From: Streptomyces sp. ICBB 8177
GTDB taxonomy: Bacteria > Actinomycetota > Actinomycetes > Streptomycetales > Streptomycetaceae
DNA: 64,000 nucleotides
Direction: 5' to 3'
NCBI RefSeq assembly: GCF_003144095.1
Contig: NZ_NSKH01000023.1
Span: 186,001-250,000 of the forward strand
The number at the start of each line of letters is the position of its first letter. Position 1 is the stretch's first letter. The notes beneath the pieces are model-generated. The model made no database searches and was not told the origin of the DNA. It saw nothing but the letters and a program-made list of their open reading frames with translations. The position numbers and the translations under genes are program-made. This document shows positions 1-64,000 of the stretch, in pieces.

Positions 1-1
1 C

Positions 2-325
2 CCGCTGTCGGTGGTCGGCCAGATCCAGGGCGGCACCACGCAGGGACTGGGCCTGGCGGTGATGGAGGAGATCATCGTGGACCCCAACTCCAAGGTGCGC
101 AATCCCTCCTTCACCGACTACCTCATCCCGACCATCCTCGACACCCCGACCATCCCGGTCGACGTGCTCGAACTGGCCGACGACCACGCCCCGTACGGGC
201 TGCGCGGCATCGGTGAGGCGCCGACGCTGTCCTCCACCCCGGCCGTGGTCTCCGCCATCCGCGCGGCGACCGGGCTGGCCCTCAAGCGGGTGCCGGTGCG
301 CCCCGAGCACATCACCGGCGTCTGA
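2..325 (+). CDS. Xanthine dehydrogenase, molybdopterin-binding subunit (C-terminal end, partial)
   Basis: The reading frame is open from the window edge and encodes the last 107 residues of a molybdenum hydroxylase large subunit. This subunit oxidises hypoxanthine and xanthine to urate in the cytoplasm. The family signature GGTTQGLG and, near the C terminus, GLRGIGEAPT are both visible. The glutamate of the latter is the conserved catalytic base of xanthine oxidase/dehydrogenases. The gene starts outside the window, so its length and its FeS and FAD partner genes cannot be judged. Downstream come a purine permease and XdhC, which supports a purine-oxidising enzyme over another molybdenum hydroxylase. 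Confidence 0.9.
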   Translation, partial: PLSVVGQIQGGTTQGLGLAVMEEIIVDPNSKVRNPSFTDYLIPTILDTPTIPVDVLELADDHAPYGLRGIGEAPTLSSTPAVVSAIRAATGLALKRVPVRPEHITGV

Positions 326-531
326 CCCGACGGCACCGCCCACGGTGCCGCCCAGCAGCTCCGGGCGGCGGTCGCGGATCTCGTCCCTTTCCGCCCCGCC
401 GCCCGGTACGGCCTCCCCCACCTTCTGGCCGAGCAGTACTCGTTCGCCTCGGGCCGTCCCCCGGGTCGTGCGCATCCCAAATCCCGTGCCGCCGTGCGCG
501 GGTGCCCCTGTGAACCTTGGGAGTTGCACCC

Positions 532-1983
532 ATGACCCAGTCGCAAATCGAGCCGCCGGCGGTCGCGGAGGACGCGGGAGACGGCACACGCCAGCCCGCG
601 GGCCGCTCCTGGCTCGACCGTTACTTCCACATCTCCGACAGAAGCTCGACGGTCGCCCGCGAGGTCCGCGGCGGTCTGACGACCTTCATGGCGATGGCGT
701 ACATCCTGCTGCTCAACCCCGTACTGCTCTCCGTTCCGGACGTCAACGGCCACCGCCTGCCGCACGCCGCGCTCATCACGGCGACCGCGCTGGGCGGCGC
801 CGTCACCACGTTGCTGATGGGGTTCGTCGGCAAGGTCCCGCTCGCGCTCGCCGCGGGACTGAGCGTCGCCGGAGTGGTCTCCACCCAGGTGGCCCCGGAG
901 ATGACCTGGCCGCAGGCGATGGGGATGTGCGTCATCTACGGCGCCGTCATCGTCCTGCTGGTGGTCTCCGGACTGCGTGAGGCGGTGATGAACGCGATAC
1001 CGCTGCCGCTCAAGCACGGCATCACCGTCGGCATCGGCATGTTCATCTCGCTCATCGGCCTGGTCAACGCGGGCTTCATCGGCAAGGGAGACCCGGTGGC
1101 GCTCGGCGTCGGCGGGCACCTGACCGGCTGGCCGGTGCTGGTGTTCTGCGTGACGCTGCTGACCATCTTCATGCTCCAGGCCCGCAAGGTGCCCGGCGCC
1201 ATCCTCATCGGCATCGTCTCCGGCACCGTGCTCGCCGCGATCCTCCAGGCCGTCGGCGCCACCCAGGCCAAGGACTGGGGCCTCAACGTCCCGGCCCTGC
1301 CGCACAACCCGGTCTCCATGCCCGACTTCTCGCTCTTCGGCCACGTCGAGTTCGGCGGCTGGGGCAAGATCGGCGGGATGACGGTCGGAGTGATCGTCTT
1401 CACCCTCGTGCTGGCCGGGTTCTTCGACGCGATGGCCACCATCATCGGCGTCGGCACCGAAGCGGGACTCGCCGACTCCCAGGGCCGCATGCCGGGCCTG
1501 AGCAAGGCGCTGTTCATCGACGGCGCCGGCGGCATGATCGGCGGCGCGGTCGGCGGCTCGGGACAGACCGTCTTCATCGAGTCCGCGACCGGCGTCGGCG
1601 AGGGCGCCCGCACCGGCCTGTCCAGCGTGGTCACCGGCCTGCTGTTCGCCGCGGCGCTGTTCTTCACCCCCGTCGCCTCGATCGTGCCGGGACAGGCCGC
1701 CGCCGCCGCGCTGGTGGTCATCGGCTCGATGATGATGACCAACGTCCGGCACATCGACTGGACCGACCGCTCGGTGTCGATCCCGGTCTTCCTGACCGTC
1801 GCCCTGATGCCCTTCACCTACGGCATCACCCCCGGCGTCGGCGCGGGCGTCATCTCCTACTGCGCCATCAAGGGCGCCCAGGGCAAGTGGCGCGAGCCCA
1901 GCGTCCTGATGTGGATCCTGTCCGTCGTCTTCGTCGTGTACTTCGCCCTCAACCCGATCCAGAGCTGGCTCGGGGTCCACTGA
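532..1983 (+). CDS. AzgA-type NCS2 purine permease
   Basis: A 483-residue polytopic membrane protein of the NCS2 family, in the AzgA branch that imports adenine, guanine or hypoxanthine with protons. After a hydrophilic N-terminal tail of about 40 residues, hydrophobic segments run to the C terminus. The family motif NPVLLSVPDVNG follows the first helix, and GSGQTVFIESATGVGEGART lies around residue 345 in the second half. ATG 532 is preceded by GGGAG at a good distance; a TTG at 517 in the same frame has none. It lies between the xanthine dehydrogenase end and xdhC on the same strand, so it probably supplies substrate to that enzyme. Substrate is inferred from family and context. Confidence 0.88.
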   Translation: MTQSQIEPPAVAEDAGDGTRQPAGRSWLDRYFHISDRSSTVAREVRGGLTTFMAMAYILLLNPVLLSVPDVNGHRLPHAALITATALGGAVTTLLMGFVGKVPLALAAGLSVAGVVSTQVAPEMTWPQAMGMCVIYGAVIVLLVVSGLREAVMNAIPLPLKHGITVGIGMFISLIGLVNAGFIGKGDPVALGVGGHLTGWPVLVFCVTLLTIFMLQARKVPGAILIGIVSGTVLAAILQAVGATQAKDWGLNVPALPHNPVSMPDFSLFGHVEFGGWGKIGGMTVGVIVFTLVLAGFFDAMATIIGVGTEAGLADSQGRMPGLSKALFIDGAGGMIGGAVGGSGQTVFIESATGVGEGARTGLSSVVTGLLFAAALFFTPVASIVPGQAAAAALVVIGSMMMTNVRHIDWTDRSVSIPVFLTVALMPFTYGITPGVGAGVISYCAIKGAQGKWREPSVLMWILSVVFVVYFALNPIQSWLGVH

Positions 1984-2015
1984 CCCCGGCGGCTCCCTTC
2001 AAGGAGTGGCACATC

Positions 2016-3158
2016 ATGCTGGACATCGCTGACGAGTTGCGCCGCTGGTACACGGCAGGGCGGCCGTTCGCCGTCGCGACCGTGGTGGCGACCGGCGGCA
2101 GCGCGCCCCGCCAGCCCGGCGCCGCGCTCGCCGTCGATGCCGAGGGCCGTGCGATCGGCAGCGTGTCCGGCGGATGTGTGGAGGGCGCGGTCTACGAACT
2201 GTGCCGGGAGGCCCTGGAGACCGGCACCCCGGTGCTCGAGACCTTCGGGTACTCCGACGAGGACGCCTTCGCGGTCGGCCTGACCTGCGGTGGCGTCATC
2301 GACATCTTCGTCCAGCGGGTGGACCCGGCGACCATGCCGGAGTTCGGTGCCGCGCTGGAGGCGGCGGGGGAGGGGGAGCCGGTCGCGGTCGCCCGGGTCG
2401 TCAAGGGCCCGGGCGGCCTGCTGGGTTCCGCGCTCGTCGTCCCGTCCGGGGACAACGGCGGCCGAGGAGGCTTCGGCGACGCGGAGCTGGACGCCACCGT
2501 GGGGGCCGAGGCCGCCGCCATGCTGGACGCGGGGCGCACCGGCACCGTCGAGGTCGGCGCGGACGGCAGCCGCTGCGGTGAGCCGCTGACGCTGCTGGTC
2601 GAGTGCCGCGTCCCGGCGCCGCGCATGCTCGTCTTCGGGGCCATCGACTTCGCGGCGGCGGTGGTCCGCATCGGCACGTTCCTGGGCTACCGCGTCACCG
2701 TGTGCGACGCCCGCCCGGTGTTCGCCACGGCGGCCCGCTTCCCGCAGGCCGACGAGGTGGTGGTCGACTGGCCGCACCGCTACCTCGACTCCCAGACCCT
2801 GGACGCGCGCACCGTGCTGTGCGTGCTCACCCACGACGCCAAGTTCGACATCCCGCTGCTGGAGCGGGCGCTGCGGCTGCCGGTGGCCTACGTCGGCGCC
2901 ATGGGATCGCGCCGCACCCACCTGGACCGCCTGGAGCGGCTGCGCGAAGCCGGCCTGACCGAGCTGGAGTTGAACCGCCTGCGCTCCCCGATCGGCCTGG
3001 ACCTGGGCGCCCGCACCCCGGAGGAGACCGCGCTGTCCATCGCCGCCGAGATCGTCGCCCACCGGCGCGGCGGCTCCGGTGCCCCGCTCACCGGCGCGCA
3101 CACCCCCATCCACCACGACACCGCACGCGGGCGCACCCGGGTGGGATCGGCGGCGTGA
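2016..3158 (+). CDS. XdhC family molybdoenzyme maturation protein
   Basis: A 380-residue protein of the XdhC/CoxF family, which binds molybdenum cofactor, protects it, and helps its sulfuration and insertion into xanthine dehydrogenase. The N-terminal XdhC/CoxI domain shows GSVSGGCVEGAVYELC. The C-terminal Rossmann-like domain starts near residue 205 (MLVFGAIDFAAAVVRIGTFLG) and carries AYVGAMGSRRTH and SPIGLDLGARTPEETALSI, all typical of the family. AAGGAG stands 9 nt before the chosen ATG. The gene is 32 bp downstream of the permease and co-directional with the xdh end, so it is probably the maturation factor of that enzyme. Confidence 0.92.
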   Translation: MLDIADELRRWYTAGRPFAVATVVATGGSAPRQPGAALAVDAEGRAIGSVSGGCVEGAVYELCREALETGTPVLETFGYSDEDAFAVGLTCGGVIDIFVQRVDPATMPEFGAALEAAGEGEPVAVARVVKGPGGLLGSALVVPSGDNGGRGGFGDAELDATVGAEAAAMLDAGRTGTVEVGADGSRCGEPLTLLVECRVPAPRMLVFGAIDFAAAVVRIGTFLGYRVTVCDARPVFATAARFPQADEVVVDWPHRYLDSQTLDARTVLCVLTHDAKFDIPLLERALRLPVAYVGAMGSRRTHLDRLERLREAGLTELELNRLRSPIGLDLGARTPEETALSIAAEIVAHRRGGSGAPLTGAHTPIHHDTARGRTRVGSAA

Positions 3159-3185
3159 GGCCCTGGCGCCGCCAACCGCCCCCCG

Positions 3186-4340
3186 TCAGCGGTAGTTCAG
3201 CTCGGCCATCTCGGTGGCGAGCCTGGTGCGGAACGTCGGGACGCGGCCCAGCAGCGGCAGCAGGGTCCCGCGTGCCATCCGGCCGCCCGCCCCGCGCAGG
3301 GTGGCGAAGCGCGTCAGGCGGTCGGTGAACGCCACCACCCGCTCGGCGACCGGCCGGCGCAGCGCCTCGTAGGTGTCCACGCGGTCCTGCGCGATCGCCC
3401 GGCCCAGCGCGTGGCCGTCCTGGATGCCGGTGTTCATGCCCTGGCCGCCCGCGGGGCTGTGCACGTGAGCCGCGTCACCGGCGAGCAGCAGCCGCCCGGC
3501 GCGGTAGCGGTCGGCGACCCGGTGGTGCACCCGGAAGCGCGAGGACCACCGCACCTCGTCGATCCGCAGCTGCCCCGGCACCCGCTCGTCCATCACCCGT
3601 TGCACGAAGGCGAGTTCGGGCCGCTCGGGCGCCTCGTCCACCGTGGCCACCACGCGGTAGCGGTCGCCGGGCAGCGGCGCGACCAGCGCGAGGCCCCGCT
3701 CGTGCAGCAGCAGCGCCACCGTCTCGCGCCCCGGCGCCCACCGCGCGCGCACGTCCGCCAGCACGAAGGACTCCCCGTACGAGCCGCCGGGGAAGCCGAT
3801 GCCGGCCGCCTCCCGCACCACGCTGTGCATCCCGTCGGCGCCCACCGCGTAGGCGGCGCGCAGGGTCTCGCCGGTGGCCATGGTGAGCGTGACGCCGGCC
3901 TCGTCCTGGGCCACGCCCGCCACCTCGTACGGCCGGTACGCGTCGCCGCCGGCCCGCCGCAGGGTCTCCAGCAGCACGCCCTCGGTCGTGTCCTGCGGCA
4001 CCAGCAGCGCGTACGGGAACGGTGTCGCGAGCCGCGAGAACGGCACGTTCAGCAGTTCCCGGGTGCCCTCCCGGACGCTGAAGCGGTCCACCGCGAGCCC
4101 TCGGGACGTCAGCTGCCTCGCCGCGCCCAGGCTGTCCAGCACCTCCAGGGTGCGGGCGTGCACCACGGCGGCGCGGGAGGTGTTGGCGCCCTCCGCGAGC
4201 CGGTCGAGCAGGACGAAATCGACCCCGGCCCGGGCCAGGGTGAGGGCGAGCGCGAGCCCGGTCGGCCCGGCGCCGACGATGGCGACCTCGGTGCGCTCCG
4301 GCAGGGCGGGGCGGCCGGCGGCGTGTGCGGTCGTGTCCAT
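3186..4340 (-). CDS. FAD-dependent aromatic monooxygenase-like oxidoreductase
   Basis: A 384-residue single-component flavoprotein of the PheA/TfdB (p-hydroxybenzoate hydroxylase fold) family. The dinucleotide-binding motif VGAGPTGLALALTLARAG begins near residue 22, the DG motif VGADGMHSVVR near 155, and the second FAD motif LLLAGDAAHVHSPAGGQGMN near 275. It should hydroxylate an aromatic or polyketide-like substrate with NAD(P)H and O2, but the substrate cannot be read. ATG 4340 is preceded by AAAGGGGG; an upstream ATG (4358) would add six residues. It is divergent from a TetR gene, and the shared intergenic region carries five 14-bp operator-like repeats. Repression by that TetR and induction by a small aromatic is the likely regulation. 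Confidence 0.85.
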   Translation of the reverse strand: MDTTAHAAGRPALPERTEVAIVGAGPTGLALALTLARAGVDFVLLDRLAEGANTSRAAVVHARTLEVLDSLGAARQLTSRGLAVDRFSVREGTRELLNVPFSRLATPFPYALLVPQDTTEGVLLETLRRAGGDAYRPYEVAGVAQDEAGVTLTMATGETLRAAYAVGADGMHSVVREAAGIGFPGGSYGESFVLADVRARWAPGRETVALLLHERGLALVAPLPGDRYRVVATVDEAPERPELAFVQRVMDERVPGQLRIDEVRWSSRFRVHHRVADRYRAGRLLLAGDAAHVHSPAGGQGMNTGIQDGHALGRAIAQDRVDTYEALRRPVAERVVAFTDRLTRFATLRGAGGRMARGTLLPLLGRVPTFRTRLATEMAELNYR

Positions 4341-4362
4341 GGTGGTGCCCCCTTTCATGATG

Positions 4363-4459
4363 CCAACGATTGTTGGCCAACGTCTGTTGTCATGGTGCGC
4401 GGAGCCTCGCCATGAAGTCAACAGGTGTTGGCCCACGAATGTTGGCCTACAGTTGTTGA
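4363..4459. promoter_or_regulatory. Array of five 14-bp TetR operator-like repeats
   Basis: Between the monooxygenase and the TetR gene are five 14-bp elements of the form CCAAC-N4-GTTGG. They lie at 4363-4376 (perfect), 4377-4390, 4418-4431, 4432-4445 and 4446-4459. The first two abut each other, and the last three abut each other. The last copy overlaps TACAGT (4448-4453), a possible -10 element of the TetR gene. Binding by the adjacent TetR protein is inferred from position and symmetry. Confidence 0.75.
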
Positions 4460-4460
4460 C

Positions 4461-5060
4461 GTGAAGACGACCAACGAGGACCAGCCACTCGCGGGCGGCC
4501 GGGACGCCGAAGGGGCCCGGCGCTCGGACCGCACGCGGGCCGCGATCCTGCGGGCCGCGCGCGAGCGCTTCGCCGAGCACGGCTTCGAACGCACCACCAT
4601 CCGCGCGGTCGCGGCCGACGCGGACATCGACCCGTCGATGGTCATGCGCTACTTCGGCACCAAGGAACGGCTCTTCGACGCAGCCCTCGACATCGACCTG
4701 CGCCTGCCCGACCTGGCCGGCGTACCCCTGGCCGGACTGCCCGAGCTGCTGGTGCGGCACTTCCTCGACCGCTGGGAGAGCGACCCGCCGGACGACGGGC
4801 TGCTGGTGCTGCTGCGCTCGGCGGTCACCAACGAACGCGCCGCCCGGCGCACCCGGGAGATGTTCGCCGCGCAGGTCGCCCCCGCGGTGGCCGGAGTCCT
4901 GCCACCGCGGTCCGCGGCCCGCGTCGGGCTGGTCTCGGCCCAGCTGCTCGGGCTCGCCCTCACCCGCTACCTGCTGCGCATGCCCGCGGTGACGGAACTG
5001 TCGAAGGAGGAGATCGTGGAGACGCTCGCCCCCGCCATCGCCCGCACGCTGGGGCTGTAA
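4461..5060 (+). CDS. TetR family transcriptional regulator
   Basis: A 199-residue TetR repressor. The N-terminal helix-turn-helix region reads RAAILRAARERFAEHGFERT, TTIRAVAADADIDPSMVMRYF, then GTKERLFDAA; the remaining 130 residues form the variable ligand-binding domain. GTG 4461 follows directly on the last operator repeat and has no ribosome-binding site. A -10-like TACAGT lies 7 nt before it, so translation from a leaderless mRNA is plausible. An upstream ATG-like start would run through the operator array. It most likely represses the divergent monooxygenase and itself. Confidence 0.88.
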   Translation: MKTTNEDQPLAGGRDAEGARRSDRTRAAILRAARERFAEHGFERTTIRAVAADADIDPSMVMRYFGTKERLFDAALDIDLRLPDLAGVPLAGLPELLVRHFLDRWESDPPDDGLLVLLRSAVTNERAARRTREMFAAQVAPAVAGVLPPRSAARVGLVSAQLLGLALTRYLLRMPAVTELSKEEIVETLAPAIARTLGL

Positions 5061-5097
5061 GGGGCGGACGGCGTAAGGCGCCAAGGGGTGCGGCGCG

Positions 5098-5994
5098 TTA
5101 CGGAAGCAGGCCCGCGCGCCGGGCCGCGACGACCGCCTCAAGGCGCGTGTGCGCGCCCAGCTTGCGCATGGCCGACCGCAGATACGCCTTCACCGTCTCC
5201 GGGCGCAGCCCCAGCCGGTCCGCCACGGCGGCGTTGGTGGCGCCGCGCGAGACGCACGAGAGCACGTCCACCTCACGCGGGGACAGCGCCACGTCGCGGT
5301 CCCCGCGCGCCGTTCCGCCGCACGCGCTCTCCAACCGGGCGCAGGCGGCCAGCAGTTCGCCCCGCAGCCGGGCGTCCGGCACGTCGTGCGCGAGCGTCCG
5401 CAGTTGCGCGTGGGCGGCCCGCACCTCCTCCCAGGCGGCCGGGGCCGCGGCGCGCAGCCGGTCCGCGTCGTCGCGCGCCGCGATCGACCGCTCCAGCCCG
5501 CCCGCGGTCCGCACGGCCGCAGCCAGGGCGCGGTCGCCCAGGGCCGTGGGCTCGCGCAACGCCGCGTAGAGCACCGCGCGCACCCGGCGCCGTACCACCA
5601 CCGGCACGGCGAGCACCGACCGCAGGCCCTCGGCGGCCACCGCCGCGTCGTACTCGTGGCTGATCGCGCGGGACGCCCGGTAGTCGGTGACCGCGACCGG
5701 CCGGGCCAGCGCGATCGCCTTGCCGCCCAGCCCGCTGCCCGAGCTGATCGCCAGCCCGCGCAGCGCGCACGTGGTGGTGCCGACGAGCTGGGAGATCCGG
5801 AACCCTGCCCCCTCGCCACCGGGCGCGCGGGCCGCCGCCGGGGCGCCGTCGCCGGTCAGGCCGCCGAAGGCGATCGGCAGGCCGCAGGAGCGCGTCAGGG
5901 CGGCCAGCGCCTCGCGCACGTCGGCGGCTTCGTCCTGCCGGGCCTGTTCCCGGGCCTGTTCCTGGGCCCGCCCGGCTACGCCGTCGGTGCGCAT
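5098..5994 (-). CDS. LuxR-type regulator with GAF-like sensor domain
   Basis: A 298-residue regulator. Residues about 25-190 resemble a GAF sensor domain ([20 protein letters not shown], then [23 protein letters not shown]). The C-terminal 65 residues are a LuxR/FixJ helix-turn-helix ([40 protein letters not shown]). AGGAGG precedes the ATG. Regulators of this architecture commonly stand next to acyl-CoA synthetase genes in actinomycetes, as here. A perfect 16-bp palindrome lies in the divergent promoter and recurs before a second acyl-CoA synthetase gene about 7.7 kb away. The ligand sensed by the GAF domain is unknown; a fatty acid or acyl-CoA is possible. Confidence 0.85.
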
Positions 5995-6032
5995 GGCTGC
6001 CTCCTGACCCCGGTCCGCACGGCTCGCGGGCC

Positions 6033-6048
6033 ACCCCCGTTCGGGGGT
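6033..6048. promoter_or_regulatory. LuxR-type operator candidate, ACCCCCGTTCGGGGGT
   Basis: A 16-bp inverted repeat with 7-bp arms and a two-base centre, extended by CC/GG on each side. It lies between the LuxR gene and the acyl-CoA synthetase, 63 nt before the GTG start. It differs by one base from the palindrome at 13724-13739 in front of another acyl-CoA synthetase gene. Confidence 0.7.
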
Positions 6049-6111
6049 GGTGAGACGTGGATCACTCGTCGCACGATGTCACTGCGACGTTACCGCTGCA
6101 TGGAGGCCCCC

Positions 6112-7749
6112 GTGACCGCACCTTCCGCCGCCGAGCCCGAGCCGTCCTACGCGAGCGGGACGGGCACCACCCCGCTGCTGGGCGACACCATCGGCCGCAA
6201 CCTCGCTCGGGCCGTGGCCGCCCACCCCGACCGCGAGGCCCTCGTCGACGTGCCCAGCGGCAGGCGGTGGACCTACGCGCAGTTCGGCCGCGACGTGGAC
6301 GTGCTGGCCCGGGCCCTGCTGTCGCGGGGCATCGGCAAGGGCGACCGGGTCGGCATCTGGGCGGTCAACTGCCCCGAGTGGGTGCTCACCCAGTACGCCA
6401 CCGCCCGCATCGGCGCCATCCTGGTCAACGTCAACCCGGCCTACCGCACCCACGAACTGGCCTTCGCGCTCCGGCAGTCCGGAGTGCGGCTGCTGATCGC
6501 CTCAACCGTCCACAAGACCAGCGACTACCGCGCCATGGCCGCCGAAGTGCGCGGCGAGTGCCCCGAGTTGCGCGACGTGGTGCACATCGGCGACCCCTCG
6601 TGGGACGAGCTGGTGGCGGACGCCGGGCGCACCGGAGCGGAGCGGCTGGAAGCCGTCGCCGCCGGCCTCAGCTGCGACGACCCGGTGAACATCCAGTACA
6701 CCTCCGGCACCACCGGCTTCCCCAAGGGCGCCACGCTCTCGCACCACAACATCCTCAACAACGGCTACTTCGTGGGGGAGTTGGTCGGGTACACCGAACG
6801 GGACCGGGTCTGCCTGCCGGTGCCGTTCTACCACTGCTTCGGCATGGTGATGGGAAACCTGGGCGCCACCACGCACGGCGCCTGCGTCGTGATCCCGGCG
6901 CCCTCGTTCGACCCGGCGGCGACACTGCGCGCGGTCCAGGACGAACGGTGCACCTCGCTGTACGGAGTGCCGACGATGTTCATCGCCGAACTCGACCACC
7001 CGGACTTCGCCTCCTACGACCTGTCCACGTTGCGCACCGGCATCATGGCGGGCTCGCCGTGCCCGGTGGAGGTGATGAAGCGGGTGGTGGACCGGATGCA
7101 CATGGCGGAGGTCGCCATCTGCTACGGCATGACCGAGACCTCCCCGGTCTCCACCCAGACCCGCCGCGACGACGACCTGGAACGCCGCACCGGGACGGTC
7201 GGCCGGGTGCTGCCGCACCTGGAGGTGAAGGTGGTCGACCCGGCCACCGGTGTCACCGTCCCGCGCGGCGAGCCCGGCGAACTGTGCACTCGCGGCTACT
7301 CGGTGATGCTCGGCTACTGGGACGAGCCCGAGCGCACCGCCGAGGTGATCGACGCGGGCCGCTGGATGCACACCGGCGACCTCGCGGTGATGCGCGAGGA
7401 CGGCTACCTGGCGATCGTCGGCCGCATCAAGGACATGATCATCAGGGGCGGCGAGAACGTCTACCCGCGCGAGATCGAGGAGTTCCTCTACACCCACCCG
7501 AAGATCGCCGACGTCCAGGTGGTCGGCGTCCCCGACGAGCGCTACGGCGAGGAGATCGTGGCCTGCGTCATCCCGCGCGACCCCGCCGACCCGCCGACGG
7601 CGGACGAGCTGGCCGCGTTCTGCCACGGCAGGCTGGCCCACTACAAGATCCCGCGCCGGCTGCGCCTGGTGGACGCCTTCCCGATGACGGTGAGCGGCAA
7701 GGTCCGCAAGGTGGAACTGCGCGAGGCGGCGGCGCGCGGGAACGCCTGA
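6112..7749 (+). CDS. AMP-dependent fatty acyl-CoA synthetase
   Basis: A 545-residue ANL-superfamily ligase that activates a carboxylate as acyl-AMP and transfers it to CoA. Visible are the P-loop-like motif [18 protein letters not shown] (near residue 195), [10 protein letters not shown] (near 338), [20 protein letters not shown] with the hinge, [12 protein letters not shown], and the C-terminal catalytic lysine in SGKVRK. Length and motifs fit medium- to long-chain fatty acyl-CoA ligases. GTG 6112 is chosen because GGAGG lies 5 nt upstream; ATG codons at 6076 and 6100 in frame have no such site. It is divergent from a GAF-LuxR regulator and probably controlled through the palindrome at 6033-6048. 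Confidence 0.88.
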
Positions 7750-7835
7750 GGCGCGCGGGACGGGCGCGTGGCGCCCGGCCCACCACCGGCTGCGGGAACG
7801 ACGATCCGCATACCGGTCTCCGGACGGCCGGGTGC

Positions 7836-7901
7836 GACGGCCGCGACACCGAGAAGCGACGGCCGCGACACCGAGAAGCGACGGCCGCGACGCCGAGAAG
7901 G
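7836..7901. repeat. Three tandem copies of a 22-bp repeat
   Basis: The unit begins GACGGCCGCGACACCGAGAA and is repeated at 7836-7857 and 7858-7879 without change. A third copy from 7880 has one A-to-G change. No open frame or known motif explains it. Confidence 0.85.
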
Positions 7902-7964
7902 GGGAGCGCGAACACCGAGCGGAGCCTGACCGGTGCTGAACCGATGAGCTGACCGCGGTCCCGG

Positions 7965-8019
7965 CGACGGCCGGCCGACGCGGGCGCCCTCCGCGGGCGC
8001 CCGCGTCGACCGGCCGTCG
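7965..8019 (+). terminator. Long hairpin, probable terminator of the acyl-CoA synthetase
   Basis: Left arm 7965-7988 and right arm 7996-8019 pair almost throughout: 10 bp CGACGGCCGG/CCGGCCGTCG, one mismatch, then 13 bp CGACGCGGGCGCC/GGCGCCCGCGTCG, with a 7-nt loop. There is no U-tract, as is usual in GC-rich actinomycetes. Confidence 0.7.
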
Positions 8020-8037
8020 CGTCGTGTCCGGCGCGTC

Positions 8038-8066
8038 TTGACGCCTTCCCGGCCCGCCCGTAGATT
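8038..8066 (+). promoter_or_regulatory. gcl promoter (TTGACG-17-TAGATT)
   Basis: A vegetative sigma-type promoter: -35 TTGACG at 8038-8043, a 17-nt spacer, and -10 TAGATT at 8061-8066. Transcription would begin near 8073, inside the operator that follows, so bound repressor should block initiation. Confidence 0.7.
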
Positions 8067-8068
8067 CA

Positions 8069-8104
8069 TTCCATAAAGTAGAAACGCTATTCCGTATGGC
8101 GGAA
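8069..8104. promoter_or_regulatory. Composite IclR/AllR-type operator before gcl
   Basis: Two imperfect palindromes, TTCCATAAAGTAGAAA (8069-8084) and TTCCGTATGGCGGAA (8090-8104), are separated by 5 bp, so their centres are about two helical turns apart. The same 16-5-15 layout occurs before hyi, the malate synthase gene and the IclR gene. The second half ends 46 nt before the gcl start. Confidence 0.75.
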
Positions 8105-8150
8105 GTTGGGCGCTTCGTCACGGCAGGCGTGGTCGACACGGGAGGGCTCA

Positions 8151-9932
8151 ATGCCTCGGATGACCGCCGCTCGCGCGGCAGTGGAGATCCTCAAGAAGGA
8201 AGGCGTGACCCACGCGTTCGGTGTGCCCGGCGCTGCGATCAACCCCTTCTACGCCGCCCTGAAGGCGTCCGGCGGAGTCCGCCACACGCTGGCCCGGCAC
8301 GTCGAGGGCGCGTCGCACATGGCCGAGGGCTACACCCGCACCCACCCCGGCAACATCGGTGTGTGCATCGGCACCTCGGGCCCGGCCGGGACCGACATGA
8401 TCACGGGACTGTACTCCGCCACCGGTGACTCCATCCCGATCCTGTGCATCACGGGCCAGGCGCCGACCGCCGTGATCCACAAGGAGGACTTCCAGGCCGT
8501 CGACATCGCCTCCATCGCGGCGCCGGTCACCAAGAAGGCCACCACCGTGCTGGAGGCCGCCCAGGTGCCGGGCGTCTTCCAGCAGGCGTTCCACCTGATG
8601 CGTTCCGGGCGTCCCGGGCCGGTGCTGATCGACCTGCCGATCGACGTGCAGCTCACCGAGATCGAGTTCGATCCCGACACCTACGAGCCGCTGCCGGTCT
8701 ACAAGCCGGCCGCGACCCGCGCGCAGGTCGAGAAGGCCGTCGCTCTGCTCAACGCCTCGCAGCGCCCGCTGATCGTCGCGGGCGGCGGAGTCATCAACGC
8801 CGACGCCTCCGACCTGCTGGTGGAGTTCGCCGAGCTGACCGGCACGCCGGTCATCCCGACCCTGATGGGCTGGGGCGCCATCGCGGACGACCACGAGCTG
8901 AACGCGGGCATGGTGGGCCTCCAGACCTCGCACCGTTACGGCAATGCCACGTTCCTGGAGTCGGACTTCGTCCTCGGCATCGGCAACCGCTGGGCCAACC
9001 GCCACACCGGCAAGCTGGACACGTACACCGAGGGCCGCACCTTCGTGCACGTCGACATCGAGCCCACCCAACTCGGCAAGATCTTCGCGCCCGACTACGG
9101 GATCGCCTCGGACGCCAAGGCGGCGCTCGAACTGTTCGTCGAGGTGGCCAAGGGGCTGAAGGCGAAGGGCGAACTGCCCGACCGCAGCGACTGGGCGGCC
9201 TCCGCGCAGGACCGCAAGGCCCGCCTCCAGCGCCGCACCCACTTCGACAACGTGCCGATCAAGCCGCAGCGCGTCTACGAGGAGATGAACCGCGCCTTCG
9301 GCCCCGAGACCCGGTACGTCACCACCATCGGCCTGTCGCAGATCGCCGGCGCCCAGATGCTGCACGTCTACAAGCCGCGGCACTGGATCAACTGCGGCCA
9401 GGCGGGCCCGCTGGGCTGGACCATCCCGGCCGCGCTCGGCGTCGCCACCGCGGACCCGCAGGCCACGGTCGTGGCGCTGTCCGGCGACTACGACTTCCAG
9501 TTCATGCTGGAGGAACTGGCGGTCGGCGCCCAGCACAACATCCCCTACGTCCACGTGCTGGTGAACAACGCCTACCTCGGGCTGATCCGGCAGGCGCAGC
9601 GCAACTTCGACATCGACTTCCAGGTCAACCTGGAGTTCGAGAACGTCAACACGCCGGAGATCGGCGTCTACGGCGTGGACCACGTGAAGGTCGCCGAGGG
9701 CCTGGGCTGCAAGGCGATCCGGGTGACCGAGCCCGACCAGCTGCTGCCCGCCTTCGAGGAGGCGAAGAAGCTGGCCGCCGAGTTCCGCGTCCCGGTCGTG
9801 GTCGAGGCGATCCTGGAGCGGATCACCAACATCGCGATGAGCGGCTCGGACATCGCGAGCGTCAACGAGTTCGAGGAACTGGCGACCGAGCCGGGCCACG
9901 CCCCCACCGCGATCCGCCAGTTGACGGTGTGA
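8151..9932 (+). CDS. gcl: Glyoxylate carboligase (tartronate semialdehyde synthase)
   Basis: A 593-residue thiamine-diphosphate enzyme that condenses two glyoxylate molecules to tartronate semialdehyde and CO2. It draws off the glyoxylate made from ureidoglycolate. The pyrimidine domain reads [20 protein letters not shown]. Residue 51 is valine where nearly all thiamine-diphosphate enzymes have the activating glutamate; this substitution is a known hallmark of glyoxylate carboligase. The ThDP-binding segment [20 protein letters not shown] lies near residue 443. GGAGGG stands 4 nt before ATG 8151. The IclR-type composite operator overlaps its promoter, and hyi and glxR for the next steps are encoded about 8 kb away. 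Confidence 0.96.
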
Positions 9933-10227
9933 GCGAGGGGCCGCGGCCCCACCGTGTGATCCCGGCGGGCGGCCCCGCCGTGTGATCGCGCCGTGTGATC
10001 CCGCCGTGCGGACCTGGGGGTGGTTCCGGAACCGCACGGCGCCCGGAGGGCGTGCCGTCACCTGACGACGGCACGCCCTCCGGCCGGTTCCGGGTCGCCC
10101 GCACCGGCACCGCGGAACCGGAACAGGGCGTGGTGACCCCCGAACGCGACCACGGCGTACGGGAGTCGCGCAGCCGCATCGTCCCGCGGGAGACCGGCCT
10201 CGGTCCGCTTCCCTGAGGCGGGGGCGG
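9933..10227. other. Intergenic region between convergent gcl and TetR genes
   Basis: No gene seen. Short GTGTGATC-containing repeats occur directly after gcl, then the terminator hairpin, then a second weaker inverted repeat with CCGGTTCC and GGAACCGG arms. Confidence 0.55.
10043..10083. terminator. Bidirectional terminator hairpin (17-bp perfect stem)
   Basis: CCGGAGGGCGTGCCGTC (10043-10059) pairs perfectly with 10067-10083 around a 7-nt loop, between the ends of gcl and of the convergent TetR gene. Confidence 0.8.
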
Positions 10228-10893
10228 TCAGTCCGGGTCCGGGGCCAGGTAGCGGCGCAGCACGCGCTTGCACTCTGCGATCAGGGCCGGGTCGCCGTCC
10301 GGGTCCACGCGGAAGGCGAGCTGGAGCACCGCGTCCGCGCACTCCATCGCCACCCGCAGCGCCAGCGACGGATCGGTGCCGTCCTGCCCGTCCGTGCCGC
10401 CCTCAGGCTCCAGCAGCCCGCCGATCAGGGCGCCGAGACGCTGGGCCACCGCCGCGTTGTTGTCCAGCACCGCGTCGAGGATGTGCTGCTCCGCACGGTT
10501 GCCGGGCGGCCCGACCACGCCGAAGTCCAGCACCCCGAAGCCGGGCACCGCGCGCTTCATCGCGACGAACTCCTCCACCGCGAGGTCGGTCAACGCGCCC
10601 ACGTGGGCCGGGGCCTCGCACTCGATGCGGCGGGCCAGCCGGGCGAGGTAGCGCTCCAGGTTGCGCTCGGCCAGCGCGGCCACCAGGGCGTCCTTGCCGG
10701 TGAAGAACTGGTACAGCGTGCCGATCGGCACCTCGGCGCGGCGGGCCACCTCCCGGGTGGTCAGCGCCCCGTACCCGGACTCGTCCAGCAATCGCGCGCT
10801 CGCGTCCAGGATGCGCTCCAGACGCTCGGCGCTGCGGCGCTGCACGGGTCTGCGGCGCAGCGGGCCGGACGGGTCCTCGGGTCGTGCCTTCAT
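10228..10893 (-). CDS. TetR family transcriptional regulator
   Basis: A 221-residue TetR protein. The helix-turn-helix spans about residues 20-65 (RILDASARLLDESGYGALTT, then REVARRAEVPIGTLYQFFTG, KDALVAALAERN). The C-terminal domain is of the type found next to drug-efflux and sugar genes, and its ligand is unknown. It is divergent from a GH1 glucosidase-MFS pair. A perfect 7-3-7 palindrome (10938-10954) lies in the shared promoter 45 nt before this gene, so it probably regulates both sides. Confidence 0.88.
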   Translation of the reverse strand: MKARPEDPSGPLRRRPVQRRSAERLERILDASARLLDESGYGALTTREVARRAEVPIGTLYQFFTGKDALVAALAERNLERYLARLARRIECEAPAHVGALTDLAVEEFVAMKRAVPGFGVLDFGVVGPPGNRAEQHILDAVLDNNAAVAQRLGALIGGLLEPEGGTDGQDGTDPSLALRVAMECADAVLQLAFRVDPDGDPALIAECKRVLRRYLAPDPD

Positions 10894-10937
10894 GTGCCCA
10901 CTCTGCCGGATCTGGCGCTCCCGCCGCGAATCACTAT

Positions 10938-10954
10938 CATGAGCGATGCTCATG
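10938..10954. promoter_or_regulatory. TetR operator candidate CATGAGC-GAT-GCTCATG
   Basis: A perfect inverted repeat of 7-bp arms and 3-bp centre between the divergent TetR and glucosidase genes. It overlaps TATCAT (10935-10940), which could be a -10 element for the glucosidase. Confidence 0.7.
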
Positions 10955-11013
10955 TTAGCCGGGTGGCCCGACGCCGCGCGCCGCCCGCGCCGGTCCGTCG
11001 AAGGGTCGCCGTG

Positions 11014-12414
11014 ATGCCGCATGAACCGTCCGCGCACGCCACGCAGCCGCACGAGCCGCCGTCCAACCCGCTGCCGTCCGGCTTCCGTTGGGGCGTATCG
11101 ACCTCCGCCTACCAGATCGAGGGCGCCACCACCGAGGACGGCCGGGGCCGAAGCGTCTGGGACACCTTCGCCGAGCGGCCCGGTGCCGTGCGCGACGGCC
11201 ACACCGCGAGGACCGCCTGCGACCACTACCACCGCTGGCGCGAGGACGTGGCGCTGCTGGCCGGGCTGGGCGTGGACGCCTACCGCTTCTCCGTCGCCTG
11301 GCCCCGGGTGCAGCCGGGCGGGCGCGGCCCGGCCAACGCCGCCGGACTGGACTTCTACGACCGGCTCACCGACGCCCTGCTGACCGCCGGGGTCGAGCCG
11401 TTCCCCACCCTCTACCACTGGGACCTGCCACAGGAGCTGGAGGACGCGGGCGGCTGGCTCTCCCGCGACACCGCGTCGCGGTTCGCCGACTACGCGGCAC
11501 TGGTGGCCGACCGGCTCGGCGACCGCGTGCGGGACTGGATCACCCTCAACGAGCCCTTCGTGCACATGGCGTTCGGCTACGCGCTCGGGGTCCACGCCCC
11601 CGGCCGCGCGCTGCTGCTGGACGCGCTGCCCGCCGCCCACCACCAACTCCTCGGCCACGGGCTGGCGTCGGCCGCCCTGCGCGAACGCGGCGGCCGGGTG
11701 CACATCGCCAACAACTGCACCCCGGTGACCCCGGCAAGTGACACGCCGGCCGACCGGGAAGCGGCGGACGCCTACGACACGCTGCACAACCGGCTCTTCA
11801 ACGACCCGGTGATCAACGGGAGTTACCCGGACCTTTCGGCCTACGGCGCGGGCGACGACCTGCGCGGGGCGCTGCGCGACGGCGACCTCGACCTCATCGG
11901 CGGCACCCCGCCGGCCGGGCTGGGCATCAATTACTACAACCCGACCCGGGTACGCGCCGCGCCCGCCGGAGCGGACCTGCCCTTCGAGGACGTGCCGATC
12001 GACGGCGTGCCGCACACCGCGTTCGGCTGGCCGGTCGTCCCCGAAGGGCTGCGCGACCTGCTGCTGGGCCTGCGCGAACGCTATGGCGACCACCTCCCGC
12101 CGCTCACCGTCACCGAGAACGGCTGCTCCTACGACGACCGCCACGGCATGGAGGACACCGAGCGCATCGACTACCTGGCAGGGCACGTCGGCGCCGTGGC
12201 GGACGCGGTGGGCCGAGGGGTGGACGTGCGCGGGTACTTCACCTGGACGCTGCTGGACAACTTCGAGTGGGCGGAGGGCTACCACCAGCGCTTCGGCCTG
12301 GTCCACGTGGACCACGAAACCCAGAAGCGCACGCCCAGGGCGTCCTACGCGTGGTACCGCGACCTGATCGCCGCGCACCGCGATCCGGCGCACCGCGATC
12401 CCGCGCGGCCGTGA
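11014..12414 (+). CDS. GH1 family beta-glucosidase
   Basis: A 466-residue glycoside hydrolase family 1 enzyme that removes terminal beta-linked glucose or a related sugar. It has no signal peptide, so it should act in the cytoplasm on imported glycosides. The N-terminal family pattern [15 protein letters not shown] is present. The acid/base glutamate lies in TLNEP (E180) and the nucleophile in TENG (E368). ATG 11014 is preceded by AAGGG; a GTG at 11011 is also possible. Its stop overlaps the start of the MFS transporter gene (GTGA), so the two are probably translated together and handle the same glycoside. Confidence 0.92.
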   Translation: MPHEPSAHATQPHEPPSNPLPSGFRWGVSTSAYQIEGATTEDGRGRSVWDTFAERPGAVRDGHTARTACDHYHRWREDVALLAGLGVDAYRFSVAWPRVQPGGRGPANAAGLDFYDRLTDALLTAGVEPFPTLYHWDLPQELEDAGGWLSRDTASRFADYAALVADRLGDRVRDWITLNEPFVHMAFGYALGVHAPGRALLLDALPAAHHQLLGHGLASAALRERGGRVHIANNCTPVTPASDTPADREAADAYDTLHNRLFNDPVINGSYPDLSAYGAGDDLRGALRDGDLDLIGGTPPAGLGINYYNPTRVRAAPAGADLPFEDVPIDGVPHTAFGWPVVPEGLRDLLLGLRERYGDHLPPLTVTENGCSYDDRHGMEDTERIDYLAGHVGAVADAVGRGVDVRGYFTWTLLDNFEWAEGYHQRFGLVHVDHETQKRTPRASYAWYRDLIAAHRDPAHRDPARP

Positions 12415-13724
12415 GCGACGCGGACATGAGTGCCCCTCACGTCCCTCCGGACGGTGCCCGAGTGCCGGCGGACCGGACGGGCGTCCCCGTGGCGACCGCG
12501 CCCGCCGCCGCTCTCGCCGAACCGGTGGTCCCGGTGCGGCCGTTGTGGACCGCGGCCCTGAGCCTGGGGACCCTCGCCGTCTTCATGGCGTTCTTCACCC
12601 CCATCCAGATCCTGCTGCCCGACCAGCTCCAGCAGGCCGACCCGGCGCACAAGGCCGCCGCGCTGTCGTGGGTCACCGGGGCCGGGGCACTGGTGTCGAT
12701 GGCCGCCAACCCGTTGGCCGGAGCGCTCTCCGACCGCACCACCAGCCGCTTCGGGCGCCGCCGCCCCTGGATCGCCGCAGGCGCGCTGCTGGGCGCGTCC
12801 GGCCTGCTGCTGACCTCGGCGGAGCACACCGTCGCCGGCATCCTGCTGGGCTGGTGCGTGGCGCAGGCCGGGCTCAACGGGATGCTCGCCGGGCTCACCG
12901 CGCCGGTCGCCGACCAGGTCCCGGTCACCCAGCGCGCCGTGGTCTCCGGCTGGACCGGCATCTGCCAGTCGCTGGGCCTGGTGCTGGGCGGGCTGCTGGT
13001 CACCGAGGCCGTCACCGGCACCACGACCGGCTACGCGCTCACCGCCCTGCTGACCGTCGCGCTCGCCCTGCCGTTCGTGCTGGCCTTCCCCGACCCGGTG
13101 CTGCCGCCCGGGCACCGGCCGCCCCGGCCCCGGGCGAGCGCCTTCTGGGTCAGCCCGCGCCGCCACCCCGACTTCGGCTGGGCGTGGCTGACCCGCTTCC
13201 TGATCAACCTCGGCAACTCCATCGGCACCCTCTACCTGCTGTACTACCTCACCGACGCCGTGCACCGCCCCGACCCGGCGGCGGGCGTGCTGGTCCTCAC
13301 AGCCGTCTACACCCTCGCCGCGCTGCTCACCGCGATCCCCTCCGGCGTGGTCTCCGACCGCACCGGGCGCAGGCGCACCCTGGTGCTGGTCTCCTGCGTG
13401 GTCATGGCCGCCGCCGCGCTGCTGCTTGCCACCGTCCACACCTGGCCCGCGACGGTGCTGGCCGCCGCCGTGCTGGGGGCCGGGTTCGGCGTCTACCTCG
13501 CCGTCGACCAGGCCCTCGTCACCCAGGTGCTGCCGGCCGCCGCCGACCGCGCCAAGGACCTGGGCGTCATCAACATCGCCAACTCCGCCCCCCAGGTTCT
13601 CGCCCCCGCCCTCGCCGCACCCGTACTCGCCCACGGCGGCGGCTACTTCGGGCTCTACACCCTCGCCGCGCTCGTCACGCTGGCGGCCGGAGTACTGGTC
13701 CGCCGGGTGCGGTCGGTCGCATGA
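12411..13724 (+). CDS. MFS transporter, probable sugar/glycoside carrier
   Basis: A 437-residue major facilitator protein with about 12 hydrophobic segments after a 40-residue polar N terminus. The loop 2-3 signature reads GALSDRTTSRFGRRRPWI and the second-half counterpart GVVSDRTGRRRTLVLVS, both typical of MFS carriers. GTG 12411 overlaps the glucosidase stop; ATG 12426 is an alternative without its own clear ribosome-binding site. The coupling to a cytoplasmic GH1 enzyme suggests import of a beta-glycoside, with TetR control through 10938-10954. The last codon overlaps the palindrome that precedes the next gene. Confidence 0.82.
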   Translation: MSDADMSAPHVPPDGARVPADRTGVPVATAPAAALAEPVVPVRPLWTAALSLGTLAVFMAFFTPIQILLPDQLQQADPAHKAAALSWVTGAGALVSMAANPLAGALSDRTTSRFGRRRPWIAAGALLGASGLLLTSAEHTVAGILLGWCVAQAGLNGMLAGLTAPVADQVPVTQRAVVSGWTGICQSLGLVLGGLLVTEAVTGTTTGYALTALLTVALALPFVLAFPDPVLPPGHRPPRPRASAFWVSPRRHPDFGWAWLTRFLINLGNSIGTLYLLYYLTDAVHRPDPAAGVLVLTAVYTLAALLTAIPSGVVSDRTGRRRTLVLVSCVVMAAAALLLATVHTWPATVLAAAVLGAGFGVYLAVDQALVTQVLPAAADRAKDLGVINIANSAPQVLAPALAAPVLAHGGGYFGLYTLAALVTLAAGVLVRRVRSVA

Positions 13725-13739
13725 CCCCCGTACGGGGGT
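13724..13739. promoter_or_regulatory. LuxR-type operator candidate, ACCCCCGTACGGGGGT
   Basis: A perfect 16-bp palindrome starting in the stop codon of the MFS gene and ending 59 nt before the acyl-CoA synthetase ATG. It differs from the site at 6033-6048 by one central base, and the distances to the two start codons are nearly equal. Confidence 0.72.
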
Positions 13740-13798
13740 AGTGGCGGCCCGCCCTGTGGCGCGACGATGGCCGGGCACGATCGTTACGAGGAGGGCAC

Positions 13799-15484
13799 AT
13801 GGCGGACAGCGCGGCGACCGAGGAGTTCCGGACGGCCCGGGACTTCCTGCTGCGGCACCGGGAGGACCACGCGGCGGCCCGCGCGGGCTTCCGCTGGCCG
13901 CGCCCGGAGCACTTCAACTGGGCGCTGGACTGGTTCGACCGGATCGCCGACGACCCCGGCCGGGCCGGCGGCACCGCGCTGTGGATCGTCGAGGAGGACG
14001 GCACCGAGGTCCGGCTGAGCTTCGCCCAGCTGCGCGAGCGCTCCGACCGGGTGGCCACCTGGCTGCGCGCCCGGGGCGTGCGCGCCGGTGACCGGATCGT
14101 GGTCATGCTCGGCAACCAGGCCGAGCTGTGGGAGACCGCGCTCGCCGCGATGAAGCTGCGCGCGGTGGTCATCCCCGCGACCCCGCTGCTGGGCCCGGCC
14201 GACCTCACCGACCGCGTGGAGCGCGGCGGCGCCGCCCACGTCCTCGTACGCTCAGCCGACACGGCGAAGTTCGACGACGTGCCCGGTGCGTACACGAGGA
14301 TCGCGGTGGGCGGCGCGCCCGAGGGATGGCTTCCCTACGAGGACGCCTACGCCGCCGACCCGGCGTTCACCCCGGACGGGCCGACGCGGGCCGACGACAC
14401 GCTGATGCTGTACTTCACCTCCGGCACGACCGCGCTGCCGAAGCTGGTGGAGCACAGCCATCTGTCGTACCCGGTCGGCCACTTGACCACCATGTACTGG
14501 ATCGGCCTGCGGCCGGGCGACACCCACCTCAACATCTCGTCGCCCGGCTGGGCCAAGCACGCCTGGTCCAGCCTCTTCGCGCCGTGGAACGCCGAGGCGA
14601 CGGTCTTCGTGCACAACTACACCCGTTTCGACGCCGGGCGGCTGATGGCCGAGATGGACCGGGCCCGGGTGACCAGCTTCTGCGCCCCGCCGACGGTGTG
14701 GCGCATGCTGATCCAGGCCGACCTGACGCAGCTGGCGACGCCGCCGCGCGAGGCGGTGGCCGCGGGCGAGCCGCTCAACCCCGAGGTCATCGAGCATGTG
14801 CGGCGCGCCTGGGGCGTGACGGTGCGCGACGGCTTCGGCCAGACCGAGACCACCGTCCAGGTCGGCAACACCCCCGGCCAGCCGCTCAAGCCCGGCTCGA
14901 TGGGCCGCCCGGTGCCCGGCTACACGGTGGCGCTGGTCGACCCGGTCACCGGCGAGGAGGGCGACGAGGGCGAGATCTGCCTCGACCTGCGCGAGGAGCG
15001 GCCGGTGGGCCTGATGACCGGCTACGCGGGCGACCCGGAGCGCAGCGCCGCCGCGACCGCGGGCGGCTTCTACCGCACCGGTGACATCGGTGCCCGGGAC
15101 GCGGAGGGCTACATCACCTACGTGGGCCGCGCCGACGACGTGTTCAAGGCCTCCGACTACAAGATCTCGCCGTTCGAGCTGGAGAGCGCGCTGCTGGAGC
15201 ACGAGGCGGTGGCCGAGGCCGCGGTCGTCCCGTCGCCCGATCCGGTACGGCTCGCCGTGCCCAAGGCGTACGTGGTCCTGGCGAGCGGCTGGGAGCCCGG
15301 AGAGGCGACGGCCAAGGCGATCTTCGCGCACTCGCGGGCGGTCCTCGCGCCCTACAAGCGGGTGCGGCTGCTGGAGTTCGCGGAACTGCCCAAGACCGTC
15401 TCCGGCAAGATCCGGCGGGTCGACCTGCGCGAACGCGCCGCGCGCGGCGACGGCCAGGAGTACCGCGAGGCGGACTTCACCTGA
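13799..15484 (+). CDS. AMP-binding acyl-CoA synthetase, medium-chain (ACSM-like)
   Basis: A 561-residue ANL ligase of the medium-chain acyl-CoA synthetase/acetyl-CoA synthetase-like branch. Motifs are YFTSGTTALPKLVEHSH (about residue 203), DGFGQTETT (about 344), YRTGDIGARDAEGYITYVGR, then ADDVFKASDYKISPFELESA, and the lysine in KTVSGKIRR. GAGGAGGG precedes ATG 13799. The upstream palindrome is almost identical to that of the fatty acyl-CoA synthetase at 6112, so both are likely in the regulon of the GAF-LuxR protein encoded at 5098-5994. The natural acid substrate cannot be read. Confidence 0.88.
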   Translation: MADSAATEEFRTARDFLLRHREDHAAARAGFRWPRPEHFNWALDWFDRIADDPGRAGGTALWIVEEDGTEVRLSFAQLRERSDRVATWLRARGVRAGDRIVVMLGNQAELWETALAAMKLRAVVIPATPLLGPADLTDRVERGGAAHVLVRSADTAKFDDVPGAYTRIAVGGAPEGWLPYEDAYAADPAFTPDGPTRADDTLMLYFTSGTTALPKLVEHSHLSYPVGHLTTMYWIGLRPGDTHLNISSPGWAKHAWSSLFAPWNAEATVFVHNYTRFDAGRLMAEMDRARVTSFCAPPTVWRMLIQADLTQLATPPREAVAAGEPLNPEVIEHVRRAWGVTVRDGFGQTETTVQVGNTPGQPLKPGSMGRPVPGYTVALVDPVTGEEGDEGEICLDLREERPVGLMTGYAGDPERSAAATAGGFYRTGDIGARDAEGYITYVGRADDVFKASDYKISPFELESALLEHEAVAEAAVVPSPDPVRLAVPKAYVVLASGWEPGEATAKAIFAHSRAVLAPYKRVRLLEFAELPKTVSGKIRRVDLRERAARGDGQEYREADFT

Positions 15485-15524
15485 GGCGGCGGCGAGCGCG
15501 GGCCTCACGCCGGGAGGGCGGGTC

Positions 15525-16241
15525 TCACCTGCGGCGGCCCGGGGTGGACCTGATGAACTGGTCGGCCGCGTCGTTGACCGGCTGCGGGGTGCCGGTCAGG
15601 TCCATCACGAAGAGCGGGACGAGCAACTGGTCGGCGCGCAGCCGCGCGTCGTGCGCGTAACCGGCGAGCGAGAAGAAGGCACCGGCCGCGTCCTCGTTGA
15701 GGCAGTTGAGCCAGAGGGTCTCGACCTCGCGCAGCGGCGTCGCCCGGGTGGACGGGTCGACCTGGGCGACCAGGCCCTCGCCGCGCAGGTCCACCCCGGT
15801 CGCCGCGCGGTCCGCGGCCACGGTGACCTCGCGGAAGCCCAGCCATTTCAGGTACTGCGCCGCGGCGGCCACCGCGTCCCGGCCGGTACGGATGGTCACC
15901 GGTCTGAACGGTGGCCGCCGCACCGGCCGCGGCGCGGTCGCGGTGGCCCGGCCGCCCGGCGCGGGCAGCGACTCCGGGGCGGTCACGTCCACCGGCGGGC
16001 GGATCACCGCGCCGCAGGCACAGCCGAGTTCGGGCTGCGGCCAGTCGTCGCTGCGGCCGCAGGCGGGACAGCGCAGGGTGATCCAGGAGTTGCGCCAGGT
16101 GCGTTGCAGGACGCGGGTCGGCATGCCGCCCCGCAGCAACGGCAGGGTCAGCGGCGCACCGCACGGGCACGGGAACGTCGGCGGGGTGAACGCGTGCTCG
16201 CGGCGGCACGCCGGGCAGCGGACGGGCACGCTTTCGGCCAT
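15525..16241 (-). CDS. Double zinc-ribbon protein with degenerate Mrr-like nuclease domain
   Basis: A 238-residue protein. The N-terminal half carries two zinc-ribbon-like cysteine sets: C9, C12, C25, C27 and C58, C61, C74, C76 (CPAC...CPCG and CPAC...CACG). Residues about 118-215 resemble the Mrr restriction-endonuclease fold (GVDLRGEGLVAQVD, then a helix and SLAGYAHDARLRADQLLVPL). In active Mrr enzymes the strand ends D...QxK. Here D151 and Q160 are kept but the lysine position is D162, so cleavage activity is doubtful. It may bind DNA without cutting. No restriction or methylase partner is nearby. Function unknown. Confidence 0.6.
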   Translation of the reverse strand: MAESVPVRCPACRREHAFTPPTFPCPCGAPLTLPLLRGGMPTRVLQRTWRNSWITLRCPACGRSDDWPQPELGCACGAVIRPPVDVTAPESLPAPGGRATATAPRPVRRPPFRPVTIRTGRDAVAAAAQYLKWLGFREVTVAADRAATGVDLRGEGLVAQVDPSTRATPLREVETLWLNCLNEDAAGAFFSLAGYAHDARLRADQLLVPLFVMDLTGTPQPVNDAADQFIRSTPGRRR

Positions 16242-16602
16242 GACGGAACTCCAGGCGGATCCGGACCTGCGGGGGCGGTCTGCCTCTCCATGCTGCCACG
16301 CCGGGTCGGCCCGCTATGGCCAAGTAGCGCCATATGCACGGAGATTGACGGGGCGTCGCACGCTCTGGTGCGCGGAAGGCGCCGTGGTCTGCCCGTTCCG
16401 CCGCCGCTCACCAAGGCCCCGGCACGGCGTGCGGCCCCGGCGCGGGCGCCCGCACAGGCGCCCGCGCCGGGGCCGGTTGGTGCCGTCCGATGGTGCGACC
16501 GGCGCGACGGACAAGGTGTCGCACCGCCGGACGGGGCTGGTCGCGCCCGCGCCGCCTGTCTCCACCCCTCAGAAGAGACTGGCGGCGCGGACGGGTTCTG
16601 GG
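16242..16602. other. Intergenic region between the zinc-ribbon gene and catalase
   Basis: No gene seen. It should hold the promoter of the zinc-ribbon gene and contains a very strong hairpin at 16435-16472. Confidence 0.5.
16435..16472. terminator. Strong hairpin (16-bp perfect stem)
   Basis: CCCCGGCGCGGGCGCC (16435-16450) pairs perfectly with 16457-16472 around CGCACA. It lies about 170 nt beyond the catalase stop and may be a backup terminator. Confidence 0.6.
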
Positions 16603-16629
16603 GCGGGGAGCCGTGCGGCGGCTCCCCGC
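16603..16629 (-). terminator. Catalase terminator hairpin
   Basis: GCGGGGAGCCG (16603-16613) and CGGCTCCCCGC (16619-16629) form an 11-bp stem with a 5-nt loop, 13 nt past the catalase stop codon. Confidence 0.7.
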
Positions 16630-16642
16630 TGCTGACGTATCG

Positions 16643-18097
16643 TCAGCTGTCGCGCAGCTCGCGGACGGCGGCCTCGACGCGCTTGCCGTAGTCGGGGTCG
16701 GCGGCGTGGAAGTGGGCGAGGTTCTTCTCGATCACGTCGTCCCTGCTGACCTGGGACAGGCCGCCCGCGATGTTGGCCACCAGGCGCTTCTTCTCCTCCT
16801 CCGACATCAGCCGGTACAGCTCACCGGCCTGGAAGAAGTCGTCGTCCTTGGTGTGCGCCGGGGCCTCGTGGGTGCCGGTGTGACCGGCGACCGCCAGCGG
16901 CGCGGACAGCGGCTGGTCGGTCTGGACCGGGCCGTCGTAGGAGTTGGGCTCGTAGTTCTTGGCGTGCCGCGAGCCGTTGCGGGTGGCCATCAGGCCGTCC
17001 CGCCCGTAGTTGGCGGCCTCGAACTTCGGCGCGTTGATCGGAAGCTGGGTGTGGTTGACGCCGAGGCGGTAGCGGTGCGCGTCCGCGTAGGCGAACAGCC
17101 GGCCCTGGAGCATCTTGTCCGGTGACGGGCCGATGCCCGGCACGAAGTTGTTCGGCGAGAACGCGGCCTGCTCGACCTCGGCGAACACGTTGTCGGGGTT
17201 GCGGTCCAGCACCAGGCGGCCCACCCGCTGGAGCGGGTAGTCGGCGTGCGGCCACACCTTGGTCAGGTCGAACGGGTTGAAGCGGTACGAGGGCGCCTCG
17301 GCCGCCGGCATGATCTGCACGTACAGCGTCCAGGACGGGTTGACCCCGCGCTCGATGGCCTGCACCAGGTCGCGCTGGTGGGAGTTGGCGTCCTTGCCGA
17401 CCTGCTCGGCCGCCTGCTCGCTGCTCAGGCAGCGGATGCCCTGGTTGGTCTTGAAGTGGTACTTGACGAAGAACGCTTCGCCGGCGGCGTTGGTCCACTG
17501 GTAGGTGTGGGAACCGTAGCCGTTCATGTGGCGGTACGAGGCGGGGATGCCGCGGTCGCCCATCAGCCAGGTGATCTGGTGGGTGGCCTCGGGGGAGTGC
17601 GCCCAGAAGTCCCAGACGTTGTCCGGCTCCTGCACGCCGGTGAACGGGTCGCGCTTCTGGGAGTGGATGAAGTCGGGGAACTTGATGGGGTCCTTGATGA
17701 AGAAGACCGGGGTGTTGTTGCCGACCAGGTCGTAGTTGCCCTCGTCGGTGTAGAACTTCAGCGCGAAACCGCGCGGGTCGCGCACCGCGTCCGCGCCGCC
17801 CAGGCTGTCGGCGACGGTGGAGAAGCGGGCGAAGACCGGGGTGCGCCTGCCCACCGAGCCCAGGAAGTCGGCGCGGGTGAAGCCGGTGACGTCGTCGGTG
17901 ACCTCGAAGTAGCCGTGCGCGCCCGAACCCCGGGCGTGCACCACGCGCTCCGGGATGCGCTCGCGGTTGAACCGGGCCAGCTTCTCCAGCAGGTGCTGGT
18001 CCTGCAGGAGCAGCGGGCCGCCGACACCGGCGGTGGCCGAGTTCTGGTTGTCGGCGACCGGAGCGCCGGACTCAGTGGTAAGGGTGGGCTTGGGCAT
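16643..18097 (-). CDS. Monofunctional heme catalase
   Basis: A 484-residue small-subunit (clade 3-like) catalase converting hydrogen peroxide to water and oxygen in the cytoplasm. The active-site histidine lies in [16 protein letters not shown] (H54), the asparagine in [14 protein letters not shown], and the proximal heme-ligand tyrosine in [14 protein letters not shown]. The gene sits between gcl and the glxR-hyi pair. Its promoter carries one half of the composite AllR-type operator and a copy of the palindrome also found before uricase. This suggests it is dedicated to peroxide produced by urate oxidation, although a general stress role is not excluded. Confidence 0.95.
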
Positions 18098-18144
18098 GGC
18101 GACCTTCCGTTACTACCCGTAACTGCCGCGAAGCGGGAGTGCGT

Positions 18145-18159
18145 TTCCGTATGCCGGAC
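18145..18159. promoter_or_regulatory. Single 15-bp AllR-like site downstream of the catalase promoter
   Basis: TTCCGTATGCCGGAC matches the gcl 15-mer TTCCGTATGGCGGAA at 13 of 15 positions. It lies 48 nt before the catalase ATG. The usual 16-bp partner is not recognisable. Confidence 0.5.
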
Positions 18160-18171
18160 TTCGTGCGTCGG

Positions 18172-18202
18172 ACGATATGAACGGCTTCAACAAACTGTCA
18201 AC
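18172..18202 (-). promoter_or_regulatory. Catalase promoter with TTCAAC-type palindrome
   Basis: On the minus strand TTGACA (18201-18196), an 18-nt spacer and TATCGT (18177-18172) form a promoter. The -35 overlaps TTCAACAAACTGTCAAC (18186-18202), an imperfect relative of the palindromes before uraD and allB. Confidence 0.6.
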
Positions 18203-18227
18203 AGTGTCGAAACCGCCGAGTGGTGTT

Positions 18228-18281
18228 CCGTCCGGCGGCGCGCTTGGGCGCGACAGGACAGGTCGGCGCGCCGCCGGACGG
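18228..18281 (-). terminator. Hairpin downstream of glxR
   Basis: A perfect 16-bp stem (18228-18243 with 18266-18281, arm CCGTCCGGCGGCGCGC) with a 22-nt loop lies just beyond the glxR stop and ahead of the catalase promoter, insulating the two. Confidence 0.65.
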
Positions 18282-18338
18282 AAGTCGTGGGGCCGGACGA
18301 GGCCGCGGTGCGGCCCGTCCGACCGGGTCGGCGGTCGG

Positions 18339-19238
18339 TCAGGCCGCCGGGGTGCTGCCGGACAGCCGCTCCACGCCGCGCAGCAGCGCCGAGTGGTCCA
18401 GGCCCCCGTCGCCCTGGGCGCGCAGCGAGGCGACGAGCTGGGCGACGACCGCGCCGACCGGCAGTGCGGCGCCGACGTTGCGGGCGGCGTCGGTGACGAT
18501 GCCCATGTCCTTGTGGTGAAGGTCGATCCGGAAGCCCGGCGCGAAGTCGCGCTTGAGGAAGTTGTCCTTCTTGCGGGTCAGCACGGTCGAGCCGGCGAGA
18601 CCGCCGTTGAGGACGTCGAGCGCGGCGGTCAGGTCGACGCCGGACTTCTCCAGGAAGACCACGGCCTCGGCGCACGCCTGGATGTTGACGGCGACGATGA
18701 GCTGGTTGGCGGCCTTGACCGTCTGACCCGAGCCGTGCGGACCGCACAGCACGATGGTCTTGCCCAGCACCTCGAAGATCGGCTTCGCCTCGTCGAAGTC
18801 GGCCTGCTCGCCGCCGACCATGATGGACAGCACCGCCTCGATGGCGCCCGCCTCGCCGCCGGAGACCGGGGCGTCCAGCACGCGGATGCCCTTGTCCGCC
18901 GCGTTCTTGGCGAGGTCCACCGAGGTCTGCGGGGTGATCGAGGACATGTCGATCAGCAGGGTGCCCGGGCGGGCGTGGGCCAGGATGCCCTCGTCGCCGT
19001 AGGCGATCGCCTCGACCTGCGGGGAGGCCGGGACCATCGTGATCACCACGTCGGCGTCCTTGACCGCCTCGGCGATCGAGCCGGCCGCCGCGCCGCCGGC
19101 CGCGGCGAGCCGGTCCAGCTTGGCCTGCTCCAGGGTGTAACCGGTGACCTGGTAACCCGCCTTGATCAGGTTCTCGGCCATGGGGGAGCCCATGATGCCG
19201 AGGCCGATCCAGGCGATCTTCGGGAGTGCGTTGCTCAT
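18339..19238 (-). CDS. glxR: 2-hydroxy-3-oxopropionate (tartronate semialdehyde) reductase
   Basis: A 299-residue beta-hydroxyacid dehydrogenase that reduces tartronate semialdehyde to D-glycerate with NAD(P)H, the step after glyoxylate carboligase. The N-terminal Rossmann motif is WIGLGIMGSPMAENLIKAG. The substrate-binding signature DAPVSGGEAGA is at 122-132. The catalytic lysine K175 lies in GSGQTVKAANQLI. ATG 19238 has AAGGA about 10 nt upstream. It lies 58 bp after hyi on the same strand and shares the composite operator in front of hyi. Confidence 0.94.
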   Translation of the reverse strand: MSNALPKIAWIGLGIMGSPMAENLIKAGYQVTGYTLEQAKLDRLAAAGGAAAGSIAEAVKDADVVITMVPASPQVEAIAYGDEGILAHARPGTLLIDMSSITPQTSVDLAKNAADKGIRVLDAPVSGGEAGAIEAVLSIMVGGEQADFDEAKPIFEVLGKTIVLCGPHGSGQTVKAANQLIVAVNIQACAEAVVFLEKSGVDLTAALDVLNGGLAGSTVLTRKKDNFLKRDFAPGFRIDLHHKDMGIVTDAARNVGAALPVGAVVAQLVASLRAQGDGGLDHSALLRGVERLSGSTPAA

Positions 19239-19296
19239 GGAGGTGAAGTCCTTACGCGATGTCGTACGGGGAGGAGGCGGGGTCGCCGGGCGCCGA

Positions 19297-20139
19297 TCAG
19301 CCGCGGGCCGCACGCCGCTCGTGGGGCAGCCACCCGAAGGCGTCCGCGCTCGGGCCGTCGCCGGGCTTGTACTCCAGGCCGATCCAGCCGTCGTAGCCCG
19401 CCTTGTCCAGCCGGCCGAGCAGGTCGGCGAAGTCCAGTCCGCCGCTGCCGGGGAAGGAGCGGCCGGGGTTGTCGGCGATCTGGACGTGACCGGTCTTGTC
19501 GGTGTAGCGGTCGATGACCTCGTGGAGGTCCTCGCCGTTCATCGACAGGTGGTACAGGTCCATCAGGAACCGGGCGTTGCCCAGGCCGGTGGCCTCGTTG
19601 ACCCGGTCCACCACCTCGATCGCCTTCGGGGCGCTGACGATCGGGCACAGCGGCGACTCCGGCGCGTTGAGCGCCTCGATCAGCAGCACCGCGCCGACCC
19701 GGTGCGCGGCCCGGGCGGCCAGCGCGAGGTTCTCCAGGGCGAGTTCGTCCTGCGCCTCGGGGGCGACGCCCTCGACGCGGTTGCCGTACAGGGCGTTGAG
19801 CGCGGTGCAGCCCAGCGACTTGGCGAAGTCGGCGGCCACGTCGAGGTTGGCGCGGAACTTCTCCGACTCCTCGCCGGGGATCGACAGCGCGCCGCGGTCG
19901 GGCCCTGGCAGCTGTCCCGCGTAGAAGTTCAGCCCCACCAGCCGAGTGCCCGCGTCGTTCAACGCGTCGCGCAGGGCGTCGAGTTCGGCCCGCTCGGGGG
20001 TGGGCGCGTCGACCCAGGGCCACCACAGTTCCACGGCGGTGAACCCGGCCGCGGCGGCGGCCGCCGGGCGCTCCAGCAACGGGAGTTCGGTGAAGAGGAT
20101 CGAGAGGTTCACGTCGAAGCGCGCGTCGAGCAAGCCCAC
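19297..20139 (-). CDS. hyi: Hydroxypyruvate isomerase
   Basis: A 280-residue TIM-barrel enzyme that interconverts hydroxypyruvate and tartronate semialdehyde. Conserved glutamates are in VLLIEALN (E155) and GLEYKP (E256), with the histidine of LMDLYHLSM between them; these are the metal-binding and acid/base residues of the family. The GTG start is preceded by AAAGGGG. It is the first gene of a hyi-glxR pair. The composite AllR-type operator stands about 100 bp upstream with the same spacing as before gcl, so gcl, hyi and glxR should be induced together. Confidence 0.94.
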   Translation of the reverse strand: MGLLDARFDVNLSILFTELPLLERPAAAAAAGFTAVELWWPWVDAPTPERAELDALRDALNDAGTRLVGLNFYAGQLPGPDRGALSIPGEESEKFRANLDVAADFAKSLGCTALNALYGNRVEGVAPEAQDELALENLALAARAAHRVGAVLLIEALNAPESPLCPIVSAPKAIEVVDRVNEATGLGNARFLMDLYHLSMNGEDLHEVIDRYTDKTGHVQIADNPGRSFPGSGGLDFADLLGRLDKAGYDGWIGLEYKPGDGPSADAFGWLPHERRAARG

Positions 20140-20237
20140 AGGTGGCGCCCCTTTCCGGTTCCTAGGGCCTTCCGCCGGCCCCGACGGGGTTCACGGATGC
20201 GCGGGGTCCCGGACCGGGAAATCCCCTCGGCGCTTGA

Positions 20238-20273
20238 TTCCGTATAGCGGAAGTTTCTTTCTGCTTAATGGAA
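20238..20273. promoter_or_regulatory. Composite IclR/AllR-type operator before hyi-glxR
   Basis: Read toward hyi, the minus strand has TTCCATTAAGCAGAAA (20273-20258), 5 bp, and TTCCGCTATACGGAA (20252-20238), the gcl arrangement. A TTGACA -35 lies at 20302-20297 on the minus strand, so the operator starts at the expected -10/transcription start, as at gcl. Confidence 0.75.
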
Positions 20274-20339
20274 GCCTGAATGAGGGAGGGGTCCGATGTC
20301 AAGTGGCGGCCTCGCGCCGGCGCGAGGAGCGGTTAGGTT

Positions 20340-20606
20340 GTGGACGTGCGATTGAGGGTTGAGTTCACGACGGAACCGTTCGACCTCGACGAGGCGCCCC
20401 GCCACGCGGTGGTGGCCCGCGAGGTCATCCAGGGGGCCGGCCTCGACAGTGTCGACGTCGGCCCGTTCGGCAACACCGGCGAGGGGCCCGCCGACCGCGT
20501 GCTCGCCGCGGTGGACGAACTGCTGCGGCGCGGTCTGGACGCCGGGGCCACCCGGGTCTCGCTCCAGGTCAACGTGGTCGCCGAGGCGGGGGAGGGTGCT
20601 TCGTGA
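20340..20606 (+). CDS. Small thiamine-binding-like (MTH1187/YkoF-type) protein
   Basis: An 88-residue ferredoxin-fold-like protein resembling the MTH1187/YkoF family (RLRVEFTTEPFDL, AGLDSVDVGPFGNTGEGPAD, then ATRVSLQVNVV). Members of that superfamily bind thiamine or similar small molecules. GAGGAG precedes GTG 20340 by 10 nt. Its stop overlaps the start of the following HTH gene (GTGA), so the pair is translationally coupled. It is divergent from hyi-glxR and may therefore respond to the same operator. Family assignment is by pattern only and the role is unknown. A link to thiamine-diphosphate supply for Gcl is speculative. Confidence 0.5.
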   Translation: MDVRLRVEFTTEPFDLDEAPRHAVVAREVIQGAGLDSVDVGPFGNTGEGPADRVLAAVDELLRRGLDAGATRVSLQVNVVAEAGEGAS

Positions 20607-20986
20607 CCGAGATGGCGGGCCACCCGTTCGTGGACGCGGTCAAGCCGCTGGTCGACGCGATGGGCGGGGTGCTCGTGCCGCCGGAGCAGGCCCGGGGCGA
20701 CGACGTGGTGCTCAGCTGGGAGGGCGCCCAGGTGGTCGCCGTGCGGCTGCCGCACATAGCCGACTCGCTGGACCACATCCTCGCCGACCTGGAGCGCCGC
20801 CGGGGCCGGCCGCTCGCCGAGCTGGACCGCAAGGACAAGCAGACCGTGGTGCGGATCCTGGAGGAGCGCGGCGCGTTCTCCGTGCGCCACGGTGTGGAGA
20901 CCGTCGCCTCCGCGCTCGGCGTCAGCCGTTTCACCGTCTACAACTACCTGAACCGCGAGAACGCGGCGGCCAAGGGCGGCCAGTAG
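20603..20986 (+). CDS. HTH protein with DauR/YheO-like C-terminal domain (HTH_22)
   Basis: A 127-residue protein. Residues 1-65 form an alpha/beta region without a clear signature (VDAVKPLVDAMGG, VRLPHIADSLDHILADLERR). Residues 75-118 match the C-terminal helix-turn-helix of DauR/YheO-type regulators (KQTVVRILEERGAFSVRHGV, then VASALGVSRFTVYNYLNRE). It has only part of the PAS-like sensor usually found in that family. GGAGGG lies inside the preceding gene at 20591-20596. It could be a second, local regulator of ureide genes; its operator is not identified. Confidence 0.6.
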   Translation: MTEMAGHPFVDAVKPLVDAMGGVLVPPEQARGDDVVLSWEGAQVVAVRLPHIADSLDHILADLERRRGRPLAELDRKDKQTVVRILEERGAFSVRHGVETVASALGVSRFTVYNYLNRENAAAKGGQ

Positions 20987-21220
20987 GCGTCCGGCCGGGG
21001 GCGCCGCCTCCAGCCCGTGGCAGGGGCTCCGGCTCGGGCGGCGGCGGGTCAGGGGGCCCGGACCCGGCCCGGACCCGGCCCGGTCGCCGGCCGGTGCGCT
21101 GCCCGGCCCGGAGGGCCCGTGTCCGGCCGCCGCCAGTCCCGGCCCGCGGCTCGTCCGCGGGGTCGGGCGCGCCCCGGCCGCCGACCCGCCGGACCCTGGG
21201 CCAGGGCCGTCACCGGTGAA
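20987..21220. other. GC-rich intergenic region before the uricase operon
   Basis: No gene seen. It contains two direct copies of the 11-mer CCCGGACCCGG (21057-21067, 21068-21078) followed by a degenerate third, within an almost pure G/C stretch. Confidence 0.5.
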
Positions 21221-21226
21221 ATTGAC

Positions 21227-21266
21227 TTCAACAAAGTGTTGACGCGATGTGTCGGGGGGATCTAGC
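21227..21266 (+). promoter_or_regulatory. uraD-uraH-uricase promoter with TTCAAC-type operator
   Basis: TTCAACAAAGTGTTGAC (21227-21243) is a near-perfect inverted repeat, TTCAAC-N5-GTTGAC. It overlaps a -35 (TTGACG, 21239-21244), followed by 16 nt and -10 TCTAGC (21261-21266). The same class of palindrome precedes allB (30752-30768) and catalase. Confidence 0.65.
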
Positions 21267-21311
21267 TTTCCGGCAAGCCCGGTCCAGCGCGAGACCCCAC
21301 GGAGGTCGTGG

Positions 21312-21839
21312 ATGTCAGCTCGTCTCCCGGCGGGTCTCGCCCGCTTCAACACCGCAGAGCCCGACACCGCCGCCGGTCTGCTGCACGAGGTGTGCACCTC
21401 GCGCGGCTGGGCGGAGGCGGTGCTCGCCAAGCGCCCGTACGACGGTCTCGAAGCGCTGTACGAGGCGAGCGACGCGGCGATGAGCGGCCTGAGCGCCGAC
21501 GACCTCGCCGAGGCCATGGCCGGCCACCCGCAGATCGGCCGGCCCAAGCCCGGCGACCCGGTCTCCGCCCGGGAACAGGGCGGCATGGCCGGCGCGTCGG
21601 ACGAACTCAGGGCGGAACTGCTCGACCTCAACCTGGCCTACCAGGAGAGGTTCGGGCACGTCTTCCTGATCTGCGCCACCGGCCTGACCGGTGAGCAGAT
21701 GCGGGACGCCGCCCGCAGCCGCCTCGGCAACACCCCGGAGCGGGAACGCGAGATCGTCCGCGCCGAGCTGACGAAGATCAACCGCATCAGACTGGCCCGG
21801 CTGGCCGAAGCCGAAGAAGCCGAAGGAGACCCGTCATGA
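21312..21839 (+). CDS. uraD: 2-oxo-4-hydroxy-4-carboxy-5-ureidoimidazoline (OHCU) decarboxylase
   Basis: A 175-residue all-helical enzyme that decarboxylates OHCU to S-allantoin, the last of three steps from urate. The family hallmark GHPQIGRP contains the catalytic histidine (H72), followed by SAREQ (E88) and the C-terminal NTPEREREIVRAELTKINRIR. GGAGG lies 6 nt before ATG 21312. It is the first gene of an operon; its stop overlaps the uraH start as ATGA. Length equals that of stand-alone bacterial UraD. Confidence 0.95.
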   Translation: MSARLPAGLARFNTAEPDTAAGLLHEVCTSRGWAEAVLAKRPYDGLEALYEASDAAMSGLSADDLAEAMAGHPQIGRPKPGDPVSAREQGGMAGASDELRAELLDLNLAYQERFGHVFLICATGLTGEQMRDAARSRLGNTPEREREIVRAELTKINRIRLARLAEAEEAEGDPS

Positions 21840-22216
21840 CGGACACGTCCGTCTCCACGCACATCCTGGACACCTCCGTCGGACGCCCGGCCGAAGGCGT
21901 GCCCGTCGAGTTGTCGGTCAGCGGCGGCGACGGCGGCTGGACGCCGCACGGCGCCTCCAAGACCGACGCGGACGGGCGCTGCAAGGACCTGCCCGCCCTC
22001 CCCGAGGGCACCACCCACGTACGGCTCCGGTTCGACACCGGGACGTACTTCACCGCACACAGGCAAGCCGAGGAACAGCAGGACGCCCCCCGCGCAAGGG
22101 ACAGCGACGCCTTCTTCCCGGAGGTGGCGATCACGTTCGCCGTCGTTCCGGGTGAGCACTACCACGTGCCGCTGCTGCTCAACCCGTTCGGCTACTCCGT
22201 ATACCGAGGGAGCTAG
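21836..22216 (+). CDS. uraH: 5-hydroxyisourate hydrolase (transthyretin-like)
   Basis: A 126-residue transthyretin-related enzyme that hydrolyses 5-hydroxyisourate, the uricase product, to OHCU. Active-site elements are the N-terminal STHILDTSVGRPA (H9 region) and the C-terminal tetrapeptide YRGS, which defines the hydrolases as opposed to transthyretin. A polar insertion of about 15 residues (HRQAEEQQDAPRARDSDAFF) lies in the middle and may be a surface loop. It overlaps uraD by 4 bp and is 5 bp ahead of uricase. Confidence 0.95.
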   Translation: MTDTSVSTHILDTSVGRPAEGVPVELSVSGGDGGWTPHGASKTDADGRCKDLPALPEGTTHVRLRFDTGTYFTAHRQAEEQQDAPRARDSDAFFPEVAITFAVVPGEHYHVPLLLNPFGYSVYRGS

Positions 22217-22221
22217 CAGAC

Positions 22222-23145
22222 ATGACCACCGTTCTCGGTCAGAACCAGTACGGCAAAGCGGAGAACCGCGTCGTCAAGATCACGCGGGACGGCGACACCC
22301 ACCACATCAAGGACCTCAACGTCTCGGTCGCGCTGTCCGGCGACATGGACGACGTCCACTACTCCGGCAGCAACGCCAACGTGCTGCCCACCGACACCAC
22401 CAAGAACACGGTCTTCGCCTTCGCGAAGGAGGTGGGCATCGAGTCCGCCGAGCAGTTCGGCATCGCGCTCGCCCGCCACTTCGTCACCAGCCAGGAACCC
22501 ATCAAGCGGGCCCGCATCCGCGTCGAGGAGTACACCTGGGACCGCATAGCCACCTCCGACGCCAACTCCCGCTTCATCGGCGCCGACGAGGTCCGCCACT
22601 CCTTCGTGCGCAACGGCACCGAGACCCGCGTCGCGCAGATCACCTTCGACGGCGAGCGGTGGGAGGTGCTGGCGGGGCTGAAGGACCTGACCGTCCTGAA
22701 CTCCACCAACTCCGAGTTCTGGGGCTACGTCAAGGACAAGTACACGACGCTCCAGGAGGCCTACGACCGCATCCTGGCCACCAGCGTCTCCACCTGGTGG
22801 CGCTACAACTGGACCAGCGACGAGGACCGCGCCCCCAACTGGAACAAGTCCTACGACCAGGCCCGCACGCACATCCTCCAGGCGTTCGCCGAGACCTACA
22901 GCCTCTCGCTCCAGCAGACGCTTTACCAGATGGGCTCGCGCGTCATCAACAGCCGCTCGGAGATCGACGAGATCCGCTTCTCGCTGCCCAACAAGCACCA
23001 CTTCCTGGTCGACCTGGAGCCCTTCGGCCTCAAGAACGACAACGAGGTGTACTTCGCCGCCGACCGCCCCTACGGGCTCATCGAGGCCACGGTGCTGCGG
23101 GACGGCGCCGAGCAGCGCATCCCCGGTGACATGACCAACCTCTGA
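22222..23145 (+). CDS. Uricase (urate oxidase, factor-independent)
   Basis: A 307-residue cofactor-free urate oxidase producing 5-hydroxyisourate and H2O2. The two T-fold domains are apparent. The catalytic threonine/lysine region is LPTDTTKNTVFAFAKE (T60 region), K12 sits in the conserved YGKAENRVVK, and NSTNSEFWGYVKDKYTTLQE is the second family signature. It is the third gene of the uraD-uraH-uricase operon, so the three enzymes from urate to allantoin are made together. Peroxide formed here is a likely reason for the catalase in the same region. Confidence 0.96.
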   Translation: MTTVLGQNQYGKAENRVVKITRDGDTHHIKDLNVSVALSGDMDDVHYSGSNANVLPTDTTKNTVFAFAKEVGIESAEQFGIALARHFVTSQEPIKRARIRVEEYTWDRIATSDANSRFIGADEVRHSFVRNGTETRVAQITFDGERWEVLAGLKDLTVLNSTNSEFWGYVKDKYTTLQEAYDRILATSVSTWWRYNWTSDEDRAPNWNKSYDQARTHILQAFAETYSLSLQQTLYQMGSRVINSRSEIDEIRFSLPNKHHFLVDLEPFGLKNDNEVYFAADRPYGLIEATVLRDGAEQRIPGDMTNL

Positions 23146-23177
23146 CCGCTTCACCCTCGGCACCCGGAGCGACCTGA

Positions 23178-23215
23178 CGGGCGGCGGCCGGCCGGATCAC
23201 CGGCCGCCCGCCCGG
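23178..23215 (+). terminator. Hairpin after the uricase operon
   Basis: A GC-only inverted repeat with arms around CGGCCGG/CCGGCCG and GGGCGG/CCGCCC lies about 35 nt after the uricase stop, before the deaminase gene. Confidence 0.5.
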
Positions 23216-23282
23216 CTCCGGCACTCAAAACCCCCAGGGCCCTGCCGTGCCCGACCGCCGATCAAAAGAACGAGGAAGCACC

Positions 23283-24686
23283 ATGGCAGCACCGGCAGCC
23301 CACGACGGCACGCAGCGGCGTGTCGTCATCGAGAACTGTTCCGTAGCCACCGTGGACGCTAGCGACACCGAGTACCCCAGCGGTCACGTGGTCGTCGCCG
23401 GCAACCGCATCGAGTCGGTCGGCCCCGGCCCGGCCCCCTCCGGGCTGGAGAACGTCGTACGGCGCGTGGACGCCGAAGGGCACCTGCTCACCCCGGGCCT
23501 GGTCAACACCCATCACCACTTCTACCAGTGGATCACCCGGGGCCTCGCCACCGACCACAACCTCTTCGACTGGCTGGTCGCCCTCTACCCCACCTGGGCC
23601 CGCATCGACGAGCCCATGGCCTACGCGGCGGCGCAGGGCTCGCTGGCGGTCATGGCCCGCGGCGGCGTCACCACCGCCATGGACCACCACTACGTCTACC
23701 CGCGCGACGCGGGCGACCTGTCCGGCGCCATCATCCGGGCCGCCCGGGAGACGGGGGTGCGCTTCACCCTCGCCCGCGGCTCGATGGACCGCGGCAAGTC
23801 CGACGGCGGACTGCCGCCGGACTTCGCTGTGGAGAGTTTGGACGGCGCGCTCAGCGCCACCGAGGAGACCGTCGACGCCTACCACGACGCCTCCTTCGAC
23901 GCGATGACCCAGGTCGCCGTCGCACCCTGCTCCCCGTTCTCCGTCTCCACCGAACTGCTGCGCGACGCCGCCCAGTTGGCGCGGCGCAAGGGCGTGCGAC
24001 TGCACACCCACGGCAGCGAGACGGTCGAGGAGGAGAAGTTCTGCCACGAGCTGTTCGGCATGGGCCCGACCGACTACTTCGAGTCCACCGGCTGGCTGGG
24101 CGACGACGTGTGGATGGCGCACTGCGTCCACATGAACGACTCCGACATCGCCGCGTTCGCCCGCACCAGGACCGGCGTTGCGCACTGCCCGTCCTCCAAC
24201 GCCCGCCTCGCGGCCGGTATCGCCCGGGTCCCCGACATGCTCGCCGCCGGCGTCCCCGTCGGCCTCGGCGTGGACGGCACCGCCTCCAACGAGTCCGGCG
24301 AACTCCACACCGAACTGCGCAACGCCCTGCTCATCAACCGCCTCGGACCGCACCGAGAGCGCGCCCTGAACGCCCGTCAGGCGCTGCGCCTGGGCACGTA
24401 CGGCGGTGCCGAGGTCCTCGGCCGGGCCGAGCAGATCGGCTCCATCGAGCCGGGCAAGCTCGCCGACCTCGTGCTGTGGAAGATGGACACCATCGCCCAC
24501 GCCTCCATCGCCGACCCGGTCACCGCGCTGGTCTTCGGCGCCGCCGCCCCCGTCGCGCTCGCCCTCGTGGACGGCGAGCCGGTCGTGGAGAACGGCCGCC
24601 TGACCCGGGTCGACGAGGACGCCGTCGCCCGCTCCACCCGCACCGAGGCCCGCCGGCTCGCCCGCATCGCGGGCCTGGCCGACTGA
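23283..24686 (+). CDS. 8-oxoguanine deaminase (amidohydrolase)
   Basis: A 467-residue metal-dependent amidohydrolase of the 8-oxoguanine deaminase/hydroxydechloroatrazine hydrolase group. It converts 8-oxoguanine to urate and ammonia, which fits its place next to uricase. The metal-binding motif VNTHHHFYQWITRG is near residue 80, with HTHGSE and MAHCVHMND further on and GLGVDGTASNESG near 330. The ring of N-terminal and C-terminal beta residues completes the composite fold. GAGGAA precedes ATG 23283. Guanine deaminase is the main alternative, but HHHFYQW and the GxDGxASN pattern favour 8-oxoguanine. Confidence 0.85.
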   Translation: MAAPAAHDGTQRRVVIENCSVATVDASDTEYPSGHVVVAGNRIESVGPGPAPSGLENVVRRVDAEGHLLTPGLVNTHHHFYQWITRGLATDHNLFDWLVALYPTWARIDEPMAYAAAQGSLAVMARGGVTTAMDHHYVYPRDAGDLSGAIIRAARETGVRFTLARGSMDRGKSDGGLPPDFAVESLDGALSATEETVDAYHDASFDAMTQVAVAPCSPFSVSTELLRDAAQLARRKGVRLHTHGSETVEEEKFCHELFGMGPTDYFESTGWLGDDVWMAHCVHMNDSDIAAFARTRTGVAHCPSSNARLAAGIARVPDMLAAGVPVGLGVDGTASNESGELHTELRNALLINRLGPHRERALNARQALRLGTYGGAEVLGRAEQIGSIEPGKLADLVLWKMDTIAHASIADPVTALVFGAAAPVALALVDGEPVVENGRLTRVDEDAVARSTRTEARRLARIAGLAD

Positions 24687-24759
24687 CGCCGCGTCACGAC
24701 CGACGCCCGCGTCACACCGCGCACCCGGTCGGGGAGGACGGTCCCCGGCCGGGGCAGGC

Positions 24760-24805
24760 GGCGCCGCCCCCGCCCCCGGATGGTCACGGCACCGGGGGCG
24801 GCGCC
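24760..24805 (+). terminator. Hairpin after the deaminase gene
   Basis: GGCGCCGCCCCCG (24760-24772) pairs with 24793-24805 around a 20-nt loop. The remainder of the 298-bp gap up to the permease shows no gene and no clear operator. Confidence 0.6.
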
Positions 24806-24984
24806 CGGCACGCCCGCCTTCCGGCACCCCCGGGCAGGACGTCACTCGCTGCCGACATCCGCGTAACACAGCCGAATCGCAGCCCCGCTTCGGTGGTTCA
24901 CGCTGTCGCAACCCCTCGCCAGCACGACCCGCACCACCTCCCTGAAACCCGCGCCGCGAGCGTGTAACCGACAGGAGGAGCACC

Positions 24985-26370
24985 GTGGTCGAGACCTCGG
25001 CTCCGCACAACGCACCGGCCCGCCACCCGGTGGACCAGACCCTTCCGCCACTCAAACTCGTCACCAGCGGCCTCCAGCACGTCGCCGCCATGTACGCGGG
25101 GGTGGTGGCGCCTCCCCTGGTGGTGGGCAAGGCGGTCGGCCTCACGGCGACCCAGATGACCTTCCTGGTGGGCGCCAGCCTGTTCACCGCGGGCATCGCC
25201 ACCCTGCTTCAGACCATCGGCTTCTGGAAGGTCGGCGCCCGGCTGCCCTTCGTCAACGGCGTCTCGTTCGCCGGTGTCGCGCCGCTGGTCGCCATCGCCG
25301 ACACCACCGACCACCACGACAGCCTGCCCATCATGTTCGGCGCGGTGATGGTGGCGGGCGTGCTCGGCTTCTTCGTCGCCCCCTACTTCAGCAAACTGGT
25401 GCGCTTCTTCCCACCCGTGGTCACCGGTTCGGTCATCACGCTGATAGGGGTCTCGCTGCTGCCGGTCGCCATCGGCTGGATCGCCGGCAACGGCTCGGTC
25501 GCGTCCGTGTCCGACATCGTCCTCGCGCTGATCACGCTGGCCATCGTGCTGGTGCTGCGCAGGCTGCTGACCGGATTCCTCCAGCAGATCGCGGTCCTGA
25601 TCGGCCTCGTGGTGGGAACCGTGCTCGCCATCCCGTTCGGCGTCACCGATTTCAGCGCGATCCGGCACGCCTCCCTCGTGGGATTCCCCAGCCCCTTCCA
25701 CTTCGGCGCGCCGCAGTTCCAGATACCCGCGATCGTGTCGATGTGCATCGTGATGCTGGTGTGCCTGACCGAGTCGACCGCGGACATCCTGGCGCTGGGC
25801 AAGGTCGTCGACAAACCCGCCGACGAGGCCACCCTCGCGGCCGGCCTGCGCGCCGACACCCTCGGCAGCGCCATCAGCCCGCTGTTCAACGGCTTCGCCA
25901 ACAGCGCCTTCGCGCAGAACATCGGCCTGGTCGCCATCACCAAGGTCCGCAGCCGCTTCGTGGTGGCCGTGGGCGGCGTGCTGCTGGTGCTGATGGGACT
26001 GTGTCCGGTCCTCGCCTCCCTGATCGCCCTCGTCCCCGGCCCGGTGCTGGGCGGCGCGGGCATCGTGCTGTTCGGCACGGTCGCGGCCAGCGGCGTCAAG
26101 ACGCTCGCCGAGGCCGACCTGCACGACGGCGACAACCTGCTGATCATGGCCGTGGCGCTGGGCGTCGGCGTCATCCCCATCGTCGCCCCGCACTTCTACG
26201 ACCACCTCGACCCGCACCTGCAGATCGTCCTGCAGTCCGGGGTGAGCGCGGGCTGCCTGGTGGCGGTCCTGCTCAACCTCGCCTTCCACCACCTCGGCCG
26301 CAAGCGCGCCCCGGCCACCGAGGAGCAGCCCGCCGCCGAGGCCCTGGCGGACGCCGTCCCCTCGGCCTGA
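24985..26370 (+). CDS. NCS2 family urate/xanthine permease
   Basis: A 461-residue nucleobase:cation symporter-2 protein with about 14 hydrophobic segments. The N-terminal GLQHVAAMYAGVVAPPLVVG and the segment ISPLFNGFANSAFAQNIGLV are characteristic of the PbuX/PucK/UacT xanthine and uric acid permeases. These differ from the AzgA branch encoded at 532. GTG 24985 has AGGAGGAG at ideal distance. It follows the uricase operon and the 8-oxoguanine deaminase, so urate or xanthine uptake is likely. Substrate preference between the two cannot be fixed by eye. Confidence 0.88.
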   Translation: MVETSAPHNAPARHPVDQTLPPLKLVTSGLQHVAAMYAGVVAPPLVVGKAVGLTATQMTFLVGASLFTAGIATLLQTIGFWKVGARLPFVNGVSFAGVAPLVAIADTTDHHDSLPIMFGAVMVAGVLGFFVAPYFSKLVRFFPPVVTGSVITLIGVSLLPVAIGWIAGNGSVASVSDIVLALITLAIVLVLRRLLTGFLQQIAVLIGLVVGTVLAIPFGVTDFSAIRHASLVGFPSPFHFGAPQFQIPAIVSMCIVMLVCLTESTADILALGKVVDKPADEATLAAGLRADTLGSAISPLFNGFANSAFAQNIGLVAITKVRSRFVVAVGGVLLVLMGLCPVLASLIALVPGPVLGGAGIVLFGTVAASGVKTLAEADLHDGDNLLIMAVALGVGVIPIVAPHFYDHLDPHLQIVLQSGVSAGCLVAVLLNLAFHHLGRKRAPATEEQPAAEALADAVPSA

Positions 26371-26410
26371 ACCCGCCGCCGCGTCCGCACCGCTCGCGCG
26401 CCGCACCAGC

Positions 26411-26442
26411 AAGCCCGCCCCGGAGTTCACCGGAGCGGGCTT
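26411..26442. terminator. Bidirectional terminator between permease and malate synthase
   Basis: AAGCCCGC (26411-26418) and GCGGGCTT (26435-26442) pair, with an inner CCGG/CCGG helix, between the convergent permease and malate synthase genes. Confidence 0.65.
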
Positions 26443-26464
26443 CCTGGCGCGCCAACCGCCTGCG

Positions 26465-28081
26465 TCAGCCCAGCAGTTCGTACGCCGGCAGAGTCAGGAA
26501 GTCCACGTACTTCTCGTCCAGCGACACCTGGAGCAGCAGGTCGTGGGCCTGCTGCCACTGACCCGCGGCGAAGGCCTCCTCGCCGATCTCGGCGCGGATC
26601 GCGGCCAGTTCACCGGCCGCGACCTCGCGGGCCAGCTCCGCCGTCGCCTTGCGGCCGTCCTCGAAGACCACGCCCGCGTCGATCCACTGCCAGATCTGGG
26701 ACCGCGAGATCTCCGCCGTGGCCGCGTCCTCCATCAGGTTGAAGATGGCCACCGCGCCCAGGCCGCGCAGCCACGCCTCGATGTAACGGATGCCCACCTG
26801 CACCGCGTTGCGCAGTCCCTCGAAGGTGGGCTCGGCCTTCAGCGAGTCGACGGCCAGCAACTGGTCGCCGGTGACGTGGACGTCCTCGCGCAACCGGTCC
26901 TTCTGGTTCGGCCGCTCGCCCAGCACCGCGTCGAACGACGCCATCGCGATCGGGACCAGGTCGGGGTGGGCCACCCACGAGCCGTCGAAGCCGTCGGCCG
27001 CCTCCCGGTCCTTGTCCGCCTTGACCTTCTCAAAGGCGACCTTGTTGACCTCGGCGTCCCGCCGCGAGGGGATGAACGCGGCCATGCCGCCGATGGCGTG
27101 GGCCCCGCGCTTGTGGCAGGTGCGTACCAGCAGTTCGGTGTACGCGCGCATGAACGGCGCCGTCATCGTCACCGCGTTGCGGTCCGGCAGCACGTACTTC
27201 GGGCCGCCGTCGCGGAAGTTCTTCACGATCGAGAACAGGTAGTCCCAGCGGCCCGCGTTCAGCCCCGAGGCGTGGTCGCGCAGTTCGTAGAGGATCTCCT
27301 CCATCTCGAACGCGGCGGTGATGGTCTCGATCAGCACGGTGGCGCGGACCGTGCCCTGCGGGACGCCCACGTAGTCCTGTGCGAAGACGAACACCTCGTT
27401 CCACAGCCGGGCTTCGAGGTGCGACTCGGTCTTGGGCAGGTAGAAGTACGGGCCCTTGCCCTTGGCGATCAGCCGCTTGGCGTTGTGGAAGAAGTACAGG
27501 CCGAAGTCGACCAGCGCGCCCGGCACCGGCTCGCCGTCCACCCGCAGGTGGCGCTCGTCCAGGTGCCAGCCGCGCGGGCGCATCACCACGGTCGCCAGCT
27601 CCGCGTCCGGACGCAGCGCGTACGACTTGCCCTCGGGTGTGGCGAAGTCGATGCGGCGCTCGTAGGCGTCGATCAGGTTGATCTGGCCGCCGACGACGTT
27701 GGCCCAGGTGGGCGCCGAGGCGTCCTCGAAGTCGGCCAGCCACACGCGCGCGCCGGAGTTGAGCGCGTTGATGGTCATCTTGCGGTCGGTGGGGCCGGTG
27801 ATCTCCACCCGGCGGTCGTCCAGCGCGGCCGGGGCCGGGGCGACCCGCCAGTCGCCCTCCCGCACGGCGGCGGTCTCGGGCAGGAAGTCCAGCGTGCCGG
27901 TGCGGGCGATCTCGGCACGGCGCTCGGCCCTGCGGGCCAGCAGCTCGGCGCGGCGCGGCGCGAACCGCCGGTGCAGCTCGCCGAGGAACGCCAGCGCCTC
28001 GGGCGTCAGCACCTCCTCGGCACGCGGGACGGACTCGGCGCCGGTGACGACGGCCGAGGGGGACGGCGCTGCTGCGGACAT
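26465..28081 (-). CDS. aceB: Malate synthase A
   Basis: A 538-residue malate synthase of the A type. It joins glyoxylate and acetyl-CoA to malate and so offers a second outlet for ureide-derived glyoxylate beside Gcl. The family pattern [17 protein letters not shown] is near residue 275. The catalytic arginine is in [13 protein letters not shown], and EDASAPTW lies near 115. AAGGAG stands 9 nt before the ATG. The composite AllR-type operator begins about 120 bp upstream, which suggests co-induction with allantoin use. No isocitrate lyase gene is visible here. Confidence 0.95.
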
Positions 28082-28199
28082 GGGCTGTCACTCCTTCCCG
28101 CGCGGCCGTGTGCGGCGGCGGCGCGGCGGCGGCACGGGGTGCCGTGGTTCGTCGATCGGGACGGCAGAGCGGCGGGCGGGTGTGCGGCGCGCCCGGGGC

Positions 28200-28235
28200 T
28201 TCTGCTGCGTGGAGCATAGTTTCTGCATAGTGGAA
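28200..28235. promoter_or_regulatory. Composite IclR/AllR-type operator before malate synthase
   Basis: Read toward aceB, TTCCACTATGCAGAAA (28235-28220) is followed after 5 bp by the degenerate 15-mer CTCCACGCAGCAGAA (28214-28200). The geometry is that of the gcl and hyi operators. It lies between aceB and the stop codon of the upstream transferase gene. Confidence 0.65.
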
Positions 28236-28237
28236 GA

Positions 28238-28993
28238 TCAACGGTCTGTGGCACTGCGTGCAGGGTGATTGGAAGCACCTTTTCGCAGGGCGGAAAGATC
28301 GTCGCCGAGGAGCCGCAGGTCGGCGGGGGTGTCGATGTCGTCCGGCGCCGCGAGGTCCCCGCACTCGACGAGTGTGACGCTGCTCTCGTACGCCTTGAGG
28401 TACGCCCGAGCGCCCTGGTCGCCGGAGGCGGAGGCGACGATGCCCGGCCAGTGCTCGACCCCGAGCAGCACCGGGTGCCCCCGCTTACCGCCGTACGCGG
28501 CCGCCGCGAGCGCGCAGGCCGGCGCGTCCCCGAGCCCCTCGCCGATCACCCTGCGCACCGCGTCGGGGCCGATCCCCGGCTGGTCCACGAGGGCGACGAC
28601 CGCCGCCAGGGCCCGGCCGCCGGCCAGCGAGGCCAGTCCCCGGCGCAGCGAGGAGCCCATGCCCTCGGCCCATTCCGGGTTGTCGACCAGCGTGTACGCG
28701 CCGAGCCCGGTCGCCCGCTCCCGCACGGTGTCCGCGGCGGCGCCCAGCACCACGTGCACCGGGTCGCAGCCGCCGTCGCGCAGCACCCGCGCCGCGTGCT
28801 CGACCAGCAGGCCGCCGCGGTACCCCAGCAGGGCCTTGGGGTGCCCGCCGAGCCGCCGCCCGGCCCCGGCCGCCAGCAGCAGCCCGGCCACGGGAGCGCC
28901 ACGGCCGGGCGGGCAGCCGTCCCGGGCGGGGCGGGGCCGGCGGACGTCGTGCGGGTGGTGGTGCGAGCCGTGGGTTCGCCGCTGCTGCGTCAT
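28238..28993 (-). CDS. MobA/MocA-like nucleotidyltransferase
   Basis: A 251-residue protein with a His/Arg-rich N-terminal tail and an NTP-transferase domain from about residue 30. It opens with VAGLLLAAGAGRRLGGHPKALL, the MobA/MocA signature; DQPGIGPDAVRRV and PDDIDTPADL follow. Relatives attach CMP or GMP to molybdopterin, or act in XdhC-linked maturation of xanthine dehydrogenase. That fits the xdh-xdhC genes at the left edge. CCAGGAG precedes ATG 28993. It is upstream of aceB on the same strand, but the aceB operator lies between them. Other small-molecule nucleotidyl transfer is possible. Confidence 0.75.
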   Translation of the reverse strand: MTQQRRTHGSHHHPHDVRRPRPARDGCPPGRGAPVAGLLLAAGAGRRLGGHPKALLGYRGGLLVEHAARVLRDGGCDPVHVVLGAAADTVRERATGLGAYTLVDNPEWAEGMGSSLRRGLASLAGGRALAAVVALVDQPGIGPDAVRRVIGEGLGDAPACALAAAAYGGKRGHPVLLGVEHWPGIVASASGDQGARAYLKAYESSVTLVECGDLAAPDDIDTPADLRLLGDDLSALRKGASNHPARSATDR

Positions 28994-29199
28994 GACTCCT
29001 GGATACCTCGCCGGGCCCCGTCCGGGCGACGACGGGCGTCGCCCAGCCCGGCCCGGGCGACGGAGGCCGCCGTGGCGAAAGATGAGAAGTGGCCGGAGAA
29101 CCATGAATTTTTCCCCAGATTTCGCTCTCCGTATGGCGCGATGCGCGGAGCGTGGCCTTTACTGGTCCGACCCTCAGCCAGCCGAAGGGGAGTTGGTCA

Positions 29200-29571
29200 G
29201 TGTCGAACGACCGGATCGGGCAGTGCACCCGACCCGCCGCCGACCGTGACGAGGTCTGCGGCGAAGATCCGCGAGTGGCCGGACTGCGCAGGGCGGTCGG
29301 TCGCCTGCGCCGTGAACTGGCCTGCTACCGGCCCCAGTTGTCGGACCGTCAGGTAGCGGAGGAGGAGCTGGCGCTGCTCGACGCCGCGGTGGCCGACGGA
29401 TCGATATCCGTGCCGCGTCTGCGCACCTCTTTACTGGTCGTCACCAGCGCCCTCGGGTCGGTCAGCGCGCTCGCCGAACCGGTCGCCGCCCTGCGGCGCG
29501 CCATAGACCTCTTCGGTCCGAGTCCGTCGTCCCCGCACCCGTCGGACCGGGCCCCGTTCACCCACGGCTGA
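29200..29571 (+). CDS. DUF5955-like small protein with a TTA codon
   Basis: A 123-residue soluble protein that I recognise as resembling the Streptomyces DUF5955 family (DPRVAGLRRAVGRLRRELAC, then IDLFG near the end). It is largely helical, with a charged N-terminal half and a hydrophobic LLVVTSALGSVSALAEPVAAL stretch. Function is unknown. GTG 29200 is supported by AAGGGGAG 7 nt upstream. Codon 78 is TTA (29431-29433), the only one noticed in this window, so translation may depend on the bldA tRNA. It lies convergent to the IclR gene. Confidence 0.7.
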   Translation: MSNDRIGQCTRPAADRDEVCGEDPRVAGLRRAVGRLRRELACYRPQLSDRQVAEEELALLDAAVADGSISVPRLRTSLLVVTSALGSVSALAEPVAALRRAIDLFGPSPSSPHPSDRAPFTHG

Positions 29572-29591
29572 GTTCGCCGCGCCGGGCGACG

Positions 29592-29614
29592 GCCGCCGGG
29601 CGGGTCCCGGCGGC
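29592..29614. terminator. Bidirectional terminator hairpin
   Basis: GCCGCCGGG (29592-29600) and CCCGGCGGC (29606-29614) form a 9-bp stem with a 5-nt loop between the convergent DUF5955-like and IclR genes. Confidence 0.6.
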
Positions 29615-29616
29615 GG

Positions 29617-30432
29617 TCAGCCCGCGCCGCCCGAGTTGGCCAGCGCCTGCGACAGCTGCCGGGCCACGTCCTGCAGCGCCGGGATGATCTTGTCCTGGGC
29701 GGCCTCGGTCACCCGTCCCGCCGGGCCGGAGATGGAGATGGCCGCCGCCGTCGGGTAGTCCGGCACGCTCACCGCGAGGCACCGCACGCCGATCTCCTGC
29801 TCGTTGTCGTCGATCGCGTAGCCCGCCTCGCGGATGCGGGCCAGCTCCGCGAGGAACGCGTCCGGGTCGGTGATCGTGCGGTCGGTCGCGGCCGGCATGC
29901 CGGTGCGCCGCAGCAGCGCCCGGACCTCCTCCGGCTCCACGGCGGCCAGCAGCGCCTTGCCCACGCCGGTCGAGTGCGGCAGCACCCGGCGGCCGACCTC
30001 GGTGAACATCCGCACCGAGTGCCGCGAGGGCACCTGCGCGACGTAGACCACCTCGTCGCCGTCGAGCAGCGCCATGTTCGCGGTCTCGCCGGTCGCCTCC
30101 ACCAGGTCGGTCAGGTACGGCCGCGCCCAGGTGCCCAGCAGGCGCGAGGCGCTCTCGCCGAGCCTGATCAGCCGCGGGCCAAGTGCGTAGCGGCGGTTGG
30201 GCTGCTGGCGCACGTAGCCGCAGGAGACCAGGGTGCGCATCAGGCGGTGGATGGTGGGCAGCGGCAGCCCGCTGCTGGCCGACAGCTCGCTCAGGCCCAC
30301 CTCGCCGCCCGCGTCCGCCATCCGCTCCAGCAGGTCGAAGGCGCGTTCCAACGACTGCACGCCGCCGGTACCGCCGGCCGAGCCGGTGGTCTTGGCGGTG
30401 CTGGCGGGGCTGCTGGAGCTCATCGACGGCAC
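29617..30432 (-). CDS. allR: IclR family regulator, AllR-like
   Basis: A 271-residue IclR protein. The N-terminal winged helix-turn-helix spans about residues 25-85 (LERAFDLLERMADAGGEVGL, then LPLPTIHRLMRTLVSCGYVR). The C-terminal effector domain is about residues 105-265 (TGETANMALLDGDEVVYVAQ, HSTGVGKALLA, ISISGPAGRV). It is divergent from allantoinase. In Streptomyces coelicolor an IclR protein called AllR represses allantoin genes, and position and neighbours match. GTG 30432 is chosen because AGAGGA lies 6 nt upstream; ATG 30423 is the alternative. The composite operator 206 nt upstream suggests autoregulation. Confidence 0.85.
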   Translation of the reverse strand: MPSMSSSSPASTAKTTGSAGGTGGVQSLERAFDLLERMADAGGEVGLSELSASSGLPLPTIHRLMRTLVSCGYVRQQPNRRYALGPRLIRLGESASRLLGTWARPYLTDLVEATGETANMALLDGDEVVYVAQVPSRHSVRMFTEVGRRVLPHSTGVGKALLAAVEPEEVRALLRRTGMPAATDRTITDPDAFLAELARIREAGYAIDDNEQEIGVRCLAVSVPDYPTAAAISISGPAGRVTEAAQDKIIPALQDVARQLSQALANSGGAG

Positions 30433-30637
30433 GTCCGGTCCTCTCGGAGCCTTTCGGGGGCCACTGGGACCGCCGGGGGCGTCCGGCGGATGTATCGCAG
30501 CCTACCGGGCGGTGGACGCGTGTTCACCGGCCGCGGCCTGCGCATCCGCCCCGCGCGACGCTGTCGGCGACGTGATCGCGGCCGGTGCCCCGCGCGATGC
30601 CGGGCGGGCGCCCACGCCACAAGTGGCCGGAGCTACC

Positions 30638-30673
30638 TTCTGCTGTGCGGAACTTTCTTTCCATTTTGTGGAA
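30638..30673. promoter_or_regulatory. Composite IclR/AllR-type operator in the allR-allB interval
   Basis: TTCTGCTGTGCGGAA (30638-30652), 5 bp, and TTTCCATTTTGTGGAA (30658-30673). Read toward allR this is the 16-5-15 arrangement of the other three loci. Confidence 0.7.
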
Positions 30674-30718
30674 TCATCCAAACGTCGTTCCGTGTCGCGC
30701 GGTCGCTCCGGGTGGGTC

Positions 30719-30768
30719 TTGACTGCCCGTGAGGGCCGGGCCGAAGATTCGTTCAACAGAACGTTGAA
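30719..30768 (+). promoter_or_regulatory. allB promoter with perfect TTCAAC-AGAAC-GTTGAA palindrome
   Basis: TTGACT (30719-30724), an 18-nt spacer and GAAGAT (30743-30748) form a possible promoter. The perfect 6-5-6 inverted repeat at 30752-30768 would lie over the transcription start. It is the best copy of the element also found before uraD and catalase. Confidence 0.65.
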
Positions 30769-30840
30769 TTTTCTTCGGAGTGCCGCCCCGGGAACGTCGC
30801 GGGGTCCTCCGGAACCGGAAAGTCGTCGGAAGGGGTGCGT

Positions 30841-32193
30841 GTGCCCGGCACTGAACGCGTCGACCTGGTCCTGCGGTCCACGAGGGTCGTCACACCCGAG
30901 GGCGAGCGTCCCGCGGCCGTCACCGTGAGCGGTGAGCGCATCGCCGCCGTCCTGCCCCACGACGCGCGGCCGCCGCGCGACGCCCGGGTGGTGGACCTCG
31001 GCGACGACGCCCTGCTGCCCGGCCTCGTCGACACCCACGTCCACGTCAACGACCCCGGCCGCACCGAGTGGGAGGGGTTCGACACCGCCACCCGGGCGGC
31101 CGCGGCGGGCGGCGTGACCACGATCATCGACATGCCGCTCAACAGCATCCCGCCCACCACCACCGTCGACGCGCTCCAGGTCAAACGGCGCACCGCCCAG
31201 GCCAAGGCACACGTCGACGTCGGCTTCTGGGGCGGCGCGGTCCCCGGCAACGTCAAGGACCTGCGCCCGCTGCACGACGCGGGCGTCTTCGGCTTCAAGT
31301 GCTTCCTGCTGCACTCCGGCGTGGACGAGTTCCCCCAGCTCGACCCGGCCCAACTGGCCGACGCGCTGGGCGAGATCGCGGGCTTCGGCGGCCTGCTCAT
31401 CGTGCACGCCGAGGACCCCCACCTCATCGACGACGCGCCGCCCGCGTCAGGCCGCCGCTACGCCGACTTCCTCGCCTCGCGGCCGCGCGCCGCGGAGAAC
31501 ACCGCCATCGAGGGGCTGATCGCGCTCGCCCGGCGGCTCGACGCCCGGGTGCACATCCTGCACCTGTCGTCGTCCGACGCGCTGCCGCTGATCGCCGCCG
31601 CCCGCCGCGAGGGCGTACGGATCACGGTGGAGTCCTGCCCGCACTACCTCACGCTGAAGGCGGAGGAGATACCCGAGGGCGCCACCGAGTTCAAGTGCTG
31701 CCCGCCGATCCGCGAGGGCGGCAACCAGGACGCCCTGTGGCGCGGGCTCGCCGACGGCACGATCGACTGCGTCGTCTCCGACCACTCGCCCTCGACGCCC
31801 GACCTGAAGAACTTCGACACCGGGGACTTCGGCACCGCGTGGGGCGGGATCTCCTCGCTCCAGCTCGGCCTGCCCGCGATGTGGACCGAGGCCCGCCGCC
31901 GCGGCCACACCCTCGCCGACGTCGTCCGCTGGATGTCCACCGCGCCCGCCGCGCTCGCCGGACTGCCCGCCAAGGGCGCCATCGAGCCCGGCCGCGACGC
32001 CGACTTCGCCGTCCTCGCGCCGGACGAGACCTTCACCGTGGACCCGGCCGCGCTGCACCACCGCAACCGCGTCACCGCCTACGCGGGCCGCACCCTCACC
32101 GGCGTGGTCCGCGCCACCTGGCTGCGCGGACGGCTCATCGCCGACCACGGGGTCACCACCAGCCCGGCCGGCCGCCTCCTGCAACGCCCCTGA
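30841..32193 (+). CDS. allB: Allantoinase
   Basis: A 450-residue cyclic amidohydrolase that opens allantoin to allantoate. The metal-binding set is complete: H66 and H68 in [10 protein letters not shown], the carboxylated lysine K153 in [11 protein letters not shown]189 in VHAEDP, H241 in LHLSSSDA and D314 in VVSDHSPST. The last motif and the short N-terminal strand domain favour allantoinase over dihydropyrimidinase. GGAAGG precedes GTG 30841 by 5-6 nt. Allantoicase follows 27 bp downstream, so the two form an operon divergent from allR. Confidence 0.95.
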
Positions 32194-32220
32194 ACCCGCC
32201 TCGCACGCAAAGGAGATCGC

Positions 32221-33348
32221 ATGCCGCAGGTCACTCGCTTCACCGGTGACGCCCAGCCGTACCAGGAGGGCAGCGAACCGTACGCGGACTACCGCCGTGC
32301 CGACGCCCTGCCCTTCGACGGCCTCGTCGACCTCGCCGACCGCCGCCTGGGCGCGGGCGTCATCGCGGCCAACGACGAGTTCTTCGCCGAGCGCGAGAAC
32401 CTGCTGATCCCCGAGCCCGCCGTCTTCGACCCCGAGCGCTTCGGCCACAAGGGCAAGATCATGGACGGCTGGGAGACCCGGCGCCGCCGCGGCACCGGCG
32501 CCGGCACCCCGCACCCCACCGCCGGCGACCACGACTGGGCGCTCGTGCGGCTCGGCGCGCCCGGCGTCATACGCGGCCTGGTCGTGGACACCGCGCACTT
32601 CCGCGGCAACTACCCGCGCGCCGTCAGCGTCGAGGCCACCACCGCCCCGCTGTCCGCGTCCCCCGCCGACCTGCTCGGCGACGACGTGGAGTGGACCGAG
32701 ATCGTCCCGCGCACCGAGATCGGCGGCCACGCGGCCAACGCCTTCACCGTCGAGGCCGAGCGCCGCTTCACCCACCTGCGCCTCAACCAGCACCCCGACG
32801 GCGGCATCGCGCGACTGCGGGTGTTCGGCGAGGTCGCCCCGGACCCGGAGTGGCTGGCGACACTTGGCACGTTCGACCTCGTCGCGCTGGAGAACGGCGG
32901 TGTGGTCGAGGACGCCTCCGACCGCTTCTACTCGCCGCCCACCAACACCATCCTGCCCGGCCGCTCCCGCAAGATGGACGACGGCTGGGAGACCCGGCGC
33001 CGCCGCGACGACGGCAACGACTGGGTGCGCTACCGGCTCACCCAGCAGTCGGTGATCCGCGCGGTGGAGATCGACACGGCCTACCTGAAGGGCAACTCGG
33101 CCGGATGGGCCGCGCTCTACGCCCAGGACCAGGCCGCCGGCGCGGACGCGCAGTGGGTGGAGGTCCTGCCCCGCACCCGGCTCCAGCCCGACACCGTGCA
33201 CCGCTTCCTGGTGGACGCCCCGCCCGCCACCCACGTACGCATCGACATCTTCCCGGACGGCGGGATCTCCCGGTTGCGGCTGTACGGCTCGCTGACCGAC
33301 ACCGGCGCCAAGACGCTGGCCGAGCGCACGGCCGAACTGTCGGGCTGA
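32221..33348 (+). CDS. alc: Allantoicase
   Basis: A 375-residue enzyme that cleaves allantoate to ureidoglycolate and urea. It is built of two homologous jelly-roll repeats. The first shows KIMDGWETRRRRG and HLRLNQHPDGGIARLRVFGE; the second shows KMDDGWETRRRRDDGNDW and HVRIDIFPDGGISRLRLYG. Both repeats are full length. AAAGGAG precedes the ATG. Its presence shows that allantoate is handled by allantoicase, not allantoate amidohydrolase. The ureidoglycolate product would need a lyase or hydrolase that is not visible in this window. Confidence 0.95.
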   Translation: MPQVTRFTGDAQPYQEGSEPYADYRRADALPFDGLVDLADRRLGAGVIAANDEFFAERENLLIPEPAVFDPERFGHKGKIMDGWETRRRRGTGAGTPHPTAGDHDWALVRLGAPGVIRGLVVDTAHFRGNYPRAVSVEATTAPLSASPADLLGDDVEWTEIVPRTEIGGHAANAFTVEAERRFTHLRLNQHPDGGIARLRVFGEVAPDPEWLATLGTFDLVALENGGVVEDASDRFYSPPTNTILPGRSRKMDDGWETRRRRDDGNDWVRYRLTQQSVIRAVEIDTAYLKGNSAGWAALYAQDQAAGADAQWVEVLPRTRLQPDTVHRFLVDAPPATHVRIDIFPDGGISRLRLYGSLTDTGAKTLAERTAELSG

Positions 33349-33465
33349 GGCACTCGTCGACTCCGCGGGCGGCCGGGGCAATCCTCTCGCCCCGCCCGCC
33401 CGCGGTCCCATACCCTTCACCTCCCCGTCACTGCCGTGCGCGGGGAGTCCGAGGAGGGACCGCGC

Positions 33466-33939
33466 ATGCCCGAGCCCGAAGCAGGCCGCCTCGACGTGGT
33501 CGACCGCCAACTGGTCGACGCGGCCGTCGAGTTGGCCCGCTCCCGTTTCCCCGGCGCCGAGCCGTGGTCGGGCGGCGCCGCGGCGCTGCGGCTGGACGAC
33601 GGGACGGTGCTGACCAGCACCGCGCCGCAGCCACCGAACGCCGCGGTGAGCCTGTGCCACGAGACCGGCGCCCTCTGCGAGGCGTTCAAGCGCGACCGCC
33701 GGGTCGTGGCATCGGTGTGCGTCGTCGACGCCGGCCCCGGCCGCGGCCACTGGGTGCTGGCCCCCTGCGGCGTGTGCCAGGAGCGGCTGTTCGCGTACGG
33801 CCCGGACGTGGCAGTCGGCGTCCCCGACCCCCACGACCCGCGCCGCTGGCGCTCGTTGAGACTGCGGCACGTGCAACCGCACTGGTTCGCCCGGGTGTTC
33901 CCCGACGACCCGTGGCCGTACGAAGGCGCGGGGCAGTAG
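33466..33939 (+). CDS. Cytidine/blasticidin deaminase-like zinc protein
   Basis: A 157-residue protein of the cytidine deaminase superfamily. The zinc ligands and proton-shuttling glutamate are arranged as CHE (C64, E66) and PCGVC (C101, C104), the pattern of tetrameric cytidine and blasticidin S deaminases. The N-terminal MPEPEAGRLDVVDRQLVDAAV is family-like. The C terminus is longer and Trp/Arg-rich (PRRWRSLRLRHVQPHWFARV). GAGGAGGG precedes ATG 33466. The substrate could be a cytidine, an aminopurine or an antibiotic; nothing here decides it. Confidence 0.75.
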   Translation: MPEPEAGRLDVVDRQLVDAAVELARSRFPGAEPWSGGAAALRLDDGTVLTSTAPQPPNAAVSLCHETGALCEAFKRDRRVVASVCVVDAGPGRGHWVLAPCGVCQERLFAYGPDVAVGVPDPHDPRRWRSLRLRHVQPHWFARVFPDDPWPYEGAGQ

Positions 33940-34061
33940 CGGCGGGTCGGCCCGGGTCCGCGGGGACGGGACCGTTCACCCCCTGGGCGCCCTGCGCGCA
34001 CCAGTGCGGTCCGTCGGCCGGTCCGGCTCACCTCCGGAACCGGTGCGGGCCCGGGCCCGTC

Positions 34062-35450
34062 TCAGGCCGCCCGCCGCACGCGCCTGCGGTGGGCGGCGAT
34101 GATCTCCGCGTAGCGCCGGCCGCTGCCCTTGACCGTGCGCGCCTGCGTCGCGTAGTCCACGTGCACCAGGCCGAAGCGCTTGTCGTAGCCGTACGCCCAC
34201 TCGAAGTTGTCCAGCAGCGACCAGGCGAAGTAGCCGTCCAGCGGCACGCCCTTGCGCACCGCCCGCGCGCACGCCGCCACATGGGCGTCGAGGTACGCCG
34301 CGCGTTCGGGGTCGGCGACCTGGCCCTCGGGCCCCACGGTGTCCGGGTACGCCGAGCCGTTCTCGGTGACCAGGATGCGCCGGGCGCCGTACTCCCGGGT
34401 CATCCGCAGCAGCATCCGCTCCAGGCCGTCCGGCCTGACCTCCCAGTCCATCCCGGTGCGCGGCACACCGGGCAGGTAGACCTGGCGGGCGCGCGGCGGC
34501 GGGCCGGTGGGGTCGTCCGCGACGACATGGCGGAAGTAGTAGTTGAGGCCCAGCCAGTCCAGCGGCGCCGCGATCGCCTCCAAGTCGCCGGGACGGGTCG
34601 GGAGTTCGACGCCGTAGAGGTCGACCATGTCCTGCGGGTAGCCCCTGCCGTGCAGCGGGTCCAGCCACCAGCGGTTGGTGTGGCCGTCCGCGCGCACCGC
34701 CGCGGCGCGGTCCGCCTCGCGGTCGGTCGCCGGTTCGCACGGGCTGAGGTTGTTGACGATGCCGATGCGCGCGCCCGGCACCTCGGCGCGCAGCGCGGCG
34801 ACTGCCCTGGCGTGCCCGAGGTGCAGGTGGTACGAGGCGCGCACGGCCGCGGTGACGTCGCGCAGGCCCGGCGCCATCCGCCCCTCCAGGTGGCCGATCC
34901 ACGCCGAGCACAGCGGCTCGTTGAGCGTCGCCCACTCCCGCACCCGGTCGCCCAGCGCCCGCCCGACCACGCGCGCGTACTCACCGAGGTGCTCGGCGGT
35001 CTCCCGGTGCGGCCAGCCGCCGCGGTCCTGGAGCGCCTGCGGCAGGTCCCAGTGGTAGAGCGTGGCGTACGGCGTGATGCCCGCGTCCAGCAGGGCGTCC
35101 ACCAGGCGGTCGTAGAAGTCCAGCCCGGGCCGGTTGACGGCGCCGCTGCCCTGGGGCAGGACACGCGGCCAGGCGATGGAGAAGCGGTAGGCGGTGACGC
35201 CGAGTTCCTTGAGCAGCGCGACGTCCTGCGGCCAGCGGTGGTAGTGGTCGCAGGCGACGTCACCGGTGTCGCCGCGGTCGACCGCTCCCGGCACCCGGCA
35301 GAAGGTGTCCCAGATCGACGGCGCCCGGCCGTCCTCGTCGTGCGCGCCCTCGATCTGGTACGCGGAGGTGGCGGCGCCCCACTGGAACCCGGCGGGGAAG
35401 GCGGTCAGGTCGTCCAAGCCGTACTCGTCTGTCGCAACTGCCTTTGTCAC
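34062..35450 (-). CDS. GH1 family beta-glucosidase
   Basis: A 462-residue cytoplasmic GH1 enzyme. [19 protein letters not shown] is the N-terminal signature; E168 in TLNEP is the acid/base and E353 in LVTENG the nucleophile. It aligns throughout with the GH1 at 11014 but is clearly not a recent duplicate. GGAAAGG precedes the GTG start. It is the last gene of a four-gene cluster with a CUT1-type ABC importer, so it probably hydrolyses the imported beta-glucoside (cellobiose-like). The cluster is likely repressed by the divergent ROK protein. Confidence 0.92.
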
Positions 35451-35515
35451 AACGGCCTTTCCATGAGGGGTTGTCGGGTGGCGTACGCCGTCGGTGGCGC
35501 GGGCTCGCGGGGCGG

Positions 35516-36442
35516 TCACTTCACCGCCCCGGCCGTCAGCCCCGCCACGAGGTAGCGCTGGAGCAGCAGGAACCCGGCGACCACGGGGACGCTCACCACG
35601 AGGGAGGCGGCCATCACCTGGTTCCAGTAGACGTCGTTCTGCGTGGCATAGCCCTCCAGACCCACCGCGAGGGTGCGGGTGGTGTCGTTGGTCATCACGG
35701 AGGCGAACAGCACCTCGCCCCACGCGGTCATGAACGCGTACACGCCGACCGCCACGATCCCCGGGACCGCCGCCGGGATCACCACGCGGAACAGGGCGCC
35801 CAGCGGCCCGCACCCGTCGGTGAGCGCGGCCTCGTCGAGATCGCGGGGGATGGAGTCGAAGTACCCGGCGAGCATCCAGATGGAGAACGGCAGCGAGAAC
35901 GTGAGGTAGGTGAGGATCAGCCCGCCTCTGCTCCCGTACAGGGCGATGCCTGTGGCATTGCCGATGTTGACGTAGAGCAGGAAGAGCGGCAGCAGGAAGA
36001 GGATGCCGGGGAACATCTGCGTGGACAGCACCGTGACGGTGAACAGACGCCGGCCACGGAACCGGTAGCGGCTGACCGCGTACGCGGCGAAGATCGCCAC
36101 CGCCACCGAGGCCAGCATCGAACTTCCGCTGACGATGAGCGAGTTGACGAAGTAGCGGGCGAGCGGAACGGTGTGCCAGATGTCCACGTAGGGGCGCAGG
36201 GTGAGCGCGTGCGGTATCCAGTCGAACCGGCCCTGCACCTCACCCAGCGACTTCAGCGAGGAGCTGAGCATCACGTACACCGGCACCAGCGCGAACGCGG
36301 TGAGCCCGGTGAGCACCACCCGGCGCGTCCAGACGAAGGCGCGCGGCGCCGCCATCGGCGACCTCGGCCGCCCGGCCCGCGCCGCGCCGGACCTCGGCGA
36401 CATCGCCCGCCCGGGCCGCGGGGACCTGGAGACCTCAGCCAT
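35516..36442 (-). CDS. CUT1 sugar ABC transporter permease (MalG-like)
   Basis: A 308-residue membrane protein with six predicted transmembrane segments from residue 40 on. The permease-ATPase contact motif (EAA loop) reads [20 protein letters not shown] near residue 215. It forms the channel with the MalF-like protein encoded upstream, whose 3' end it overlaps by 8 bp. The ATPase is not encoded here; such Streptomyces systems often share a common MsiK ATPase. Confidence 0.88.
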
Positions 36443-37415
36443 CGGTGTCCCTCCCGCGCGTCGCGACCAGGTAGCCCGCCGTCACCAGCAGCAGGAAGAG
36501 CAGCAGCAGAACGGACATCGCCGAGCCCGAGCCGAAGTTCCAGTTGACGAACGACGACTGGTAGATGTGGATGGAGACCAGGTCGGCGGCGGGCGGCGCC
36601 GAGCCGCCGAACAGCACGTAGGGCGTGTTGAAGTCGTTGAACGTCCACAGGAACAGCACGAGCACCAGTACCTGGTTGACCGGGCGCAGCGACGGCAGGG
36701 TGATGCGGCGGATCCGCTGCCAGGTCCCGGCGCCGTCCATCGCCGCCGCCTCGTACAGCTCACGCGGGATGTTCTGGAGCCCGGCGGTCAGGCACAGGAA
36801 CGCGAACGGCCAGTTGCGCCACACCGACACCGTCAGCAGCGCGACGAAGCTGTGCGGGCCGATCAGCCAGAACGGCCGGCCGGATGTCAGGTGCAACTGG
36901 TCGTGGAGCACGTGGTTCACCAGCCCGTTGTCCTGCTGGAACATGAACGCCCAGGTGATCACGGCCGCGTACACCGGCAGCGCGTACGGCACCAGGAACA
37001 GCCCGCGCAGCAGCCCGCGCCCGCGGAACGGATCCTGGGTCAAGATCGCCGCCGCCGAGCCCAGCAGCCACGACAGTCCCACCGACAGCACCGTGAACGC
37101 GCACGTCACCCAGAACGAGTGCAGCAGCGCCGTGCCGACCGCGGCGTGGAAGTCCACCGCCACGCGGTAGTTGCCCAGCCCCGTCCAGGGCGCGGAACCC
37201 CAGTCGCGGATGAAGAACTGGGTGAGCTGCTTGAAGCTCATCACCACCCCGACCACCATCGGGATCAGGTGCACCAGCACTTCCAGCACGAGCGCGGGCA
37301 CCAGCAGCAGGTACGGCAGCGCACCGCGCCGCGGACGCAGCCGGGAGCGCAGGGTGCCGCTCGGGCGCCGGTCCGCCGCCCGTCCGGGCGGACGCCTCTC
37401 CAGGATCGTCGTCAT
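36435..37415 (-). CDS. CUT1 sugar ABC transporter permease (MalF-like)
   Basis: A 326-residue permease with six hydrophobic segments beginning near residue 33. The EAA loop reads YEAAAMDGAGTWQRIRRITL near residue 225. It partners the MalG-like permease (8-bp overlap) and follows the solute-binding protein gene by 16 bp. A positively charged N-terminal tail (RRPPGRAADRRPSGTLRSRL) precedes the first helix. Confidence 0.88.
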   Translation of the reverse strand: MTTILERRPPGRAADRRPSGTLRSRLRPRRGALPYLLLVPALVLEVLVHLIPMVVGVVMSFKQLTQFFIRDWGSAPWTGLGNYRVAVDFHAAVGTALLHSFWVTCAFTVLSVGLSWLLGSAAAILTQDPFRGRGLLRGLFLVPYALPVYAAVITWAFMFQQDNGLVNHVLHDQLHLTSGRPFWLIGPHSFVALLTVSVWRNWPFAFLCLTAGLQNIPRELYEAAAMDGAGTWQRIRRITLPSLRPVNQVLVLVLFLWTFNDFNTPYVLFGGSAPPAADLVSIHIYQSSFVNWNFGSGSAMSVLLLLFLLLVTAGYLVATRGRDTDG

Positions 37416-37431
37416 CTTCGCCGACGCCCGG

Positions 37432-38757
37432 TCAGCTCTGCGGCATCTGCTGCTGGGCCTTGGCCAGTTCGGCCCTCACCGTGGCGTCGGTGACCGGCTT
37501 GCCCGCCGCGGCGTCCGCGAACAGGTCCTTCATCGCGGTGCCCACCAGCGTCTCGAACTGGCTCTCGTCCGGTACCTGCGGCATCGGGGCCGCGGAGTCC
37601 GCCAGGACCTGGCGCAGCGTGCGCTGCTCGGGCGCGGAGAACGCCGCGTCGCTCTGCGCCGCGGTCACCGGCGGCACCGAGCCGTAGGCGGAGTTGAGGA
37701 TCTGCTGCTCGGGGACGCTCGTCATGAACTTTACGAACTTCAGCGCGCCGGAGCGGTTGTGGGTGTTGGCGAAGACGGCCATGTTGATGCCGGCCACCAT
37801 CGAGTCGGTCTTCGCCGAGCCCGTGGGGTTCGCGGTCTGGAACGGCACCGGGGCCACCCCGTAGGCGGAGGCGTCCATGCCGTGCGCCTTCAGCGAGCTT
37901 CCGGCCGCCTGCCACAGCAGCATGGCCGCCTTGCCGGTGGCGAAGTCGGTCACCGACTGGTTGGCGGAGTACTCGGCGTCGCCGGGGGCCACGATGTGGT
38001 CGGCGGCCATGAAGTCGATGTACTGCTTGACCGCGGCGACCGCCTGCGGCGTGGTGAACTGCGGCTTGCCGGAGCTGTCGAAGAAGTCGGCGCCGTGCTG
38101 CTCGCCGAGGACGAAGGCGTGGTGGGCGTTCTCCGCGAGGCTGGAGCCCTCCTCGGCCAGCCCGTAGTGGCCGTTGCCGGTGAGTTTCCTGCCGTCGGCG
38201 ACCAGCTGGTCCCAGGTGGCCGGCGGCGTGGGGATGCCCGCCTGCTGGAAGAGCTTCTTGTTGTAGTAGAGCGCGTACGACAGGGAGTAGAGCGGGACCG
38301 CCGCGGGGTCCTTGCCCGCCGCACCGGTCGCGGCCAGCGCGGACGCGGTGAACTTGTCCTTGCCGCCGATCGCCGCGAAGTTGCTCGCGTTGAACGGCAG
38401 CAGCGCGCCGGTGGCCTGGAGCGAGGCCGACCAGGTGTTGCCGATGTTGAGCACGTCGGGGCCCTGGCCGGAGGAGGTGGCCGCGAGGATCCGGTTGAGC
38501 AGGTCGTTCCAGGGAATGACCTCAAGCTTGACCTTGATGCCGGTCTGCTTGGTGAACTTGGCCAGTTCCGGGCCGAGCACCTTCTGGTCGACGCCGATGT
38601 TGGCGCCCTGGTTGCTCGCCCAGTACGTGAGCGTCCTGGGACTGGAGTCGTCACCGCCGCCCGTGGTGCTGCCGCCTCCGCAGGCGGTGGCGGTCGCGGC
38701 GAGGGCGAGGACGGCTGCGGTGGCGCTGAGCGTGCGGGAGACCTTGAGGATCGGCAC
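37432..38757 (-). CDS. Extracellular solute-binding lipoprotein, sugar (family 1)
   Basis: A 441-residue lipoprotein. The signal peptide ends in a lipobox with the acylated cysteine at C26 (AATATACGGG). The mature part has the family 1 pattern of oligosaccharide binders (TYWASNQGANIGVDQKVLGP, PDVLNIGNTW, GKAAMLLWQAAG, and FANTHNRSGALKFVKFMTS). GTG 38757 has GAGAGGGG upstream. It is the first gene of the SBP-permease-permease-GH1 operon. An AT-rich nested palindrome lies 82-120 bp upstream, probably the operator for the ROK repressor. Confidence 0.9.
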   Translation of the reverse strand: MPILKVSRTLSATAAVLALAATATACGGGSTTGGGDDSSPRTLTYWASNQGANIGVDQKVLGPELAKFTKQTGIKVKLEVIPWNDLLNRILAATSSGQGPDVLNIGNTWSASLQATGALLPFNASNFAAIGGKDKFTASALAATGAAGKDPAAVPLYSLSYALYYNKKLFQQAGIPTPPATWDQLVADGRKLTGNGHYGLAEEGSSLAENAHHAFVLGEQHGADFFDSSGKPQFTTPQAVAAVKQYIDFMAADHIVAPGDAEYSANQSVTDFATGKAAMLLWQAAGSSLKAHGMDASAYGVAPVPFQTANPTGSAKTDSMVAGINMAVFANTHNRSGALKFVKFMTSVPEQQILNSAYGSVPPVTAAQSDAAFSAPEQRTLRQVLADSAAPMPQVPDESQFETLVGTAMKDLFADAAAGKPVTDATVRAELAKAQQQMPQS

Positions 38758-38838
38758 GGCGGACCCCTCTCTGGGGGGCGGACACGGCGGGTTCGGAAGG
38801 CGCGTGGGCGGAGCGGCCGCGTTCGGGAAGTGAACGCC

Positions 38839-38877
38839 TTCACGCCTTAATTCAAGTCGTGATTTAAACTGCGTGAA
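38839..38877. promoter_or_regulatory. Nested AT-rich palindrome, ROK operator candidate
   Basis: The inner repeat TTAATTCA-AGTCG-TGATTTAA (38847-38867) is enclosed by TTCACGC (38839-38845) and GCGTGAA (38871-38877). It stands out as AT-rich in very GC-rich DNA. It is centred between the ABC importer operon and the ROK gene, as expected for a sugar-responsive repressor site. Confidence 0.7.
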
Positions 38878-38955
38878 AACCCGGCGTCAAGACTTCGCGC
38901 ACCGGTAGGTTTTCCGGCCAGGAACGGCCCGTCACGGGGCGCGGAGGGGAGCGGC

Positions 38956-40236
38956 ATGGCGGACAACCAGCGAACGGTGCGCGACCTGCGCCGCGCCAAC
39001 CGATCGGCGCTGCTGCGCCATCTGTGGTTCGAAGGGCCCCTCAGCCGCCAGGAGTTGGCCCGCGACACCGGGCTGAGCACCGGGTCCATCAGCAACGTGG
39101 TGGGCGAACTCCTCGCCGACGGCGCGGTGGAGGAGGCCGGCGCGGTCGGCTCGGACGGCGGCCGCCCGCGCATCCTGCTGCGGGTCGCCGCCGACCGCGC
39201 CCGGGTGATCGGCGTGGACGTCGGCGAGACCCGGGTGCGCGTCGAGCTGTTCGACCTGCTCATGGGCGAACTCGCGGTCACCGCACCCGCGTTGTCCGAC
39301 AGCGGCCACGACGTGGACCACGTCGTACGGCTCGTGCTCGACGGCATCGGCACGGTGCTGGCCGAGACCGGCACCGACCCCTCCCGGGTGCTCGGGGTCG
39401 GCATCGGCGTGCCCGGCGTCGTCGAACAGGGCGCCTCACCCGACGACGCGCTGGTGCACGGCCAGACCATCGGCTGGGACGCCGTGCCCCTCGCTCGCCT
39501 GCTGCGCGCCGGGACCGACCTGCCGCTGCACGTCGACAACGGTGCCAAGACGCTGGGCCAGGCGGAGATGTGGTTCGGCGCCGGGCGCGGCGCCCGCAAC
39601 GCGGTCATCGCGCTGATCGGCTCGGGCGTCGGCGCCTGCGTCGTCACCGACGGGCGGCCGTACCGGGGCGCGACCTCCAGCGCGGGGGAGTGGGGGCACA
39701 CCACGATGCGGGTCGGCGGGGCGCGCTGCCGGTGCGGTGCGCCGGGGTGCCTGGAGGCGTACGTGGGCGCGGAAGCCGTCGTCAGGCGCTGGGGCGGCGC
39801 ACCGGCGCACGCCTCGGAGGAGACCGCGCTCGCCGCGCTGCTGGAACGCGCCGACGACGACCCGGCGGCGCGCGCGGTGCTGGACGAGACGGCCGAGTAC
39901 CTCGGCGCGGGCATCGCCGACCTGGTCAACCTCTTCAACCCCGAACGCATCGTGCTGGGCGGCTGGGCCGGCCTGATGCTCGGTCCGCGCCTGCTGCCCC
40001 GGGTGCGCGAGCACGCCGCCGCCTACGCGCTGCGGCAGCCCGGCGAACGGGTGGAGATCACCCTGGGGCGGCTGGGCGCCGAGGCCGTCACCGTGGGCGC
40101 GGCGACCTTGCCGCTCGCGCGCTTCCTCGACAACGGGGGACGCGCCGACCGGTCGCCCTCCACGGGAACCGACGCGGCGGTTCCGGGCGTTCAGACGGAC
40201 AGGGAGGCACGCGCCCTGGCGCGCCGCGCCCGTTGA
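38956..40236 (+). CDS. ROK family transcriptional repressor
   Basis: A 426-residue ROK regulator. The N-terminal winged helix-turn-helix spans about residues 12-75 (RSALLRHLWFEGPLSRQELA, TGLSTGSISNVVGELLADG). The ROK sugar-kinase-like domain follows (VIGVDVGETRVRVELFD, ALIGSGVGACVV). The zinc motif is GEWGHTTMRVGGARCRCGAPGCLEAY in pattern (GH...CxCGxxGCxE). GGGGAG precedes the ATG. It is divergent from the sugar importer-GH1 operon and most likely represses it until the transported sugar binds. Confidence 0.9.
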   Translation: MADNQRTVRDLRRANRSALLRHLWFEGPLSRQELARDTGLSTGSISNVVGELLADGAVEEAGAVGSDGGRPRILLRVAADRARVIGVDVGETRVRVELFDLLMGELAVTAPALSDSGHDVDHVVRLVLDGIGTVLAETGTDPSRVLGVGIGVPGVVEQGASPDDALVHGQTIGWDAVPLARLLRAGTDLPLHVDNGAKTLGQAEMWFGAGRGARNAVIALIGSGVGACVVTDGRPYRGATSSAGEWGHTTMRVGGARCRCGAPGCLEAYVGAEAVVRRWGGAPAHASEETALAALLERADDDPAARAVLDETAEYLGAGIADLVNLFNPERIVLGGWAGLMLGPRLLPRVREHAAAYALRQPGERVEITLGRLGAEAVTVGAATLPLARFLDNGGRADRSPSTGTDAAVPGVQTDREARALARRAR

Positions 40237-40298
40237 CGCGGCGATCGCCGGATCGCCGCCCGCCCGTTCCGCCACGTCACCGCCGAGGAGCACCGCTC

Positions 40299-41114
40299 GT
40301 GACACTCCAGCAGCAGATCGTGGGCAACGCCATGCAGATGGCGGTCTGTAGTCTGCAACCGGGCCAGACCGTGTACTGCGAGGCGGGGAAGTTCCTGTTC
40401 AAGACCTCCAACGTGACGATGGAGACCCGCCTTTCCGGCCCCGGCGCCCAGCGCGACGGCGGCGCCGGAGGTGGCGGCGGGGGCATGGGGGGTCTGCTGC
40501 GGCAGGCCATGGGCACCGCGATGCAGGTCGGCCAGCGGGTGCTGGCGGGAGAGTCGCTGGCGTTCCAGTACTTCACCTCGACCGGCGGCGAGGGCACGGT
40601 CGGCTTCGCGGGCGTCCTGCCCGGCGAGATGCGCGCGCTGGAACTCGACGGCACGCACGCGTGGTTCGCGGAGAAGGACGCGTTCGTGGCCGCCGAGTCC
40701 ACGGTCGAGTTCGGCATCGCCTTCGCGGGCGCCCGGCAGGGGATGAGTGGCGGCGAGGGCTTCGTCCTGGAGAAGTTCACCGGCCGCGGCACGGTGATCA
40801 TCGCGGGCGCGGGCAACTTCATCGACCTCAACCCGGCGGAGTTCGGCGGCCGCATCGAGGTCGACACCGGCTGCATCGTGGCGTTCGAGGAAGGCGTACG
40901 GTACGGGGTGCAGCGCATCGGCGGCCTCAACCGCCAGGGCATCATGAACGCGGTCTTCGGCGGCGAGGGCCTGTCGCTGGCCACGCTGGAGGGCGATGGC
41001 CAGGTCATCCTGCAGTCGATGACGCTGGAGGGCCTGGCCAACGCGCTGAAGAAGGCGGAGGGCGGCGACAAGCAGGGGCCGACCGGCGGCCTTTTCTCGA
41101 CGAACGTCGGCTGA
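40299..41114 (+). CDS. AIM24 family protein
   Basis: A 271-residue protein of the AIM24/TIGR00266 family. It is a beta-rich fold with MQMAVCSLQPGQTVYCEAGK at the start and VEFGIAFAGARQGMSGGEGF, FTGRGTVIIAGAGNFIDLNP and GCIVAFEEGVRYGVQRIGG later. A glycine-only loop (GGAGGGGGGMGG) lies near residues 50-62. There is no signal peptide or membrane segment. GAGGAG lies 8 nt before GTG 40299. Bacterial members have no well-defined role. Its neighbours (ROK gene, aldolase-like gene) give no clear hint. Confidence 0.82.
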   Translation: MTLQQQIVGNAMQMAVCSLQPGQTVYCEAGKFLFKTSNVTMETRLSGPGAQRDGGAGGGGGGMGGLLRQAMGTAMQVGQRVLAGESLAFQYFTSTGGEGTVGFAGVLPGEMRALELDGTHAWFAEKDAFVAAESTVEFGIAFAGARQGMSGGEGFVLEKFTGRGTVIIAGAGNFIDLNPAEFGGRIEVDTGCIVAFEEGVRYGVQRIGGLNRQGIMNAVFGGEGLSLATLEGDGQVILQSMTLEGLANALKKAEGGDKQGPTGGLFSTNVG

Positions 41115-41256
41115 ACCACCCGTCGTCCGTAGCGCCGGCCGCCCGGCGTCCTGCGCGCCCGCGAACGCTCCCGTACCGCAAGCCGCACCACATCGTTCCC
41201 ACCGGCCGAAGCGACCAAGCGGGCGGGTCCGCCCGCGAGAGGATGGCGAAAGCACC

Positions 41257-41880
41257 GTGTACCGCTGGGAGATCACCCGGGCCGCGCTGGCGCAGCGGAT
41301 CGTGGCCGTGGTCCGCGCGGACAGCTACGACGAGGCCGCGGCCACCGCCGACACCCTGCTGTCGGCGGGCCTGACCACCCTGGAGATATCCCTCACCACG
41401 CCCTTCGCCCTGGAGGCCGTCACCACCATGGCCCGTGAGGTGGGCGACGACGCGGTGATCGGCGCGGGCACGGTGCTGGACGCGGCGTCGGCGCGGATGG
41501 CGATCGATGCCGGAGCCCGCTACCTCGCCGCACCCCGCCTGGACGCCGATACCGTCGCCACCGCGCACCGCTACGGCGTCCCGGTCTTCCCCGGCGCGTC
41601 CACGGCGGGCGAGATCGTGCGCGCGCTGGAACTCGGAGCGGACGCCATCGGCGTCTTCCCCGCCTCCGCCGTCACCCCCGACTGGCTGCGCGACGTCTCG
41701 GCCGCCCTGCCGCAGGCGCCGCTGATCCCCACCTGCGGGGTCACCGACCGGACCGCCCCGGAGTGGATCGCGGCCGGCGCGGTCGCCTGCGCCCTGGGCG
41801 CCGAACTCACCGACGGCGACCGCGACACCGTACTCAAGCGCGTCACCGACCTGCTGACGCGGCTGTCCGAGACCGTCTGA
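41257..41880 (+). CDS. KDPG/KHG aldolase-fold protein lacking the Schiff-base lysine
   Basis: A 207-residue TIM-barrel protein aligning from end to end with 2-keto-3-deoxy-6-phosphogluconate aldolase (AGLTTLEISLTTP, VIGAGTVLDAASARMAIDAG, VPVFPGASTAGEIVRALELG, IPTCGVT). The conserved glutamate is kept (E43). The catalytic lysine expected in the K-x-FPA motif is G132 (AIGVFPAS), and the pyruvate-binding arginine of the LEITLR motif is T47. It therefore probably cannot form the imine and is not an orthodox aldolase. GTG 41257 lacks a close ribosome-binding site. It is convergent with the inositol-type dehydrogenase gene; true role unknown. Confidence 0.7.
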   Translation: MYRWEITRAALAQRIVAVVRADSYDEAAATADTLLSAGLTTLEISLTTPFALEAVTTMAREVGDDAVIGAGTVLDAASARMAIDAGARYLAAPRLDADTVATAHRYGVPVFPGASTAGEIVRALELGADAIGVFPASAVTPDWLRDVSAALPQAPLIPTCGVTDRTAPEWIAAGAVACALGAELTDGDRDTVLKRVTDLLTRLSETV

Positions 41881-41901
41881 CCCGCGTGTCCGGGCCGTCC
41901 G

Positions 41902-42909
41902 TCAGACGCGTTCGGCGATCTCCGCCACCCGCACCGGGCGGTGCTCGCGGCGGGACACCTCGCACGCCTCCGCCACCAGCAGCGCGTTGAGCGCCTCGCG
42001 GCCCTCGCACGGATTGCCGCTCGCCCCCTTCACCACGTCCACGAACGCGCGCAGTTCGGCCCGGTACGCCGGTGCGAAGCGCTCCAGGAAGCCGCCCCAC
42101 GGATGCGCCGGGGCGGGCGCGCCGTCCGGCTCGGTCGAGGTCAGCGGGGTGCGGGCGTCCACGCCGACCGCCAACTGGTCGTCCTCGCCCGCCAGTTCCA
42201 TGCGCACGTCGTAGCCCGCGCCGTTGTAGCGCGTCGCCGTGGCGGTGGCGAGGGTGCCGTCGTCCAGCGTCAGAAGCGCCGCCGCGGTGTCCACGTCGCC
42301 CGCCGCGGCGAAGAAGTCCGCGCCGCCGTTGGCACCGGTCGCGTAGACCTCCGCCACCTCGCGTCCGGTGACCCAGCGCAGGATGTCGAAGTCGTGGATC
42401 AGGCAGTCGCGGTACAGCCCGCCGGACAGCGGCACGTACGCGGCCGGGGGCGGCTCGGGGTCGGAGGTGATCGCGCGTACCGTGTGCAGTCGGCCCAGCT
42501 TGCCCGCCCGCACCGCCTCGCGCGCCGCCCGGTAGCCCGCGTCGAAGCGGCGCTGGAAGCCGATCTGCAGCACGCTGCCCGCCGCCTCGACCTCGCGCAG
42601 CGCGGCCACCGTGCCGGGCAGGTCGGTGGCGATGGGCTTCTCGCAGAACGCGGGCAGCCCGGCGCGGGCGGCCCGCCCGATCAGCTCCGCGTGCGCGGCC
42701 GTGGCCGAGGTGATGACCACCGCGTCCACGCCCGCGCCGAAGACCGCGTCCACGGAGCCCACGTCGACGGCGCCCAGGCCCGCCGCGAGGTCCGCGGCGC
42801 GGGCCGGGTCGGCGTCGGCGATCAGCAGTTCCGCGACGTCCTCGTGGTCCCGCAGCGCCCTGGCGTGGAAGGCGCCGATCCGGCCCGCGCCGATGAGTGC
42901 GATGCGCAT
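41902..42909 (-). CDS. Gfo/Idh/MocA family dehydrogenase, inositol 2-dehydrogenase-like
   Basis: A 335-residue NAD(P)-dependent oxidoreductase. The Rossmann motif is ALIGAGRIGAFHARAL, the catalytic lysine lies in CEKPIA, and GGLYRDCLIHDFDILRW carries the conserved aspartate and histidine of inositol and scyllo-inositol dehydrogenases. ATG 42909 is chosen; a TTG at 42924 would add five residues. With the IolE-like protein, the ribose-type ABC transporter and iolCBD across the promoter region, oxidation of myo-inositol or a relative to an inosose is the likely reaction. Confidence 0.85.
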   Translation of the reverse strand: MRIALIGAGRIGAFHARALRDHEDVAELLIADADPARAADLAAGLGAVDVGSVDAVFGAGVDAVVITSATAAHAELIGRAARAGLPAFCEKPIATDLPGTVAALREVEAAGSVLQIGFQRRFDAGYRAAREAVRAGKLGRLHTVRAITSDPEPPPAAYVPLSGGLYRDCLIHDFDILRWVTGREVAEVYATGANGGADFFAAAGDVDTAAALLTLDDGTLATATATRYNGAGYDVRMELAGEDDQLAVGVDARTPLTSTEPDGAPAPAHPWGGFLERFAPAYRAELRAFVDVVKGASGNPCEGREALNALLVAEACEVSRREHRPVRVAEIAERV

Positions 42910-42978
42910 GTGCTCGCTGTCCAATCTCGTGAGGGGTTCTTCGCGACCAGGGTGTACGGCCCCGGGCCGCCGGGAGCG

Positions 42979-43895
42979 CTAGGCGCCGCAGCCGCGCAGG
43001 AAGCGCCGCGTGCGCCGGGCGATGGGCAGCGGCCGGTCGGGAGCGCAGGGGTACATGTCCTGCTCGACGATGGCGAACAGGTCCACGCCGAGCTTCTGCG
43101 CCGCGCGCAGCACCGGCGGCAACTGGGGTACGCCGTGCGGCGGTTCGCACATCACGCCGCGCCGCACCGCGGGGCCGAACGGCACCTCGTTCGCCACCAC
43201 GTCGGCCAGGATCGCGGGGTCCACCTGCTTCAGGTGCAGGTAGCCGAGGCGCTCCCCGTAGGTCTCGATCAGCTTGACGCTGTCGCCGCCGCAGTACGCG
43301 TAGTGGCCGGTGTCCAGGCACAGGCTCACCAGGTCCGCGTCGGTGGAGTCCAGGAAGCGGACCACGTGCTCCTCGGTGTCCACGTGGGTGTCGGCGTGCG
43401 GATGGACGACCACCCGCAGGCCGTAGCGCTCCCGCACCTCGCGGGCGAGGCGTTCGGTGCCGGTGGCCAGGTCCCGCCACTGGGCGGCGGTCAGCTCCCG
43501 GGGCTCCAGCTCCCGCGCGGTCCTGTCGTCGCGCCAGAACGCCGGGATGACCACCAGGTGGCCCGCGCCCATCGCCTGGGCGAGCGCGGCGACCTCGCTG
43601 ACGTGCTGCCAGGTGGCGTCCCAGACGGCGGGGCCGCGGTGCAGCGCGGTGAAGACCGTGCCCGCCGACACCTGGAGGTGACGCCGCGTCAATTCGTCTC
43701 GCAGCCGGTCGGGTTGGGTCGGCAGGTAACCGTAGGGGCCCAGCTCGATCCACTCGTAGCCCGCCTCGCTCACCTCGTCGAGGAAGCGGGCCCAGGGCAC
43801 CTGAGCCGGGTCGTCGGGGAACCACACGCCCCAGGAGTCGGGCGCGGAGCCGACGCGGATGCGGTCGAGGACCGGTGCGTTGGTGGGGTCGGCGC

Positions 43896-43899
<4 letters not shown>
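42979..43899 (-). CDS. Sugar isomerase/epimerase, inosose dehydratase-like (IolE/IolI)
   Basis: A 306-residue xylose-isomerase-like TIM barrel. The N-terminal [15 protein letters not shown] is the IolE-type signature. [25 protein letters not shown] and YLHLKQVD supply the metal-binding glutamate/aspartate/histidine set. Inosose dehydratase (second step of inositol breakdown) or an inosose isomerase are the two likely roles. GAGGAG precedes the ATG, which overlaps the ABC ATPase stop by 4 bp (ATGA), so it is translated with the transporter genes. Confidence 0.82.
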
Positions 43900-44834
<935 letters not shown>

Positions 44835-44840
44835 CGTGCC

Positions 44841-45899
44841 TCACCTCCGGGTCGCCTGGCGGCGGACCCACAGATTGACCAGCGTCGCCGCGAGCAGCAT
44901 CACGCCGAGGAAGAACTTGAACCAGTCGGGGTTCCAGTTGGCATAGACGATGCCCTGGGTGACCATCCCGAAGATGAACGCGCCGATCACCGCGCCGACC
45001 GCCGACCCGTAGCCGCCGGTGAGCAGGCAGCCACCGATGACGGCCGCGATGATGTAGAGGAACTCGTTGCCGACGCCCTCGCCCGACTGCACGGTGTCGA
45101 ACGAGAACAACTGGTTCATGCCGACGAACCAGGCGGCGAATCCCACCGACATGAACAGCGCGATCTTGGTGAACCCCACCGGCACGCCCACCGAGCGGGC
45201 GCTGTCGCGGTTGCCGCCGACCGCGAAGACCCAGTTGCCGAACCTGGTGCGCAGCAGCACCCAGGTGGCGATCGCGGCGAAGCCCAGCCACCAGAACACC
45301 GTCACCTTCACCTGCACGCCGCCGACGCCGACGCTGGAGGCGAAGACCGCCCGCGCCTGCCCGAAGCCGTCCATGTCGCTGATGGAGTCGGTGGCGACGT
45401 TGCCGGTGAGCAGCTTGGTGACGGCCAGGTTGAGGCCCTGGAGCATCAGGAACGTGCCGAGGGTGACCAGGAAGCTGGGCAGCCCCGTGCGCATCAGCAG
45501 GAAGCCGTTGAGGGCGCCGATGCCCAGCGACACCGCGAGCGCCACCAGCACCCCGACCCACACGTTCTGGGTGAGCTGCCAGCTGAACATCGACGCGGTC
45601 AGCGCCGAGGTGATCACCGCGACACCGGCCGACAGGTCGAACTCGCCACCGATCATCAGCAGCGCCACCGGCAGGGCGACGATGCCGATGGTGGAGCTCT
45701 GGTAGAGCACGGTCGCCAGCGAGTCCATCTGCCGGAACGGCGGCGCGACCGCGAAGAAGAACAGGTACACGGCCAACGCGCCGATCAGGGCGCCCACTTC
45801 GGGCCGGGCCAGCACGCGGCGCGGCAGCGAGCGCCGCGCGGTGCGGGGGACGGGCGCCGCGGCGGGGGCCTGACCGGGCGGGGTGGCGGTCTCGGTCAT
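44841..45899 (-). CDS. CUT2 (ribose-type) sugar ABC transporter permease
   Basis: A 352-residue permease with about ten hydrophobic segments. Typical RbsC/XylH elements are LMIGGEFDLSAGVAVITSAL, LNGFLLMRTGLPSFLVTLGT and VGGNRDSARSVGVPV. It begins 5 bp after the binding-protein stop; no strong ribosome-binding site is seen, so coupling to the upstream gene is likely. With the ATPase and binding protein it should import inositol or a related polyol. Confidence 0.92.
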   Translation of the reverse strand: MTETATPPGQAPAAAPVPRTARRSLPRRVLARPEVGALIGALAVYLFFFAVAPPFRQMDSLATVLYQSSTIGIVALPVALLMIGGEFDLSAGVAVITSALTASMFSWQLTQNVWVGVLVALAVSLGIGALNGFLLMRTGLPSFLVTLGTFLMLQGLNLAVTKLLTGNVATDSISDMDGFGQARAVFASSVGVGGVQVKVTVFWWLGFAAIATWVLLRTRFGNWVFAVGGNRDSARSVGVPVGFTKIALFMSVGFAAWFVGMNQLFSFDTVQSGEGVGNEFLYIIAAVIGGCLLTGGYGSAVGAVIGAFIFGMVTQGIVYANWNPDWFKFFLGVMLLAATLVNLWVRRQATRR

Positions 45900-45904
45900 C
45901 GTGA

Positions 45905-46915
45905 TCACCGGGTCCCGTCGGCGGCGAACTTCGCGACGCTCGCCACGTTGCCGATGTCCACGAAGGCCGGACCGGTCAGCACCGCCTGGCCACCGCCGCT
46001 GGTGTCGCCGTTGTACTTGTAGAGCCACAGGCCGTCGATGGCGAGATAGCCCTGCAAGTAGGGCTGCTGGTCCACCGCGAGCTGGATGGAGCCGTCCTTG
46101 ATGGCGTTCACCAGATCGGAGTTGAGGTCGAAGGTGGCGATTTTCGCCTTGCTGCCCGCGTCCGACTCGGCCTGCACGGCGGTCAGCGCGTAGGGCGCGC
46201 CGAGAGTGACGATCTCGTCGATCGAGTGGTCCTGCTGGAGCTTGGCGGTGAGGGTGGACTTCACCGACGGCATGTCGGTGCCGTTGACGTAGAGGATGTC
46301 GGTGCGGCCGTGGAAGGTCTTCTTCAGGCCCGCGCAGCGGTCCTCCAGTGAGACGTTGCCCTGCTCGTGGATGACGCACAGCACGTGCTTGGCGCCCGAC
46401 TGGTCGAGCCGGTCGCCGAGTTCCTGCCCGGCGATGCCGTCGTCCTGGCCGAAGTACTCCAGCAGCCCCTGCGACTTCCAGTCCTCGATGCCCGCGTTGA
46501 GGCCGACGACCGGGATGCCCGCCTTCTCCGCCTGGCTCACCACGCCCTTCATCGCGTCCGGCTTGGCCAGAGTGACGGCGATGCCGGCGACCTTCTGGTC
46601 GATGGCGTTCTGCACCAGGTTGGCCTGGTTGGCGGCGTTCGGGTCGGCGGAGTAGACCAGGTCGACGTTGTCCTTGGCGGCGGCCGCCTGGGCGCCCTTG
46701 CGCACCAGGTCCCAGAAGGTGTCGCCGGGTCCGGCGTGGGTGACCATGGCGATCTTGATGCGCGGGGTGGTGGCGTGCCCGGCGGCCAGCGCGTTGGCCG
46801 CCTCCTGGGCCCGCTTGCCGCCGTGGGCGCTGGCGCAGCCGGACAGGGCCAGCAGTCCGGCCGCGCAGGCCGCGACGACGGCGACGGCCCTGCGCCTTCT
46901 GGTGGTGGGTTCCAT
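45905..46915 (-). CDS. CUT2 sugar-binding lipoprotein
   Basis: A 336-residue periplasmic-binding-protein-like lipoprotein. The signal peptide MEPTTRRRRAVAVVAACAAG ends in LLALSGC, with the acylated cysteine C27. The mature domain is of the ribose/inositol-binding type (GDTFWDLVRKGAQAAAAKDN, NAIDQKVAGIAVTLAKPDA, GIPVVGLNAGIEDW, ALTAVQAE). It is the first gene of the transporter operon that ends with the IolE-like and Gfo/Idh genes. It is divergent from iolC, and the ligand is inferred to be an inositol. Confidence 0.9.
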   Translation of the reverse strand: MEPTTRRRRAVAVVAACAAGLLALSGCASAHGGKRAQEAANALAAGHATTPRIKIAMVTHAGPGDTFWDLVRKGAQAAAAKDNVDLVYSADPNAANQANLVQNAIDQKVAGIAVTLAKPDAMKGVVSQAEKAGIPVVGLNAGIEDWKSQGLLEYFGQDDGIAGQELGDRLDQSGAKHVLCVIHEQGNVSLEDRCAGLKKTFHGRTDILYVNGTDMPSVKSTLTAKLQQDHSIDEIVTLGAPYALTAVQAESDAGSKAKIATFDLNSDLVNAIKDGSIQLAVDQQPYLQGYLAIDGLWLYKYNGDTSGGGQAVLTGPAFVDIGNVASVAKFAADGTR

Positions 46916-47245
46916 CGGTCCTGTACCTCACACTGCGGAAAGAGACGGGCGGGGAAACGGAAGACGGGGCGGGCTCGGTCGGGGGAGAGGGGTGGCGGCG
47001 GGTCGGCCGCCGGTCCGGAGCCAACCGGCTGGCCGCGATGGTGTCGAGACTTTGTTATGACATTCGTTCATCTCGACGTAACGACGCAGTAACGGCCCCG
47101 GCGGACGCTGGGTCTAGACGTTCGAATGTAAGGACAAAGCGTTGACACGGCTCCGTGGCGCGGGCTAGACCAGAGGCGCGACGCGACCGCACCGCCGACG
47201 CGGCGCGACCACCCGTGCCGACCGCGGACCACGAGGAGCGTGGGC
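46916..47245. promoter_or_regulatory. Divergent control region of the inositol transporter and iolC operons
   Basis: No gene. It contains GTCTAGAC (47112-47119), the core seen in many HutC-type GntR operators. It also has a spaced inverted pair: TTTGTTATGACATTCG (47051-47066) facing CGAATGTAAGGACAAA (47123-47138). Both arms lie near likely transcription starts of the two operons. Binding by the GntR protein encoded at 52257 is an inference. Confidence 0.55.
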
Positions 47246-48271
47246 ATGACGGAGCCGTACGACCTGATCACCATGGGGCGGATCGGGGTGGACATCTATC
47301 CCCTCCAGACCGGGGTGCCGCTGGCCGAGGTCGAGACGTTCGGGAAGTTCCTGGGCGGGTCGGCCACCAACGTCGCGGTCGCCGCCGCCCGCCTCGGCCG
47401 CCGCACCGCGGTGATCAGCCGCACCGGGCGCGACCCGTTCGGCGACTACCTCCACCGGGCGCTGGCGGACTTCCGGGTGGACGACCGCTGGCTGACCGCC
47501 GTCGACGGCCTGCCGACCCCCGTCACCTTCTGCGAGATCTTTCCACCGGACGACTTCCCGCTCTACTTCTACCGCCTCCCCAAGGCCCCCGACCTGGAGA
47601 TCCACGCCGACGACCTCGACCTCGCCGCCGTCGCCGCCGCCCGGGTCTTCTGGATGACCGGCACCGGCCTGTGCGCGGAACCCAGCCGCACCGCCACCCT
47701 CACGGCGCTGCGCGCCCGGAGCGCGGGCATGGGCGGCGCGGGCACGGGAGGCGCGGGTGCGGGCAGCGAAGGTGCGGGCAGTGAGGGCACCGGCGCGGCG
47801 TGGCCGGGCGTGACCGTCTTCGACCTCGACTGGCGGCCGATGTTCTGGAAGGACCCCGACGAGGCCCGCCCGCACTACGCCGAGGCCCTGCGGCACGCCA
47901 CCGTCGCCGTCGGCAACCTCGACGAGTGCGAGATCGCCACCGGAGTGCGCGAACCCCAGGCCTGCGCCGAGGCGTTGCTGACCGCAGGGGTGCGACTCGC
48001 CGTCGTCAAGCAGGGCCCCAAGGGCGTGCTGGCGCTGGGCGCGGACGGGGAACGCGTCGAGGTCCCGCCGCTCGCGGTCGAGGTCGTCAACGGCCTCGGC
48101 GCGGGCGACGCGTTCGGCGGGGCGCTCTGCCACGGCCTGCTCGCCGGCTGGGACCTGGAGCGCACCACGCGGTACGCCAACGCCGCCGGTGCCGTCGTCG
48201 CCTCCCGTCTCGCCTGCTCCTCGGCGATGCCCACGGACGCGGAGGTGGCCGCCCTGCTCGCCGGCGGCTGA
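47246..48271 (+). CDS. iolC: 5-dehydro-2-deoxygluconokinase
   Basis: A 341-residue PfkB-family kinase that phosphorylates 5-dehydro-2-deoxygluconate (DKG) in inositol catabolism. The N-terminal GRIGVDIYPLQTGVPLAEVE is characteristic of IolC, as are FLGGSATNVAVAAARLGRRT and VFDLDWRPMFW. The catalytic GAGDAFGGALCHG lies near residue 285. A Gly/Ala/Ser/Glu repeat of about 25 residues (around 160-185) interrupts the domain and looks like an expanded surface loop. GAGGAG precedes ATG 47246; the in-frame GTG at 47240 is too close to it. Confidence 0.93.
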   Translation: MTEPYDLITMGRIGVDIYPLQTGVPLAEVETFGKFLGGSATNVAVAAARLGRRTAVISRTGRDPFGDYLHRALADFRVDDRWLTAVDGLPTPVTFCEIFPPDDFPLYFYRLPKAPDLEIHADDLDLAAVAAARVFWMTGTGLCAEPSRTATLTALRARSAGMGGAGTGGAGAGSEGAGSEGTGAAWPGVTVFDLDWRPMFWKDPDEARPHYAEALRHATVAVGNLDECEIATGVREPQACAEALLTAGVRLAVVKQGPKGVLALGADGERVEVPPLAVEVVNGLGAGDAFGGALCHGLLAGWDLERTTRYANAAGAVVASRLACSSAMPTDAEVAALLAGG

Positions 48272-48355
48272 CCCGGCCCCGCCCGCCCCTCCGCCACGTC
48301 GTCGCGGGTGCCGCCTTCCCGGCCGCCCGCGATCCCGCCCTGAAAAGAGAGCCCC

Positions 48356-49234
48356 TTGCCCCTCAGCATCAGCGACCTCGCCACGGTCCGCGCCCGGCAC
48401 CCCGAGGCCGTCGCGGAAGCCGCCGCCCGGCGCGCCCGCCGCCCCCTGATCGGGGAGAGCGGCCGCCTGATGATCGTCGCCGCCGACCATCCGGCGCGCG
48501 GCGCGCTCGCGGTGGGGGACCGCGCCCTCGCCATGGCCAACCGCTTCGACCTGCTGGAGCGGCTGTGCGTCGCGCTGTCGAGACCGGGCGTGGACGGCGT
48601 GCTCGGCACCGCGGACGTCCTGGAGGACCTGCTGCTGCTCGGCGCCCTGGAGGGCAAGGTCGTCATGGGCTCGATGAACCGCGGCGGACTGGCCGGCGCC
48701 GCCTTCGAGCTCGACGACCGCTTCACCGGCCACCGTGCGCGCGACCTCGCCCGGCTGCGCTTCGACGCGGGCAAGCTGCTGCTGCGCGTCGACTACGACG
48801 ACCCCGGCTCGCTGGCCACCCTGGAGACCGCGGCCCGGGCGATCGACGCGATGGCGCGGCGGCGGCTGCCGGTCTTCGTCGAGCCGTTCATCTCCCGCCG
48901 CACCGGCGGCCGGGTCGGCAACGACCTGAGCGCCGAGGCCGTCACCCGTTCCCTCGCCATAGCGTCGGGACTCGGCGGCACCTCCGCGTACACCTGGCTG
49001 AAGGTGCCGGTCACCGAGGACGTGGACGACATGGCCGCCGTGCTGGAGGCCTCCACCCTGCCCGTCGTGCTGCTCGGCGGTGAGGTCGGCGACGACCAGG
49101 AGGGCGCGTACGAGAAGTGGCGCAAGGCGCTGCGCCTGCCGACCGTGCAGGGCATGGTCGTCGGCCGTTCACTGCTCTATCCGGCGCACGGCACGGTCGC
49201 GGGAGCCGTCGACACCGCGGTGGGGCTGCTGTGA
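48356..49234 (+). CDS. Cgl0158-type beta/alpha-barrel aldolase
   Basis: A 292-residue TIM barrel of the actinobacterial family often named deoxyribose-phosphate aldolase or Cgl0158. RLMIVAADHPARGALAVGD, then GKVVMGSMNRGGLAG, KLLLRVDYDD, AYTWLKVPVTEDVDDMAAVL and LLGGEVGDDQEGAYEKW are visible. Lys in TWLKVP is a candidate Schiff-base residue. Between iolC and iolB it is well placed to split DKG-6-phosphate into malonate semialdehyde and dihydroxyacetone phosphate, replacing IolJ. That role is inferred. TTG 48356 follows AAGAGAG. Confidence 0.75.
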   Translation: MPLSISDLATVRARHPEAVAEAAARRARRPLIGESGRLMIVAADHPARGALAVGDRALAMANRFDLLERLCVALSRPGVDGVLGTADVLEDLLLLGALEGKVVMGSMNRGGLAGAAFELDDRFTGHRARDLARLRFDAGKLLLRVDYDDPGSLATLETAARAIDAMARRRLPVFVEPFISRRTGGRVGNDLSAEAVTRSLAIASGLGGTSAYTWLKVPVTEDVDDMAAVLEASTLPVVLLGGEVGDDQEGAYEKWRKALRLPTVQGMVVGRSLLYPAHGTVAGAVDTAVGLL

Positions 49235-49263
49235 ACGCCCGCGAGCCCGGGAAGGCTGACGCC

Positions 49264-50286
49264 ATGAGCGACTCGACCGACGCTTCCGGCATGATCCGCG
49301 CCTCCGGCTCGTCCGGCACGACATCCGCGCCCGACTCGTCCGGCACGTCCAGCACCTCCGGCACGACCGGGGCCCGCTTCCACCTGCCCGCGGGCAGCGC
49401 CGCGTCCGGACCGTACGCCGTGGACGTCGGCCCCGAGCAGGCCGGATGGACCTACTGCTCCCTGCGGGTGCTCCACCTTCCGCCCGGCGGCACCCACGAG
49501 TTCGACACCGGGGCCAGCGAGTGGATCGTGCTCCCGCTCGCCGGGGGCTGCGAGGTCGGCGTCGAGGGCCGTACCTTCCAACTGCTGGGCAGGCACGACG
49601 TGTTCAGCGCGGTCAGCGACTTCGCCTACCTGCCGCGCGACGCCCGCGCCCGGATCGCCTCGCGCGACGGCGGGCGGTTCGCGCTCACCGGGGCACGCTG
49701 CGAGCGCGCCCTGCCCGCCCGGTACGTGCCCGCCGACGCGGTCCCGGTCGAACTGCGCGGAGGCGGCATGTGCTCGCGCCAGGTCAACAACTTCGCCGCC
49801 GCCGACGTCTTCGCGTGCGACCGGCTCATCGCCGTCGAGGTCCTCACCCCCGGCGGCAACTGGTCCTCCTACCCGCCGCACAAGCACGACGAGCACGTGC
49901 CGGGACACGAGTCGCGGCTGGAGGAGATCTACTACTTCGAGATCGCCCCGGCCCGGGCGGCGGGCACGGACGGCCCCGGCACGCCCGGCCTCGGCTACCA
50001 CCGGGTCACGCCCTCGGGACTCGGCCGCGGCACCGACGTGCTCGCCGAGGTGCGCGACGGCGACACCGTGCTCATCCCGGACGGCTGGCACGGCCCGTCC
50101 ATCGCCGCGCCCGGCCACGACATGTACTACCTCAACGTGATGGCGGGTCCCGACCCCGACCGCGCCTGGCTGATCAGTGACCACCCGGACCACGCCTGGA
50201 TCCGCGGCACCTGGCCCGCCCAGGGCACCGACCCCCGGCTCCCGCTCGGCACGTTCGGCACACCACCCTCAGGAGACGCGCGATGA
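49264..50286 (+). CDS. iolB: 5-deoxy-glucuronate isomerase
   Basis: A 340-residue bicupin that isomerises 5-deoxy-glucuronate to DKG. The conserved region CSRQVNNFAAADVFACDRLI is followed by the metal-binding SYPPHKHDEHVPG, LEEIYYFEI and PDGWHGPS, in the usual IolB order. The first 40 residues are a Ser/Thr/Gly/Asp repeat tail not found in typical IolB proteins. GGGAAGG supports ATG 49264. A GTG at 49231 overlapping the aldolase stop would add 11 residues. Its stop overlaps the iolD start (ATGA). Confidence 0.93.
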   Translation: MSDSTDASGMIRASGSSGTTSAPDSSGTSSTSGTTGARFHLPAGSAASGPYAVDVGPEQAGWTYCSLRVLHLPPGGTHEFDTGASEWIVLPLAGGCEVGVEGRTFQLLGRHDVFSAVSDFAYLPRDARARIASRDGGRFALTGARCERALPARYVPADAVPVELRGGGMCSRQVNNFAAADVFACDRLIAVEVLTPGGNWSSYPPHKHDEHVPGHESRLEEIYYFEIAPARAAGTDGPGTPGLGYHRVTPSGLGRGTDVLAEVRDGDTVLIPDGWHGPSIAAPGHDMYYLNVMAGPDPDRAWLISDHPDHAWIRGTWPAQGTDPRLPLGTFGTPPSGDAR

Positions 50287-52151
50287 CCACCCGACGGCTC
50301 ACGGTCGCCCAGGCCCTCGTCGAGTTCCTGGCCCACCAGTACACCGAACGCGACGGCGTGCGGCGGCGGTTGATCGCCGCGTGCTGGGGCATCTTCGGCC
50401 ACGGCAACGTCGCCGGGGTCGGCCAGGCGCTGCTGGAGACCGGGCAGGACGCCATGCCGTACCTCCAGGGCCGCAACGAACAGGCCATGGTGCACGCCGC
50501 CGTCGGCTACGCCCGGCAGTGCGACCGGCTGTCCGCACACGCCGTCACCACCTCCATCGGCCCCGGCGCGACCAACCTGGTCACCGGCGCCGCGCTCGCC
50601 ACCGTCAACCGGCTGCCGGTGCTCCTGCTGCCCGGCGACACCTTCGCCACCCGCCCCGCCGACCCCGTGCTCCAGCAACTCGAAGCCCCCGGCGCGGGCG
50701 ACGTCAGCGTCAACGACGCGCTGCGGCCGGTCAGCCGGTGGTTCGACCGGGTCACCCGGCCCGAGGCGCTGATCCCGGCCGCGTTGCAGGCGGTACGGGT
50801 GCTCACCGACCCGGTGGAGACCGGCGCCGTCACCCTCGCCCTGCCGCAGGACGTGCAGGCCCAGGGCTTCGACTGGCCCGAGGAGTTCTTCGCCGACCGG
50901 GTCTGGCGGGTGCGCCGCCCGGCGCCCGACCCGGCCGAACTCGCCGACGCCGTCCGGGCCGTACGCGCGGCCCGCCGCCCGCTGATCGTCGCGGGCGGCG
51001 GAGTCCACCACAGTGAGGCGGAGGAGTCGCTGCGCCGCCTCGCCGAGGCCACCGGCATCCCGGTCGCCTCCACGCAGGCGGGCAAGGGCTCGCTGCGCCA
51101 CGACCACCCGGCCGACGTCGGCGGCATCGGCCACACCGGCACCGCCGTCGCCGACGAACTCGCCCGCACCGCCGACCTGGTGATCGGCGTCGGCACCCGC
51201 TACACCGACTTCACCACCGCCTCCGGCACCCTGTTCGCCGCCCCCGGCGTGCGCTTCGTGGGTCTCAACGTCACGCCCGCCGACGCCCGCAAGCAGTGCG
51301 GCCTGCCACTGGTCGCCGACGCCCGCGCGGGTCTCGACGCGCTGGCCGAAGCCCTCGCCGGTTTCCGCGTCGAGCCCGCCTACGAGGCCGAGTACGGTGC
51401 GGGCAAGGCGAGTTGGGAACGCGTCGTGACCGCCGCCCTCGCCGCGCCCGACCCGGACGCCCGCCCCACCCAGGCCCAGGTCATCGGCGCGCTGGACGCG
51501 GTGGCCGACGACACGGACGTGGTGATCAACGCGGCCGGCTCCCTCCCCGGCGACCTGCACAAGCTCTGGCGCGCCCGCTCCCGCAGGCAGTACCACCTGG
51601 AGTACGGCTACTCCTGCATGGGCTACGAGATCCCCGCCGCGATCGGCGTGAAGCTCGCCGCGCCCGACCGCCCGGTGTGGGCGCTGGTCGGCGACGGCAC
51701 GTACCTGATGATGCCCACCGAGATCGTCACCGCCGTCCAGGAGGGTGTCGCCGTCAAGCTGCTGCTGCTCCAGAACCACGGCTACGCCTCCATCGGCGGC
51801 CTGTCCGAGCAGACCGGCGGCGAGCGCTTCGGCACCGCCTACCGCTTCCGGGCCGCCGACGGCACCTACACCGGCGACCCGCTCCCGGTCGACCTGGCCG
51901 CCAACGCCGCCAGCCTCGGCATGGACGTCCTGCGCGCCGCCACCGTCCGCGAGCTGACCGCGGCCCTCGCCACCGCCCGCGCCGCCGACCGCCCGACCTG
52001 CGTCCACGTCGAGACCGCCCCCGGCGGCGGGGTGCCGGACGCGCAGGCGTGGTGGGACGTGCCGGTCGCCGAGGCCGCCACCCGCCCGGCCGCGATCGCC
52101 GCCCGGCGCGAGTACGAACGGCGGGTCACCGAGCGCCGCCACCACCTGTGA
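50283..52151 (+). CDS. iolD: 3D-(3,5/4)-trihydroxycyclohexane-1,2-dione hydrolase
   Basis: A 622-residue thiamine-diphosphate enzyme that opens the inositol-derived ring diketone to 5-deoxy-glucuronate. LTVAQALVEFLAHQYTERDG at the N terminus and WGIFGHGNVAGVGQAL are typical of IolD. The catalytic glutamate lies in GRNEQAMVHAAVGYAR, and the ThDP motif is LVGDGTYLMMPTEIVTAVQE. It overlaps iolB by 4 bp and closes the iolC-aldolase-iolB-iolD operon. Confidence 0.95.
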   Translation: MTTRRLTVAQALVEFLAHQYTERDGVRRRLIAACWGIFGHGNVAGVGQALLETGQDAMPYLQGRNEQAMVHAAVGYARQCDRLSAHAVTTSIGPGATNLVTGAALATVNRLPVLLLPGDTFATRPADPVLQQLEAPGAGDVSVNDALRPVSRWFDRVTRPEALIPAALQAVRVLTDPVETGAVTLALPQDVQAQGFDWPEEFFADRVWRVRRPAPDPAELADAVRAVRAARRPLIVAGGGVHHSEAEESLRRLAEATGIPVASTQAGKGSLRHDHPADVGGIGHTGTAVADELARTADLVIGVGTRYTDFTTASGTLFAAPGVRFVGLNVTPADARKQCGLPLVADARAGLDALAEALAGFRVEPAYEAEYGAGKASWERVVTAALAAPDPDARPTQAQVIGALDAVADDTDVVINAAGSLPGDLHKLWRARSRRQYHLEYGYSCMGYEIPAAIGVKLAAPDRPVWALVGDGTYLMMPTEIVTAVQEGVAVKLLLLQNHGYASIGGLSEQTGGERFGTAYRFRAADGTYTGDPLPVDLAANAASLGMDVLRAATVRELTAALATARAADRPTCVHVETAPGGGVPDAQAWWDVPVAEAATRPAAIAARREYERRVTERRHHL

Positions 52152-52239
52152 GGCCGTGAAGCCCGAGAGGCGCCCCTGCCAAGGCCGGGGCGCTCCCGCG
52201 AAGTCCGCGGCGCGCCGCCTCCGCCGCCCCTGAGAGCCG

Positions 52240-52253
52240 ATTGTCTGGACAAT
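52240..52253. promoter_or_regulatory. GntR operator candidate ATTGTC-TG-GACAAT
   Basis: A perfect 14-bp palindrome ending 3 nt before the first possible start of the GntR gene. Its core GTCTGGAC differs by one base from GTCTAGAC in the iolC promoter region. Confidence 0.65.
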
Positions 52254-52256
52254 CTG

Positions 52257-53057
52257 ATGTCAGAGGTTCCTGTCCTACCCGACGCGGGCTACGCTCGCCC
52301 CGTGCCCCAGCCCCCGTCCGCAAGCCTCGACCTGCACGTGGACCGCTCCAGCCCCGTGCCGCTCTACTACCAGCTCGCCCAGCAGCTGGAGAGCGCCATC
52401 GAGCAGGGCCGCCTCGCCCCCGGCACCCTGCTGGGCAACGAGATCGACCTCGCCTCCCGGCTGGGCCTGTCCCGCCCCACCGTCCGGCAGGCCATCCAGT
52501 CGCTGGTCGACAAAGGGCTCCTGGTGCGCCGCCGGGGCGTCGGCACGCAGGTCGTGCACAGCCAGGTCAAGCGCCCGCTGGAGCTGTCCAGCCTCTACGA
52601 CGACCTCCAGGCGGCCGGCCAGAGCCCCGCGACCCGGGTGCTGCGCAACGAGACCGAGGCCGCGTCGGCGGAGGTCGCCGCCGCGCTGGGCGTCGCCGAG
52701 GGCGCCGAGGTCGCCGTCGTCGAACGCCTGCGGCTCACCCACGGCGACCCGATGGCCCACCTGCGCAACCACCTGCCGCTCGGCCTGCTGGAGCTGGACG
52801 GCGCCCGGCTGGAGACCACCGGGCTGTACCGCCTGATGCGCGGCGCGGGCGTCACGCTGCACAGCGCCCACCAGACCGTCGGCGCCCGCACGGCGACCGC
52901 CCAGGAGGGCGAACTGCTGGCGGAGCCGGAGGGCAGCGCCCTGCTGACCATGCGCCGCACCACCTACGACGACACCGGACGCCCGGTCGAGTACGGCTCG
53001 CACGTCTACCGCGCCTCCCGCTACGCCTTCGACTTCCAGCTGCTGGTGCGGCCCTGA
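52257..53057 (+). CDS. GntR/HutC family regulator
   Basis: A 266-residue regulator. The winged helix-turn-helix spans about residues 30-95 (VPLYYQLAQQLESAIEQGRL, LASRLGLSRPTVRQAIQSLV, DKGLLVRRRGVGTQVV). The UTRA effector domain follows (VVERLRLTHGDPMAHLRNHL, then GRPVEYGSHVYRASRYAFDF). It sits directly after iolD on the same strand and is the obvious candidate regulator of the inositol genes. ATG 52257 has no ribosome-binding site. GTG 52302, also in frame, has TACGCT 6 nt upstream and could be a leaderless start. Confidence 0.85.
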   Translation: MSEVPVLPDAGYARPVPQPPSASLDLHVDRSSPVPLYYQLAQQLESAIEQGRLAPGTLLGNEIDLASRLGLSRPTVRQAIQSLVDKGLLVRRRGVGTQVVHSQVKRPLELSSLYDDLQAAGQSPATRVLRNETEAASAEVAAALGVAEGAEVAVVERLRLTHGDPMAHLRNHLPLGLLELDGARLETTGLYRLMRGAGVTLHSAHQTVGARTATAQEGELLAEPEGSALLTMRRTTYDDTGRPVEYGSHVYRASRYAFDFQLLVRP

Positions 53058-53085
53058 CCGGAGTCGGGCCCCGGGCCTCCTGTCG

Positions 53086-53091
53086 TATATT
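53086..53091 (+). promoter_or_regulatory. Possible -10 element of the ROK kinase gene
   Basis: TATATT stands out in the 65-bp GC-rich gap between the GntR stop and the kinase start, 31 nt before the TTG start codon. No convincing -35 is seen. Confidence 0.4.
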
Positions 53092-53122
53092 GGGCGGCTG
53101 GACCCCCGACCCGGAGAACCCC

Positions 53123-54277
53123 TTGAGCGCCTACCGCGAACGCGTCCACCGCACGGGCGCGGCGCGATCGACCGTCCTGCGCACCGTCGGCCGCCGGGAG
53201 CGCCGCTCCCACCTGACCGCCCCGCGGGTGCCCACCGTGGGCATCGACATCGGCGGCACCAAGGTCATGGCGGGCGTGGTCGACCCCGACGGGCACATCC
53301 TGGAGCAGCTGCGCACCGAGACGCCGGACAAGTCCAAGAGCCCCAAGGTGGTCGAGGACACCATCGTCGAACTCGTCCTGGACCTGTCGGAACGCCACGA
53401 CGTGCACGCCGTCGGCATCGGCGCCGCGGGCTGGGTGGACGCCGACCGCTCCCGGGTGCTGTTCGCCCCGCACCTGTCGTGGCGCGACGAACCGCTGCGC
53501 GACCGCCTCGCCGAGCGGCTGCTCGTGCCGGTCATGGTCGACAACGACGCCAACACCGCGGCGTGGGCCGAGTGGCGGTTCGGCGCCGGGCGCGGCGAGG
53601 ACCACCTCGTCATGATCACCCTCGGCACCGGCATCGGCGGCGCGATCCTGGAGGACGGCCAGGTCAAGCGCGGCCGCTGGGGGGTGGCGGGGGAGTTCGG
53701 CCACATGCAGGTCGTCCCCGGCGGCCACCGCTGCGCCTGCGGCAACCGCGGCTGCTGGGAGCAGTACAGCTCGGGCAACGCGCTGGTGCGCGAGGCCCGC
53801 GAGCTGGCCGCCGCCGAGTCGCCGGTCGCCTACGGGATCATCGACCGGGTCGGCGGGCAGATCGGCGACATCACCGGGCCGCTGATCACCGAGCTGGCCC
53901 GCGGCGGCGACGCGATGTGCGTCGAACTGTTCCAGGACATCGGCCACTGGCTCGGCGTCGGCATCGCCAACCTCGCCGCCGCCCTCGACCCGTCCTGCTT
54001 CGTCGTCGGCGGTGGCGTCTCGGCCGCCGACGACCTGCTGATCACCCCGGCCCGCGACGCGTTCCGCCGTACGCTGACCGGCCGCGGTTACCGGCCCGAG
54101 GCGAGGATCGTGCGCGCGCAGCTGGGCCCGGAGGCGGGCATGGTCGGCGCGGCGGACCTGGCCCGGCTGGTCGCGCGCCGCTTCCGGCGCACCAACCGGC
54201 GACGCGTCGAGCGCTTCGAACGCGGCCCGTTCCAAACGCTGTTGACCCCGCGCGGCCGGGCGGAGGACGAACGATGA
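53123..54277 (+). CDS. ROK family glucokinase-like sugar kinase
   Basis: A 384-residue ROK kinase. The phosphate-binding motif GIDIGGTKVMAGVVD is near residue 36, the catalytic aspartate in VDNDANTAAWAEW near 140, LGTGIGGAI near 175, and the zinc motif GEFGHMQVVPGGHRCACGNR continuing GCWEQY. Unlike the ROK protein at 38956 it has no helix-turn-helix; its N terminus is a basic tail (RTGAARSTVLRTVGRRERRS) and its C terminus is Arg-rich. It resembles long glucokinase homologues of Streptomyces. TTG 53123 follows GGAGAA by 5 nt. It overlaps the next gene by 4 bp. Confidence 0.85.
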   Translation: MSAYRERVHRTGAARSTVLRTVGRRERRSHLTAPRVPTVGIDIGGTKVMAGVVDPDGHILEQLRTETPDKSKSPKVVEDTIVELVLDLSERHDVHAVGIGAAGWVDADRSRVLFAPHLSWRDEPLRDRLAERLLVPVMVDNDANTAAWAEWRFGAGRGEDHLVMITLGTGIGGAILEDGQVKRGRWGVAGEFGHMQVVPGGHRCACGNRGCWEQYSSGNALVREARELAAAESPVAYGIIDRVGGQIGDITGPLITELARGGDAMCVELFQDIGHWLGVGIANLAAALDPSCFVVGGGVSAADDLLITPARDAFRRTLTGRGYRPEARIVRAQLGPEAGMVGAADLARLVARRFRRTNRRRVERFERGPFQTLLTPRGRAEDER

Positions 54278-54846
54278 GCACCGAGGCACGGGTGGACGAC
54301 GCCCCGACCGTCCCGCAGGCCTCCGAGCCGCCGCGCCCACGGCACCGCTGGGTCAAGCCGGTCGTCGTCTCGCTGCTGATCGCGATCCCCGCCGGCTACG
54401 GCGCGGTGGCCGCCGTGCAGAGCCGCGACACCGACGGCGACAAGCAGATCAAGGCCGAGATGGCCGGCCTCGTCGACAGCTGGCCCAGCCATCTGCAACG
54501 CAGCATCTACCAGGTCCCCGTGCCGTACAGCGCGACCCACGTGGCGTACTACGAGTGGAACTCCTGGAAGACCAGCTCGCTGTACGTCCGCTTCACCACG
54601 ACCGGCGGCGGCCTCGACACGTTCCTGGCCCAGCTCGGCACCGGCCGTACCGACCTCAGGTCCGGCCACGTCACCATCCCCGCGGACCAGGCGAAGCGCG
54701 TCGGCTGGACCTTCCCGGCCGGCCATGCCTGGTCGGGCGTCACCCTCTCGCAGTCCGGCAAGGCCCCCACCCACGAGGTCACCGTCGACCTGGACGACCC
54801 GGACGCCCCGGTGGTCTACGTGGTGTCGACGACGACGTTCGGCTGA
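54274..54846 (+). CDS. Single-pass membrane protein of unknown function
   Basis: A 190-residue protein with a Pro-rich cytoplasmic N terminus, one transmembrane segment at about residues 30-48 (PVVVSLLIAIPAGYGAVAAV), and an extracytoplasmic beta-rich domain (HLQRSIYQVPVPYSATHVAY, FTTTGGGLDTFLAQLG, VTVDLDDPDAPVVYVVSTTT). I do not recognise the family. The start overlaps the ROK kinase stop (ATGA), so it is co-translated with that gene. Confidence 0.7.
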   Translation: MSTEARVDDAPTVPQASEPPRPRHRWVKPVVVSLLIAIPAGYGAVAAVQSRDTDGDKQIKAEMAGLVDSWPSHLQRSIYQVPVPYSATHVAYYEWNSWKTSSLYVRFTTTGGGLDTFLAQLGTGRTDLRSGHVTIPADQAKRVGWTFPAGHAWSGVTLSQSGKAPTHEVTVDLDDPDAPVVYVVSTTTFG

Positions 54847-54880
54847 CGCCGCGGGAGGTTCGGGGCCGGGGCCGGCGGCC

Positions 54881-55862
54881 TCAGGCTTGCGCCGCCGTGG
54901 TCCCGCTCGGGTCCTGGTAGACCGGCTCCAGGGCGTGGTACGCGCCGCCGCGCGCCGCCGCGGTGAAGCCCAGGGTGGAGAGCATGACCTCGCAGCCGCC
55001 GACGTCGGGGGCCATCACGCGTTCGTCGAGGACGGAGCGGACGCGGTCCAGCAGGTAGTCGCCGAAGTAGGCGAAGTGACCGCCCAGCACGATCGCCCGG
55101 GGGTTGAGGACGTCCGCGAGGAGCGCCAGGCCCAGGCCCAGGCTGTCGGCGACGCGGTCGAGGGCGGCCAGGGTGCGGGTGTCACCCGACCCGGCGCGGT
55201 CGCGCAGGTCGGCCAGCCGCTGTTCGAGGTCGACCGCGGGATCGCGTACGGCGTCGCCGGTGTCGGCCGCGAAGCGCAGCAGCGCGGACAGCCCGACCAT
55301 GGTCTCCCAGCAGCCGCGGCGTCCGCAGGCGCACGGGAAGCCGGTGGGGTCCAGCGGCATGTGCCCGATCTCGCCGGCGAACCCGGCCGCGCCGCGCAGC
55401 AGTTGGCCGCCGGAGATGATGCCGCCGCCGACCCCGGTCTCGCCGGTGACGTAGATCAGGTCGTGGATGTCGGCGGCGCAGGCCACCAGGTACTCGGCGA
55501 CCGCGCCCAGCTTGGCGTCGTTCTCCACGCTCAGCGGTGGCGCCGCGGGGCCGAGGCGGTCGCGCAGGCCGTCGAGCGCGGCGACCTGGCGCCAGCCGAT
55601 GTTCGGCGCGTAGCCGACGACCCCGGTCTCCAGGTTGATCACTCCGGGCGCGGCGAGCGTCACCCCGACCGTGCGGGCGCCGCGTCCGCGCAGCGTGTCC
55701 AGGGCGTCGCGGATCACCGCGGCGGTGGCGTCCAGGACCGACCCGGCCTCGGTCCCGGGTACGTCGAGGGGGACGCGCCGCTCCACGATCACCTCGCCGC
55801 ACAGGTTCAGCGCGATCAGGCTCAGGTAGTCGACGTTGATCTCGACACCGATGCCGCACTGG
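54881..55862 (-). pseudogene. ROK family regulator lacking its N-terminal DNA-binding domain
   Basis: The frame encodes about 325 residues of the ROK kinase-like effector domain, starting abruptly at GIGVEINVDYLSLIALNLCG. It includes VENDAKLGAVAEYL, TGETGVGGGIISGG and the zinc motif GEIGHMPLDPTGFPCACGRR. The roughly 80-residue winged helix-turn-helix of ROK repressors is absent, and no start codon or ribosome-binding site precedes the homology. The break falls where the divergent glycosidase-like gene also begins in mid-protein, so one deletion probably truncated both. The frame beyond the break stays open only as a shadow of that gene. Confidence 0.75.
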
Positions 55863-57160
55863 CGTCCGGCGGCCGCCCCCCGGTGCAGCGCCCGCACTTC
55901 GCCCCCTACACCGACGCCCCCGGCCGGGAGCTGAGCCACTCGGTGTGGATGCTGGAGGCGCAACGGCACCTGCGGCCCGCCGGGGTGGGCAGCGAGCCGG
56001 AGATCGAGAACTGGCCGCACACCGCCTGGTCGAAGTCCGACACCCAGACCTGGTCCGAGATGGTTGCCGCGCAACTCTCCGGAGCCGACGCGCTGTTGCT
56101 CAACGTCCATCCCACCTTCGGCGCTCGCGCCGAGCGGTACCCCGCGGTGGGCGAGATGCTGCGCCGCTCCCGGCCGGCCCTCGACCGGATCGCCCGGCGG
56201 CGGCCCGCCGAGGCCCAGGCCCTGGGCGTGGGCCTGCCGTACCGCCAGGACACCGCGGCACGGATACGCACCGGTGGCGCCGCCCGGGACGGGGGGACGC
56301 CGGTGGACCCGGCGCTCGGCGCGCCAACCGTGGGCCACGCCCTGGACGAACTGGCCGTCGACCCGCAGCCCGCCGCCGACTTCCTGCTGCGCTACGGGAT
56401 CCCGGTCACCCCGCGGCCCGCCCCGGTGCAGGCGCTGTTCGGGCCGGCCGCGTGGGCCTTCGACGACGAGGAGGTGCGCCGCATGCTCGCCGGCGGACTG
56501 CTGCTCGACGGGGTCGCCGCGGCCGTGCTCGACGAACGCGGCTTCGCCCGCTGGACCGGGGTGCGCGTCACGGAGACGGTCGGACGGGAGCAGGACGCCG
56601 CGCCCGGCCCGTACGCCCTGGAGCGGGTGACCGCCGAAGCGCCCGTCGCCGGGGTCCCCGAGGACACCGGGCTGAGCGTCAACCTCCAGCCGGCGCTGGC
56701 CAGGCTGGAGCCGTTGGACGGCGCGACGGTCTGGACCCGGGTGGTGACCGCCGAAGGCGTCCACTGGGGCGCCGGACGCTGCGGCTTCGCCAACGACCTC
56801 GGGGGCAGGGCGATGGTGCTGGCCGCCACCCGCCCCCAGGACCTGGCGCGTGACGACAACGGCCGACGCCTCGCGCACGCGACGGTCCGCTTCCTCGAAG
56901 CCGACCGCCCGCGGCTCCCGCTGGCCAGTGGCGGCCCGTACCTGATCCCCCACCTGACGCTGCATCAGGACGACGTGCACCGCCTCGCCGTGGCCAACAG
57001 CAGTGCCGACCCGGCCACGGTACGCGTCGACTTCCCGTCGCCGCCCGACGAGGTCCACGCCACCATGCTGGCCCCGCTCGCCGAACCCGCCCCCGCGGGC
57101 TGCCGGTTGAACGGAGAGCCTTCGGTCCCCCATCGGGGGTGGCTGGTCGTCGAGTGGTGA
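55863..57160 (+). pseudogene. Glycosidase-like protein, 5' truncated
   Basis: About 430 residues of a protein that begins inside a domain (FAPYTDAPGRELSHSVWMLE, EIENWPHTAWSKSDTQTW, LSGADALLLNVHPTFGAR). It continues with a beta-rich C-terminal region (NDLGGRAMVLAATRPQDLAR, LPLASGGPYLIPHLTLHQDD). It resembles bacterial sugar hydrolases of uncertain family with a GH42-like barrel. The expected N-terminal part of the barrel is missing and no ribosome-binding site precedes the first GTG (55883) or ATG (55948). The 3' end is intact. It faces the truncated ROK gene across the same junction. Confidence 0.6.
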
Positions 57161-57189
57161 ACCCGATCCACCGGACAAGGAGAACCGCG

Positions 57190-57207
57190 ATGAGGTGTAC
57201 GACATGA
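57190..57207 (+). CDS. Five-codon upstream reading frame (MRCTT)
   Basis: ATG 57190 has the best ribosome-binding site of the region (AAGGAG, 7 nt away). The frame MRCTT stops at TGA 57205-57207, which overlaps the ATG of the following secreted protein gene (ATGA). It may be a translational leader that couples ribosomes onto the main start, or an accidental feature. Confidence 0.4.
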   Translation: MRCTT

Positions 57208-59414
57208 GGCGCACTGGCATCAGGCGCGAATCCACCAACAGGACAGCTCTGCGCTGGGCGGGCGCTGCGGCGGCGCTGGCGCTCGCGCTGTCCGCACTGG
57301 CCGCCGCGCCACCGGCCGGCGCGGCGGCGAACGCCACGAACACCGGCTCCGGCACGATCACCATCGGCTCGCAGTGCCTGGACGGCAGCGGCCCGGGCGG
57401 TGCGCACCTCGCCGGGTGCGACGGCTCGGCCACCCAGCAGTGGACCTGGACGAGCAGCGGTGGGATCAGCACCACCGACGGGTGCCTGGACATCCCCGGC
57501 GGTTCGACCGCCGATGGCACGCCGGTCCGGCTGGACGCCTGCTCGACGGGCGCCGCCGGACAGCACTTCAGCCACCTGCCCGACAGCACCGTCTTCGCCG
57601 CCGAGTCCGGCAAGTGCCTTGCCGTGCAAAGTGGTTCGGCCACCGCCGGCGCGGCCGTGGGGCTCGACGCGTGCGACGCCACCCAGGCGGGCCAGCGCTG
57701 GACGGCGGCCACCGCGCCCGGCGCGCGGTACGACCTGTCGGCCGGCAAGCCCGTACCGTTCTCGAACACCGACGACACCCCGGCGTACCCGTTCATCGAC
57801 AAGGACGGGACCTTCTACTACCAGCAGTCCCACTCCCTCTACGGGAAGACCGACTCGCGGCAGTGGAGCTTTTACTCGGGAAGCGACTTCGACACCGCCA
57901 CGCTCGATCCCATCAGCAGCGCGGTGAACCCGGCCAACCCCCAGGACCGCAACGACGACACGACCTGGCGCTGCAACAACGGTCCCACGGGCGTGCAGAG
58001 CACCTACGCGCCGAGCGGCTCCGGCTACGCGGAGCGCGACTACTGCGACCTGCTGGGCACCTGGGTCGACCCGGACACCGGCTACTGGTACGGCCTGGTG
58101 CACAACGAGTTCACCCCGCAGCCCTTCGGCGACGGCCTGCACTACGACGCCATCGACTACGCGGTCTCCAAGGACCAGGGGCACACCTGGACCATCGAGG
58201 GCCACGTCATCACCTCGCCGTACAGCACCGAGCGCGACGACACCGGCCAGTTCCCGCAGTCGACCTACTACTACGGCGACGGCGACCAGCGGCTGTTCGT
58301 CGACGACCGCACCGGCTACTTCTACGCCTTCTACTCCACCCGCGTGCTCAACAAGGCGGACGACAAGGAGATATGGGAGGAGCACGTGGCCCGGGCGTCC
58401 ATCTCCGGCAAGATGGCGCCCTCGTCGTGGCACAAGTGGTACGACGGGTCGTGGACCAGCCCGGGCGTCGGCGGCAAGGAGAGCGACCTGATCCCCGCCG
58501 ACGGCGGCGGCACCGGCTACGTGCCCTCGGCCAAGGACTACCAGCCCGGCGACGGCGGCACCGTGCAGAGCCAGTCGAGCGCCGGCACCATGCCCGCCCA
58601 GTCGCAACTGGCCGTGCTCAACGTGGCGTGGGACGCGTACCTCGGTGAGTACATCGGCACACCCCAGAACAGTCTCGCGCAGGACACCGGCACCAAGGCG
58701 CCGCTGCACTTCTACGCGACCAAGGACCTGGCCACCGAGCAGTGGACCGACATGGGAAGCATCGCGTCGCTGCCCAACGCCAGCTGGTACCGGTGGTTCC
58801 TGGACTCCAGGACCCTGACCGCCTCGCAGGTCCTGGGCAAGACCTTCCGCTCCTACTGCGCGTACTACTGCTCGACGGGGGACGGCGAGTACGCGGACGT
58901 CACCATCACCGCCAGGACGGCGGCCGGGCAGTCCGCGCCGCCGGTGCGCAGCGGCGCGTCCTACGGCATCACGGCGTCCGACGGGCGGCTGCTGGCCCAG
59001 TCCGGAAACGGCCTGACGGCCGCCGACCGGGTCGGCCCGACATCGAGGTGGACGTTCACCAGCACCGGCGACGGATTCTTCACCGTCGTCAACTCCCGCA
59101 CCCACCAGGCCCTGGGCGTCAGCGGCAGGGCCTGGGGCGCCCCCACCACACTGTCGCGTCCGGCCGCCGATCCGTCCGCGCGGCAGGAGTGGTCGGTCCA
59201 GCAGGTCATGCGCTCCGCGCCGTCCGGCGGCCCGTCGGTCCCCACGGGCACGTACCGGCTGGTCAACCGCTACAGCGGTCTGGCCCTCAGCCTGGGCGGA
59301 CCGAGATCGCACTCCGCGGTGACCGCACCGCAGCGCGACTGGGACAACTCGGGCCCGGGCAGGGCGGACACCCGGCTGGTCTCCGCGCAACTGCTGACCT
59401 TCACCACCGGCTGA
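57204..59414 (+). CDS. Secreted protein with ricin-type lectin domain
   Basis: A 736-residue secreted protein. Residues 1-44 form a long Sec signal peptide (RALRWAGAAA-like core ALALALSALAAAPPAGAAA). Residues about 50-175 form a ricin B beta-trefoil (CLDIPGGSTADGTPVRLDAC, QQWTW and QRWTAA motifs). The large middle part has propeller-like repeats rich in Tyr and Asp (DGTFYYQQSHSLYG, GTWVDPDTGYWYGLVHNEFT, DDRTGYFYAFYSTRVLN). The last 140 residues look like another lectin-type module. A carbohydrate-active role is likely; no catalytic residue can be named. GTG 57195 is an alternative start. Confidence 0.75.
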   Translation: MRRTGIRRESTNRTALRWAGAAAALALALSALAAAPPAGAAANATNTGSGTITIGSQCLDGSGPGGAHLAGCDGSATQQWTWTSSGGISTTDGCLDIPGGSTADGTPVRLDACSTGAAGQHFSHLPDSTVFAAESGKCLAVQSGSATAGAAVGLDACDATQAGQRWTAATAPGARYDLSAGKPVPFSNTDDTPAYPFIDKDGTFYYQQSHSLYGKTDSRQWSFYSGSDFDTATLDPISSAVNPANPQDRNDDTTWRCNNGPTGVQSTYAPSGSGYAERDYCDLLGTWVDPDTGYWYGLVHNEFTPQPFGDGLHYDAIDYAVSKDQGHTWTIEGHVITSPYSTERDDTGQFPQSTYYYGDGDQRLFVDDRTGYFYAFYSTRVLNKADDKEIWEEHVARASISGKMAPSSWHKWYDGSWTSPGVGGKESDLIPADGGGTGYVPSAKDYQPGDGGTVQSQSSAGTMPAQSQLAVLNVAWDAYLGEYIGTPQNSLAQDTGTKAPLHFYATKDLATEQWTDMGSIASLPNASWYRWFLDSRTLTASQVLGKTFRSYCAYYCSTGDGEYADVTITARTAAGQSAPPVRSGASYGITASDGRLLAQSGNGLTAADRVGPTSRWTFTSTGDGFFTVVNSRTHQALGVSGRAWGAPTTLSRPAADPSARQEWSVQQVMRSAPSGGPSVPTGTYRLVNRYSGLALSLGGPRSHSAVTAPQRDWDNSGPGRADTRLVSAQLLTFTTG

Positions 59415-59428
59415 GGCGAGGTGAGGCA

Positions 59429-59462
59429 GCCGTGGCCGCCGTCGAGGGACGGCGGCCACGGC
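59429..59462 (+). terminator. Terminator of the lectin gene (15-bp perfect stem)
   Basis: GCCGTGGCCGCCGTC (59429-59443) pairs perfectly with 59448-59462 around GAGG, 15 nt after the stop codon. Confidence 0.8.
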
Positions 59463-59556
59463 CTGGCGGGGTCGGCTTCGGCGCGGCCGTAGGGTGGTCC
59501 TGCGGAGGCCGCGACCCCCGTCCGTACGGCGTGGCGGCGTGTGGGAGCGTGATCGG

Positions 59557-59664
59557 GTGAGTGAGACGACGGCACAGACCCTTCAATACCGCTGCGACGG
59601 GCAGGAACACGCTCCGGCCCTGGTCCTGGGGCCGGCCCTCGGCACCACCTGGCACAGGTTGTAG
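59557..59664 (+). pseudogene. 5' remnant of a 3-oxoadipate enol-lactonase (pcaD/pcaL)
   Basis: The 35 codons VSETTAQTLQYRCDGQEHAP followed by ALVLGPALGTTWHRL match the extreme N terminus of pca enol-lactonases of actinomycetes (alpha/beta hydrolase with the LGTTWHMW motif). The frame then ends at TAG and the rest of the roughly 260-residue enzyme is missing. What follows is not recognisably hydrolase. It is the start of a run of gene fragments. Confidence 0.65.
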
Positions 59665-60041
59665 AAACCGTCCAGGGGCGTCTACGCCAGTCCAGCGCGG
59701 GCATGGAACCCCAGGTCAGAGCGTTCTGGTCCGTGAGGGGTCGCCCAGTCGGTGATTGTTCGGTGATAGACGAGTGATACGGCGAGGCCCCGCCGGGGCA
59801 CTTCCTGCCGGGACTCCACGCGGAGCCCTGAGACGGCGCAGCCGCACCGGATCGCTCCGGTGCGGCTGCGCCGTGAGATCGGCTGCGCTGGCGCGGACGA
59901 TGCGGTCGGCGCCTCACGCAGTCTGGGTTCCTGCGACGATCTGGGAGTGCATGCTTTGCGATCGCACCCGCCTACTCGTCCGTAACGATCCGCGCCGTCG
60001 TCGGTGAGGGCGCCGGCTTCCACGGCGGTGCGCCCGGATCC
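59665..60041. other. Region of unrecognised debris with a terminator-like hairpin
   Basis: No gene is supported. After a stop, the short frame YGEAPPGHFLPGLHAEP (ending near 59831) reads like the C terminus of a protein and is followed directly by a hairpin. This suggests the tail of another lost gene. Confidence 0.45.
59834..59873 (+). terminator. Hairpin with 18-bp perfect stem
   Basis: CGGCGCAGCCGCACCGGA (59834-59851) pairs perfectly with 59856-59873 around TCGC. It presumably terminated the lost gene upstream. Confidence 0.65.
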
Positions 60042-60233
60042 GATCGCCCTGTCGCTATCCACTTCTGCTTCGGCGCCCCGCTCGCGCGACTCGAGGTCCA
60101 GATCGCGGTCGGCGAGTTCGTCCGCCGGGTGCAGGACCCCCGGCTCGTCGAGGACCCCCCGCCGTACCGGCACAACCAGATCTTCCGCGGCCCGCGCCAC
60201 GTCCTGGTCGACATCGACGGCATTCTCGACTGA
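60042..60233 (+). pseudogene. 3' remnant of a cytochrome P450
   Basis: The frame DRPVAIHFCFGAPLARLEVQ, then IAVGEFVRRVQDP and a short tail to TGA, is the heme-cysteine loop and C-terminal 55 residues of a bacterial P450 (GIHFCxGAPLARLE motif). The preceding 300 or more residues, including the I and K helices, are missing, and no start exists. The frame upstream of the match has no P450 features. Confidence 0.75.
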
Positions 60234-60257
60234 CCAGTGTGTGCCGGAGGCATCGCT

Positions 60258-61064
60258 ATGCGCGCTTTTCGACTCGTCCGTTGGCGGCAGCCGCCCGAGC
60301 TGCGCGAGGTGCCGGTGCCCGAGCCCGGCGCGGGCCCGCTCCTGGTGAAGATCGCAGGTGCCGGTGCCTGTCACTCCGATCTGCACATCATGCAGGCACC
60401 TGCCGCCCGGCTTCACGGATCCGCCCTTCACGCTCGGCCATGAGAACGCGGGGTGGGTGGAGCGGCTGGGACCGGGCGTCACGGGGTTCGAGCCCGGGGA
60501 CCCTGTGATCGTCTACGGCTCCTGGGGTTGTGGCATCTGCGCCAACTCCCGTCAGGGCCAGGAGAACTACTGCCAGGAGCGCGCGGGTGGGCCTGCGCGG
60601 TGGACACCACGGCGGCATGGCCGAGTACCTGCTGGTCCCGGCGGCGCGCTACCTGATTCCGCTCGGCGCCCCCGCCAGGCCGCCCCGCTCAGCGACGCCG
60701 GACTGACCGGCTATCACGCTGTGAAGCGGCGCAGCAGGGCGCTCAGCTCGTGCTGGACATGGTCCGCACCGACCCGACACTGCGGATGGCTGCTCAGATG
60801 GCCAGGATGCTCGGCCACCTGACCATTGTCGGCCTCGGCGGCGGAGCCCTGCCCGTCGACTTCTCCAGCCCGCCGCACGAGTGCTCGGTCGCCTCCCCCT
60901 ACTGGGGCTCCCTCACCGAACTGATGGAAGTGATCACGCTCGCCCAGCAGGAGAGGATCGATGTGCTGGCCGAGCACTTCCCCCTGCAACGCGCCGACGA
61001 GGCTTACCGGCTCCTGCACGACGGCAGGATCCACGGACGCGCCGTCATCACTCCCCACGCGTGA
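60258..61064 (+). pseudogene. Zinc-dependent alcohol dehydrogenase, frameshifted and internally deleted
   Basis: Pieces of one medium-chain zinc alcohol dehydrogenase appear in order but in different frames. They are MRAFRLVRWRQPPELREVPV with ACHSDLHIM (60258-60395), LPPGFTDPPFTLGHENAGWV with CGICANSRQGQENYC (from 60400), GGHHGGMAEYLLVPAARYLI (from 60599), LSDAGLTGYHAVKR (from 60679), and LVLDMVRTDPTLRMAAQMAR to the end (from about 60740). At least three frameshifts are needed. The NAD-binding Rossmann core of roughly 75 residues between HAVKR and LVLDMV is deleted. A good ribosome-binding site (GGAGG) still precedes ATG 60258. Confidence 0.85.
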
Positions 61065-61285
61065 ATGCGGTCGTCAACGCGAAAGGACACCACGACTGTG
61101 CCTGGCCGCCGGCATCCGGGAGGTCCGGCGAGACCGCCCCCTGCTCCCGCAGGACGGAGGAGCTTGCTCGGACCACCTCATGCGCCAGGGACCCTCGCCC
61201 TTCCCACCGAGCGACATGAGGCCGGCCGGGTGACGATGGACATGTAGTGACGTGACCATGCTGCTCACAGAAGGAGGTAGGTGCC
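61065..61285. other. Intergenic region before the HdeD-like gene
   Basis: No gene or clear motif other than the AAGGAGG ribosome-binding site at its right end. Confidence 0.5.
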
Positions 61286-61963
61286 ATGACATCTCCTTCC
61301 GATTCCCCCGGTTCCGTTCCACCACGTAGCACCGAACCGCAAGAGAGCCCCGCGGCCGAAGGCATCGCCGCCCTGGCGAACGCGGGCTGGCAGATCCTGC
61401 TCACCATGGGCCTCGCCACCATCGCCCTGGGCGTCGTCGCCCTGGTCTGGCCGGGCGAGACGCTCCGCGTCGTCGGCGTGCTCTTCGGCGTCTACCTGCT
61501 GGCCACCGGCGTCTTCCAGCTCGCCGCCGCCTTCGGCACCCGCGTCCCCCGGCATCTTCGGGTACTGCACTTCATCACCGGCGCGGCCTCCATCCTGCTG
61601 GGACTGATCTGCTTCCGGGGACCCCTGGAGTCACTTTTCCTGCTGGCCCTGTGGATCGGCTTCAGCTGGCTGTTCCGGGGCACCTTGGAGACGGTCGCGG
61701 CGGCCTCCGATGAGACCATGCCGGCCCGCGGCTGGCACGTGGCCTTCGGCATCATCGGCACCCTGGCCGGCATCGTGATGATCGTCATGCCGTTCGCCTC
61801 CATCACGACCCTCACCCTGGTCGTGGGCGTCATGGCCATCGTCGTCGGCCTGACCGAGGTGGTCCGTGCCGTCAGGACACGCGTCGAGATCGGCCATCTG
61901 GCCGCCGGCACCGCCCCCCAGCGGCGCCCCCTGTTCCACGCACGAGCGCACCCCCAGCACTGA
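61286..61963 (+). CDS. HdeD family membrane protein
   Basis: A 225-residue membrane protein with a polar N terminus of about 30 residues and six hydrophobic segments in three pairs (GWQILLTMGLATIALGVVAL, LFGVYLLATGVFQLAAAFGT, FITGAASILLGLICF, FLLALWIGFSWLFRGTLETV, VAFGIIGTLAGIVMIVMPFA, LTLVVGVMAIVVGLTEVVRA). This is the DUF308/HdeD pattern; HdeD takes part in acid resistance in enteric bacteria. The actinobacterial role is unknown. AAGGAGG precedes the ATG. It appears intact among pseudogenes. Confidence 0.82.
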   Translation: MTSPSDSPGSVPPRSTEPQESPAAEGIAALANAGWQILLTMGLATIALGVVALVWPGETLRVVGVLFGVYLLATGVFQLAAAFGTRVPRHLRVLHFITGAASILLGLICFRGPLESLFLLALWIGFSWLFRGTLETVAAASDETMPARGWHVAFGIIGTLAGIVMIVMPFASITTLTLVVGVMAIVVGLTEVVRAVRTRVEIGHLAAGTAPQRRPLFHARAHPQH

Positions 61964-62389
61964 TCGGCGGAGCCGGATGGGCCCGACGCGGCGAGCGGCG
62001 ACATCGCGCCACCTCCGGGGGGCGTCGGCCGGCGAACGGTCCTTCGCGCGCATCGTGCGGCGCGGCTGTGATGGCGACGCTGGCGTCGTGCTGCGTGCTC
62101 AACTGGGCGGGGTGATCTCGGACGTCGGCTCATTCGTCAGGGCGGCAGGCGGCAGCCGAGGTACTCGGTCAGTCCGACGTCCGGGTTCCGCTCGCACACT
62201 GACCAGGTGAGGGCGGTCAACAGGCCGCTCTCACCCCGGGTCTTCGCTGTCTGCCGGGTCTGTCCGTTCAAGCTGTGCCCTGCAAGCCCGACCGGCCCGT
62301 CGACGATCTTTCGCCTGACGAGGAAAAGCGCAGGCGTCGACCTGGGGGAACGCCTCGCTGCGCGTGTGGCGGCCGGATTCCAGGGGCCG
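61964..62389. other. 426-bp stretch without a recognised gene
   Basis: Short frames on both strands have no family pattern, ribosome-binding site or consistent codon use. It may be decayed sequence like the pseudogenes to its left. Confidence 0.5.
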
Positions 62390-63493
62390 TCATCCGGGGG
62401 CGTCGGGCCGTTCGGAGTTCTCGGGGCTGTCGTCTGCCCGTATCGGCGGTCCCAGTGACCGACCGCCGCGGTGAGCCCAGGGGTCACCGAGGACGACCTG
62501 GATGATGCCGGTGACGGGAATCGCCAGCAGGGCACCGAGGATCCCGGCGACTTCGGCGGCGATCAGGGTGGCCAGCAGCACGGTGAGGGGGTTGAGTTTC
62601 ACCGTCCGGGACAGGATGACCGGTTGCAGGAGGTGGTTTTCGGCCTGCTGGTAGACGATGAAGAAGATGACGGCCCCGATGCCGGCCGGCAGGGAGTGGA
62701 CGAACGCCACTGCGGAGGCGACGACAGCTCCTATGGTGGCTCCCACCAGGGGAATGAGGTCGGTCACGGCGACGAAGAGAGCCAGCAGGCCGGCGAACGG
62801 CACTCCGGAAACCAGCAGGACGACGTAGGTCAGAAGCCCGCAGATGACGCTGATCAGCAAGTTCCCGGTCGGATAGCCGTTCACGGTACGGGCGCACGCG
62901 GCTCCGACGCGGCGTATGCGGGCCGCGGGCGCCTCGTCCACGAAGGCCAGGGACCGGTCTATGGCCCTGGGGCCCTCCAACACCATCAGGTAGGCCAGCA
63001 CGAAGATGGTGAGAGCGCCTGCCGCGGTGCTCGCGGCACCACGGAGGAACTTCGCGACGGGCGTGCTCAGACCGGTGGCGAACGCGCGGATCTGCGCCTG
63101 ATGGTGCTGGACATACCGCAGGGCGTGTGTCCGCTCCAGCAGATTGCCGACTGGCCCGCGGCCGGCCTGGGCGTCCCTGATCATCGCGGGCAGGCGACCG
63201 GCGAACCGGCTTCCCTCCTGGGCCAGGGGGATGACGAACAGGGCGACCACCGCGCCGAGTGCCGCGGCCGCAGCCAGGAAGACCAGCAGGGCGGCCACCT
63301 ACCGTCGGCACCGGGGCGCCCGTCGCTGCAGCGTTTCGACCGCTGGATGAAGGGAGACGGCCAGGAACAACGCGATGACCGCCCAGATCAGGACCCGTCG
63401 AGCCTGGACCACCAGCTCAAGTGCGACGCAGGTGGCGAGCACCAAGCCGATGGTGGCGAGAATGGTTCGCACCGGAACCGGACGCGTCGCCAT
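62390..63493 (-). pseudogene. AI-2E/PerM family transporter interrupted by one in-frame TAG
   Basis: One continuous minus-strand frame encodes a membrane protein of the AI-2E exporter/PerM family. It has an N-terminal pair of helices (RTILATIGLVLATCVALELV, LIWAVIALFLAVSLHPAVET) and a soluble region. The conserved C-terminal helices include LLISVICGLLTYVVLLVSGV, GLLALFVAVTDLIPLVGATI and ILGALLAIPVTGIIQVVLGD. A single TAG (63299-63301) separates residue 64 from the next codon, GTG. The rest is intact, so this is either a young nonsense pseudogene, a sequencing error, or a gene restarted at that GTG. ATG 63493 is the likely start; GTG 63499 is possible. Confidence 0.75.
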
Positions 63494-63661
63494 GGGCACC
63501 GGGTTCCCAGCCCCGGTCACGGGAAAACGAGCCCCGAGGTGGCTGCCGGGTCCGTCACGTCCTGGGCGCCGAGGCGTCCTGGGCACCGCCGCACCCCAGG
63601 TGCGGATCCCCCGGCCGAGTTGCAAGCTGATGCCGTGGGCCGTGACTGTCGAAGGAGTGTC

Positions 63662-63808
63662 ATGGGGGCGGTGGCCGCAGGCGCGATCTCCGGACCGCAG
63701 GTCCGGTGGGGGACAAAGCCGTCGGTCGCGGGCGTGACCGCGCCGGACCGGCTGGCGGCAGTCAGACGCGGCCGGCTGACGCATGCGACTGCAGGGTCCG
63801 CGCCGTGA
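63662..63808 (+). CDS. Small 48-residue protein of unknown function
   Basis: MGAVAAGAISGPQVRWGTKP and 28 further Ala/Arg/Thr-rich residues. AAGGAG stands 4 nt before the ATG, and its TGA overlaps the next GTG start (GTGA), which is a normal coupled arrangement. It has no recognised family and may be the shortened remnant of a longer gene. Confidence 0.4.
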   Translation: MGAVAAGAISGPQVRWGTKPSVAGVTAPDRLAAVRRGRLTHATAGSAP

Positions 63809-63891
63809 CCGAGAACGCGCCGCGACCGACGACGACCGGCGCGCGGCGGCCCTGTCTGTTCGTGAATCCGCGCTCGGGCGGGTGGTCCTGA
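63805..63891 (+). pseudogene. N-terminal fragment of a diacylglycerol kinase-like protein
   Basis: The 28 codons after GTG 63805 read VTENAPRPTTTGARRPCLFV then NPRSGGWS and stop. RRPCLFVNPRSGG is the first strand and nucleotide-binding turn of the diacylglycerol kinase/YegS family (NPxSG). The roughly 280 following residues are missing. The frame after it (SLAGEPAALARRAGETARIF, to the window edge) belongs to something else that I do not recognise. Confidence 0.5.
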
Positions 63892-64000
63892 TCGATGCTT
63901 CCCTCGCCGGGGAACCGGCGGCGCTCGCCCGACGCGCGGGGGAGACGGCGCGGATCTTTACACGGCCGCTTGTCGCCGAGGTGGCTGCGGAGAGCGGACT

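Follow-up and report, generated by a model that had tools for sequence, protein, structure and literature searches.

In this work, we analysed a 64,000-nucleotide stretch of the Streptomyces sp. ICBB 8177 genome (hereafter the window) and focused on five 14-bp units of the form CCAAC-N4-GTTGG, located between a TetR-family regulator gene and a divergent FAD monooxygenase gene. This array very probably serves as the shared operator of an autoregulating, ligand-released TetR repressor that would act at both promoters, with one dimer per unit. The arrangement is kept in many actinobacteria with a varying copy number, which marks it as a genuine regulatory array, of a general type already known. 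The array, its conservation, its overlay on the promoter elements and its co-occurrence with the TetR gene are directly readable in the genomes compared below.

Organisation of the operator array

Direct reading and a pattern search located five units in the intergenic region, with 0, 1, 1, 1 and 2 mismatches to CCAAC-N4-GTTGG (Table 1). They form a contiguous pair (4363-4390) and a contiguous triplet (4418-4459) with a period of exactly 14 bp, and the pair-to-triplet distance is 41 bp start to start, with a spacer of 27 bp. Together they fill the region between the TetR GTG (4461, plus strand) and the ATG of the class A FAD monooxygenase (4340, minus strand). An earlier note, made from the letters of the window, had described repeats of this motif as a pair and a triplet between a monooxygenase and a TetR gene, the last one running up to the GTG. 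The arrangement and the identity of both genes (PF01494; PF00440 and PF17920) were confirmed, unit E ending at 4459; as to the repeats themselves, there are indeed five, but just one is an exact copy, which that note left unsaid. Unit D is an extra one compared with most homologues, which carry two tetR-side units.

Single sites with up to two mismatches were no commoner than expected by chance (31 in the window vs 26 in shuffles). However, when the 120-bp intergenic region was subjected to 20,000 dinucleotide shuffles, none yielded five sites, or an equally good triplet or pair, which rules out a chance clustering of the five units. The pattern search found no second tandem copy elsewhere in the window or in the 6.3-Mb genome; a genome-wide regulon of many tandem sites was therefore rejected.

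Table 1 Position and basis of the features surrounding the array (window coordinates)
Feature	Position	Strand	Description	Basis
Class A (PHBH-like) FAD monooxygenase gene	3189-4340	-	384 aa; predicted array target	Translation; PF01494 (E 2.4e-70)
Operator unit A, target side	4363-4376	none	CCAACGATTGTTGG, perfect copy	Direct reading and pattern search
Operator unit B, target side	4377-4390	none	CCAACGTCTGTTGT, 1 mismatch	Direct reading and pattern search
Predicted monooxygenase -10 CACCAT	4392-4397	-	18 bp from -35	Position by sequence reading
Predicted monooxygenase -35 TTGACT	4416-4421	-	Overlaid on unit C	Position by sequence reading
Operator unit C, tetR side	4418-4431	none	TCAACAGGTGTTGG, 1 mismatch	Direct reading and pattern search
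Operator unit D, tetR side	4432-4445	none	CCCACGAATGTTGG, 1 mismatch	Direct reading and pattern search
Operator unit E, tetR side	4446-4459	none	CCTACAGTTGTTGA, 2 mismatches, holds predicted tetR -10	Direct reading and pattern search
Predicted tetR -10 hexamer TACAGT	4448-4453	+	7 nt before GTG start; in unit E	Direct reading
TetR-family repressor gene	4461-5060	+	199 aa, GTG start	Translation; PF00440 and PF17920; start kept in homologues

Regulator and oxygenase

The regulator combines an N-terminal TetR HTH domain (PF00440, E 2.1e-13) with a helical ligand-binding domain (PF17920, E 5.2e-27). Besides this domain architecture, its membership of the TetR family agrees with the palindromic operator lying between its gene and that of a divergent target, the units being kept across genera. 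The AlphaFold2 model (mean pLDDT 84.6) is all-helical with a TetR fold, and its best PDB matches are TetR regulators, the closest ones being uncharacterised (SCO0857 and one from Rhodococcus). No NCBIfam model reached its cut-off on the window TetR. Regarding the monooxygenase, polyketide oxygenases and rifampin monooxygenases are its closest relatives of solved structure, from which an aromatic or antibiotic-like TetR ligand is a reasonable guess.

Conservation among TetR relatives

Relatives of the TetR were retrieved by searching genome contigs with the protein alone, which gave 54 close relatives and one weak hit in a Flavobacteriaceae bin. The genera represented include Streptantibioticus, Streptomyces, Nocardia, Mycolicibacterium, Amycolatopsis, Dactylosporangium and Actinoplanes. 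Nearly all upstream regions of these protein-found relatives hold a CCAAC-N4-GTTGG unit in 14-bp phase; this comparison of orthologous intergenic regions shows that both the units and their period are kept across actinobacterial genera.

Protein-found and pattern-found loci were then considered together as 97 anchored loci, which come from related genomes so that their counts are not independent. Two tetR-side units occur in 91 of them, and target-side units number one in 21 loci, two in 51, three in 17, five in one and none in seven. The distance between target-side and tetR-side blocks is 40-48 bp start to start in all anchored loci but one. The window and its genus-mate display a rarer layout (i.e. 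two target-side and three tetR-side units), and a larger array was found at locus L054, with five target-side units bearing few mismatches and three tetR-side units. The array had first been presented as unusual for TetR operators, a view that does not hold within this subfamily, where it is the rule and where relatives have larger arrays.

Two further loci deserve mention. L128, which lies outside the anchored counts, shows what looks like four consecutive tetR-side units ahead of the start codon, the last two beginning with ATAC. One Streptomycetaceae genome carries several tandem pairs within about 230 bp (G327:C183:7652-7886), possibly the longest array seen.

Co-occurrence of array and regulator

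The DNA pattern of the tandem tetR-side pair was searched, without the protein, in 395 Streptomycetaceae genomes. It was present in 168 of them, a reversed control pattern being found in 2, and the TetR (E <= 1e-45) was present in 165. Both occurred in 159 genomes and neither in 221; nine had the pattern only and six the protein only, i.e. 15 discordant genomes at the thresholds used. When loci were fetched by the DNA pattern alone, a TetR homologue lay within the 3-kb locus in 28/29 cases. When the sample was widened to the class, 43/395 genomes had the pattern, one mismatch being allowed.

Sites follow the promoter

A homologue of the oxygenase is divergent from tetR in 86 of the 97 anchored loci, and every one of these 86 has target-side units. 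In four loci, such units precede other divergent genes: one for an MFS transporter (L011), one for a short-chain dehydrogenase (L039) and, at L089 and L090, genes for ABM-domain or related proteins (Pfam identification of these targets covered L011, L039 and L089). A divergent oxygenase of this type is absent from the seven anchored loci that lack target-side units.

Rearranged loci were informative in the same respect. In two Actinoplanes loci (L035 and L040), where the oxygenase and tetR form an operon, the array has been relocated to the front of the oxygenase, about 1.2 kb ahead of the TetR match. No site lies at the tetR start; the oxygenase is preceded by a pair and a single unit, located around the predicted -10. 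In Streptomyces sp. HM190 (L005), two TetR paralogues and an oxygenase are each preceded by tandem units, i.e. at three promoters. The two TetR genes of HM190 are related and consecutive, and the locus encodes an MFS transporter besides the oxygenase.

The conservation of the repeats across genera, their co-occurrence with the TetR and their movement with the promoter in rearranged genes strongly support the reading, already proposed in the earlier note, that they are operators of the adjacent TetR. As half-sites might be common to TetR-family proteins encoded elsewhere, another regulator might bind the units and happen to control the gene pair. This is highly improbable considering the near-perfect co-occurrence of the array with this TetR across genomes, its autoregulatory position in rearranged loci and the HTH/recognition-helix region IDPSMVMRY, which is invariant in 28 homologues sharing 52-92 % identity with the first. 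Furthermore, the TetR paralogue of the own genome (L003, 35 %) is devoid of such an array. No array was found either at the homologue carried by a S. cattleyicolor plasmid (L139, 42 %).

Dimer site and forms in distant relatives

Isolated single target-side units are mostly 18-bp palindromes, TGCCAAC-N4-GTTGGCA. Since isolated sites are of the form CAACN4GTTG with palindromic flanks, the dimer site would be CAACN4GTTG and not the junction between two units; the alternative frame, in which the junction palindrome GTTGGCCAAC (GTTGG-CCAAC) would be the dimer site, was rejected on the same ground. The central four bases are RNNY in 97 % of 317 units.

Five plasmid-borne homologues of Alphaproteobacteria (L134-L138, from Aminobacter, Mesorhizobium and Rhizobium; 41-54 % identity) have similar palindromes upstream, and four of the five lie beside annotated FAD oxidoreductases or monooxygenases. 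The Aminobacter locus has one CAACN4GTTG unit on each side, the two Rhizobium loci one CAACN4GTTTAC form and one GTAAACN4GTTTAC form, and the two Mesorhizobium loci one GCGAACN4GTTCGC. Given this single-unit form outside actinobacteria, the contiguous array looks like an actinobacterial elaboration. Homologues with single units also show that regulation as such can do without a tandem array. Genes for transposases or integrases occur close to the Mesorhizobium loci, and one of the Rhizobium plasmids was typed as conjugative.

Promoter elements and leaderless start

The consensus of 82 non-redundant loci aligned on the tetR start reads GTCAAC-RNNY-GTTGGC-CTACANTYGTTGRC-ATG. The last unit differs from the operator consensus by a T at -13 and a T at -8, which create TACANT seven bases before the start codon. 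Among the 37 non-redundant protein-found loci, TACNNT is present at the tetR -10 in 36, exactly 7 nt before ATG/GTG, the lone exception being the window's own locus (L001), which the script anchored on the target-side pair. In the first tetR-side unit, a T replaces C at -29, giving TTGACW on the opposite strand; the corresponding oxygenase -35 is TTGACT or TTGACA in 34/37 of these loci, followed by NANNNT at a spacer of 17 bp in 12 and of 18 bp in 19 (0-2 loci for other spacers). The units thus deviate from their own consensus where a promoter box needs it (TACANT and TTGACW). To anchor the conservation logo, loci whose start codon lies where expected were used; the pattern-found ones among them are biased towards the pattern, but the 37 protein-found loci repeat the promoter elements of this mixed logo.

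In seven loci whose last unit has disappeared or no longer fits (L055, L087, L092, L100, L101, L107 and L129), TANNNT is still seen by eye 6-7 bases before the start codon. A -10 box so close to the start leaves no room for a ribosome-binding site, which supports a leaderless tetR transcript; the leaderless GTG start suspected from the window alone thereby gains support. A strict scan for sigma-70 promoters and terminators gave no match in the window locus, hence the predicted promoter boxes rest on their conservation. From the position of its -10, the monooxygenase transcription start is predicted at about 4384-4386, inside unit B.

Two readings that give the repeats another role can be weighed against this overlay. 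The sequence of each unit would allow a stem of 5 bp closed by a 4-base loop, and transcription probably extends over unit A and part of B, so that target-side units might act as small hairpins in the mRNA leader. As units also occur upstream of start sites and within -35/-10 boxes, and as the tetR transcript is predicted to be leaderless, we regard this as barely conceivable. Titration, which the earlier note had raised, supposes that the extra units sequester repressor, so that the response is delayed or buffered. Storage of repressor by tandem copies is conceivable in principle, but each of the five units overlaps or adjoins core promoter elements, none being outside the divergent promoter, and the genome holds this tandem array only; we therefore consider titration very unlikely.

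Proposed mechanism

Under the shared-operator reading, each 14-bp unit CCAAC-RNNY-GTTGG would be the site of one TetR dimer. Units C-E would cover the monooxygenase -35 and the leaderless tetR -10, while units A-B would cover the predicted monooxygenase transcription start and the 5' leader. From its position and the habit of the family, we infer that the regulator is a repressor and not an activator. Without ligand, it would sit on the units and block RNA polymerase at both promoters; a small molecule, probably the oxygenase substrate or a related compound, would release it.

Side by side, the units would probably allow several dimers to bind the same segment of DNA, resulting in a tighter and sharper repression. 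Such multi-dimer or cooperative loading is plausible by analogy with EthR (see below). Arithmetically, a 14-bp period corresponds to 1.33 helical turns, so that neighbours would be rotated by about 120 degrees and one face would be shared by every third unit, three periods (42 bp) making four turns of 10.5 bp. More tentatively, it is possible that this actinobacterial TetR subfamily uses a helical-lattice operator, i.e. contiguous 14-bp dimer sites occupied by side-by-side dimers, in which evolution would add or remove target-side units and keep the tetR-side core, thereby setting the threshold and steepness of the response.

The units might instead be TetR operators that accommodate just one or two dimers per block, the extra copies being weak spares or remnants kept mainly for promoter elements. 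Consistent with this, the number of units varies among relatives, the promoter partly accounts for the retention of the unit holding the -10, single units suffice in alphaproteobacterial relatives and, in three-unit target blocks, the outer units are more degenerate than the middle one (mean mismatches 1.14 vs 0.50). However, target-side units without a recognised promoter box are also conserved in distant genera, with the 14-bp phase held, and the five tandem target-side units of L054 bear few mismatches, which makes this alternative rather unlikely.

Comparison with known systems

Functionally, the window pair comes closest to EthR/EthA of Mycobacterium tuberculosis, although the latter belongs to another family. 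EthA is a Baeyer-Villiger enzyme, whereas the window enzyme belongs to PF01494 and is of the aromatic hydroxylase type. Likewise, EthR is absent from the 35 PDB sequence matches of the window TetR at E <= 0.001, and the window regulator is not an EthR homologue by sequence. What both systems have in common is a divergent TetR-family gene and FAD monooxygenase gene sharing one operator region, which in M. tuberculosis is a short intergenic region of 75 bp (PMC3511530). EthR dimers bind cooperatively as a homo-octamer and repress both genes, as reported in PMC5403819 citing Engohang-Ndong 2004. The EthR motifs were described as complex and not as a classical palindrome (PMC4482099). By contrast, the array studied here consists of regular 14-bp palindromes of variable copy number.

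The two operators of Tn10 TetR are separate and not contiguous repeats, and we know of no leaderless start in that system. It is an autoregulated pair in which two tandem operators control tetA and tetR (Meier 1988, as cited in PMC3511530). The 5-4-5 layout of the window units is also that of the DarR operator ATACT(N)4AGTAT of mycobacteria and rhodococci, where two dimers occupy one 20-bp site (PMC10636190); DarR sites are however single, with another half-site, and its targets are transporter and cold-shock genes. Two dimers of QacR from Staphylococcus aureus bind one operator cooperatively (Schumacher 2002, as cited in PMC5895659), this operator being one 28-bp palindrome (PMC4482099) and not a repeated unit as here, and the QacR target is an efflux pump. 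Finally, MabTetRx of Mycobacterium abscessus is a drug-released TetR repressor of the FAD monooxygenase MabTetX (PMC6143652). This pairing resembles that of the window, but MabTetRx/MabTetX form one operon with one 35-bp operator, unlike the divergent pair and array described here.

In the open-access literature, the motif letters retrieved just unrelated sequence matches and no paper on this operator, and no papers were found on tandem TetR sites in Streptomyces. Few cases of multi-site TetR operators are known, as a rule from work in a single organism. The present family of repressors, which combines a fixed unit with an invariant HTH/recognition-helix region, offers a natural operator series (0-5 target-side and mostly 2-3 tetR-side units, plus the single-unit Alphaproteobacteria), which makes the effect of site number on repression directly testable. 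Since the open-access search yielded no mention of the unit, the operator can also serve to annotate regulators in many actinobacterial genomes, together with their targets, among which are oxygenases, efflux pumps and dehydrogenases.

Other genes of the window

A LuxR-type HTH regulator with an N-terminal sensor-like region adjoins the TetR gene (5098-5994, minus strand). Reading by eye, a permease and a XdhC-like protein are encoded upstream of the TetR/oxygenase pair (517-3158) and a glyoxylate carboligase-like protein downstream (8106-9932), which suggests a purine-degradation neighbourhood. A second TetR-like protein (MKARPEDPSG...) is encoded on the minus strand within the ORF 10228-12393, divergent from a beta-glucosidase-like gene.
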